Virus record (IMG/VR): IMGVR_UViG_3300044995_000411
Coordinates: 1 to 36,539 of that record
Direction: 5' to 3' (one strand)
Length of the DNA: 36,539 nt
Source of the DNA: a virus
Of the stretch, positions 1-36,539 are shown in pieces. Under the pieces are notes generated by a model, which did no database searches, was not told the DNA's origin, and saw nothing but the letters and a program-made list of their open reading frames with translations. How positions within the stretch are numbered: position 1 is the first letter of the stretch; every line of letters begins with the position of its first letter. A program made the translations under genes and the position numbers.

Positions 1-251
1 AAATGGCAGCAACTATGGATTTGAATGACCGCTTTGCAATGTTGGCGGAAGCGGCAATGTCGAAAGTTGCAGATGAGCAGCTTTCACCCAGCGCTTATAT
101 GATGTCTCCAGGTGAAACGCGAATGCGCATCAAAGGTACTGTAGGGAATGAAATATCGATAACATCTACGAGGCAAAACCAAAGGAGCTATAACCCGCTT
201 CAGACGCTAAATAAACAGGCTACAGATTCAATAATTGACGACGACTTTTAG
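1..251 (+). CDS. 3' part of a virion-type paralogue (enters from left edge)
   Basis: This open frame enters from the left edge and stops at TAG 249-251. Bases 1-127 are identical to 1213-1339, inside the intact paralogue at 954-1781, so the first visible ATG (position 3) is an internal methionine and the true start lies outside the window. The visible 82 residues carry the family's Asn-Lys-Gln-Ala motif. After the stop the same frame stays open to 461 and still resembles the family, so this is probably the middle of a longer protein that is now interrupted. Function is unknown. Confidence 0.55.
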   Translation, partial: MAATMDLNDRFAMLAEAAMSKVADEQLSPSAYMMSPGETRMRIKGTVGNEISITSTRQNQRSYNPLQTLNKQATDSIIDDDF

Positions 252-489
252 AGGTCTGCGTATTTTAATGTTCTTTACGATCATCGGGATCAAACAGATA
301 AAGCGTTTAGAGCAATGGCTGAACAGTTTAGCAAAGGTAAGGGAGAATACGGTCTCGCAGCTGCTTTGAATGCAGTGGCTAATTCCGCAAAACCAAAAGA
401 GCCCCTATGGAAAAAAATTTATCGTAATCCAAATGCACGAGTAGCGGCAGGAACAGCTGCTTGATGGGAATGGCCTATGGCGGGAAAAA
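252..489 (+). pseudogene. Frame-broken remnant linking the first paralogue to 490-927
   Basis: Frame 0 is open from 252 to a TGA at 462-464, with an in-frame ATG at 315. Its end reads like the Ala-rich helix that precedes the GGKKLYD motif in the paralogues. Adding one T near 461 and one A in the A-run near 485-489 restores a continuous reading (Ala-Ala-Leu-Met-Gly-Met-Ala-Tyr-Gly-Gly-Lys-Lys-Leu-Tyr-Asp) that joins the 490-927 frame. I read this as a decayed or mis-assembled paralogue with one stop and two single-base losses. Both losses adjoin short homopolymers, so sequencing error is possible. Confidence 0.5.
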
Positions 490-927
490 TTGTACGATTG
501 GCATCGTAATCGACAACTTCAAAATGCTGCTCCAGCGAATAAAGAAGTTACCGCTAGCGAATATGACTCTTTCAATTACGCCTGGGAAAAATTTATGAAA
601 CTTCACAGACAACACGGCGAAAATAGGTATCAACAAGCAGTCGACTTACTGAAGAATCTAAAGCATATAGAGCCTAAAAAGGCTATAGACATTACAATGG
701 ACACAATCAGAGGACGTACAGCATATGACTACGATAAATATATTAAAGACTTGGGTCTTACTATGCCTCCATCTAATTTTAACTGGAAATCCGGACTTGG
801 TACCGCTGCAGCAACAGCCACTACTATAGCAGGAACAAAATACCTAGGCAGTAAATTGTATAATTATTATAAAAACAAGCAAAGAGAAAACGCTACCCCT
901 TACTCAGAGAACCTCAATAACCAGTAA
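490..927 (+). CDS. C-terminal fragment of the first paralogue (YGGKKLYD family)
   Basis: The frame is open from a TTG at 490 that has no ribosome site and lies inside a conserved Lys-Leu-Tyr-Asp motif, so 490 is unlikely to be a natural start. The 145 residues hold charged helical sequence, then an Ala/Gly/Thr-rich hydrophobic stretch (about residues 100-120). This ends in Gly-Ser-Lys-Leu-Tyr-Asn-Tyr-Tyr-Lys, a second copy of the module. It is followed 26 bases later by the next paralogue. It is most likely the 3' half of the broken gene beginning left of position 1. An internal restart at ATG 595 is conceivable. Confidence 0.5.
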   Translation: MYDWHRNRQLQNAAPANKEVTASEYDSFNYAWEKFMKLHRQHGENRYQQAVDLLKNLKHIEPKKAIDITMDTIRGRTAYDYDKYIKDLGLTMPPSNFNWKSGLGTAAATATTIAGTKYLGSKLYNYYKNKQRENATPYSENLNNQ

Positions 928-953
928 TTTCAAGCCCTATCAAGGAGAAAATT

Positions 954-1781
954 ATGTCACAGCTAATGAAGATTGCTCTTGTTCAAGGCATCAACGAAGC
1001 GCTTGTAGATGCGGGTGCAATTCAATGGCCTAACGCAAAGGTAGCGTTTGAAGCTTGTTGTGAAATTGCATCAAATCTCAGTGGACCTGAAGTACTTACT
1101 GGACCACTTAATCGTGAAGATGCAGCAGTGATTGCGCATGAATTGCAAAAGGTTGCGGCCGCGCTGATTGAAGCTGGGTTTGAGCCTTCAATCGAAGAAA
1201 TTAACCGCGTAAAAATGGCAGCAACTATGGATTTGAATGACCGCTTTGCAATGTTGGCGGAAGCGGCAATGTCGAAAGTTGCAGATGAGCAGCTTTCACC
1301 CAGCGCTTATATGATGTCTCCAGGTGAAACGCGAATGCGTATTACGAACACAGTAGGTGAGGAAATGCCAGTAACGCCTACTGGGCGAAGCCAACGCGTT
1401 ATGAATTTGAATAAACAAGCCAACACAGCTGCTAACGCCGTCACTAACGCTTTAAATGAAGCCGCAGCTCACGCACAAATAAATGAGGCTTTGGCTAAAG
1501 GTGATCCTGGACGATTGGGCGCAGCATGGCTTCGTTTGAAAGGAGGTCTTGGGGATGCAGCGGCTTATATCGGTGAAAAAGCTACTGCACCTGTTCTTCC
1601 AAAAACTCGTGAGGCTTGGGGACAAGGTGCTAAGACAGTAGCGAAGGCTTTGGGATCCGATATTTATCATGATCCACGAGCCAGAGCAGCAGCACTAGCA
1701 GGAGCAATTTACGGTGGTAAGAAGTTGTACAATAAATTTCGCTCCTCACGAGAAGGAACGCCAGAATCACCTAACAACTAA
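954..1781 (+). CDS. Virion-type paralogue with a GGKKLY membrane module
   Basis: The start is ATG 954 with AAGGAG nine bases upstream. Residues 1-75 form a helical domain (Lys-Ile-Ala-Leu-Val, Ile-Gln-Trp-Pro-Asn, Glu-Ala-Cys-Cys) that recurs almost intact at the start of the 1842-3701 protein. The middle matches the sequence at the left edge of the window. The C-terminus has an Ala/Gly-rich hydrophobic segment ending Tyr-Gly-Gly-Lys-Lys-Leu-Tyr-Asn followed by basic residues, which would suit a short membrane-inserting helix with a positive flank. I know no family for it. Its position ahead of head genes suggests a virion or injected protein, which is inference. Confidence 0.75.
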   Translation: MSQLMKIALVQGINEALVDAGAIQWPNAKVAFEACCEIASNLSGPEVLTGPLNREDAAVIAHELQKVAAALIEAGFEPSIEEINRVKMAATMDLNDRFAMLAEAAMSKVADEQLSPSAYMMSPGETRMRITNTVGEEMPVTPTGRSQRVMNLNKQANTAANAVTNALNEAAAHAQINEALAKGDPGRLGAAWLRLKGGLGDAAAYIGEKATAPVLPKTREAWGQGAKTVAKALGSDIYHDPRARAAALAGAIYGGKKLYNKFRSSREGTPESPNN

Positions 1782-1841
1782 CTAAATAAATCAACTAATT
1801 TAACTACAGTAACACCCACACACACTCTAGAAGGTTCAAAA

Positions 1842-3701
1842 ATGTCTGAATTTATGAAAATTGCACTTGTCAAAAACATCAACAATAACCTTGTAAATAC
1901 AGGGGCAATTCAATGGCCTAACGAAAAAGTGGCACATGAGGCTTGTTGTGCGGTCGCGTCAAATCTCAATGACGAAGCTGTACTTTCCGGCCCACTTAGC
2001 CAAGAAGATGTCGCTGAAATCGCGCACGAACTACAGAAGGTTGCCGCTTATTTGACAGAAGATAATGAGCATAATCGGTTCAGGCTGACTAAAACGGCAT
2101 ATACGCCCGAATTCGAAATGCCTTCATATGCTACATTGCCTATGGAAGAACTTCCTAGTGCATTGGCTCCAAGCTTCTCTAATGCCTTGGCTTTGGCCCC
2201 GCCTCCGCCTGAGGGATTGCCTCCAGGCCCGCCTCCGCCTGAGGGATTGCCTCCAGGCCCGCCTCCGCATAGGGGATTGCCTCCAGGCTCTTCACGTAAG
2301 GCGGTGCCTTCAGGCTCCTCATATAAGGCAACGCCTCAAGGCGAACCTTATAGCGCACGGTTTACACATAATATCCCGCCTACAGAGCACATTCCGCCTA
2401 CAGGGCACATTCCGCTTACAGATATTCCCCCACAGAACTTGCCGCCTAAAAGAGTTAAAAAAGTTAAAAGAGTTAAAGTTGAAGTTATTCCTCCAAAGAA
2501 AAATACGGCAACCACAACTTCAAAAGAACACGCACTTTATAATGCTGGATTGGGGCCGTACGAAAGCAAGTGGCGCAAAGCCGCACCCTATGCAGCTGCC
2601 GCTGCAGCATTGATGGCAGCTGCATACGGAGGTAAGAAACTGTATGATTACTACAAGTCTAAAGAAGACGAAAATGCGGAGGATATGGAGCAGAAAGAAG
2701 CTGCAGAAGATACAATCTGGGTAATCAAGGAAGTTGCCCCGCACAAACCTACACCTGAAACGAAATTCCCCTTCTCAGATATAAAAAATTGGGCCAAATA
2801 TCATTGGGAAACCACAACCCCTTTTAAAAGAGGTGTAGCTTCCACTTTGGCAGCCGAGGCGGCACTTTATGGCGGTAAGAAACTTTATGATACATATAAA
2901 GATTATAAAGCTTATGAACGAGACAGACTGCATGATGAATTCCGTAAAGAGCAAATTCTCAAAGAAGTGACCGCATCACTTACATTCTTGGATGGGCTTC
3001 AACACAAAGTTGCAGGTTTGATCCCAAGTAAAGAAGCTATTATCGCTACAGCGGGACTTGCCGAAGCGGGTCCTCCAGGTTTTGAACTAATGAGTCAAAT
3101 TTTGATGGACCCACACATTAAAACTGCTGCTGACGCAGATGAAGTTATTTCACAAGTCTTGAATCAGCAGGTTGAAGCTGACGCGCTGCCTTCACCAGAA
3201 CTTGTTGATGCAATTGAGACTGCTATGGTAGATGATGAAGATGCAGATGAAGACGGGGAAGAAATTCCTCCGAAAGCTATGGAAATGCCCAAACAAGCGT
3301 ATTACCGCCGTTGGCTAAAGAGAGCTGCTGAGGGTTCATTGACTGACAGCGAAGGCAACTCACTTGCCGATGCTGCAGCGCACGGCGATCCTGTTGCACA
3401 ACTGGAACTCCAAAATCGGCCTCTTGGGGCTTACGAGATGCCGCAAGGTAAAACAAGATTTAGAGCTCCTGAGCAAGGTGCAACAGAACAAGCTGTAGAT
3501 GATGAAGCAGAAGACGAAGAGCTAAAAGCCGCAGAACTCGCATACCAAGCGGAATTCAACAAAGTGGCACGACAATTCGGTCCTACACTTCCGGCAATGA
3601 TGCCACAAAGCGAGAAAATTGCGCACATCCAATTTCTGATGTCGCTTCCGCCCTCAGAACGCGCAGCTCGCCACGTTGAATTGCTTTCAGGTCGTTATTG
3701 A
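1842..3701 (+). CDS. Large paralogue: proline-rich repeats and two GGKKLYD modules
   Basis: 619 residues, with AGAAGG ahead of ATG 1842. Domains in order: the N-terminal helical domain shared with the 954 gene (about 1-80); a proline-rich linker with three Pro-Pro-Pro-Pro-Glu-Gly-Leu-Pro-Pro-Gly-type repeats (about 118-150); a Lys/Val-rich stretch; a first Ala-rich hydrophobic helix ending Tyr-Gly-Gly-Lys-Lys-Leu-Tyr-Asp (about 250-272); a second copy near 330-350; an acidic region; and a helical C-terminus. It contains many Lys-x-Ala tripeptides. The gene ends 26 bases before a strong terminator, so it closes its transcription unit. A membrane-active virion protein is a guess; no family was recognised. 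Confidence 0.8.
   Translation: MSEFMKIALVKNINNNLVNTGAIQWPNEKVAHEACCAVASNLNDEAVLSGPLSQEDVAEIAHELQKVAAYLTEDNEHNRFRLTKTAYTPEFEMPSYATLPMEELPSALAPSFSNALALAPPPPEGLPPGPPPPEGLPPGPPPHRGLPPGSSRKAVPSGSSYKATPQGEPYSARFTHNIPPTEHIPPTGHIPLTDIPPQNLPPKRVKKVKRVKVEVIPPKKNTATTTSKEHALYNAGLGPYESKWRKAAPYAAAAAALMAAAYGGKKLYDYYKSKEDENAEDMEQKEAAEDTIWVIKEVAPHKPTPETKFPFSDIKNWAKYHWETTTPFKRGVASTLAAEAALYGGKKLYDTYKDYKAYERDRLHDEFRKEQILKEVTASLTFLDGLQHKVAGLIPSKEAIIATAGLAEAGPPGFELMSQILMDPHIKTAADADEVISQVLNQQVEADALPSPELVDAIETAMVDDEDADEDGEEIPPKAMEMPKQAYYRRWLKRAAEGSLTDSEGNSLADAAAHGDPVAQLELQNRPLGAYEMPQGKTRFRAPEQGATEQAVDDEAEDEELKAAELAYQAEFNKVARQFGPTLPAMMPQSEKIAHIQFLMSLPPSERAARHVELLSGRY
2199..2288 (+). repeat. Three 30-bp in-frame tandem repeats (proline-rich linker)
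   Basis: Units run 2199-2228, 2229-2258 and 2259-2288. The first two are identical and the third differs by a few bases. Each encodes ten residues of a Pro/Gly linker in the 1842-3701 protein. Confidence 0.85.
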
Positions 3702-3727
3702 GTCTTCATTTTCCAATAAAAAGCCTC

Positions 3728-3757
3728 ACGCCCAGAGCTTATACTAGCTCTGGGCGT
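3728..3757 (+). terminator. Rho-independent terminator after the paralogue cluster
   Basis: A perfect 12-bp stem (3728-3739 with 3746-3757) with a 6-base loop is followed by TTTT. It sits 26 bases after the stop at 3701 and just before the ribosome site of the next gene. It separates the paralogue cluster from the head operon, although readthrough cannot be excluded. Confidence 0.85.
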
Positions 3758-3776
3758 TTTCTATTTAGGAGTGACA

Positions 3777-6227
3777 ATGCCGGAGTTTCCTCTTTCTCAA
3801 TCCCCAAAAACTCAAGCTTTTGCGCAACTGCAACAACCACAACCTGATGAAAAAGACATTTTTCAACAGCAGTTTGCGCAATTGGCGTACCAAGCATTTT
3901 CCAAAATGCGGCCTGAGCTACTAGCTGAGGTCATCACATTTCGCATTTTGGAAGTAGATGTCGAGGCAGGTCTTGGGATCGGTGCCTTTCTTTTGCGCCA
4001 CGCTCAGGACTTGCTTACGGTGCCTTGTGTTGTCTCAAACAACACGATCAAACCGTTGGATATGTTTTATTCGCGCGCTAACGATAGGTTTTATCCCCTA
4101 ACAACAGAATGGCTTGATGAAGCAACGAAAGACCAAGTATCTCAGATCGGAGGTAGTGCAAAAGCTCCCAAGACGCTGATCCGTAATATGGATATCCGTC
4201 GAGCTGTAGTACCCCCCAACATAGGAAGGTACTCATACGCAGAAGAAAAGGAAGCAGCCTGGGCCCCTTTTATTAGCGCTGAATATTCTCGAACACAAAA
4301 AGTAGCCGAAACTTATGAAGGCAAATTTATTGAGGCACTTAGCCTTACTCCAAATGAATTCAAAGTAGCGTATGAGCGGATTCTTATCAAAAATCCAGAT
4401 TTTGCCTATAAGCTCAGCTCTATCTACGGAGCTCAAGAGCTACGAAACGCGCTAGAGCAAAGGTCTACAAAAATTGCACATGATCATAAGCTGGAACAAC
4501 CAGCAAAAGGAGATGTACGAGTACTTACCGCAGCAACACCATTTTCAGAAAGCGCTCGTGGATTAGACCCAGAAGAAAAAGCACAAGCCTATCAGTCAAT
4601 TCGATTGTACGGCATTTATGTAAAGGACACTAGAAAGGAACTAAACTCGCTATTTGCCTTTTCAGAAAGCGATTTCCAACTCATCACTCCAACCGTAGCA
4701 GGTCTTTACAAAGTCTGGATGTCGGATGGGTCTATGGAACTCGTTGTAATTATTCCTAACCCGATCACTTTCAGTATTTCAAGTACTGTATGCAATAAAC
4801 AACCCTACTACGGTATTTATTTTCGCGATGGGCGTTATGAATGGTTGCCTGGAAAACTACTTGCCGAGCCTGTCCTTGAAGCATCTGTAGCTGATGTAGA
4901 AGACTTTATTCGCCCATTGACACTTGAAACACCAGAAAATGGTAAAGAAGGTACATTCTTTAGTAGTGCACGTATGAGCTTTAGAGCTACTGCGCCAATT
5001 TTTGCACTAAATGTTACTAAAGACTCTAAACGTCTTTACCTTCAAACGCCTGAAGGTACGTCTGTTACAATTGTTAAAAATATCTCTCCTGGCACCGTAA
5101 TTGCAGCAGATAATGGACGCACTCTTATATTGGGATCATCTTTCAAATGGGTGCGCCGTCGTTCAAGTAAATCTGATCGTGATAAAAAAATCCTGACAAA
5201 TATGCAGGAAATTATGACGGCTATCGAGTCTAGAATCGGTGGCGAACGAATGGTCATTAAACAGGCTGCCGACAACGAATGGGTAGTTCACGGAGTAAAT
5301 CGCCACCTTAGTACACACGAAGCGTTAGAAAAGATTGCAAAAATTTACAACATCTCTGTCCAAGACGCCGCTGACGCCATGGCCTACGTAGCTATGAGTA
5401 CTGGAGCACGGCTATTGGCTGTCAAACAAGCTGCTGAGTCTCTCAATCCAGATGGATCGCCTATGGAGCCGCCCCCTGAAAATACTCCGCCTCCGGGGCC
5501 TAACGGGCTGCAGCTGGCCATTGGAGAAAAAATGCAGCAAATCGCAGGACAAATTGCTGCCCTGCAACAACAGCAACAAATGTTGCAAGAAATCGCACAA
5601 CGATCAGCGATGATCGACCAAAATGGTGGTGCTGTAGCAGCCCCAGCAGCTGCAGCAGAAATGATGGCAGGCCCCAACAACTTCATCATGGGGCAACCTG
5701 TTATGGCACCCGTTGCGGCACAAGGTATACCTCAAGGTATGCCTCAAGGTATGCCTCAAGGTATGCCTCAAGGTATGCCTCAAGGTATGCCTCAAGGTAT
5801 GCCTCAAGGTATGCCTCAAGGTATGCCTCAAGGTATGCCTCAAGGTATGCCTCAAGAACCCACACCACCTCCTGTCATGCCCATCGACGGACCTTCTTAT
5901 GAAAATCTACATGAACAAATAAATCCTGAATTCCTCAATCAAGTAGCAGAACTGGGTGACGCAAGAATATTTGATGCGGTCGCAATTGCGTCTCTTGCAA
6001 AACAGCGATCGCTTCGTCCCGTCTTGCAAAAATACTTGCCCACCCTTGAAGCAGCTCTCGACAGTTTGGGTCGAATGCTACTACTCTTCTATGTCAAAGA
6101 AAGAAGTATACAAGAAATCCTGGGAGCAGACGCACAAACAGAAACTGAACAAAAAATTAGAGATGTGTTTCACAGTCTAGGAAACACAATACTCACATTA
6201 TCACAATTTGCGGACGCCGCGACATAA
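3777..6227 (+). CDS. Large virion structural protein with a PQGM repeat tract
   Basis: The ATG at 3777 is preferred over GTG 3771 because AGGAG (3767-3771) overlaps the GTG. 816 residues. The N-terminal half is mixed alpha/beta and includes a Pro-Leu-Asp-Met-Phe-Tyr segment followed by a Phe-Tyr-Pro-Leu segment. The middle holds several Lys-x-Ala motifs. Residues about 560-600 are Gln-rich and coiled-coil-like, followed by ten exact Pro-Gln-Gly-Met repeats and a helical C-terminus. It opens the long head operon (the next gene is 6 bases away). A structural role is inferred from length and position; a portal cannot be excluded but no portal signature is visible. Confidence 0.75.
5730..5849 (+). 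repeat. Ten identical 12-bp tandem repeats (CCTCAAGGTATG)
   Basis: Ten perfect copies occupy exactly 120 bases, each encoding Pro-Gln-Gly-Met in the 3777-6227 protein. A degenerate copy precedes them and a truncated copy follows. The lack of any divergence implies recent expansion by slippage. Any change in copy number stays in frame. Confidence 0.95.
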
Positions 6228-6233
6228 GGAGCC

Positions 6234-6941
6234 ATGCCGCAAACGCCACCAGACTACAAAGCCATTGAGATTATTGCTGCAGCAAAAGCAGGCGGACCAA
6301 TTCCAGAAGAACCGCTTGAAGCTGCATTATACCATGCGGTTCGTGGTGATACATCTGTATCAACTGCAGTAAATGAAGCGTTTGCTTTGTATCAAGATAA
6401 TGAATTTTGTCATATCATGAATGCTTTGGTGCTAGCTGACGCTCCTGCGCATTCTGTAGCAGCGTCAAGTGGCGTATCTGAAACCATATACGCCACTTAT
6501 AAAGCATTATTTTTTCGGCCTGACGTATTCCCACATAATTTTGCTAAAGCGCGTTATGTCGCACAACTTGATTTACCTGAACCACAAAAAAAACTCTACG
6601 AAATTGCACGAGATCAAGGGTACAAACCTCTACTAGACAAAACACAATTTGGTACAAAAAAACGAATTGACGCAAACGAAGTTCGGCAAGAAGCGCTTGA
6701 AGATATGTGGGTCAGGTTTACCTCTCACCGAGGTAAACCAATCACTTCTGAAGAAGTAACAGCCGCCCTTCAGTGGGGTAAAGCAGCTCTTGCAGTTGCC
6801 GAAAAAATCTGTGAAGAGCAAAAAGACTTGCGACGTAGCAAAGAAGGCGAAGAAGAACTTCGTATTGCGCTTAACGTCGTCAAAACGCGAACAACACCTG
6901 AAGATCTTGGGATCAAACGCGAAGATATTATCAGCGACTAA
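6234..6941 (+). CDS. Head-operon protein with a possible helix-turn-helix
   Basis: AAGGAG lies directly before ATG 6234. 235 residues, predicted helical. A segment near residues 65-95 (Val-Ala-Ala-Ser-Ser-Gly-Val-Ser-Glu-Thr, then Tyr..Leu-Phe-Phe) has the spacing of a helix-turn-helix of the kind in which a short recognition helix precedes a Tyr..Phe-Phe pair. The C-terminal half is charged. A DNA-binding or small-terminase-like role is possible but unproven. Confidence 0.65.
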   Translation: MPQTPPDYKAIEIIAAAKAGGPIPEEPLEAALYHAVRGDTSVSTAVNEAFALYQDNEFCHIMNALVLADAPAHSVAASSGVSETIYATYKALFFRPDVFPHNFAKARYVAQLDLPEPQKKLYEIARDQGYKPLLDKTQFGTKKRIDANEVRQEALEDMWVRFTSHRGKPITSEEVTAALQWGKAALAVAEKICEEQKDLRRSKEGEEELRIALNVVKTRTTPEDLGIKREDIISD

Positions 6942-6961
6942 CTATTTTCAAGAGGCACCCA

Positions 6962-7810
6962 ATGGCGAGCTGGACCAAAGAAATGTTTGAGCATGAAGCC
7001 ACACGAATCGCACAACTAGCGATCGAAAAAAAAGGCTCATTGCACGAGCTTACTGTCGCTACAGCGAAGCTCGCCAAACTTAATGATGAACAAATTCGAC
7101 GCCTCGCCCGCGCAGTAAATTCAAAAGCATTCAATGCCTACTTTGAGCAACGTAAAACCGCTGAAGACCGATTTGTAAGCTTTGACTGTGTTGATCCAGA
7201 AAAAGTTATCACAGAACTCTCTGCGTCAAAGGCCGCGCCGTATGTTGAATCAGAACGTGAGAAAAAAGCATCTTATCCTGATTTGCCAAATGAGGTAGTC
7301 CCTGCGCGCACACCGCCAAAACAACCAATTGAAAAAACAGCCGAGGTCATGGCACGAGCTGTGGGGCCAGAAGAGCCGCCACACAAAGCCTTGATTCACT
7401 GGAAAGCCGCCTGCGATCGCCTTGCCTCTGACCACAGGCAACTCCAAATACGATGGGCTACCGGTATGGACAAATTGGCAAATAAATGTCGGCGCCTTTA
7501 TTGGGATCACGATTCGTTCGAAAAACATGCAGTTGCCCTATACGGAAGCGCTGTGCTCCCAGAACTGCAAGCCCTTCGTGAAAGACTAAATATGGCGCCT
7601 TTCAATATGGAAAAAGAAGCGGCTGATCAGATCGAAGCCACTGTATTTGGTGTAGAGCGCCCAGAACATGTAATGCTAAAGCACCTTATCGAAACCCGAC
7701 AAAAAGCGGATAAAACAGCAGCAGCGCTTAAACTTGCAATGAAGTATAAGAATGAAACGCAACAACGCGTGGACGCGTTGTTCAAAGACGCTATCAGAAA
7801 AACACAATAA
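6962..7810 (+). CDS. Unrecognised helical head-operon protein
   Basis: Start ATG 6962 with AGAGG upstream. 282 residues, strongly helical and charged, without membrane segments or cysteine motifs that suggest an enzyme. It carries five Lys-x-Ala signatures (for example near Ile-Glu-Lys-Thr-Ala and Asp-Lys-Thr-Ala-Ala). It sits between two other unrecognised operon genes. A virion or scaffold-like role would fit the position, but no family was identified. Confidence 0.7.
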   Translation: MASWTKEMFEHEATRIAQLAIEKKGSLHELTVATAKLAKLNDEQIRRLARAVNSKAFNAYFEQRKTAEDRFVSFDCVDPEKVITELSASKAAPYVESEREKKASYPDLPNEVVPARTPPKQPIEKTAEVMARAVGPEEPPHKALIHWKAACDRLASDHRQLQIRWATGMDKLANKCRRLYWDHDSFEKHAVALYGSAVLPELQALRERLNMAPFNMEKEAADQIEATVFGVERPEHVMLKHLIETRQKADKTAAALKLAMKYKNETQQRVDALFKDAIRKTQ

Positions 7811-7834
7811 ATAAAACACGTAAGGGCCAATCAC

Positions 7835-8803
7835 ATGAAGCTCGGGGCAACCACCAAAAAATTCGCAACAAACAACATCAACGCCATGCCGAAAAACCAA
7901 AAGCTCGGAGGCTTAGGGGATTTTATAAATTCTTATATGGATCGTCGTATAAAAACTTGGATTGATTACGACACAACAAAACAAGCTGGAATCAATGAAT
8001 ACGTATTATGGAAGAATCAACTAACTGGTAAAGATTTAGAAAACTTTAAAGAGTTTATGCTAGGGGCCAAAGTCCTGGGTATGGCTGATGGTGCCAAAAA
8101 AACTCTAGGTGCTGCAGGTGTCGCTGGACTAATTTATGGCACTAAAAAACTTTACGATCGCTTTACGCAACCTAAAGACGAGAACAAGCAAAAACTCGCG
8201 GCGCTTTCTCTAAAAAACAAGCTCCTTGCCACTACGGCAGCAGCCCCAGTACTATATTCTGCCTATAAAGGCATGCGCCCTGCAGACGAACAAGCAATGC
8301 GCGCGATAGATTATATGACAAACGCTATGGAAAACCCAATCACTCCTTTGCCATCTATGACGGTTACCGCAAGTTACGTTGATACAGCAAATAAGTTTTT
8401 GAAAACAGCGACCAACCAAAACTCTAGGGGGCTACGAGCAATCCCCGATGCTGCAATTGCAAGCTTGTCAAATGTGGTCGCTCAAAAGTTTGTGAGTGAC
8501 CCAATCGATTACGCGCATATGAAAATCAAAAGAAAATTGGTAGATGAACCAGAATGGCGGAGAAACTTTAAAAAAGTTATTGCGTCAGATCCAGAATTGC
8601 AGGAAGCCCATGCCCGCGATCCTAATATGCTTCCGCGACTTTTTGAATCTATCAAACGATACAGCCCGACACTTGCAAAAGACCATCTAGGTACAAAAAA
8701 CATCCTCCGCCATGGTGTGCACACTGGTGGTGTACTCGACGTAAATACACTTAAATTGTTGGCAGAAACCGAAAAACTCCGAGCTGAAACACTGAGGCGC
8801 TAA
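7835..8803 (+). CDS. GGKKLYD-family member in the head operon
   Basis: 322 residues from ATG 7835 (AAGGG upstream). A Gly/Ala-rich hydrophobic segment near residues 90-105 ends Tyr-Gly-Thr-Lys-Lys-Leu-Tyr-Asp-Arg, matching the module of the 954 and 1842 proteins. A second hydrophobic stretch (Leu-Ala-Thr-Thr-Ala-Ala-Ala-Pro-Val-Leu) follows near 130. The C-terminal half is soluble and helical. The stop TAA shares its last A with the next ATG, so the two genes are translationally coupled. A membrane-interacting virion protein is inferred. Confidence 0.7.
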   Translation: MKLGATTKKFATNNINAMPKNQKLGGLGDFINSYMDRRIKTWIDYDTTKQAGINEYVLWKNQLTGKDLENFKEFMLGAKVLGMADGAKKTLGAAGVAGLIYGTKKLYDRFTQPKDENKQKLAALSLKNKLLATTAAAPVLYSAYKGMRPADEQAMRAIDYMTNAMENPITPLPSMTVTASYVDTANKFLKTATNQNSRGLRAIPDAAIASLSNVVAQKFVSDPIDYAHMKIKRKLVDEPEWRRNFKKVIASDPELQEAHARDPNMLPRLFESIKRYSPTLAKDHLGTKNILRHGVHTGGVLDVNTLKLLAETEKLRAETLRR

Positions 8804-9024
8804 TGATTCCAAAAATACTTAGAAATCATTTACGTCGTAACGGTACTGTCAAACACGCCGAAGAAATGCTACGCCGAGATGGCGAATATGTTACAGACTT
8901 GTCGACAATCGAAGGTATTGCAAAACTCGCAGGTATGCGGATTGCCGCAGATATCCTCAATGAGGAAATGATCAACGACGGTATCGCTGCACTTGAAATC
9001 TTGTCACAACTTCGATCACGTTGA
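8803..9024 (+). CDS. Small helical head-operon protein
   Basis: 73 residues. The ATG at 8803 overlaps the previous stop. It is charged and helical, with no recognised motif. It ends 14 bases before the GTG of the next gene. It is real on packing and coupling grounds; function unknown. Confidence 0.65.
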   Translation: MIPKILRNHLRRNGTVKHAEEMLRRDGEYVTDLSTIEGIAKLAGMRIAADILNEEMINDGIAALEILSQLRSR

Positions 9025-9038
9025 AAGGAAGTGCAAAC

Positions 9039-9725
9039 GTGGATATTGCACAAAAATTTCACCTAGTAAATCGTAACAAACCGCATGAAAAAGCCGCCTT
9101 TTGGTACGAATGTAGTAAAATAGCGCATAATGACGCAGACGGCCCATTAGCGGGTATGGCTAAAATCGCCTTTAGTATTTGGGCTGCGCAAGCAGGAAAA
9201 ACCAAACTCGCAGCTGATAGAAGTGCTCGCGAAGCTTTTGCAAGCTCTTTTGGGTCGTCCCTTATTGCAATGGCTACTGTCGAAAAGCTCGCTAGCGAGC
9301 GTGCCATTACTAATCTCGACGCGGTAAGACTGCGGAGTCTCATTATCGACAGCGCTTTTGCAGATCTAGACAATATGTGTAAATGCGCTGACGAAATGGC
9401 TCCAGAACTGCAAGAAACGCCGTCCGAAGAAGAACCGCCAACCACTGAAGATGATGAAACGCTAACAGAAGATAATGCAGGCGCCCTAAAAGACCTGGAG
9501 CGTGGGTACCAAGTCGTACGCAATATGATCTTTTTGGCAAACCAGGTCCAAATGCCGCAATTGGCCGCAGACCTAGAGCAAAATGCGGAAATGTTAGCAA
9601 ATCATTTTGCTCAGGGGAACGCGTACCTTCCAGTTGAACTGCAAAAGCATTTCCCAAAGAGTGAACACGTCGAACAATTTATGAAAAAGTACACACAACG
9701 ATTCGGGCGTATTAGCAGCAAGTAA
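9039..9725 (+). CDS. Unrecognised helical head-operon protein
   Basis: I start at GTG 9039, which has AAGGAAG 7-8 bases upstream; the in-frame TTG at 9021 overlaps the previous stop and has no ribosome site. 228 residues, helical, with several Lys-x-Ala motifs in the first 70 residues. An acidic Glu/Thr-rich linker follows (about residues 122-145), then a helical C-terminus. No family was recognised. Its position directly before the protease-like gene suggests a head-assembly or internal capsid protein. Confidence 0.7.
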   Translation: MDIAQKFHLVNRNKPHEKAAFWYECSKIAHNDADGPLAGMAKIAFSIWAAQAGKTKLAADRSAREAFASSFGSSLIAMATVEKLASERAITNLDAVRLRSLIIDSAFADLDNMCKCADEMAPELQETPSEEEPPTTEDDETLTEDNAGALKDLERGYQVVRNMIFLANQVQMPQLAADLEQNAEMLANHFAQGNAYLPVELQKHFPKSEHVEQFMKKYTQRFGRISSK

Positions 9726-9727
9726 CC

Positions 9728-9739
9728 TATCTTTATATT
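9728..9739 (+). promoter_or_regulatory. Weak -10-like TATCTT six bases before ATG 9740
   Basis: No Shine-Dalgarno sequence precedes ATG 9740. TATCTT at 9728-9733 sits six bases before it, the geometry seen at the clearer leaderless sites in this window. The hexamer match is only moderate. Confidence 0.25.
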
Positions 9740-11605
9740 ATGCGTAAAGAGATTGAGCTGCCAGAAACATTTGCTACAGGAGAGCCCACCATTCAACTCG
9801 TAATGACACGTGGGCGTACTGGTCAGCGTCTCCTCGAAAAGCGCGCATTTGATACTGCAGCTGAGTCACCGGCACTCGAATATATCAAAACTGTTATGCC
9901 GGAAGAAGGCTGCACAATTATTCTTGTAAACGCTCTAGGAGCGTATGAAACATACGACGACAACAAAAACGGCGACAGTTTCCCTAATAAGCCCGTGCAC
10001 ATTGGACGTCTTGTGCGTTGCGGACACAGAAGCTGTCAACGCGATGCTTGGGTTCGCCCTGACGAAGTTCTTTCTAAGCACTATAAATCGTTTGAAAATG
10101 GAGCAGGTATTTTCAAACACCACCAGAACAAAGACATCAAAAAGTCGCTAGGCGACGTAATGAAAGCGTTCTGGAACGAAAAAATGCAACGCGTAGAACT
10201 GCTCCTACGAATTGTAAATGCTAGAGATCCGCAACTTGTAGAACGAATTAACGACGGTGAATACCCTGCTGTAAGTATGGGATGCCGTATTGCGGCTGAT
10301 GTTTGCTCAATTTGTGGGCACAGAGCTGCAACGCGCCGAGAATACTGTGAACACGCTCGTACAAAACTGCGGCAAATTCTACCAAACGGTGAAAAAGTCT
10401 GTGTGCATAACCCAGCTCCTAAATTTTTTGATATCAGCTTTGTTTTGAAGCCAGCCGACCCCACTGGTTACATGCTTAAGAAAGTAGCATATGAACTCCA
10501 AGATTGGTGTGGTCATAGTGCAGAGCTCGGGGAACGACTTGATGAGCAAGAAGCAAAACTCGCGGATGCACGAAAGCTAAGTGAAATCCGTAAACAAATT
10601 ACCGGTCAAATTATGGGGGCTAAATCCAATAACGCTATTTCTAAATATGTAAAAGTTACTAAAAACCGCCCCAATCTCACACCCGAACAAATTGATCTCC
10701 TAGCACAATATCCCACAAACAAAGTCGCTGCTAGCTTTCTTGCAGCAGGCGTCCCATTGAGCACACAAGAAATTGCAAAAATTTTTTTCAAACGCGCTGG
10801 AATTGTCGCTACGCAAGACGATTTAGATCGAATCGAAGCTGTCCAGCCTTTGCTGACTACAGCGTTTAGTGTATTTCCTCACTTTGAAAAAGCTGCTGCT
10901 AAAACTGTAGGTTTTGACCCTACAGCCATAGATGAAAAACTTGTAAAGACAGCACTCAGTTATCACCAAGCATGGTCATACGCCAGCAATGGGCCTCTAT
11001 CAATAGTACCACCACAAAATATTGGGCCTGGTGCGCTATATAGGGCAGCAGCACCCCCCAAAACCGACATTTTGACAATGACCGACCCTGTAACAGGTCA
11101 TCAATACATGACTACCCGAGGTGCTGCGCAAAGCGCAAAACACCAAATAACTAAAAACCACCTAATACGGTCCGCAACATTAGGCGCACTTTTTACTGCA
11201 GGGCTTAATAAACTAATTGGGAATCGTCTTTCGTGGAAAATAAAAATTCCACTAACTTTACCTGTGGGTGCATATTTGGGGCATAAAACACAACAAGCAG
11301 TTTATAATATGGTCCGTCCTACTCGCAACCCATACTATATCACAGATCAAGGCATTAAAGTTCCCGGAAATACTGAATTTACCAAAGCGTCAAGTCTTGA
11401 AGGTCCCGGAATATCAGAATTGGTGGACAAACTAATGCTTGATGACACGCCCGGGGCCGTATCACGACTAGCTATATCTTCACCAAACTCGCTACTTGTT
11501 AAAATCGCTAATGATGACCCGGTTGAAATTGTAACTGACCTATTTTCTGAGAATACGCCGACTAAAGTTATGTTTGACACGTTCTCCGAACTGATTAACG
11601 CATAA
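9740..11605 (+). CDS. Prohead maturation protease-like protein with zinc insert and long tail
   Basis: 621 residues. Residues 60-240 look like a capsid maturation protease: His127-His128 in a Phe-Lys-His-His-Gln-Asn-Lys-Asp segment followed by a Leu-Gly-Asp-Val strand, and Ser179 in Pro-Ala-Val-Ser-Met-Gly, resembling the His and Ser motifs of HK97-type (S78) proteases. A cysteine-rich insert follows directly (C189-x2-C192, C203), with another C94/C99 pair, suggesting bound zinc. About 380 C-terminal residues are extra, including a hydrophobic Gly/Ala stretch near 475-520. Position ahead of scaffold-like, decoration and capsid genes supports the call. Catalytic activity is inferred, not shown. 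Confidence 0.6.
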   Translation: MRKEIELPETFATGEPTIQLVMTRGRTGQRLLEKRAFDTAAESPALEYIKTVMPEEGCTIILVNALGAYETYDDNKNGDSFPNKPVHIGRLVRCGHRSCQRDAWVRPDEVLSKHYKSFENGAGIFKHHQNKDIKKSLGDVMKAFWNEKMQRVELLLRIVNARDPQLVERINDGEYPAVSMGCRIAADVCSICGHRAATRREYCEHARTKLRQILPNGEKVCVHNPAPKFFDISFVLKPADPTGYMLKKVAYELQDWCGHSAELGERLDEQEAKLADARKLSEIRKQITGQIMGAKSNNAISKYVKVTKNRPNLTPEQIDLLAQYPTNKVAASFLAAGVPLSTQEIAKIFFKRAGIVATQDDLDRIEAVQPLLTTAFSVFPHFEKAAAKTVGFDPTAIDEKLVKTALSYHQAWSYASNGPLSIVPPQNIGPGALYRAAAPPKTDILTMTDPVTGHQYMTTRGAAQSAKHQITKNHLIRSATLGALFTAGLNKLIGNRLSWKIKIPLTLPVGAYLGHKTQQAVYNMVRPTRNPYYITDQGIKVPGNTEFTKASSLEGPGISELVDKLMLDDTPGAVSRLAISSPNSLLVKIANDDPVEIVTDLFSENTPTKVMFDTFSELINA

Positions 11606-11623
11606 ACTAATTTTGAGGGCGTC

Positions 11624-12160
11624 ATGAAGATCAGCACACCAAAGTCAACTGCTACAAAAGACCCTACGACCGCAGTAAAGACGGCATCAAAACGCACATC
11701 TGTAGAAGAGGCTATCGCCTCAGCACTTGACGAGCTTAGTGCAACGACAAAAGAAGCTTCTGTTTCTGAAGCAAACATTTACCCAGAAAACGATTTGCGA
11801 AAGCTCGCTGGCGAAGTCGCAACTACCACAATGCTTGAGCGCGAAGCGCAAATGGCAAAGCTGGGGATGATCTTTGCCGACGCTGTTGTAGCGCGTATCG
11901 GTGCGCACACAGAACTTGCGGAAGCGCGAGAAGCCGAAAAAATGGCGAGTCTGGGATTGGAGGATTACGAAATTGCTATGATCAACGAGTTTCGCCAAGA
12001 CCCAGCACAATTTGTCGCAAAGATGGCTTCTTTGCATGAATCTATGAACGAACAAATTGTGGAAGAAACCACGGCGAACACTGTACGAGAAATCCACAAA
12101 CTGGCAACCATGCATGCCGCCGAAGGCTACGCAGCGATCGCTGATATCCTCAGAGGGTAA
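11624..12160 (+). CDS. Candidate scaffold or internal head protein
   Basis: 178 residues from ATG 11624 with GAGGG upstream. Entirely helical and charged, Ala/Glu-rich, with five Lys-x-Ala motifs. It sits between the protease-like gene and the capsid, the slot held by the scaffold in T4-like and HK97-like clusters. Scaffold is a positional inference; the sequence itself shows no diagnostic motif. Confidence 0.6.
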   Translation: MKISTPKSTATKDPTTAVKTASKRTSVEEAIASALDELSATTKEASVSEANIYPENDLRKLAGEVATTTMLEREAQMAKLGMIFADAVVARIGAHTELAEAREAEKMASLGLEDYEIAMINEFRQDPAQFVAKMASLHESMNEQIVEETTANTVREIHKLATMHAAEGYAAIADILRG

Positions 12161-12161
12161 C

Positions 12162-12332
12162 ATGTCTCCGCCGGAGCTTGCCAAACTGTTTATTAAAATT
12201 AGAAAAGAAGCGTACGAAAAAACAGCGCATGCCATCCGAGTTGCAGTATTAGCCCCCTATCTTTCAGGAGAAAAAACAGCTGCACACACATCTATTGATG
12301 CAGCTATTCTCCTTCATCTCAAGGTCCGGTAA
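12162..12332 (+). CDS. Small helical head-operon protein
   Basis: 56 residues from ATG 12162, with AGAGGG spanning the previous stop as ribosome site. The frame is open further upstream, but that part overlaps the 11624-12160 gene. It carries two Glu-Lys-Thr-Ala motifs. The stop overlaps the next ATG (TAATG). Function unknown. Confidence 0.6.
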   Translation: MSPPELAKLFIKIRKEAYEKTAHAIRVAVLAPYLSGEKTAAHTSIDAAILLHLKVR

Positions 12333-12733
12333 TGCCAAAATTACAAGAAACGATTGATTGGGTCATGGCAGCTGCTTCTCACACAGAAGCAGCCCCAGCT
12401 CCAATCTTTCAAAAACAGGCAGCAAGTAGAAAAACAAAACTATCGGATTTGCGAGCTGTCGCTGAAAAGCTCAGAAATGAAAAAGATTTGGAAGTTACTT
12501 ACCCTTTGCTTCACGCAGTAAAACTTGCCGTAGAACAGAAAAGATATTTTTTTCCAAAACCTACCAAAAATGAAGAATTGAACCCAAACCTTCCAGGTTA
12601 CGGTCTTAGAAAACTGGCTCAAGCGCTTAGACACGAAGCAGCTAAAGATACTGCCTTAGCTATTAAAAAGGCCGCACTTATTCTTCAAGCAGCACAAGGT
12701 CTTATGCTCTTGCAGGAGCTAAAGTCCACATGA
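12332..12733 (+). CDS. Unrecognised small helical head-operon protein
   Basis: 133 residues, coupled to the previous gene by TAATG and to the next by ATGA. Lys-rich and helical, with Gln-Lys-Gln-Ala-Ala and Arg-Lys-Leu-Ala motifs typical of this operon. No family was recognised. Confidence 0.65.
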   Translation: MPKLQETIDWVMAAASHTEAAPAPIFQKQAASRKTKLSDLRAVAEKLRNEKDLEVTYPLLHAVKLAVEQKRYFFPKPTKNEELNPNLPGYGLRKLAQALRHEAAKDTALAIKKAALILQAAQGLMLLQELKST

Positions 12734-13077
12734 GCCTCAAAGAAAAAATTGCCGACTTGCTTGATGCCTTGGCGGATGAAAGAGACCAAACTTCTCCACC
12801 AAATCAAGAAAGTTCTAATAACGATGAACGCTCTAGACTAGCTGCTCTTTATGAAACAGCTACAGGCTGTGAAGCTGACGAACATATTTTAGATATGTTA
12901 GAAGCATATCCTGAATTAAAAGAGACTATCCTAAAAGCGGCAACAACAGACACACTAGGTGATGCCGTCTCAGAAAAGAAAGCCGCTAAAGCTTCTTCTC
13001 TCTCCAAACAAGAACGCCTAAATGAAGCCGCACGGCGCTTCGCTGAAGGCATCGCAAGAATCAGCAGCAAGAGGTAA
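12730..13077 (+). CDS. Unrecognised acidic head-operon protein
   Basis: 115 residues. ATG 12730 overlaps the previous stop (ATGA). Acidic N-terminal two-thirds and a basic, Ala-rich C-terminus. It immediately precedes the decoration-like gene. No recognised motif. Confidence 0.65.
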   Translation: MSLKEKIADLLDALADERDQTSPPNQESSNNDERSRLAALYETATGCEADEHILDMLEAYPELKETILKAATTDTLGDAVSEKKAAKASSLSKQERLNEAARRFAEGIARISSKR

Positions 13078-13082
13078 CAACA

Positions 13083-13607
13083 ATGGCACAACTGAATGAT
13101 GTTTTTACCCCAACAACTGTTAATGGTGCTTCAGGGTTTATTGCAGCCCTGGTAGTCAACCTGCAAACAGAGGAAAACCGCCTTGCACAAATCTCCGGAT
13201 CCGGACCGGGTGTGCCTGACGCAAACGGCAATATCGTACCCGGCACTATTCGCGCTGGGCATATTTTGACGTATGGCCCCAATGGTACGGTTATTCTGGG
13301 AACGTCACCAGACCTTAGTACGTCGTTCTCCAAGCTGTTTTTCGTTGCCATCAGTAACACCGTAGGACCGTCTGGAGCAGCCAGTTCGATCGTGACGTGT
13401 GCTCACGGAGGTATCAGATTTGACACCTCTATCTACAATCCAGCTGGGGTGTACACTGTTGGCGCACCTCTCATCGCAGTCAACGGTGTTCTAGAACCAA
13501 AGGTTCTCGGCGACAACAAGCAAGTTGTCGGCTATGTGGGTCCTCGCGGTTTGCAAAGCGGTGTCCTTGACGTTCTGTTCCCACAAAGTGGAGGCGGGCG
13601 TTACTGA
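13083..13607 (+). CDS. Probable capsid decoration protein
   Basis: 174 residues from ATG 13083 with AAGAGG upstream. Rich in Gly, Val and Thr and likely all-beta, with a segment resembling head-decoration proteins (Gly-His-Ile-Leu-Thr-Tyr-Gly-Pro-Asn-Gly near residues 58-67) and Gly-Val-Tyr-Thr-Val-Gly-Ala. It sits one gene upstream of the major capsid protein, the usual place for lambda gpD-type decoration proteins. Similarity to a specific family was judged by eye only. Confidence 0.6.
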   Translation: MAQLNDVFTPTTVNGASGFIAALVVNLQTEENRLAQISGSGPGVPDANGNIVPGTIRAGHILTYGPNGTVILGTSPDLSTSFSKLFFVAISNTVGPSGAASSIVTCAHGGIRFDTSIYNPAGVYTVGAPLIAVNGVLEPKVLGDNKQVVGYVGPRGLQSGVLDVLFPQSGGGRY

Positions 13608-13643
13608 TCCCACATCCCACACACAGCTGACAGGAGCACTTCA

Positions 13644-14549
13644 ATGTTCAAGTACGAAACCACCCAAATCTCTGAACAAGTTCTTCGCGAAAATTTCTTC
13701 GACGCGCTTCAAGGCTCGACGAAGGAAGCAGCGGAAGTCACCAATAGCTTCATCCGTGAAATCGTTCGTCAAAGCTCGAACTTTCGCGAAATCCTTGAGC
13801 CTATCCCAATTACTGCCGCCGACTTGACACCGCAAGTGGATACGGACGATCCATATATGCTTTGTGAAAAGGAGCCAAAGTCGCTTGCGACATTTGTGAC
13901 GTTTGAAGGCGGCCCCGAAGCGTATTGGTTTACAGGTCCGCGCTACGTCGTTGCGCTACAGAAGATTGCATCGCAACGCGCTACTAAGGCGCGAGAAAAC
14001 CTGATGACTTACCGAATGGATATTCGGCAGGTACTCGCCGACAACTTCGTAAAGGATATGGCGGACGTCGAAGACCGCCGTGCCCGTGCAATTTGCGCAG
14101 GTATCGTAAACCTCAATGCGGCTAATCAAATCACGACGTCGCCATCGTTTACCTCTACGGCGTTCAAGCAGCTGCAGCAAGCTCTGCTCAACCGCCGACG
14201 AGACATCGGGCGACTGTTGATGACGCAGTGGCTGCTTTCAGAACGCATGGACTTGCCGGCATCTCTTGCAGGTAACGCAATTGCTGAAGAGAGTATGCGC
14301 AAGGGTATCAACGATGTTGATACGCTGTATGGTATCCCAGTTACGAGCTCAGTCAAGACTGATGTCTGGGATACGCACGAAGCATGGCTCTTTTCCTCTC
14401 AAGAACTGCTCGGTAAGTTTTTCGTACTGCAGGACGCGACATTGTTTGCAAAGACTGAGGCAAACATTATCGAGTTCTACACGTACGAGACAATTGGTAT
14501 CGGTATCGGTAATCGATTGTCGATTCAACAACTGCGCATTGCGGCCTAA
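13644..14549 (+). CDS. Major capsid protein (HK97-like fold)
   Basis: 301 residues from ATG 13644 with CAGGAG upstream. The N-terminal helical arm (about 1-45) leads into Phe-Arg-Glu-Ile-Leu-Glu-Pro-Ile-Pro-Ile-Thr. The C-terminal part contains Val-Asp-Thr-Leu-Tyr-Gly-Ile-Pro-Val-Thr and Leu-Gly-Lys-Phe-Phe-Val-Leu-Gln-Asp, typical of the A-domain strands in phage capsid proteins of this size. The codon pattern looks more biased than in neighbouring genes, as expected for an abundant product. It follows the decoration gene and precedes neck genes. The exact capsid family is not assigned. Confidence 0.85.
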   Translation: MFKYETTQISEQVLRENFFDALQGSTKEAAEVTNSFIREIVRQSSNFREILEPIPITAADLTPQVDTDDPYMLCEKEPKSLATFVTFEGGPEAYWFTGPRYVVALQKIASQRATKARENLMTYRMDIRQVLADNFVKDMADVEDRRARAICAGIVNLNAANQITTSPSFTSTAFKQLQQALLNRRRDIGRLLMTQWLLSERMDLPASLAGNAIAEESMRKGINDVDTLYGIPVTSSVKTDVWDTHEAWLFSSQELLGKFFVLQDATLFAKTEANIIEFYTYETIGIGIGNRLSIQQLRIAA

Positions 14550-14557
14550 TTAAACGC

Positions 14558-14575
14558 ACGACATATACTTGTCGT
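14558..14575 (+). promoter_or_regulatory. Hairpin and TATACT-N6-ATG site before 14576
   Basis: TATACT (14564-14569) lies six bases before ATG 14576, with no Shine-Dalgarno sequence. It also forms the loop of a perfect 6-bp hairpin (14558-14563 with 14570-14575) that abuts the start codon. It fits a promoter for a leaderless mRNA beginning just after the capsid gene. The only -35 candidate, TTGCGG at 14539, is 19 bases away and weak. Confidence 0.5.
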
Positions 14576-14911
14576 ATGCGGTTGATTCCGGCCCGTGCAC
14601 ACGCACACCTAAAAACTGCAAATAAACCTGCAGCGCAGGCTGTACTTAAACTTCCTACACTAAAAACACCCACTAATAACCAAGCTGCAGGTAAACCCAC
14701 AGCATCTACCACACTTAAAGTTCCTACGATAAAAACTCCTACCAATAATACCGCTGTGGGTAAACAAAAAAATATGCCGAATCTTGAATTTGAATCTAAT
14801 TCAAACCCACAGGTATTCAACTCCTATTTAAAAAACACTGAAGCTATAACTACGCAACGAAACATTGCGGACAAACTCGATAATGCTGCACAACGTGGAA
14901 TGCCGGGATGA
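14576..14911 (+). CDS. Small Thr/Pro-repeat protein after the capsid gene
   Basis: 111 residues. Contains two degenerate copies of a Leu-Lys-x-Pro-Thr-x-Lys-Thr-Pro-Thr-Asn-Asn motif (about residues 24-60), then a Gln/Asn-rich helical end. No ribosome site is present, and the start is preceded by a TATACT box at leaderless distance. It overlaps the next gene by ATGA. Function unknown; low complexity suggests an extended linker or surface protein. Confidence 0.6.
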   Translation: MRLIPARAHAHLKTANKPAAQAVLKLPTLKTPTNNQAAGKPTASTTLKVPTIKTPTNNTAVGKQKNMPNLEFESNSNPQVFNSYLKNTEAITTQRNIADKLDNAAQRGMPG

Positions 14912-15180
14912 AACTAGCATGGCATGCACATGATCGAATGATGGAGCGTACACCGTTCCATCCAAGCTACGTAGACCAACTACAACGAGCCGTTGATACC
15001 CTTGGATTAGAAGGAGACGAGTACTATCTACCCTTACGAAATAAAGATGGTAGCATCGCTGGATTTGCCCAATTCAAACGCGTACCCAATCGAAAATGGC
15101 CTGTACTAGCTACTGTTCTAGGCCCGCGCATGCGTCCGAGTGGTGAAAATATCGAAATGATGCTTAAACTACAACGATGA
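14908..15180 (+). CDS. DUF4258-like small protein in the neck region
   Basis: 90 residues, coupled to both neighbours by ATGA overlaps. Opens with Trp-His-Ala-His-Asp-Arg-Met-Met-Glu-Arg, then a helix and a beta-rich end, a layout like DUF4258 (a fold related to small RNase toxins). No antitoxin partner adjoins it and it is buried in a structural operon. A virion or neck role, or a recruited fold, is more likely than a toxin. The assignment is by eye. Confidence 0.5.
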   Translation: MKLAWHAHDRMMERTPFHPSYVDQLQRAVDTLGLEGDEYYLPLRNKDGSIAGFAQFKRVPNRKWPVLATVLGPRMRPSGENIEMMLKLQR

Positions 15181-16010
15181 AACTACGTATTATCAATATA
15201 ACAGCATTAGATCCTGACGGATTTTTTATTCAATGGGTATTAGATAACGCACAAGAAAGTGGCACATACACATTCAGCATATACCGCTCAGGCGGAAGTG
15301 CAGGTCCGTGGGAACCGCTTGCTGAAAACATTACCGACACATATGCGTTTAAAGACACGTTTACAGCGCCTCACCCTGCTACAACATACAATGTTGTACG
15401 TCCCAACCAACTAAATCTATTTCGCACGTTTTTCTACCGTGTAGTAGCAAAATCTCCAAGTGGGGTGATAGCGGAGTTTATAGAAGAGCTAGACCCTCGA
15501 AAAGATAATACTATCGAAGATCTCAAGATGGCGCAGTACCGACGTCATACTCGTTTCAAATTTTTAAGAACACTGCGATTGAATGGTACTCCAATTGTTA
15601 TTCTTAAGCGACGTCGGTGGGGGGTACGCTGCAAGTGTGTCGATAAAATATCGCGAGAAATTGTACGTTCTTCATGCAGAGAATGCTGGGGTACTGGATT
15701 TATAGGTGGATATTGGTCCCCTATCAAAACAAACGCGCGCAGATCCGTTTCTCCAAATTCCAGCGCAGTCATGCCTGAAGGTATGCATGACTCAAATGAT
15801 GTACGAATCTGGTTACCTGATTTTCCTTCTCTTGAAAAAGAAGATGTTATTATATTCCTAAAAGACAATTCGAGATGGCTTGTCGATGTAGTAACATCTA
15901 CACAAATTCGTTTAATTGAAGTGCATCAAGTTGCAACAATTGTTGCTTTAGATAAATCACATATCTTATATCGATTTCCTGTCGACTTCACAAACACTCT
16001 AAATATTTAA
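15177..16010 (+). CDS. Neck/head-tail adaptor with FN3-like domain and zinc motif
   Basis: 277 residues. Residues 1-100 look like a fibronectin-III-type beta domain (Trp-Val-Leu-Asp, Tyr-Thr-Phe-Ser-Ile-Tyr-Arg-Ser, Phe-Phe-Tyr-Arg-Val-Val-Ala). Near 150-180 is a cysteine motif, Cys-Lys-Cys-Val-Asp then Cys-Arg-Glu-Cys-Trp-Gly-Thr-Gly-Phe-Ile-Gly-Gly-Tyr, a pattern I associate with phage head-tail connector proteins. The C-terminal third is a beta-rich adaptor-like domain. It overlaps the previous gene by four bases. Confidence 0.65.
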   Translation: MKLRIINITALDPDGFFIQWVLDNAQESGTYTFSIYRSGGSAGPWEPLAENITDTYAFKDTFTAPHPATTYNVVRPNQLNLFRTFFYRVVAKSPSGVIAEFIEELDPRKDNTIEDLKMAQYRRHTRFKFLRTLRLNGTPIVILKRRRWGVRCKCVDKISREIVRSSCRECWGTGFIGGYWSPIKTNARRSVSPNSSAVMPEGMHDSNDVRIWLPDFPSLEKEDVIIFLKDNSRWLVDVVTSTQIRLIEVHQVATIVALDKSHILYRFPVDFTNTLNI

Positions 16011-16027
16011 AAATTTCATACACTACC

Positions 16028-16753
16028 ATGCGCGCATACTACGGAACTCCACGAATTGAAGGCACTTCTGAAGATGTATTCCCCGCATCCCCCTTAGCAA
16101 TTATCGGGGTATTTATCGAAGTGCTACGCGTACGGTTTTCTAAAGAAAACGCTACTGGACTCCCATACTACTGGTCTAACGATCCAACACCGCGTCCTGA
16201 CGAAGAGCACACAGAAGTATCCCCTAGAAAAATTTGGATCGAATCGCAATACCTACAACACCCAGATAGCCGAGACCAACTTCCAGCTATTCTAGTAGAT
16301 CGCGGGGATACGCGTTTTGACAAAGTCGCCCTAGGGAATCGCGTACATCACGACATCCCCTCAGGTAAAGACACTTATATTGTACACTCCACAACCCCTA
16401 TAAATATACTGTGCATTTCAAAAGACCGTGGCGAAAGCATGAATCTTGGAGACCACGTCAGCTTTTACTTACTGACACTTATGGCGCCTCTTCGTGAAGC
16501 CTTCGGTTTTCAAGATGTCTCACCGCCTATTCTTGGTGCTACACAAGTTTACCGTCGCTCCAACTCAGACATTGAATCCTGGATAACACCTATCAATCTT
16601 CAAGTTACGGCCAAACATCTTTGGAACGAAACACCGATTGCCCCATTGCTCAGACAAGTAGCAATTAACCTAAAATCAAACCAAACACTAGTCAAAGACG
16701 TAATTAGAGATTCACCCCGTAAATCTCCTACGATTTACACCGGAGACAAATAA
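16028..16753 (+). CDS. Probable tail terminator/completion protein
   Basis: 241 residues from ATG 16028; no ribosome site is visible. Mixed alpha/beta, Arg-rich. Its position directly between the neck adaptor and the sheath, with its stop touching the sheath start codon, matches the tail terminator slot of myophages. The call rests on order and size. Confidence 0.5.
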   Translation: MRAYYGTPRIEGTSEDVFPASPLAIIGVFIEVLRVRFSKENATGLPYYWSNDPTPRPDEEHTEVSPRKIWIESQYLQHPDSRDQLPAILVDRGDTRFDKVALGNRVHHDIPSGKDTYIVHSTTPINILCISKDRGESMNLGDHVSFYLLTLMAPLREAFGFQDVSPPILGATQVYRRSNSDIESWITPINLQVTAKHLWNETPIAPLLRQVAINLKSNQTLVKDVIRDSPRKSPTIYTGDK

Positions 16754-19700
16754 ATGGCAAGGCCCCTTTCCGTTGTTTTCCAAGAGCTCGCGGCTCCCGA
16801 CGCAACAACCACCACTCCACAGCTAGACAGCGTAATTATCGGACCCGCGTATGCGCTCTTTGATTACCCAAGTGACGCGGCCAGCATTGAACTCTCCTCT
16901 ACGTACGGAGTTGCTAATGGCAGCGCAGGTAACGGCGGATCAATTGATCCGATGGCCCCACCAGCAGCGGGTTCAGATGCCGTAACAGTACTAGATGGCG
17001 CGTACCCGCAGCAACCGGCTGGATCGGTTGTCGACCATGCCTCAGTAGCCGTATATTTGAAATACCCGAGAGTTCTTTTGGGCTCAACACAAGCAAGTGT
17101 CGGACAACAACTTGGCACTTCTATCAAAACCGATCCTTCTGATCCAACCCTTATCGAGCTCGTTGGTATGATTGGGACCGGTTTTGTCGGGGCCGGTATT
17201 CGCCCTGGTGATCGTATCACACTGACAAGCTCAGGACCTACGGAACAAACCGTCGTCCGTACTGTGGCTTCTGTAGGAGAACCGAATAGCGACGGATTGG
17301 TCCCACCAGGCAATGAAAAATACCTTCGTCTGAGTCAAAGTTTGCCCTCTTCAGGTCCAGGGCCTGATGAATGGACTTATGCAGCTTCAGGTGCGCACAT
17401 CCGAATCGAGCGTGAGCTTGGCATCCAGCGGCTTGAAGACCCGACTGGTAATTACATTACATTCCCTGAACCTGGATCGGACAAACTTGTAATCAAAGGT
17501 GGCGTGATGTTACCTGTGCAGCTTCAACCCGCCGCCACAGTCGCAGTTCCTAATCCCCCTGTTGTTACAGTTCAACGCCCGTTGACGTACAGTAGAATTT
17601 ATCTGAGTTATCGCGCGCTCCGACAAGATCTACAACGCTTGCAGCGATTTGATAAGTCGTCAATTGTAACCATCAACGGTCAACCACATATCAACGGCCT
17701 TGGAAAAATTGACGCACGAAATCCAATGGCCGTAGCAATTTACTGCGCATTGCAAAACTCGGGGACGGCGCCAGTATACGGATATTGTGTAGCGTCTGAC
17801 GACGCTGCTGGTCACTTGGCTGCCCGAGACGCACTCTCTAGTCGAGACGACTTGTGGGCATTTGTACCTTTGACACAAGACATCAACATCATTGCGGCTT
17901 ACCGCAATGAAAACGTCGATATGGCAGATCCTACAGTAGCACTCGCCACAGGCGTAGAGCAACGTTGGCGAATGGTCATCGGTAGTGTGCCACTTCCACA
18001 GTCGTCCATCGTATATTCCGGATCAATCTCAGGTGTGGCACAGCAGCCAAGTGGCGCATCTACAGGACTGTACCGGACACTAGTGCTTGACGCGGCATCT
18101 ACAGACCCAATTGACGGAAGCTCCATTCTTCCAGGAGATTCCGTAACCATCGGACTTGTACCGCCGAATATCCCTGCTTGGGAATCGCGTCGCGGTACAC
18201 ATCTGGTTGGGCATGTTAATAGCTCAAAAAACTTCCCAAACCCCGGGGACCCAACCAGTATCGAATTAGTCCCTTCTTCGTCACGATGGAGCAACACACC
18301 GGCGCTCTCTGGAGAAATTGAAATCCTTGTTCGAGCCCCTGATGGTACCGTAAAACTTTCATCATTGGCACGTGTGGTGGTGTCTCAAAACACTTCACAA
18401 GTGCGATTCTCGATGTTGGCGCCTACGGTAGTAGGAGGCCCCTATACCATTTCATACCGAATTGTTCCTGGTTTGCCGAACGTTTCTGTATCCATCACTG
18501 GATTCTCAATTGTTGTGTCTGTAAACGGCACAACACACACGGCAAACGACATTGTTACAGCAGTTAACGCACACCCCACTGTATCGTCAATCTTGACGGC
18601 CTCCGTCATTGCAAACGGTGCAGCTGTCATCAATGGGCTTGTACCTAATACAGATCCCGTTGTCGGGTCTAACGGCTCAACAGCAGCTGTAAGCGCTGTA
18701 GTAGGCGGTGTCGCGACAATTACTGGACTTTCAGGTATGTCGCTAAGCTCCGTGGGGCGTTACTTGACCCTTAGTGGCGCAGCTAATAGCGACAACAACG
18801 GGACATTCCAAATTATTGAGTTTATTGATCCCACCAGCGTAAAAATCGCTAATGCCTCCGCGGTAGCTCCTGACGCTAACAACGGTGCTATCAACTGGAC
18901 TGAAAGATACAATTATCAACGTATTGTACCCGAGCCTGGCGCGTGTATCGCGTCCATTGTGCTGAATGATGCCTTGTACAACAGGCTTGAAGACAACACA
19001 GCGCAATTTCTCACTGCAGGCGTCAAGGCCGGAGATACATTGGTAATTCCAATTGACCCCAACAACTACAGCAACAACGCATTTACAGGACGTACACTCC
19101 AATACAAAATTGCGTCTGTTCTCTCTGAAACACGATTGTTGATTGCAAACGGTCTCGACGATACTGACAGTGCGGCTAACGAATTGCCCCACGGATTTGC
19201 ACGAGACATCCCCAATCGCTACATCGATAACGTCCCTCCAGCAGCAATCGCATATCGAATTGAACGACAACTAAGCAAGGATGACCAAATTCTCGCTCTT
19301 GCCACAATCAGCCAAAGCGTAGCCTCCAAGCGATGCACATTGGTATGGCCTAATTTGGTCAAAGTGGCAGGCCTAACTGAAAATGGTGCACCTGCTGGCT
19401 GGGTCCCGTCATACTATCTTGCAGCGGCTGTCGCTGGAGCCTGCGCAGGATTGCCAGCGCAACATGGTCTGACAAACCTCGGATTTGCCGGCATCGCAGA
19501 GCTCAAGCACGCCACCGACTACTTCCGTGAGCGACAGCTAGTTCAAATCTCCGACGCAGGATATTTCGTTGTAATGCAGTCTATCCCTGGTGCACTACCT
19601 GTGTGCATCCACCAACTCACCACCGATCCTACTACATTGAATAGTGGTGAGTTCTCCATTGTCAAAAACACGGACTATGTCAGCCGCTTTTTCCGCGACA

Positions 19701-19945
19701 TCGCACGCCCATTCCTGGGCGTCTACAATGTAACACCAGCTACGATCAATGCGCTATCCATGGCAATTCTTGAAGGTAGAGATGCACTGATCAGCCAGAC
19801 CATCGATCGTGTTGGACCGCCACTTTTGAGTGGTGAATTGACCTCTATCTCTGTCAGCCCATTTGACGCCTCTCGGGTAGAAATCTACTTTGATGGAGAT
19901 ATCGCCGTACCGTTCAACACTGCAGCTTTCCACTTGGTGCTGTAA
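16754..19945 (+). CDS. Contractile tail sheath protein (large, with inserted domains)
   Basis: 1063 residues from ATG 16754 with CGGAG upstream. The N-terminus (Ser-Val-Ile-Ile-Gly-Pro-Ala-Tyr) and last 125 residues (Phe-Phe-Arg-Asp-Ile-Ala-Arg-Pro-Phe-Leu-Gly-Val-Tyr-Asn, then a Val-x-Pro beta end) resemble the conserved ends of tail sheath proteins. Sheaths are often 400-700 residues; the extra length comes from middle insertions, including a beta domain near 540-640 with an Ala-Asn-Asp-Ile-Val-Thr-Ala-Val-Asn-Ala helix, shared in style with the 22941 and 30669 proteins. Insertions probably decorate the outer tail surface. Coupled to the next gene by TAATG. Confidence 0.8.
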   Translation: MARPLSVVFQELAAPDATTTTPQLDSVIIGPAYALFDYPSDAASIELSSTYGVANGSAGNGGSIDPMAPPAAGSDAVTVLDGAYPQQPAGSVVDHASVAVYLKYPRVLLGSTQASVGQQLGTSIKTDPSDPTLIELVGMIGTGFVGAGIRPGDRITLTSSGPTEQTVVRTVASVGEPNSDGLVPPGNEKYLRLSQSLPSSGPGPDEWTYAASGAHIRIERELGIQRLEDPTGNYITFPEPGSDKLVIKGGVMLPVQLQPAATVAVPNPPVVTVQRPLTYSRIYLSYRALRQDLQRLQRFDKSSIVTINGQPHINGLGKIDARNPMAVAIYCALQNSGTAPVYGYCVASDDAAGHLAARDALSSRDDLWAFVPLTQDINIIAAYRNENVDMADPTVALATGVEQRWRMVIGSVPLPQSSIVYSGSISGVAQQPSGASTGLYRTLVLDAASTDPIDGSSILPGDSVTIGLVPPNIPAWESRRGTHLVGHVNSSKNFPNPGDPTSIELVPSSSRWSNTPALSGEIEILVRAPDGTVKLSSLARVVVSQNTSQVRFSMLAPTVVGGPYTISYRIVPGLPNVSVSITGFSIVVSVNGTTHTANDIVTAVNAHPTVSSILTASVIANGAAVINGLVPNTDPVVGSNGSTAAVSAVVGGVATITGLSGMSLSSVGRYLTLSGAANSDNNGTFQIIEFIDPTSVKIANASAVAPDANNGAINWTERYNYQRIVPEPGACIASIVLNDALYNRLEDNTAQFLTAGVKAGDTLVIPIDPNNYSNNAFTGRTLQYKIASVLSETRLLIANGLDDTDSAANELPHGFARDIPNRYIDNVPPAAIAYRIERQLSKDDQILALATISQSVASKRCTLVWPNLVKVAGLTENGAPAGWVPSYYLAAAVAGACAGLPAQHGLTNLGFAGIAELKHATDYFRERQLVQISDAGYFVVMQSIPGALPVCIHQLTTDPTTLNSGEFSIVKNTDYVSRFFRDIARPFLGVYNVTPATINALSMAILEGRDALISQTIDRVGPPLLSGELTSISVSPFDASRVEIYFDGDIAVPFNTAAFHLVL

Positions 19946-20598
19946 TGAGTACATACCCATACGATTACATGCTAGGTAAACACTTCAAACTGGCCTTTTG
20001 GGGCGCAGTTGCGCGCGGAGCACTAGCGGCAAAAGGTGCTATCGCGCGAGGAGGTTTAGCCGCCAAAAACGCGATTACGGGGACACTCTCAAAAAACGCA
20101 ATCGGAAGAGGGGTCCTAAAAGCCGCCCCCACAGTAGGAAATTTTACCCTAGGATACATGGGTATTCCAAGAGGCGGTAAAGCCGGTATCGCCGGAATGG
20201 TCGCGGGAACAGCCGTACCTTTGATCAGCTCAATGACCCAAAATAATCAAACACCTACTTACACAGGGAATCAGTACAACCCAACGACTTACACAGGGAA
20301 TCAGTACAACCCAACGACTTACACAGGAAACCCATACGGGGTTAAAACAGCTGGCCATAGCTGGAAAGAGAAACTGCTCCATACGGCACCTTATGCGGCT
20401 TGGGCAGCAGGAAATCTTCTAGAAGATAAATACCCTCGCCTTTCCAAAGCCCTGACTGCAGGTGCTTATCTCGGTTATGGCGGTATGGCCGCCCGCGAAG
20501 CGTATAAAAACCCAGAAGAGCGAATTACCAGCACCGTCGACGCACTAGCGCTAGGGAGTATGCTTGCAGCCGACATCGCACGATGGCGGCGTCACTGA
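19945..20598 (+). CDS. Gly/Ala-rich tail-region protein with short repeats
   Basis: 217 residues. ATG overlaps the sheath stop. Residues 15-95 are Ala/Gly-rich with several short hydrophobic helices, followed by two and a half copies of Thr-Tyr-Thr-Gly-Asn-Gln-Tyr-Asn-Pro-Thr. Then come Lys-Thr-Ala-Gly-His and a further Ala-rich part (Ala-Pro-Tyr-Ala-Ala-Trp-Ala-Ala-Gly), recalling the 1842-3701 protein. It resembles the membrane-type family of the left cluster more than a sheath or tube. Function unknown. Confidence 0.65.
   Translation: MSTYPYDYMLGKHFKLAFWGAVARGALAAKGAIARGGLAAKNAITGTLSKNAIGRGVLKAAPTVGNFTLGYMGIPRGGKAGIAGMVAGTAVPLISSMTQNNQTPTYTGNQYNPTTYTGNQYNPTTYTGNPYGVKTAGHSWKEKLLHTAPYAAWAAGNLLEDKYPRLSKALTAGAYLGYGGMAAREAYKNPEERITSTVDALALGSMLAADIARWRRH
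20257..20327 (+). repeat. 30-bp tandem repeat, about 2.4 copies
   Basis: Copies at 20257-20286 and 20287-20316 are identical; a partial third copy starts at 20317 and diverges after about eleven bases. Each encodes ten residues in the 19945-20598 protein. Confidence 0.9.
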
Positions 20599-20621
20599 AT
20601 ACCGAACACAGGAGAAATTCA

Positions 20622-21401
20622 ATGGCTTATCCCATCGGTGTTACGCGATCTCTCGGCACCTGGAAATTCAACTCAAACTATGTCGAACGCATTCTCGATA
20701 ACGCAGCGTATGATAGCGTTCACGCAGATGATTCCCTAATTTTGGCCGGACCGGCGCGCCGTGGTGTAGCTGTACCTGGACGAAATAACGCACGTACCTT
20801 GTTCCCGCTTGGTATGATGCAAACGTTCAGCGTACAGCAAAGCGCACCGCTGATTCCGCAAAGTGCAATCGGTAGCGCCCGCAGCTTCTTTTTGCGTGGA
20901 AAGCCGCAAACGCAGTTTTCATTTCAGCGAACGATGCTGAACGGGCGTAATATGCTTCGAGCTATTTATCATAACGCAATGGAAGTCAGCGGCCTGGATG
21001 TTTCAAAGTTTGATGATCCTGCAGCGCTGGCTCGCGATTCACAATTCTTCACCAATCTAGACAGCGAGCTGTACACGATCCCTGTTGGTTTTGGAGTAAT
21101 CCTGCGCACAAAGTCAAGAACACTAGTTGGGAGCTGCTACATTGAGCTGGCTTACATCAATAGTTGGGGTTTTGGTATTCAAGCTGGTGCGGGTATCGTA
21201 GGCGAAAGCTGTTCTGGTATGGCTGATCGTATTGTCCCTTGGCAGGTATCAGACGCTATTGCAGGTATCGCTACGAATGGCCGTGCAGCTATGGACGCAG
21301 TACTTGGTCTTGCGCCTAATGTATTTCCTATTCCAAACACGGCTACGATCGCCCGATTTACAGATGATGGTCTTGCGGACGGCACTGTTGAATCGCTCTA
21401 A
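20622..21401 (+). CDS. Probable tail tube protein
   Basis: ATG 20622 has AGGAGA upstream; the in-frame ATG at 20583 lies inside the previous gene and is not used here. 259 residues, beta-rich, without membrane segments. One short gene after the sheath and just before the spike, it occupies the tube slot. Contains a Tyr-Thr-Ile-Pro-Val-Gly-Phe-Gly-Val strand and a Ser-Cys-Tyr-Ile-Glu-Leu strand, compatible with a tube fold. No diagnostic motif was recognised, so another baseplate or tail role remains possible. Confidence 0.5.
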   Translation: MAYPIGVTRSLGTWKFNSNYVERILDNAAYDSVHADDSLILAGPARRGVAVPGRNNARTLFPLGMMQTFSVQQSAPLIPQSAIGSARSFFLRGKPQTQFSFQRTMLNGRNMLRAIYHNAMEVSGLDVSKFDDPAALARDSQFFTNLDSELYTIPVGFGVILRTKSRTLVGSCYIELAYINSWGFGIQAGAGIVGESCSGMADRIVPWQVSDAIAGIATNGRAAMDAVLGLAPNVFPIPNTATIARFTDDGLADGTVESL

Positions 21402-21413
21402 GTTCTGATAAGG

Positions 21414-21425
21414 TATACTCATAAA
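21414..21425 (+). promoter_or_regulatory. TATACT-N6-ATG leaderless-type promoter before the spike
   Basis: TATACT at 21414-21419, then six bases, then ATG 21426. An AAGG at 21410-21413 is too far upstream to be a normal ribosome site. TTGAAT at 21388-21393 is a possible -35 with a long 20-base spacer. Confidence 0.5.
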
Positions 21426-22901
21426 ATGAGCAAAAACCGCCGTCCGCCTTTAGCTTCATCTCCTGAAATGGGGGGAGTTCCAGATCCTCTACGGCCTAGT
21501 CACCCAAACCCTTTTGATGTCACACCTAATATTCTTGAACGCGGTACAGTCATCTCCGTAGATGCTGCATCGCACACTTATCGTGTGCATCTGCATTCCG
21601 GTAGAACGCTTGTTATGTCACGCATTATGAGTGCCGTAGGAGATCATACATTACTTACTCCTGGCACTCCGGTAGTAGTAACTTTCGGTCTAGGGGCTCC
21701 TTACATTCTCGGCGTTCTCCCTCAAGAAACGGCAACGGGCAACGATGAGACCCCTGCACGAGTAACAGATGTAGATGGGCACGGAGGCAACGACCCACTT
21801 CTGAGTCAAAATTTAGGGGCGACCGCACGAGGTGTAGGAGAAGTACGTGACATTGGGCCAGGCGACAGAACTATGATCGCCAGTGACAATCAAGCATCTG
21901 TATCAGCGTTACGTGGAGGTGTAGCCGTTCTTCGAGCGTCACCTTTGGCTAAAATCGAAGCATTTGCCAATACAGACACCATCCAAATCGTCGCTGGCCT
22001 TTTACGCTTGATTACTTGGATGGGGGAATCCCGAATCATCAACGAAAACGGCAAAACGTCCTTTATTTGGCGAGGGGGGAGTGACCAACTCACACAGACC
22101 GGTCACGACGAAGAACGCTACACTATCAGACTTGATCTAGGGCACACAGGGAATCTCGCAAAATTCGAAATCACTACTCCTGCCGGACAACCACTATTTA
22201 GTCTACATGTCAATCCACAAGGAAAACTCGAAATCTACGCTGCTGGCGGCCGTAGCGAACACATCGGCGGGGATGATGCGCAGACACATGAAACATTGGT
22301 ACACGGAAACGAAACCCGGCATGTAAGTGGATCAACCCGTATTCAAATAGACGGAGATACAACAGCCACAATCGGTGGATCTCGAACAGAAACAGTAGAC
22401 GGTAACGACACGCATCTTGTCGGGAATGACCTATACGAAAATATCGCTCATAACCGAAGACAAAATATCGCTAATACAAGCGTCACCGTGACTGGAGGAG
22501 ATTACACCGTTTATTCAAACGGAAATGTATCTATTGAAGCGTTAGGCTCTGGAATTTACTCAGTAAAGACCAACGGCGGTTCACTCCGGATAGAAAGTAA
22601 TGGAGGGCCAATCGATATTCGCCCAGGACGCGGGACTGTTACAATTCATGGGGGCGCCGATTGTATTAAACTTGGAGGAGCCGCCAGATCGCATGCAGTA
22701 AAATACGAGGAACTTGCAATTGCGCTACAAACACTTACCGCGCGTTTAGACGCTGTAAACGCATTAATCGCCTCACATGTTCACCCAGTTACACTAGTTC
22801 CTGCACCTTCTACGAGTCCGTCTCCCACACTAGCTCCAATTACGGCTATACTCCCTGCAGATATTTCAAGTGCAAAAGCATCCACTACACTTATAGAGTA
22901 A
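21426..22901 (+). CDS. Baseplate central spike (gp5/VgrG/gpV-like)
   Basis: 491 residues. Residues about 35-105 form an OB-fold-like barrel (Val-Ile-Ser-Val-Asp-Ala, Tyr-Arg-Val-His-Leu, Val-Val-Val-Thr-Phe-Gly-Leu-Gly-Ala-Pro-Tyr-Ile-Leu-Gly). Residues about 275-410 show repeated Gly-Asn/Gly-Asp-Thr strands (Val-His-Gly-Asn-Glu-Thr, Ile-Asp-Gly-Asp-Thr, Val-Asp-Gly-Asn-Asp-Thr) typical of the trimeric beta-helix needle of T4 gp5 and VgrG. A Ser-His-Val-His-Pro motif and a Pro/Ser-rich tail follow. No lysozyme domain is present. It punctures the cell envelope on sheath contraction. Confidence 0.75.
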   Translation: MSKNRRPPLASSPEMGGVPDPLRPSHPNPFDVTPNILERGTVISVDAASHTYRVHLHSGRTLVMSRIMSAVGDHTLLTPGTPVVVTFGLGAPYILGVLPQETATGNDETPARVTDVDGHGGNDPLLSQNLGATARGVGEVRDIGPGDRTMIASDNQASVSALRGGVAVLRASPLAKIEAFANTDTIQIVAGLLRLITWMGESRIINENGKTSFIWRGGSDQLTQTGHDEERYTIRLDLGHTGNLAKFEITTPAGQPLFSLHVNPQGKLEIYAAGGRSEHIGGDDAQTHETLVHGNETRHVSGSTRIQIDGDTTATIGGSRTETVDGNDTHLVGNDLYENIAHNRRQNIANTSVTVTGGDYTVYSNGNVSIEALGSGIYSVKTNGGSLRIESNGGPIDIRPGRGTVTIHGGADCIKLGGAARSHAVKYEELAIALQTLTARLDAVNALIASHVHPVTLVPAPSTSPSPTLAPITAILPADISSAKASTTLIE

Positions 22902-22940
22902 GCAACCGCCCCCGAAGATGGGCACTGGAGAACAAACACC

Positions 22941-24248
22941 ATGACCACATATGTTGATGTCACAATCGTCGCTTACGGTACCCTTGGCGCTCAGGACCTC
23001 GCAGGTATTGAGGCTGCCGCTCCTGGAGCTAAGTTTGTATCCCTCGAAGGTAAATTCGGACAAACGGCCACCTTCCGCATGACCGGAGGCGCGTATGCGC
23101 GCCTTCTTCCGCTTTTGGAACGCCTTTCCCAAAAGCGAATCCCGGCCGTAAATCTGACGACAGGCGAACCTTTGAGCAACGGCAAGACAATGCCGCTCTG
23201 CACCTATTCGTCTAAGCCGGTTCCTGGAGGGCGCCCACATATCTACCAAATTGAAGGTGGACCCCTTTCTTTGGGCGCACCAGCAGATATTACCCTTCGC
23301 GGTACCGGACTAGTACCAGGAATCGCAGCGTCACTGGTCCTAAGCTCAACGCCACCGTCACCTATGCGCGCGTACGCAGGTCGAGGAGTTGTTCTTCCGC
23401 CTGTTCAGTCCCTCCGGCTTGATGCCGTACATAAGGGTCCACGCGGTAACCAAATTTCATTGACAATCCATGATGAGGCCGCTGCACCGTCGGTCGTAGT
23501 CCGTGAGACAGAGGAAGGCGCTAACATCGCAGTGACGCCTGCCACTGGAGCATCCACTTCTACGGCCATTGCTGCACTTATCAACGGTAACGCGGAAGCA
23601 TCCGCTCTAGTGACTGCTACAGCACTCGTACCGAACGTATATGTTCCGCCTACTCGTTACTTGCTTTCCACTGGACAACTCGTCAATCGCAGTGCAGCAA
23701 GAGCAGGGCTGACTGACCGCATCTTCCTTTCAGGCGGTATGGGAGCTGGAGTAGCGTATCTCCCTGTTCAAGTTGTCCCTGGCGTCAATACAAATCGCCT
23801 GCATCTTAGGGCAACGCGAAGCGGTAATGACCGCAACATGATCAGCTTCGCACTCAATTTGAATCAACCTGCAAACTCCGTAGTTGTCACTGGCGACGCA
23901 ATTGTTGTCAACCGAACTGCAGCCAGTGAAACCATTGCCAACATCGCGGCAGCATTGGCAGCGAGCCCCCAGGCATCAGCACTCGTAGTAGCTACTGCCG
24001 TAGGCGCAGGATCGTTCACAGAAAACATTCCTCCTACGTATCTTTTTGGAGGTGCTGGAGAACCTGCATTTGCTACAATCGGAGGCGCAAATACAACGAT
24101 TGTATCACAATCAGACACAGAAATTGTCTTGCGCACTACAAATGCAGCGCTAACTGCTGCTGGTGCTGCAGTTGGCGACCTTATGGAGATTCAATTGACA
24201 CTAGGCGTATTTTCAGAAAGGGTCAGTCTCGGACCCCTTGCCGCCTAA
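22941..24248 (+). CDS. Beta-domain virion protein with two related modules
   Basis: 435 residues from ATG 22941 (TGGAG upstream). After an N-terminal alpha/beta domain come two related modules, about residues 160-270 and 285-375. Each has a Leu-x-Leu-x-Ala strand, a Gly-x-x-x-Asn-x-Ile-Ser turn, a strand, then an Ala-rich helix (Ile-Ala-Ala-Leu-Ile-Asn-Gly; Ile-Ala-Ala-Ala-Leu-Ala-Ala) and a Gly-Gly end. The same module appears in the 30669-31463 protein and, in looser form, in the sheath. It lies between spike and baseplate genes. Its stop abuts the stop of the opposing gene at 24249 with no gap. Confidence 0.65.
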   Translation: MTTYVDVTIVAYGTLGAQDLAGIEAAAPGAKFVSLEGKFGQTATFRMTGGAYARLLPLLERLSQKRIPAVNLTTGEPLSNGKTMPLCTYSSKPVPGGRPHIYQIEGGPLSLGAPADITLRGTGLVPGIAASLVLSSTPPSPMRAYAGRGVVLPPVQSLRLDAVHKGPRGNQISLTIHDEAAAPSVVVRETEEGANIAVTPATGASTSTAIAALINGNAEASALVTATALVPNVYVPPTRYLLSTGQLVNRSAARAGLTDRIFLSGGMGAGVAYLPVQVVPGVNTNRLHLRATRSGNDRNMISFALNLNQPANSVVVTGDAIVVNRTAASETIANIAAALAASPQASALVVATAVGAGSFTENIPPTYLFGGAGEPAFATIGGANTTIVSQSDTEIVLRTTNAALTAAGAAVGDLMEIQLTLGVFSERVSLGPLAA

Positions 24249-24800
24249 TTACTTCTTCCTTACGGGGGGTTTATTGTCCTGCGTCACGTCAGAAGCTTGA
24301 GGCGAATCTGAAACTTTCAACGTGTCGGACGCCTTAGTTTCAATTGAAACCTTTTGGCCATCTGAAGCCTTCGAAGCGTCCGAATTATTTGGAGCCTTCG
24401 GTATATCCGGCGGCGATGCAGGAAGTGTTGTAATCGGTACACGTTGCGGTGATGTATAAAACTTAATAGGGCTATTTCCAGGGTTAAGCGGTTGACCATC
24501 GGGAGCAATAAACCCACCACTTTCAGGCGGCACAAAACGCTCAGCAACAGCTGTATTCACCGGCCCCGTCATACCGACTTCACGCGGGTCCACAAGTCGT
24601 ACGCGCACGTCATCAGACGTTTTAGCATTGGGGTCCACAACAAGCTCCAATTGCATAGGAACAACAATCCCCCCAATAGTGACAGTCATTGGAACAGTAG
24701 TGCGACCACGCACAAAAGTCGCATGAATCTCTTGATGAGTCTGCTCACTACGCAACAAAACAACGAACGCACCCATTTGCAACTGATCTGAGTTCTTCAT
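24249..24800 (-). CDS. Antisense gene inside the tail module, Lys-Ala-Ser-Asp-rich tail
   Basis: 183 residues, good ribosome site (CTGGAG) before the minus-strand ATG at 24800. Residues 1-75 are beta-rich (Gly-Ala-Phe-Val-Val-Leu-Leu-Arg, Val-Pro-Met-Thr-Val-Thr-Ile-Gly-Gly). The last 60 residues are low complexity, with recurring Lys-Ala-Ser-Asp / Lys-Val-Ser-Asp / Gln-Ala-Ser-Asp units. It is the only minus gene between 1 and 27067. Function unknown; it might be an added cargo gene expressed apart from the late operon. Confidence 0.65.
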   Translation of the reverse strand: MKNSDQLQMGAFVVLLRSEQTHQEIHATFVRGRTTVPMTVTIGGIVVPMQLELVVDPNAKTSDDVRVRLVDPREVGMTGPVNTAVAERFVPPESGGFIAPDGQPLNPGNSPIKFYTSPQRVPITTLPASPPDIPKAPNNSDASKASDGQKVSIETKASDTLKVSDSPQASDVTQDNKPPVRKK

Positions 24801-24817
24801 ATCATCTATCTCCAGTA

Positions 24818-24994
24818 ATGAGTTGGAATTCGCGCATAACCGAAACGCTAGTAGCGCTTGAACGTGCGCATGAGAAGTTACAACGAATCATCTTACTACA
24901 CAAGATCGCAAACATCTTACGTATTGTACGCGCAAATCAACTTGCGCTGGAGAGCAAACATGTGGATTCGGCTGACTCCAAAACCGCCGAGTGA
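24818..24994 (+). CDS. Possible small helical protein before the baseplate gene
   Basis: 58 residues from ATG 24818, an amphipathic Arg/Leu/Ile-rich helix with a charged end. It overlaps the next gene's start (24960) by 35 bases in another frame. No ribosome site is visible. The alternative is that 24801-24959 is only a divergent intergenic region. Kept with low confidence because the composition is protein-like. Confidence 0.35.
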   Translation: MSWNSRITETLVALERAHEKLQRIILLHKIANILRIVRANQLALESKHVDSADSKTAE

Positions 24995-26729
24995 ACTCAC
25001 CGCCATCAGTACATCACTTAGCACAGGTATTGAAACTGTGCGTGCTGCACTTCAAGCTGCACGACTTGAAGTTCAAGCTTTTAGCACATCTTTACTGAAC
25101 CGTGAACTAGAGGCTGTTTCAGCCGTCAGTGCAGCCACTAATGCCCTCATAGATGCAATAAGTCAAGCCCTAGACACACTACTAGACTCAAGCGGCGTCT
25201 ATTTTTTATTTGTCCCTATTCCAAAAAAAGGACTAGCTCGTTTTGCCGTACCCCCAAGTGAAACAGGTGCATCTGCTCTTGTATCATACCCCGTTAGAAG
25301 TCTTATAGACGGAGCAAGCAGCGAAATTCAAACTCGTCTGCAAGGAAGCAAATTGCTTGAACAGCTGTTTAGTCCTGGAGATCTGCTAAGTGGTGGGAAT
25401 CTTCATTTCGTAAATACCGTAATGGATGCGGTTTTTGACGAAGAAGATACAAATAGACCAATCTTCACAAACGATAGTCACTGGGCCTACAGTGCGTTGA
25501 TTGCAGGGGCCTCTGACATTAGCGCAATGATCCAAGCTGGGAGTATCATAGAGCGTTTGTTCAATACTCCCCCATCTGCAAACGCAGTCTCACCTACACG
25601 AGATGTAGGTAACATTGTTCCACAAAACGTCCAAGTCACAGCAAATGGACGAGGTGTCCCTGTAGTTTCATGGGATCTAGTCCCAGTTTCACGTGTCCTT
25701 TCTAGCTACGATCAGTCGACCGTACGCGCCACAAAATACGCTATTATACGATCTACTGACTTCAAAGCTCGATCTGCCCGACGCGTACGAGATCTATTTC
25801 CATCAGGTGACATCAGACAAGGAGCAACTGGTCGATATGGCAGCAAAGTCCTTGCTGTAAAAAACTACGACGGTATTGTCACTCGCTACGTAGATGACAG
25901 CCCCCTTGTCGAAGGGCAAACATACTACTACCACGTAGCATTTGCTACACGATTAGAGCCCCCATTACGTTTCTTTGGTGTAAATCCAGCAACAGGCGAT
26001 CAACAAACCGCCGCTGTTGATTTCGGATTCGATCTTCTTTCAGGCGGGCAGCCATTCACAAAACCAACACAAACGCAAAACTGGGGCGCTGCACACACCG
26101 GCCGCCCACCTGACTGGAACCGCAGTGCCTCACTGGCAACACTAATCCCAGGACTTAACGGCTTTATAGGCCAACTACAACAATATCTAAAATCGCTTAG
26201 AAGCGTCTCTCAAAATATCACAACTCAGAACAATGACCTAATCGATATAATTCAACGCAAGATCGATAAAGCGGCAGCAATTAGCGCTGAATTCAACGAT
26301 CGAATTAATCAAATCAACAGTATTTTTTCCGGACCACAAGCAGGTATATACGTAACCATCCGCTCAGGGTCCGGAGGAACTTCTGATTTCTTAGCCGACT
26401 TGATTGACGCTTTTGAATCAAATGAAGAAAACGCACCCCCATTTACAAACGGTGACGAATTCACAACAGGAGTTATTATACTCGCAGTTGGTCCAGACCC
26501 ATCTTCTATTCAAGCGGCATTGGCGGCCATGCAAACGCTATTTGCCCCAGCAGCAACAAACCCCGCGTTAGAAGGTATCAACGCAGCAAATGGTATACTA
26601 GACGAGCTAGAACAACAGTTGATAAAAGAGATCACTGGTGGTACAAATAATCAACCAACACCATCCGTAACTTTCAACGAAAACATGACCCCCCGACCAC
26701 CAGGTCAAGGGGATTCGAGTTGTGACTGA
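24960..26729 (+). CDS. Baseplate-type structural protein with FN3-like centre
   Basis: I start at ATG 24960 (GGAG eight bases upstream); the longer frame from TTG 24858 has no ribosome site. 589 residues. An N-terminal coiled-coil-like helix (about 10-60) is followed by a region with a fibronectin-III-like stretch (Val-Pro-Val-Val-Ser-Trp-Asp-Leu-Val-Pro, then Tyr-Tyr-Tyr-His-Val-Ala-Phe). A second long helical segment lies near 400-460. Long helices plus beta domains fit a baseplate or wedge protein. The stop overlaps the next ATG. Confidence 0.6.
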   Translation: MWIRLTPKPPSELTAISTSLSTGIETVRAALQAARLEVQAFSTSLLNRELEAVSAVSAATNALIDAISQALDTLLDSSGVYFLFVPIPKKGLARFAVPPSETGASALVSYPVRSLIDGASSEIQTRLQGSKLLEQLFSPGDLLSGGNLHFVNTVMDAVFDEEDTNRPIFTNDSHWAYSALIAGASDISAMIQAGSIIERLFNTPPSANAVSPTRDVGNIVPQNVQVTANGRGVPVVSWDLVPVSRVLSSYDQSTVRATKYAIIRSTDFKARSARRVRDLFPSGDIRQGATGRYGSKVLAVKNYDGIVTRYVDDSPLVEGQTYYYHVAFATRLEPPLRFFGVNPATGDQQTAAVDFGFDLLSGGQPFTKPTQTQNWGAAHTGRPPDWNRSASLATLIPGLNGFIGQLQQYLKSLRSVSQNITTQNNDLIDIIQRKIDKAAAISAEFNDRINQINSIFSGPQAGIYVTIRSGSGGTSDFLADLIDAFESNEENAPPFTNGDEFTTGVIILAVGPDPSSIQAALAAMQTLFAPAATNPALEGINAANGILDELEQQLIKEITGGTNNQPTPSVTFNENMTPRPPGQGDSSCD

Positions 26730-27067
26730 TGGCTACGTACACATTTCGTTGCCCAGAAGGGCATACATTCAAACACACCTGCAGTATAAAAGAACGCCCC
26801 GCAACACTAATCTGCGGGACATGTGAAAAACCTGCTATTGTTGTGCTCACAAAACCCCCAATCGTCCTAAAAACAATTGTTGCTGACTACCCAGGCGCAA
26901 AAGAACATAAAGCAGGATACCAACGAACTCACGGAAATTTCGCAGCAGAAAAAATTTCCATGGGTGCTAGTGGGAGGCCTTTGCGCCAATACGAACCACC
27001 AAAAAGACAAATTATCAATAAATACGGCGGGATCGTTATTAACGCGATCGACGACGACAACGTATAG
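26729..27067 (+). CDS. Small zinc-ribbon protein (FmdB-like)
   Basis: 112 residues, ATG shared with the previous stop. Begins Tyr-Thr-Phe-Arg-Cys-Pro-Glu-Gly-His and has Cys-Gly-Thr-Cys near residue 31, the layout of FmdB-type zinc ribbons. The C-terminal half is basic with no motif. It is the last gene of the + strand late block; the opposing endolysin gene ends two bases away. Confidence 0.6.
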   Translation: MATYTFRCPEGHTFKHTCSIKERPATLICGTCEKPAIVVLTKPPIVLKTIVADYPGAKEHKAGYQRTHGNFAAEKISMGASGRPLRQYEPPKRQIINKYGGIVINAIDDDNV

Positions 27068-27069
27068 CT

Positions 27070-27891
27070 TTAGTCACCTGGTCTTCGTACATACGTTCCG
27101 CTAGAAAAACCGGCAGCACGAATCGCAGCTTTTGTAGCAGGACCAGGGATACCGTCAACTTTAATACCTAAAGCTCTTTGTCGATCCGACCAAATAGACC
27201 TATCTTGTGCGGATTCAAAGTCAATCGCTTCATAACCTGCGCGAAACAGTGCCTCAAACGGCGCATCGCCAGGATCTCCTGCCCCCCGATAAGGCTTCAA
27301 AGCACCTGTCTTACTACGATACCAAATATTACGGTGACCATAAATACCGTTTACTGATGCACCAGAGCCAAACTCAGTAAGCGTACGACTAATGATACCT
27401 CGATAATGCTGCCCACCACGCATAGGGATTTGACGTTGAATAGCCATCATAGAGACATCCACACGTGTCAAAAAATCGATCAAACGCACCATCGCATCTA
27501 ACTGAATTCGCGTCAAATCCCCTTGTGGTACCTGAACCAATTCAATACCGATAGTAAACGGATTTGTCTGCGTAGCATGCCAACAAACATCTCTTACTGG
27601 ATCTGCTGACTGCGCGATTGAACCATCTACATCTACAGTAAAATGCCAAGACACTTCGCGCTTCGTTGTTGATTGATATTTCGCGTACGCAAGATCTGCT
27701 TTAGACTCATCATGAGTATCTACAACTCCACCATCCGCCGTTCCATGTACAGTATGCAAAACAATTCCGCGTACAAACGTTCTACGCGGATTAACATGTG
27801 GAGTTTTAGGGCATTCTTTTGGATGCGTCTTCCAATTATACACAGTAACGCCTTGAAGATCGTACTCACGACCATCAACAATGACTGGCAT
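27070..27891 (-). CDS. Endolysin: N-acetylmuramoyl-L-alanine amidase with peptidoglycan-binding domain
   Basis: 273 residues. Amidase_2 features: zinc ligand His46 in Val-Leu-His-Thr-Val-His-Gly-Thr, a Trp-His-Phe-Thr-Val strand, Trp-His-Ala-Thr-Gln then Ile-Gly-Ile-Glu-Leu (catalytic Glu near 117), and a Gly-His-Arg-Asn motif near 187. Residues about 230-265 (Ser-Asp-Arg-Gln-Arg-Ala-Leu-Gly-Ile-Lys-Val-Asp-Gly-Ile-Pro-Gly) look like a PG_binding_1 repeat. No signal peptide, so release would need a holin; candidates lie at 31478-32219. It cleaves the bond between muramic acid and L-alanine. Confidence 0.8.
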   Translation of the reverse strand: MPVIVDGREYDLQGVTVYNWKTHPKECPKTPHVNPRRTFVRGIVLHTVHGTADGGVVDTHDESKADLAYAKYQSTTKREVSWHFTVDVDGSIAQSADPVRDVCWHATQTNPFTIGIELVQVPQGDLTRIQLDAMVRLIDFLTRVDVSMMAIQRQIPMRGGQHYRGIISRTLTEFGSGASVNGIYGHRNIWYRSKTGALKPYRGAGDPGDAPFEALFRAGYEAIDFESAQDRSIWSDRQRALGIKVDGIPGPATKAAIRAAGFSSGTYVRRPGD

Positions 27892-27928
27892 ATTGCAAAT
27901 ATAATCAATTCTTACTTATGATACAGAT
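27892..27928. promoter_or_regulatory. Divergent promoter region with two leaderless-type -10 boxes
   Basis: The 37-base gap between divergent genes holds, on the plus strand, TTGCAA (27893-27898), an 18-base spacer and TATGAT (27917-27922) six bases before ATG 27929. On the minus strand, TATATT (27898-27903) lies six bases before the ATG at 27891. Neither gene has a Shine-Dalgarno sequence. Both transcripts would begin at or next to the start codon. Confidence 0.55.
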
Positions 27929-28315
27929 ATGGCGCAGACAAATTCAATGGTAGGTAACTTGTCTGTACAGTTAACCTCTGGATCAAAACCACAACCAATC
28001 CCAGTAAATTTTAGTTTTGAATGGACCGAAGCAGCTATGCAAGACTTGGCCTGGCTTACAGACCAAGTCGCTACACCCATTCCCAAAGGTACCGTCAATG
28101 CACCACGCATGGTGTACGTTGAAGTACTAGAAGGTACATTAACACTCTCCACCGACCCCACAGGTGCTGGAGGTTGGACACTGCGCGCTAACCCTTCCCC
28201 ACAAGTAGGAGATCCCCCTGCTCGACTACTGTTCTTTACATTCGCTGCGTCTAATATGAGTCTATACGCTACTACCTCTGGCCCCACACGAATCAAGATT
28301 TGGCAGTTCGAATAA
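27929..28315 (+). CDS. Small beta-rich virion-type protein, embedded on the plus strand
   Basis: 128 residues, beta-rich, with a Tyr-Val-Glu-Val-Leu-Glu-Gly-Thr-Leu-Thr-Leu strand pair and a C-terminal Arg-Ile-Lys-Ile-Trp-Gln-Phe-Glu. It is the only plus-strand gene right of 27067. Its last 23 bases overlap the end of the convergent thymidine kinase gene. No family was recognised; it could be a small tail or capsid accessory protein. Confidence 0.6.
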   Translation: MAQTNSMVGNLSVQLTSGSKPQPIPVNFSFEWTEAAMQDLAWLTDQVATPIPKGTVNAPRMVYVEVLEGTLTLSTDPTGAGGWTLRANPSPQVGDPPARLLFFTFAASNMSLYATTSGPTRIKIWQFE

Positions 28316-28847
28316 CATAACAAGCCGTACAAAGAGGCTCATATAACTCTTCTGCTCCAATCAATATAGTCGCATCCGACGCAACCAAACGATGTGACAT
28401 ACGCGCTTTATACGACCCACACCCTGCACAGCGCGCTGTCAACTTAATTACCAAATCCGCATGAACCAGCAGCTCTGGCATAGGTCCAAAAGGGCGTCGG
28501 CGAAAATCTAAATCAAGTCCAGCAGCTGTTACATCAATTCCACGATCAACAAGCTGTAAAATTTCTGAAACTATCGTTGAAGGGAAAAACTGCACTTCAT
28601 CAAAAAATACGTGTGTCACATCAGAGCTAACACGAGAAGCTAGCCCCAAACAATCTTCCGAGCGAAGACGAAGATGTTGAACCGGTACATCTTTAATCGT
28701 CCCCCCGTTATGCGTTTTAAAACCTTCAACCGAACGTGTATCAAGTGCAGGAGTAATCAATAAAAAAGGAGGAGAAACATACTTCATCCCATCTAAAAGG
28801 GTTGTCGATTTTCCGCTAAACATAGGGCCACATATTACTTTCAACAT
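28293..28847 (-). CDS. tdk: Thymidine kinase
   Basis: 184 residues. Phosphorylates thymidine to dTMP in the cytoplasm for phage DNA synthesis. Visible motifs: the P-loop Gly-Pro-Met-Phe-Ser-Gly-Lys-Ser-Thr at residues 7-15; Asp-Glu-Val-Gln-Phe-Phe at 83-88 (Walker B and catalytic Glu); Gly-Leu-Asp-Leu-Asp-Phe-Arg near 110-116; and zinc cysteines at 140, 143, 173 and 176. Length is close to the usual 190-200 residues and all key residues are present. The start overlaps the previous gene's stop (TAATG), so it is co-expressed with a protein of unknown function. Confidence 0.93.
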   Translation of the reverse strand: MLKVICGPMFSGKSTTLLDGMKYVSPPFLLITPALDTRSVEGFKTHNGGTIKDVPVQHLRLRSEDCLGLASRVSSDVTHVFFDEVQFFPSTIVSEILQLVDRGIDVTAAGLDLDFRRRPFGPMPELLVHADLVIKLTARCAGCGSYKARMSHRLVASDATILIGAEELYEPLCTACYVIRTAKS

Positions 28848-29395
28848 TACTCGTCTTCGCCTTCTTCAGATGTCGATAATGCAACCTGCAAAGATTTAGA
28901 CGACACTTTATTATTCGCAACCAACTGTCGAAAATATTTCGACAATACAGGGGACTCTAGTAGCAAAAATCGCGAAAACGTCATAAGCGCTACAAGGCGC
29001 ATTATCAATGCTTCGTAGACATGCCCACCCTTACGCTTTTTAGTGAACTTAGTCAAATCACGAAGCGTGGTAAGTCCAGCGTCAACGTCCGTTGAAACAT
29101 TTTCAGATAATAGGGTTAAATAAAGCTCACTCACTAAATCATCGAGAGCTATCGTAAGATCCATAAAATCCAAAGCATCATAAAACGTTTCACTAAAGGC
29201 TCTAATTTGAAGCTCTTTTTCTAAAGTAGCTGCATCTGCAAAAAACGGCTTACGCCCACCAACGTCTGTTGGCTTTTGTGTACAACCACATTCAGGTTTC
29301 ACAGGAGTAAGACTAAAAGACGGAACAAGTAAATGCTTGTTACAAACAGGACAAATCCCTAAGCTGATTTTTGGTGTCACAAAAAAACCATACAT
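28847..29395 (-). CDS. Cys-motif helical protein, coupled to thymidine kinase
   Basis: 182 residues. Cys-Pro-Val-Cys near 15 and Cys-Gly-Cys near 36 could bind zinc. The rest is a helical, charged domain ending in an acidic tail. The stop TAA overlaps the thymidine kinase ATG. A GGTAA-like sequence is the only ribosome-site candidate. Function unknown. Confidence 0.65.
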   Translation of the reverse strand: MYGFFVTPKISLGICPVCNKHLLVPSFSLTPVKPECGCTQKPTDVGGRKPFFADAATLEKELQIRAFSETFYDALDFMDLTIALDDLVSELYLTLLSENVSTDVDAGLTTLRDLTKFTKKRKGGHVYEALIMRLVALMTFSRFLLLESPVLSKYFRQLVANNKVSSKSLQVALSTSEEGEDE

Positions 29396-29418
29396 TGCTT
29401 TACCGGGTAAATCAAATA

Positions 29419-29922
29419 TTACCCACCATGATGCCTGTGATGGCGATGATAATGTCGATGGTGAGATACCGTAGCTGGTGCTCCTTGCCCTAATGAGTTA
29501 CTCGTATATGCAGCTAGCATATTTGGTTGAGTGGCATAAAGAGCAGGATAACGAGACGCATCGATCATAAGATCACGTAATCGTTCGCGTCGCACAGCCG
29601 CTTCGTACGCAGCTAAACCGCCTTTGATACCTTCCCATAAAGCAAAGGCCTTTTTTTCTGCAACATTTGATACACCCCCAAATCGCTCCTCAAAATCCGC
29701 TCGCTCCCAAGGACGATTATGAGGTTGAGGATATAGCAGCGTAAGCAACTTAAGAGTGGTTTCAGGTTTTGCGCCATAAAGATCCCTCAACACTTCCGCA
29801 CGAGCCTTCACAAAATCAGGTTGAAGCTTATCTATAGGAGATAGCTCTCCCGGACTCAACGGAACCATTGAAGCATACTTATAGCGGGTATTTTTGATTC
29901 TATCTTTCATATGTTCATACAT
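29419..29922 (-). CDS. Unrecognised protein with His-rich C-terminus
   Basis: 167 residues, helical, basic at both ends. The last 15 residues are a His/Arg/Tyr cluster (nine His) ending in Gly-Gly, a likely metal-binding or sticky tail. TATAGA (29928-29933) lies five bases before the ATG, a weak leaderless-type box. No family was recognised. Confidence 0.6.
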   Translation of the reverse strand: MYEHMKDRIKNTRYKYASMVPLSPGELSPIDKLQPDFVKARAEVLRDLYGAKPETTLKLLTLLYPQPHNRPWERADFEERFGGVSNVAEKKAFALWEGIKGGLAAYEAAVRRERLRDLMIDASRYPALYATQPNMLAAYTSNSLGQGAPATVSHHRHYHRHHRHHGG

Positions 29923-29927
29923 ATTGT

Positions 29928-29933
29928 TCTATA
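29928..29933 (-). promoter_or_regulatory. Weak -10-like TATAGA five bases before ATG 29922
   Basis: Minus-strand TATAGA, spacer of five, then ATG. The match is weaker than at the other sites, and GGCGGG further upstream could serve as an imperfect ribosome site. Confidence 0.25.
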
Positions 29934-29961
29934 CCCGCCTTCCCAAACTAAATATACTTTA

Positions 29962-30462
29962 TTACCTAATTAGCGGTACCCAAGATACCCATCGATAACC
30001 ACTAGCTAGATAACCATAAGCACCGTTCATATTTTCTGCCACCTTTACCTGCTTAGCCATATCGAGAAATTGCGCCCATAATTGCTCAGCTGTTTGAAGA
30101 TATTGAGGATGCTTATCATCAATACCAATCGGCCCCGTGTCACCGTCTGTACTATTCGTTTGATTACGCAATTGACGCAAACTCTCACTTCTAAGCAAAT
30201 GCGCAGTCACACCAAGCATAAGCAACAATGACGGCATTTGAGCTGGTGTTCTGGGCGTAAGTGGCGGAGGCATCATATTGTAATAATCCGTCACAAACCC
30301 CAAAGCTGCATGAATGTCATCATCGGAAAATTCGACGCCGTCCAAAAATTGACTAATCACTCCCGTACCTGGAACAAAACCAGGTGGGAAATCCCGAAGA
30401 AAACGACGAACGTCGTCAACAAGCAAACCCGACGGATTAACAGGTGTGGCAATCACAGGCAT
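29962..30462 (-). CDS. Unrecognised small virion-type protein
   Basis: I start at the ATG at 30462, with GAGGTGG upstream, rather than the GTG at 30471. 166 residues. N-terminal part hydrophobic and Pro-rich; a helical middle; a Tyr/Trp-rich end. The start overlaps the previous stop (TAATG). A neck or tail accessory role is possible. No motif was recognised. Confidence 0.6.
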   Translation of the reverse strand: MPVIATPVNPSGLLVDDVRRFLRDFPPGFVPGTGVISQFLDGVEFSDDDIHAALGFVTDYYNMMPPPLTPRTPAQMPSLLLMLGVTAHLLRSESLRQLRNQTNSTDGDTGPIGIDDKHPQYLQTAEQLWAQFLDMAKQVKVAENMNGAYGYLASGYRWVSWVPLIR

Positions 30463-30665
30463 TAAAACCACCTCGCCACAGAAGCCAAAAGGGATCTAAT
30501 CTCCGGAGACGCCATCGTATCACGTAACTCTCGAAGACTAGATGCCTTCATCACAAACGTACTAGGGCTAGGCTGAAGAGCTACCGTAGGCGCAGGATGC
30601 GGCACTAATTTCGGTGTTTTTACATTACCGGGTACAGCATTAGCCATCAAATGTTCTGGATTCAT
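30462..30665 (-). CDS. Small Pro-rich protein
   Basis: 67 residues. Pro/Val/Lys-rich first half (Val-Lys-Thr-Pro-Lys-Leu-Val-Pro), in character like the 14576-14911 protein, then a short helix (Ser-Leu-Arg-Glu-Leu-Arg-Asp). The start has TATAAT exactly six bases upstream and no ribosome site. Coupled to the following gene by TAATG. Confidence 0.55.
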   Translation of the reverse strand: MNPEHLMANAVPGNVKTPKLVPHPAPTVALQPSPSTFVMKASSLRELRDTMASPEIRSLLASVARWF

Positions 30666-30668
30666 CGA

Positions 30669-31463
30669 CTAATTATATGGGAATATTGCAGAACGTTGAA
30701 CTGTCAATCGCACAATCCCAGGAAGCTGGGAAGATGTAATTACCTGAATCGCTTGCCGTGGATGAACAACAATAGATCCATCAGCAAATGCAATATCTGG
30801 CTGCGTACTACTCAATAGAGACCAATTGAAAATCGGAATAGCTTCTGAATTAATAGGTTGAAGACGTGGATTAAGCGGCACTTTGAGTACTTGAACACTA
30901 TGCGTACCGCCCCCAATAATGAACTTAGCTTGAAATTCCCTCAAAACTAAAGGCACTTCATTTTCAAAATAAAATAGACCTGCATTTTGATTAACTGGAA
31001 CATAATAATTGAACATATCTCGATTAGGACCCACAACTACTGGATCAGCCCCCAAAGCCTCCGATGTAATCGGTGTAGGAGGTACTGCTGATACAACCCC
31101 ATTTCCCGTCCCGCCATAATGTGCGGCAATACCAGTATTTGCCGCATTAATAGCATTTGCTACCTCTGCTGCTGTTGCAAGTACACCAGCATTTGCAGAT
31201 CGGCGTAAGGTAACTCTAATAGCCGGACCTATTTGTTGTACAGTTGTACCAGGTACCGTAACACCAGCACCCGCATCTATAAACGCTACAGTATATGAAT
31301 TAGGTGTAGTTCCATAATGTTTCGCGGAAACTAAAACGACAGCATTAGGATCGGCGTGGCTAATTTGTCCGCGAGCACGACCATAATCAACCCCTGTAAA
31401 CGCCCCTGTACCTGAAACACTCTGTTGAACTGTAAAAGGATAGCCTTGACTTGGCGAATACAT
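30669..31463 (-). CDS. Virion protein with the beta module shared with 22941-24248
   Basis: 264 residues. Residues about 35-135 match the module of the 22941 gene: a Val-Val-Leu-Val-Ser-Ala strand, a Thr-Pro-Asn-Ser-Tyr-Thr-Val turn, Ala-Glu-Val-Ala-Asn-Ala-Ile-Asn-Ala-Ala helix and Gly-Val-Val-Ser-Ala end. The rest is beta-rich with Pro-containing strands, as in fibre or baseplate proteins. TATTCT sits six bases before the ATG. Position among fibre genes suggests a tail-tip or fibre-attachment role. Confidence 0.6.
   Translation of the reverse strand: MYSPSQGYPFTVQQSVSGTGAFTGVDYGRARGQISHADPNAVVLVSAKHYGTTPNSYTVAFIDAGAGVTVPGTTVQQIGPAIRVTLRRSANAGVLATAAEVANAINAANTGIAAHYGGTGNGVVSAVPPTPITSEALGADPVVVGPNRDMFNYYVPVNQNAGLFYFENEVPLVLREFQAKFIIGGGTHSVQVLKVPLNPRLQPINSEAIPIFNWSLLSSTQPDIAFADGSIVVHPRQAIQVITSSQLPGIVRLTVQRSAIFPYN
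30672..30677 (-). promoter_or_regulatory. TATAAT-N6-ATG leaderless-type promoter
   Basis: Perfect TATAAT on the minus strand, six bases before ATG 30665, overlapping the last codons of the upstream gene. TTCAAC 17 bases further upstream is a weak -35. Partly explained by the codons Tyr-Asn-stop. Confidence 0.45.
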
Positions 31464-31469
31464 GCCAAA

Positions 31470-31475
31470 AGAATA
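31470..31475 (-). promoter_or_regulatory. TATTCT-N6-ATG leaderless-type promoter
   Basis: Minus-strand TATTCT (one mismatch to TATACT) six bases before ATG 31463, no Shine-Dalgarno sequence, no good -35. Confidence 0.4.
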
Positions 31476-31477
31476 GG

Positions 31478-32062
31478 CTACCCTTTACGCTCTTTACTAA
31501 AAACCGACGGTATAACCGGAGGCGCTACAGCAGGAAGGGATGATTCAGCATCTTCAACATTTACTGAATGGGTATAGCGAAGGACACCTTCCATTCGACC
31601 AAGACGCTCAGCCAGCCTTTGTTTATAAATAGCATCTTCGCGCATATAATTATTTACATCTGTAACAAGAGTACGAAGCTCTGAAAGAGTTGGCTCAATG
31701 TGACTAAGAATACCTTTTGTAATAAGCCCGTCAGACCGTTTAATTTCGTTATCGATATGCGATTGCACAATAGCATCAATCTCAGCTTTAATCTGTACAT
31801 CCCTAAGTGCTTTTCTCACCGCTTCGCGCTGTGCCTCTTGATAAGCATGACTGTCTAACCGCTGTGCAAACCAAGCATCGCGTTCCTGCTTCCGCGCCTC
31901 AATCTGCTTTTCACTCTGATACCAACTTTGTATCACCTGAAGAATTGCGGGCTTTACACGCGTTTCCCAAAAACCTTGTACAACCAAAATCACAAGCGCT
32001 GAAAGTACCGCAGCACCTCCAACCATCGCGGCAACTATTGAAGAAACACTCTCAACAGTCAT
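31478..32062 (-). CDS. Single-pass membrane protein with long coiled-coil (lysis candidate)
   Basis: I start at ATG 32062, whose ATGA overlaps the stop of the 55-residue gene upstream; ATG 32083 is an alternative and the frame stays open to 32140. 194 residues. A hydrophobic helix at about 8-31 (Ile-Val-Ala-Ala-Met-Val-Gly-Gly-Ala-Ala-Val-Leu) is followed by a highly charged coiled-coil-like helix to about residue 160 and a Pro-rich end. This is the layout of an inner-membrane spanin or a tail-region membrane protein. Spanin or holin function is inferred. Confidence 0.6.
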   Translation of the reverse strand: MTVESVSSIVAAMVGGAAVLSALVILVVQGFWETRVKPAILQVIQSWYQSEKQIEARKQERDAWFAQRLDSHAYQEAQREAVRKALRDVQIKAEIDAIVQSHIDNEIKRSDGLITKGILSHIEPTLSELRTLVTDVNNYMREDAIYKQRLAERLGRMEGVLRYTHSVNVEDAESSLPAVAPPVIPSVFSKERKG

Positions 32063-32219
32063 AGCAATCAAGCAACTTATCATAGCCTGCTTGTAAAAGC
32101 GTAGTCGGTTCGCAAGCTTTACGAGCATACCATCCCGCACCTACACCCGAAGCAAAAAGCAAAAAATACAAAATAACGCGAAGTACGCGTATCACGCGAT
32201 CAAACATGTCTTGCGCCAT
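32052..32219 (-). CDS. Small membrane protein, 55 residues (lysis candidate)
   Basis: 55 residues from ATG 32219, too short for usual ORF filters. One hydrophobic helix (about residues 14-31: Leu-Tyr-Phe-Leu-Leu-Phe-Ala-Ser-Gly-Val-Gly-Ala-Gly) with basic residues on both sides, then a short tail with three Cys. Its end overlaps the start of the next gene. Small single-helix proteins in tandem with a coiled-coil membrane protein occur in phage lysis cassettes; holin, or partner of the next gene, are possible readings. Confidence 0.55.
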   Translation of the reverse strand: MAQDMFDRVIRVLRVILYFLLFASGVGAGWYARKACEPTTLLQAGYDKLLDCYDC

Positions 32220-32225
32220 TTACCT

Positions 32226-32231
32226 AGTAAA
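32226..32231 (-). promoter_or_regulatory. TTTACT-N6-ATG leaderless-type box
   Basis: Minus-strand TTTACT (one mismatch to TATACT) six bases before ATG 32219. The spacer contains AGGT, too close to the ATG for a normal ribosome site. No -35 was seen. Confidence 0.35.
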
Positions 32232-32258
32232 TATTAGATCGTGTCGTTTAGCTTTATA

Positions 32259-32999
32259 TTACGCGTAATCTCGCTGCAAAATATTTTTAAGTACGGTACG
32301 CTCAGACTCCATAAGTACACGCGTCCACCAAGCCTCAAAAGCAAACCGACCATTAAGTAACGAGCTACCTGACGACCAGCCTCCGCCTAATACCACATAC
32401 AATCCGGAAGCTGAAGGCATTGAAAATACTCCTGTAAGATTTGTCAGAGATCGCAGGCTCCACGTAATTGTGCCAGCTGCGATCAGCCCCACCTCCACCG
32501 TGATACCAGCAGCTGTCCCGTCACACGACATAATGATTGCGTACGCACTGTGGTGCGTGCATGATGCTAGCGCAATGCGATACCAACTGTTGCCCGCGTT
32601 GCCCACCACAAGGTTGCCGTCAACCGTGATGTAGCACCCGAGGCCTGATGTACCTGTAAGCTCTCCTGCGGCTAGTCGCGCAATGCCTTGCTCGTTTTTA
32701 AGCCAGTCAAAATCAATCACGCGCGCGACAGTCCAACCTGTAGAGCAATCAAGCGAAATACTGTCAATAAGCCGATCATTACCATCAAAAACGACACAGG
32801 GTTTATTACGCAGTCGTGCAGACGTCACAATGGATGCAGGTCGATACGACGCATTACTTTGCGTCGCGACAGACCCACCTACTAACGATGGCCAACTACT
32901 GACAGGAGCCGTGAGTGATGCATCCGCAATCCAGAGTCTCGCAGGAGAAAGCGATAAAATCGAAGGCTGCGACGGTACACTAGCAACCAATGAATGCAT
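32259..32999 (-). CDS. Lectin-like (LamG/concanavalin-fold) tail fibre or receptor-binding protein
   Basis: I start at ATG 32999, which has GGAGG six bases upstream; the frame extends to 33014 without a ribosome site. 246 residues, beta-rich. Pattern Pro-Ala-Arg-Leu-Trp-Ile-Ala-Asp-Ala-Ser near the start, Val-Val-Phe-Asp-Gly-Asn-Asp-Arg-Leu, Phe-Glu-Ala-Trp-Trp-Thr-Arg near the end, typical of concanavalin-like modules in phage fibres. It follows the big tail fibre with one base between them, so it is probably its partner or a receptor-binding tip. Confidence 0.6.
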   Translation of the reverse strand: MHSLVASVPSQPSILSLSPARLWIADASLTAPVSSWPSLVGGSVATQSNASYRPASIVTSARLRNKPCVVFDGNDRLIDSISLDCSTGWTVARVIDFDWLKNEQGIARLAAGELTGTSGLGCYITVDGNLVVGNAGNSWYRIALASCTHHSAYAIIMSCDGTAAGITVEVGLIAAGTITWSLRSLTNLTGVFSMPSASGLYVVLGGGWSSGSSLLNGRFAFEAWWTRVLMESERTVLKNILQRDYA

Positions 33000-33000
33000 T

Positions 33001-34392
33001 TTAGGCCTCCGCAACCCATTCCGAAGCTACAACTCTGTAAATCAACCCATGTCGAGAATTATCTGAAATAGTCCAACTAGTTAGACCGCTTGAACCTCCC
33101 GCACGAATAGTATCTGACCCAACTCTCTGTACTACGACATTTGCGCCACCAGCCACTCGCTGAATCACAAGCACTCGACCACTAGCACCCGAGGGGAGCG
33201 TAAGCGTAACAGGACCGCTAGTCGTATCAACGAATACGACCTCATCCTGCGCATCAAGCACGGCGTCTGACCACACCGTACGCTCAGGCACACGTGCACC
33301 ACCCTGATACTGCGTCACAACGGATGAGATACCAATCGTCAGCTGTGAGCCTCGCAACACAGTCGCGTGCGAAGTCGTACCGACCGTAATCATACCTGAA
33401 GAGCTGATCGTAAGATGGTCCGTCGATCCGCATCGCAATGAAATCGCAGCCCCAGAATCTGGGGCCAACAACACTACAGCACCACAATATGTGGGGTCGC
33501 TAGTACCATAAACCCATTCAGACATACTACTAACGCGCCACACATCTACCCATGAAACATCACCAGCCCCACGCACCACAATCGAACGAGAATCCCACGC
33601 AAGCGCAATACCCGCATCACTCGGTGGAGCAGCCGTCACACCACCCAATGCGACACCACTTGCCCAAAAACGAGCACTGCGAGCAGAAAGTCCTCCACCG
33701 CCATTGACAAGTCTGACATCAAGTACCCCAACTTCTGAGCCACTCGTCGCAGTGGCAAGGACACCATCAACCGCTGCAACATCAGTCAACACTTCAGCGC
33801 TATTACGCGCACGAATAAGGCAGCGTGTACCAATACCATTACCACCCCCACCACTAGTTAGATCATGCGCAAACGTAGCGCCAACAGAAACACTTGTAGA
33901 AGCCCCATCAATAACACGCTGTGTAAGAGGAACAACATCCGTATCCCATACAGGGGGCCCCATGCCTCCGCCACTAAGTAACGGTTGACGCGACACACCA
34001 GCCGCCGTCGACTGCCACGATCCCCCATAATACAAAAGACTTCCTGTAATAGGCGCGCCAGGAGCAGGAATCGCGCCGATATCTGATGCAGTAAGCGTCA
34101 CCCATTTAGGCTCTCCTGCTACAACTCGCAAAAGTTGTCCAGCAGTCCCAATAGGCAGCGAAACCCAAGCAGTACCATTATGAAACAACAAAGAACCATG
34201 ACTACCTACAGGTAATACCCTACTATCAACGTACGCCTTTGTAGCTGCGTCCGTACCCGCAACTGGAGCCCCCAAATTAATAATTCGGTAACCACCAGCT
34301 GGCATGTCACCAGTAAACGCCTGGCTACCATCGCGTTTAACAAAGATTGTGGAATCTACACTTCCGCTTGGAACAGAACGACTTAAAAACAT
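33001..34392 (-). CDS. Tail fibre protein
   Basis: 463 residues from ATG 34392 (the frame also includes a TTG two codons upstream). Residues about 20-60 hold Phe-Thr-Gly-Asp-Met-Pro-Ala-Gly-Gly-Tyr-Arg-Ile, then Asp-Ala-Ala-Thr-Lys-Ala-Tyr-Val-Asp-Ser, a motif widespread in tail fibre stems. Gly/Ser/Val-rich beta repeats fill the rest, ending in a beta-structured C-terminus. TATACT lies five bases before the ATG. Adsorption to the host surface is the expected role. Confidence 0.75.
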   Translation of the reverse strand: MFLSRSVPSGSVDSTIFVKRDGSQAFTGDMPAGGYRIINLGAPVAGTDAATKAYVDSRVLPVGSHGSLLFHNGTAWVSLPIGTAGQLLRVVAGEPKWVTLTASDIGAIPAPGAPITGSLLYYGGSWQSTAAGVSRQPLLSGGGMGPPVWDTDVVPLTQRVIDGASTSVSVGATFAHDLTSGGGGNGIGTRCLIRARNSAEVLTDVAAVDGVLATATSGSEVGVLDVRLVNGGGGLSARSARFWASGVALGGVTAAPPSDAGIALAWDSRSIVVRGAGDVSWVDVWRVSSMSEWVYGTSDPTYCGAVVLLAPDSGAAISLRCGSTDHLTISSSGMITVGTTSHATVLRGSQLTIGISSVVTQYQGGARVPERTVWSDAVLDAQDEVVFVDTTSGPVTLTLPSGASGRVLVIQRVAGGANVVVQRVGSDTIRAGGSSGLTSWTISDNSRHGLIYRVVASEWVAEA

Positions 34393-34825
34393 GCCCAAGT
34401 ATACATCTAAAAAACGTACATAGCCAAAAAAATACCGCGAATTTACACAGAAACTCTACGATCACGTACAAACTATATCGCGGTAAAATTACTACACAAT
34501 TTGAACCTCTTACTAAAGCGTAACAACCCATAGAGCGCAGCAATTTTCGCATTGCTATAACGCCTTCATAATCCCCATAATCAACATCAAAATATCTTGC
34601 GATATTAGGAGAATACGTAAAAATAACTAACAACGACACTTTAGGAACGCGAGGGGAATATTTTAATTTATTGTTCCAAACATACGGATCCCAAAAAACA
34701 GGAGGCCCCTTTTCATTTACATCAACATGCCCGCGTTTAGAAACAAGATGAACAATCTCTGCAGCTACCTGTACAACGGGTATCGAAAGTCCGTATGGGA
34801 TCTTCCAAATCAAAGAACCTGACAT
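34337..34825 (-). CDS. Putative tail-anchored membrane protein
   Basis: I start at ATG 34825 (TTG 34840 is upstream in frame). 162 residues. A soluble alpha/beta part is followed by a hydrophobic segment near 115-140 (Leu-Tyr-Val-Ile-Val-Glu-Phe-Leu, Phe-Phe-Trp-Leu-Cys) and a Cys/Lys/Arg-rich tail. Its 3' end overlaps the tail fibre start by 56 bases. TATAAT sits six bases before its ATG. The overlap leaves some doubt about the C-terminus; no family was recognised. Confidence 0.5.
   Translation of the reverse strand: MSGSLIWKIPYGLSIPVVQVAAEIVHLVSKRGHVDVNEKGPPVFWDPYVWNNKLKYSPRVPKVSLLVIFTYSPNIARYFDVDYGDYEGVIAMRKLLRSMGCYALVRGSNCVVILPRYSLYVIVEFLCKFAVFFWLCTFFRCILGHVFKSFCSKRKCRFHNLC
34398..34427 (-). 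promoter_or_regulatory. Promoter before the tail fibre: TTGGCT-N18-TATACT-N5-ATG
   Basis: Minus-strand TATACT at 34398-34403, with TTGGCT (34422-34427) 18 bases upstream and ATG 34392 five bases downstream. It is one of the clearest leaderless-type sites here. It lies inside the end of the upstream gene. Confidence 0.55.
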
Positions 34826-34831
34826 ATCATC

Positions 34832-34859
34832 ATTATACAAAACAACACATCGAGGTTAA
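34832..34859 (-). promoter_or_regulatory. Promoter TTAACC-N16-TATAAT-N6-ATG
   Basis: Minus strand: perfect TATAAT at 34832-34837, TTAACC at 34854-34859 sixteen bases upstream, ATG 34825 six bases downstream. It lies in the 48-base gap before the next gene and probably starts the fibre block. Best promoter in the window. Confidence 0.6.
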
Positions 34860-34873
34860 GTTTGCCCATGTAA

Positions 34874-35419
34874 TTATTCTTCGTTGTCGTTGTCGTCAAC
34901 GTCACGGTACTCAACGGCAAGCAGATATGCTCCGTCGCCCTCGCTTGGCTCTAAAGTCAGGCCTACAGCGTTGAGCGCGGTTTCTGCCGCTTTGTACCAT
35001 TTTTCGTCATCCCACGCTTCATGGGAGCCTAGTCCCATGCAACGCGGACACCTTCCATCTCCGCGCGTGACAAGTGCGCTGAGACGTTCTGATGCTGCGC
35101 GGATATGAGAGGGCCAGTTGAGCGCTGGACCGTATTGAGAAATCCACCGTTGGCGTTGTCGCCGGTTGCGATTCTCCCATTTTATGCGTACGCGTCGTTT
35201 TACACGACAACGCACTTTACCTGTGCCCTTGCAGTTAGGGCAAATATCAAGATTGTCATACGAAAATGGCGTGCAACATTTGCCGCTCGGTGTAAGAGAT
35301 TTAATAGAGCCTAAGGTTATCGCACGGCGTTCTTGTCCTGGCTCGTACAATATCCAGTTTTCACAGTTTACGAGTTCTCGTACAATTTGTGGGTCGAATC
35401 CGAGTTTAATCTTAGACAT
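34874..35419 (-). CDS. Zinc-motif protein with two DnaJ-type CxxCxGxG motifs
   Basis: 181 residues from ATG 35419 (ACAGGT upstream). Cys-Pro-Asn-Cys-Lys-Gly-Thr-Gly near 60 and Cys-Pro-Arg-Cys-Met-Gly-Leu-Gly near 124 match the zinc-binding repeats of DnaJ, but only two copies and no J domain are present. Between them is a very basic Arg-rich helix, suggesting nucleic-acid contact. The C-terminus is acidic. Function unknown; a zinc-stabilised accessory protein is inferred. Confidence 0.65.
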   Translation of the reverse strand: MSKIKLGFDPQIVRELVNCENWILYEPGQERRAITLGSIKSLTPSGKCCTPFSYDNLDICPNCKGTGKVRCRVKRRVRIKWENRNRRQRQRWISQYGPALNWPSHIRAASERLSALVTRGDGRCPRCMGLGSHEAWDDEKWYKAAETALNAVGLTLEPSEGDGAYLLAVEYRDVDDNDNEE

Positions 35420-35465
35420 GGCTACCTGTTATGAACTAGGGTTGTGATGTAATCAAAAACCAAAA

Positions 35466-35516
35466 AAACGCCTCGTAATTCGTAACTTTGGCAATGAAGC
35501 GTATTACGAGGCGTTT
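35466..35516 (-). terminator. Terminator of the PcfJ-like gene, overlapping its stop
   Basis: A perfect 14-bp stem (35466-35479 with 35503-35516, loop 23 bases) runs into seven T on the minus strand. The stop codon of the PcfJ-like gene (35504-35506) lies in one arm. Confidence 0.75.
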
Positions 35517-36539
35517 GTTGTGTTCTCGTCGTGACTGTGTATCACGGCGAGAACTTGGTCGAGAAGAGCTTGGCAGCTCTTCGAAGGCGCCGTGTTCCGG
35601 CGCCCATAATGCTGGGCAACGGTGTACGTACCGTTGCCCTGAGGACGCAGTTCGACGGTACTTCGCGTACCGTCGTCTGATCGCAACGCAAGGATTATTG
35701 ATTCCTTGCGCTGCACATATGGAGCATAGCCCCCCACGCAATGCTCCATATCTTTGCCCTCCTCTACGAGGGTGCGAGAGGTGCGCAACACGCGCACTCC
35801 CTTCGGGAGCTTCGCCTCCCACGGAGGCGCAGGGGCGAGCTCCCTATTCTCCTCTGCGAGGGCAGCAAGACGTGCCGCCGCCACACGCGCAATTGCGCGC
35901 CGCATGACGGCATCCACACCTGTGCCGCCCTCGCCGGTAAGGTCTTCAGGCGCTACCTCGCCGAGGTAATCGAGATAGCGCCCGCGGACAACTTCGCCGT
36001 GCGGCCCGCGAAACTCGCGGTACCGCACAAGCGAAGCTTCCTGTTCCGGTCGCCGCGCAATTTTTAGGATCCAGCGCGCAACCGGAACAGACCGTACAAG
36101 CCGTGCCGCGGCCCACAAATCGGAGTCGCGGAAGGCTTCATCTCTTTCCAAGAGCCAGCGTGGCAGCTGGTTCTCAGAAATTCCCTCTTTGAGGGAGGCA
36201 ACTGCCTCCCCCCGCGTAAGCCCTGGACGAACGGCCTCAGGGGCCTCGCCCAGGACGAGCCGCGCAATCGTGCGCGGCTCCAAGTATGGAGAAAAGGCGG
36301 GACAGAGAGGCCCGCCTTTTGCGATGGCGTAGTTGCGCAAACGCGCAACCCAACGCACATCGAGATCGTAAACTTCGGCGAGCGCCCAAGCGATCGCCGG
36401 GCGGCGCTCAGGTGGCGCCGCCGAGATTTTACGGTCCGCTTCAATCGCGGCATTAAGGTTAAGATGCCGCGTGCGGACAGTGGTGATGTGGTCCGGATCG
36501 GACACCTCCCGTGCCCGATCCTCCTGTCGGGCGCGATCT
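35504..36539 (-). CDS. PcfJ-domain protein (runs off right edge)
   Basis: The visible conventional start is GTG 36505 (333 residues), but the frame stays open to the window edge with charged, coding-like sequence, so the true start may lie outside. The C-terminal domain carries the PcfJ signature: Glu-Gly-Lys-Asp-Met-Glu-His-Cys-Val-Gly-Gly-Tyr at 249-260, a Ser-Ile-Ile-Leu-Ala-Leu-Arg strand, Arg-Ser-Thr-Val-Glu-Leu and a Gln-His-Tyr-Gly-Arg-Arg-Asn end. PcfJ proteins are named after a conjugative plasmid gene and occur in phages; their biochemical role is not known. GC content is high (42/60 at 35821-35880) against 27/60 at 33061-33120. The coding strand is packed with hairpins. Confidence 0.75.
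   Translation of the reverse strand, partial: DRARQEDRAREVSDPDHITTVRTRHLNLNAAIEADRKISAAPPERRPAIAWALAEVYDLDVRWVARLRNYAIAKGGPLCPAFSPYLEPRTIARLVLGEAPEAVRPGLTRGEAVASLKEGISENQLPRWLLERDEAFRDSDLWAAARLVRSVPVARWILKIARRPEQEASLVRYREFRGPHGEVVRGRYLDYLGEVAPEDLTGEGGTGVDAVMRRAIARVAAARLAALAEENRELAPAPPWEAKLPKGVRVLRTSRTLVEEGKDMEHCVGGYAPYVQRKESIILALRSDDGTRSTVELRPQGNGTYTVAQHYGRRNTAPSKSCQALLDQVLAVIHSHDENTTNAS
35522..36532. other. Dense array of about 22 distinct hairpins inside the PcfJ-like gene
   Basis: Consecutive inverted repeats, each of different sequence. Perfect stems include 35614-35623/35630-35639 (10 bp), 35653-35661/35667-35675 (9), 35717-35727/35741-35751 (11), 36041-36050/36081-36090 (10), 36257-36266/36271-36280 (10), 36292-36301/36311-36320 (10) and 36446-36453/36464-36471 (8). 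A compound 18-bp stem spans 35992-36036. They sit end to end through the gene and its stop. Confidence 0.85.

Follow-up and report, generated by a model that had tools for sequence, protein, structure and literature searches.

The coding sequence of a PcfJ-family protein, encoded on the minus strand at the end of a tailed-phage genome fragment, contains ~40 different near-perfect hairpins that follow one another almost end to end. The fragment is an IMG/VR record from a double-stranded DNA (dsDNA) phage, and its whole 36.5-kb length (36,539 nucleotides) is referred to here as the window. These hairpins lie far beyond chance expectation, are specific to this gene and have been kept whilst its alleles diverged. 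The reading that we favour, and to which we assign a little less than an even chance, is that two messages overlap in the gene, one for a PcfJ-family protein and the other an RNA folded upon itself along its whole length, with the sense messenger as the selected molecule.

The PcfJ gene and its hairpin train

Three alleles were compared: that of the window, L021 (from G2, a 123-kb contig) and L022 (from G1, a 78.5-kb contig); further alleles were sought in viral contigs and genome contigs and none was found. The window coding sequence comprises 345 codons including the stop and is truncated at its 5' end by the end of the contig, the full gene having 541 codons, as judged from L021 and L022, of which the first 197 are missing from the window allele. 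Amino acid identity between the window protein and these relatives is 94-96%, the level of protein conservation being put at 92-96%. The PF14284 profile is matched over residues 248-323 with a score of 43.7 bits (gathering cut-off 25, E 3e-11). In common with other members of this PcfJ-like family, the window protein possesses the invariant H, C, V, Y, T and Q residues; its HCVGGY motif is conserved, and H, C, V and Y are invariant across 36 PcfJ proteins. We know of no function for the PcfJ protein. Comparison with solved structures gave no convincing match, and the confident matches in a viral structure library were to PcfJ or unnamed proteins. The GC content of the gene is 62-65%, compared with about 47% in the host phages. 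Two plus-strand open reading frames lie opposite PcfJ, at 35488-35907 (139 aa) and 35741-36067 (108 aa); these long antisense frames are probably a by-product of high GC content and in-register hairpins. The features of the locus are as follows.

34874..35419, minus strand: neighbouring ORF of 181 aa with CxxC motifs, 89% DNA identity to G1/G2
35450..36539, unstranded: stretch at 91-93% DNA identity with G1/G2, with a sharp end of identity at 35450
35459..35519, minus strand: intrinsic terminator, a 14-bp stem (arms 35503-35516 and 35466-35479) followed by a T run
35504..36538, minus strand: PcfJ-family protein gene with the hairpin train within its coding sequence (Pfam PF14284, full-length relatives, hairpin excess)
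35570..35797, minus strand: PcfJ domain, residues 248-323 (hmmscan)
35522..35554, minus strand: hairpin, 13 bp with one G-U in the window, fully Watson-Crick in L022
35563..35582, minus strand: 8-bp hairpin, its position common to all three alleles
35586..35604, minus strand: 7-bp hairpin
35614..35639, minus strand: 10-bp hairpin
35653..35675, minus strand: 9-bp hairpin, from which L021 differs by a change leaving a G-U pair
35687..35710, minus strand: 8-bp hairpin within a longer 12-bp stem
35717..35751, minus strand: 11-bp perfect hairpin, its arms and loop encoding the invariant family motif MEHCVGGYAP
35781..35829, minus strand: 6-bp hairpin (35781-35797) and 7-bp hairpin (35813-35829)
35886..35899, minus strand: perfect 14-nt palindrome
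35949..35982, minus strand: 7-bp hairpin, the core of an imperfect stem of 12 bp (window, L022) to 19 bp (L021)
35992..36036, minus strand: 18 pairs in three blocks, CTTCGC, GTGCGG and CCGCGA (6+6+6)
36041..36090, minus strand: 10-bp stem with a loop of 30 nt
36151..36174, minus strand: 9-bp hairpin with one G-U
36193..36210, minus strand: hairpin with a compensatory A-T to G-C change in L021/L022 (GGCAGTTGCC / GGCGGTCGCC)
36257..36280, minus strand: 10-bp hairpin with identical arms in the three alleles
36292..36320, minus strand: 10-bp hairpin, perfect in the window, with two mismatched pairs in L021/L022
36332..36349, minus strand: 7-bp hairpin
36400..36471, minus strand: two 8-bp hairpins (36400-36422 and 36446-36471)
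36513..36532, minus strand: 6-bp hairpin

All 21 inverted repeats listed in the preliminary description were found in the sequence as described there, 18 of the 21 arm pairs being exact Watson-Crick complements and two (35522/35542 and 36151/36166) containing a single G-U. Stem sizes in the train range from 6 to 19 bp, and the stems do differ in sequence, as had been reported, so that they form no repeat family. The span of 35466-36539 originally given to the feature holds for the coding sequence at 35504-36538, but 35466-35503 is the lower part of the intrinsic terminator. The stem of this terminator includes the PcfJ stop codon and its sequence is compensatorily different in the relatives (CCTCG/CGAGG versus CCCCG/CGGGG). 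At the other end of the gene, in both full-length alleles (L021 and L022), the Shine-Dalgarno GGAG is paired in a hairpin stem just before the ATG. Together, the ribosome-binding site hairpin and the stop-codon terminator indicate that the train spans the gene from ribosome-binding site to terminator.

Excess of stems over chance

The null expectation was taken from synonymous-codon shuffles that keep the protein and the codon counts (300 for the window gene). Perfect stems of at least 8 bp (loop 3-20) number nine in the window gene against 0.48±0.75 in the shuffles, whose maximum was four, and those of at least 10 bp number four against 0.04. In energy predictions, which ignore translation, the sense strand reaches a minimum free energy of -593 kcal/mol against -445±9 in shuffles (z about -16) and the antisense strand -554 against -429±8. 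Folding of the minus-strand transcript against codon-preserving shuffles had been proposed as a check of the original observation, and the excess withstands it. Chance and codon bias are ruled out by the same shuffles. Counting stems of at least 7 bp, the window allele has 18, L022 24 and L021 29, compared with about three in shuffles.

This excess is a property of the gene. Any other kilobase of the window holds at most three perfect stems of at least 8 bp. The ratio of local folding energy over synonymous shuffles is 1.44-1.50 across the three alleles, with the two full-length ones near 1.45. In a survey of 146 ORFs from the window phage and G2, PcfJ scores 1.55 and 1.46 and the median is 1.08; a genome-wide trait of the host phages is thereby ruled out. 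The only comparable ratio in G2 (1.50) comes from an ORF call of 142 codons close to the repeat-rich end of the contig, and this call may not represent a gene. At the start of the G2 contig (L010:1164-1454), four copies of GGTCTCAAACGCCGACGGGCTTG, spaced 53-101 bp and each followed by a different GC-rich palindromic tail, precede tandem 47-bp repeats in apparently non-coding DNA. Elsewhere in the window, ORFs 3771-6227 and 6234-6941 have eight and four stems of at least 7 bp against 1.9 and 0.4 expected, with ratios of about 1.2.

Measured alike, the yardstick ratios are 1.20 and 1.36 for MS2, 1.28-1.37 for Qbeta, 1.06 for lambda and 1.09 for a T4 region, so that by this ratio measure PcfJ folds more strongly than the coding regions of RNA phages. 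The fraction of paired bases rises only from about 62% in shuffles to about 67%, from which it follows that the gain lies in the perfection of stems and not in coverage. Perfect 9-nt arms are enriched 39-84 times in the PcfJ alleles, whilst four of the five MS2/Qbeta genes contain at most one. The base composition of the loops showed no A-richness, which, like the slight rise in pairing and the enrichment of perfect arms, counts against the reading favoured here. Two further measures carried little information: codon-register counts gave an excess in every register, with the 3-to-3 register having the fewest, and discriminate little; and the G-U fraction of predicted pairs shows the same pattern in MS2 and Qbeta. 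As these two phages have an equal energy excess on both strands, a comparison of sense with antisense energies does not discriminate either.

Exchange of the gene between phages

G1 and G2 share 97.8% identity over 78 kb, and PcfJ is their most divergent stretch, where 500-bp segments hold 66, 47 and 32 substitutions and the median is eight. This island of divergence extends from about 45 bp before the ATG to near the stop codon, and the exchange unit thus coincides with the hairpin train to within tens of bases. The window phage is otherwise distant from G1 and G2, with roughly 30-60% protein identity in structural genes, yet its PcfJ gene is 93-94% identical to theirs. Divergence between alleles reaches 10%, and that of the window is a mosaic of the G1 and G2 alleles: its sites side with one or the other in runs (17 switches against 38 expected), which indicates that the alleles recombine with each other. 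The neighbouring ORF at 34874-35419 has its counterpart in G1/G2 about 44 kb from PcfJ, where the surrounding sequence is otherwise unrelated; it is a second recently exchanged gene, and only a mildly structured one.

Maintenance of folding and the molecule concerned

Whether folding is maintained was assessed by re-placing the differences between alleles at random on the same base and codon position, a null that treats sites as independent. Random placement of the G1/G2 differences leaves ~12 stems, compared with the 24-29 found, at an energy loss of about 130-145 kcal/mol (7-8 sd); placement with the window allele points in the same direction. In each of the six directed comparisons, pair-breaking changes within stems show a 2-5 fold depletion, although, with three recombining alleles, these counts are not fully independent. 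Third-position substitutions, stratified by base, are less frequent where bases are paired (odds ratio 0.50-0.67, p 0.02-0.06); the flanking genes show no such difference, but have few changes. Watson-Crick double changes number three and two against null values of 1.3 and 0.9, which is not significant.

A G-T mismatch read on one strand of DNA is read as A-C on the other, whilst in the sense RNA only G-U pairs. A process acting on DNA should therefore treat both kinds of change alike. With stems defined strand-symmetrically, 26 changes between L021 and L022 convert a Watson-Crick pair to G-T (null 31) and nine convert one to A-C (null 32); A-C changes are thus depleted 3.6-fold and G-T changes are near the null. 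The G-T share of 0.74, against 0.49 expected, was attained by fewer than 1 in 400 simulations; the G-T excess recurs when either half of the gene is taken alone and with each of three stem thresholds (P up to 0.0175). In the comparisons involving the window allele, however, G-T and A-C changes stand at 16:16, equal to the null, and the strand-specific evidence consequently rests on one allele pair. The sparing of G-U changes between the G1 and G2 alleles, which provides the strongest evidence for the sense messenger as the selected molecule, is therefore suggestive.

The individual hairpins turn over between alleles, specific stems being replaced by others at the same place (e.g. codons 116-128). 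This implies that it is the density of stable stems that is kept, and not one fixed architecture. Amongst the meanings proposed in the preliminary description, a structured mRNA acting as an RNA element accordingly holds in part: selection appears to act on sense-RNA folding, but the turnover leaves no fixed architecture. An overlapping RNA gene, also proposed, finds no support in view of this replacement of stems and a search of Rfam 15, which gave no match at gathering score in the window, L021 or L022.

Other PcfJ genes and comparable systems

Hairpin richness as a general trait of PcfJ is ruled out over ~60 other PcfJ genes of phages and plasmids, most of which have ratios of 0.9-1.2; unlike the window gene, most members of PF14284 tested have no or only a weak excess. 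The exceptions are L034, L035 and members of generally hairpin-rich genomes. L034, with 47% amino acid identity over a fragment, has a weaker excess (five stems against 0.8), and L035, at 29-34% identity, has 16 stems against 5.1 (z -8) with neighbouring genes at 0.98-1.13. No excess was present in the relatives L032 and L033. A scan of homologues had been suggested at the outset as a check, and its outcome is divided: distant PcfJ genes are without stems, but the closest relatives retain them. The L035 homologue (L035:1951-3768) also has a threonine run near its N-terminus and a GC content of 72%, in a locus of about 63%.

Hairpin-rich coding throughout a genome does occur. The Yersinia phage YerA41 (L087, 60000-105000), described as having thymidine-modified DNA and a primer-independent polymerase (PMC9023294), has a median ratio of 1.24 over 35 ORFs in 45 kb and 183 stems of at least 7 bp against 96 expected. 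Around the PcfJ gene of L049 (IMGVR_UViG_3300033979_000663, 77.7 kb), six of seven ORFs have ratios of 1.24-1.48, and this is possibly another such phage. In YerA41, and apparently in L049, the excess concerns the whole genome and PcfJ is one among many such genes.

No report of hairpin-rich PcfJ genes was found in the literature, with subscription papers mostly outside the scope of the search. The coding palindromes of nematomorph mitochondria (PMC6649704) are similar in that perfect inverted repeats lie within functional protein genes, are gained and lost between relatives and seldom form long stems in the 3-to-3 codon register. They differ in affecting many organelle genes with a small number of long repeats (up to 284 bp) of doubted function, whereas PcfJ is one phage gene with ~40 short repeats and substitution evidence for selection on RNA. 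MS2 and Qbeta likewise fold strongly over synonymous shuffles (1.20-1.37, below the PcfJ ratio); however, their coding RNA is the genome, whereas PcfJ is a single affected gene of a dsDNA tailed phage, and long perfect stems are rare in them and common in PcfJ.

Origin of the stems and alternative explanations

A mutational origin, in which frequent template switching at quasi-palindromes homogenises the arms and selection keeps only the protein, leaving the hairpins functionless, is unlikely on balance but has points in its favour. Beyond the enrichment of perfect 9-nt arms, so scarce in MS2 and Qbeta, and the turnover of stems, differences between alleles occur in clusters (29 adjacent pairs, with 11 expected), and one is an exact 3-nt spacer inversion between identical 8-bp arms (CCCCACGC-TTG-GCGTGGGG versus CCCCACGC-CAA-GCGTGGGG). 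Comparable template-switch signatures, with homogenised arms, inverted spacers and clustered substitutions, are described in yeast genes (PMC8604942) and RNA genes (PMC8794818), and template switching is a suggested cause of the nematomorph palindromes (PMC6649704). Local reverse-complement copying nevertheless explains only 8-15 of 155 differences (0.2-2.3 with random positions), so that template switching, although it probably supplied some stems, is not the whole explanation. It also leaves unexplained why one gene with sharp edges is affected in genomes replicated as a whole and why L035, at 29-34% identity, also has an excess specific to its PcfJ gene, and it predicts equal numbers of G-T and A-C changes, unlike the 26:9 observed. 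The quasi-palindrome correction envisaged in the preliminary description therefore survives as a source of stems, evident in the near-perfect arms, the clustered multi-base changes and the spacer inversion, but does not account for the specificity to one gene or for the sparing of G-U relative to A-C between G1 and G2.

Three further explanations carry less weight. A function at the level of DNA, with hairpins in single-stranded or supercoiled DNA promoting recombination and driving exchange of the gene, is quite unlikely. It would fit PcfJ being the most divergent stretch of G1/G2, the mosaic window allele and the match of exchange unit to hairpin train, and it has a precedent in Plasmodium var genes, where DNA secondary structures are associated with recombination (PMC3936766); yet the ORF at 34874-35419 was also exchanged without comparable hairpins, and a process acting on DNA would not be expected to distinguish G-T from A-C changes. 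That the gene is the GC-rich relic of a recent donor with hairpin-rich coding throughout, akin to YerA41, is slightly less likely still: its base composition is foreign to the host phages, and a whole-genome excess is real in YerA41 and apparent around L049, but searches of viral and genome collections yielded no donor, L035 stands out from its own locus, and folding has been kept through the allele differences, although this maintenance could date to the donors. Chance, codon bias, a repeat family or an assembly artefact we regard as scarcely credible, given the codon-preserving shuffles, the intact gene in two other contigs and the differing sequences of the stems.

Under the favoured reading, of a protein and a selected self-folding messenger encoded together, the transcript would be a chain of short, stable and mostly independent hairpins from ribosome-binding site to terminator. 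Such a folded messenger may limit the access of ribosomes, nucleases or pairing RNAs, which would render it long-lived and slowly translated; with a hairpin at the ribosome-binding site and stable stems throughout, slow, controlled translation of a long-lived messenger is the simplest guess. New stems would probably arise in part by template switching during replication, and we propose that they spread because the gene is exchanged between phages.

Significance

Near-perfect hairpins running end to end are unexpected in the coding sequences of DNA genomes, and here one gene is so built in three alleles whilst its neighbours are not. Since comparison of alleles separates constraint on the protein from constraint on the nucleic acid, PcfJ offers a case in which selection for the bulk self-pairing of a messenger can be tested directly. 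The finding also links the PcfJ family, a gene of unknown function, to rapid exchange between phages, and provides a natural system in which to ask what degree of structure is compatible with translation of an RNA and whether such structure can be built by template switching. More tentatively, a single gene of a dsDNA phage may have been shaped along its whole length to give a hairpin-chain messenger, exceeding in this respect the genomes of single-stranded RNA phages, with self-pairing selected independently of any fixed structure and the messenger itself a functional object. If this is true, the messenger would be, for instance, an RNA that is translated slowly, resists nucleases or is packaged, borne on a gene that is mobile between phages.
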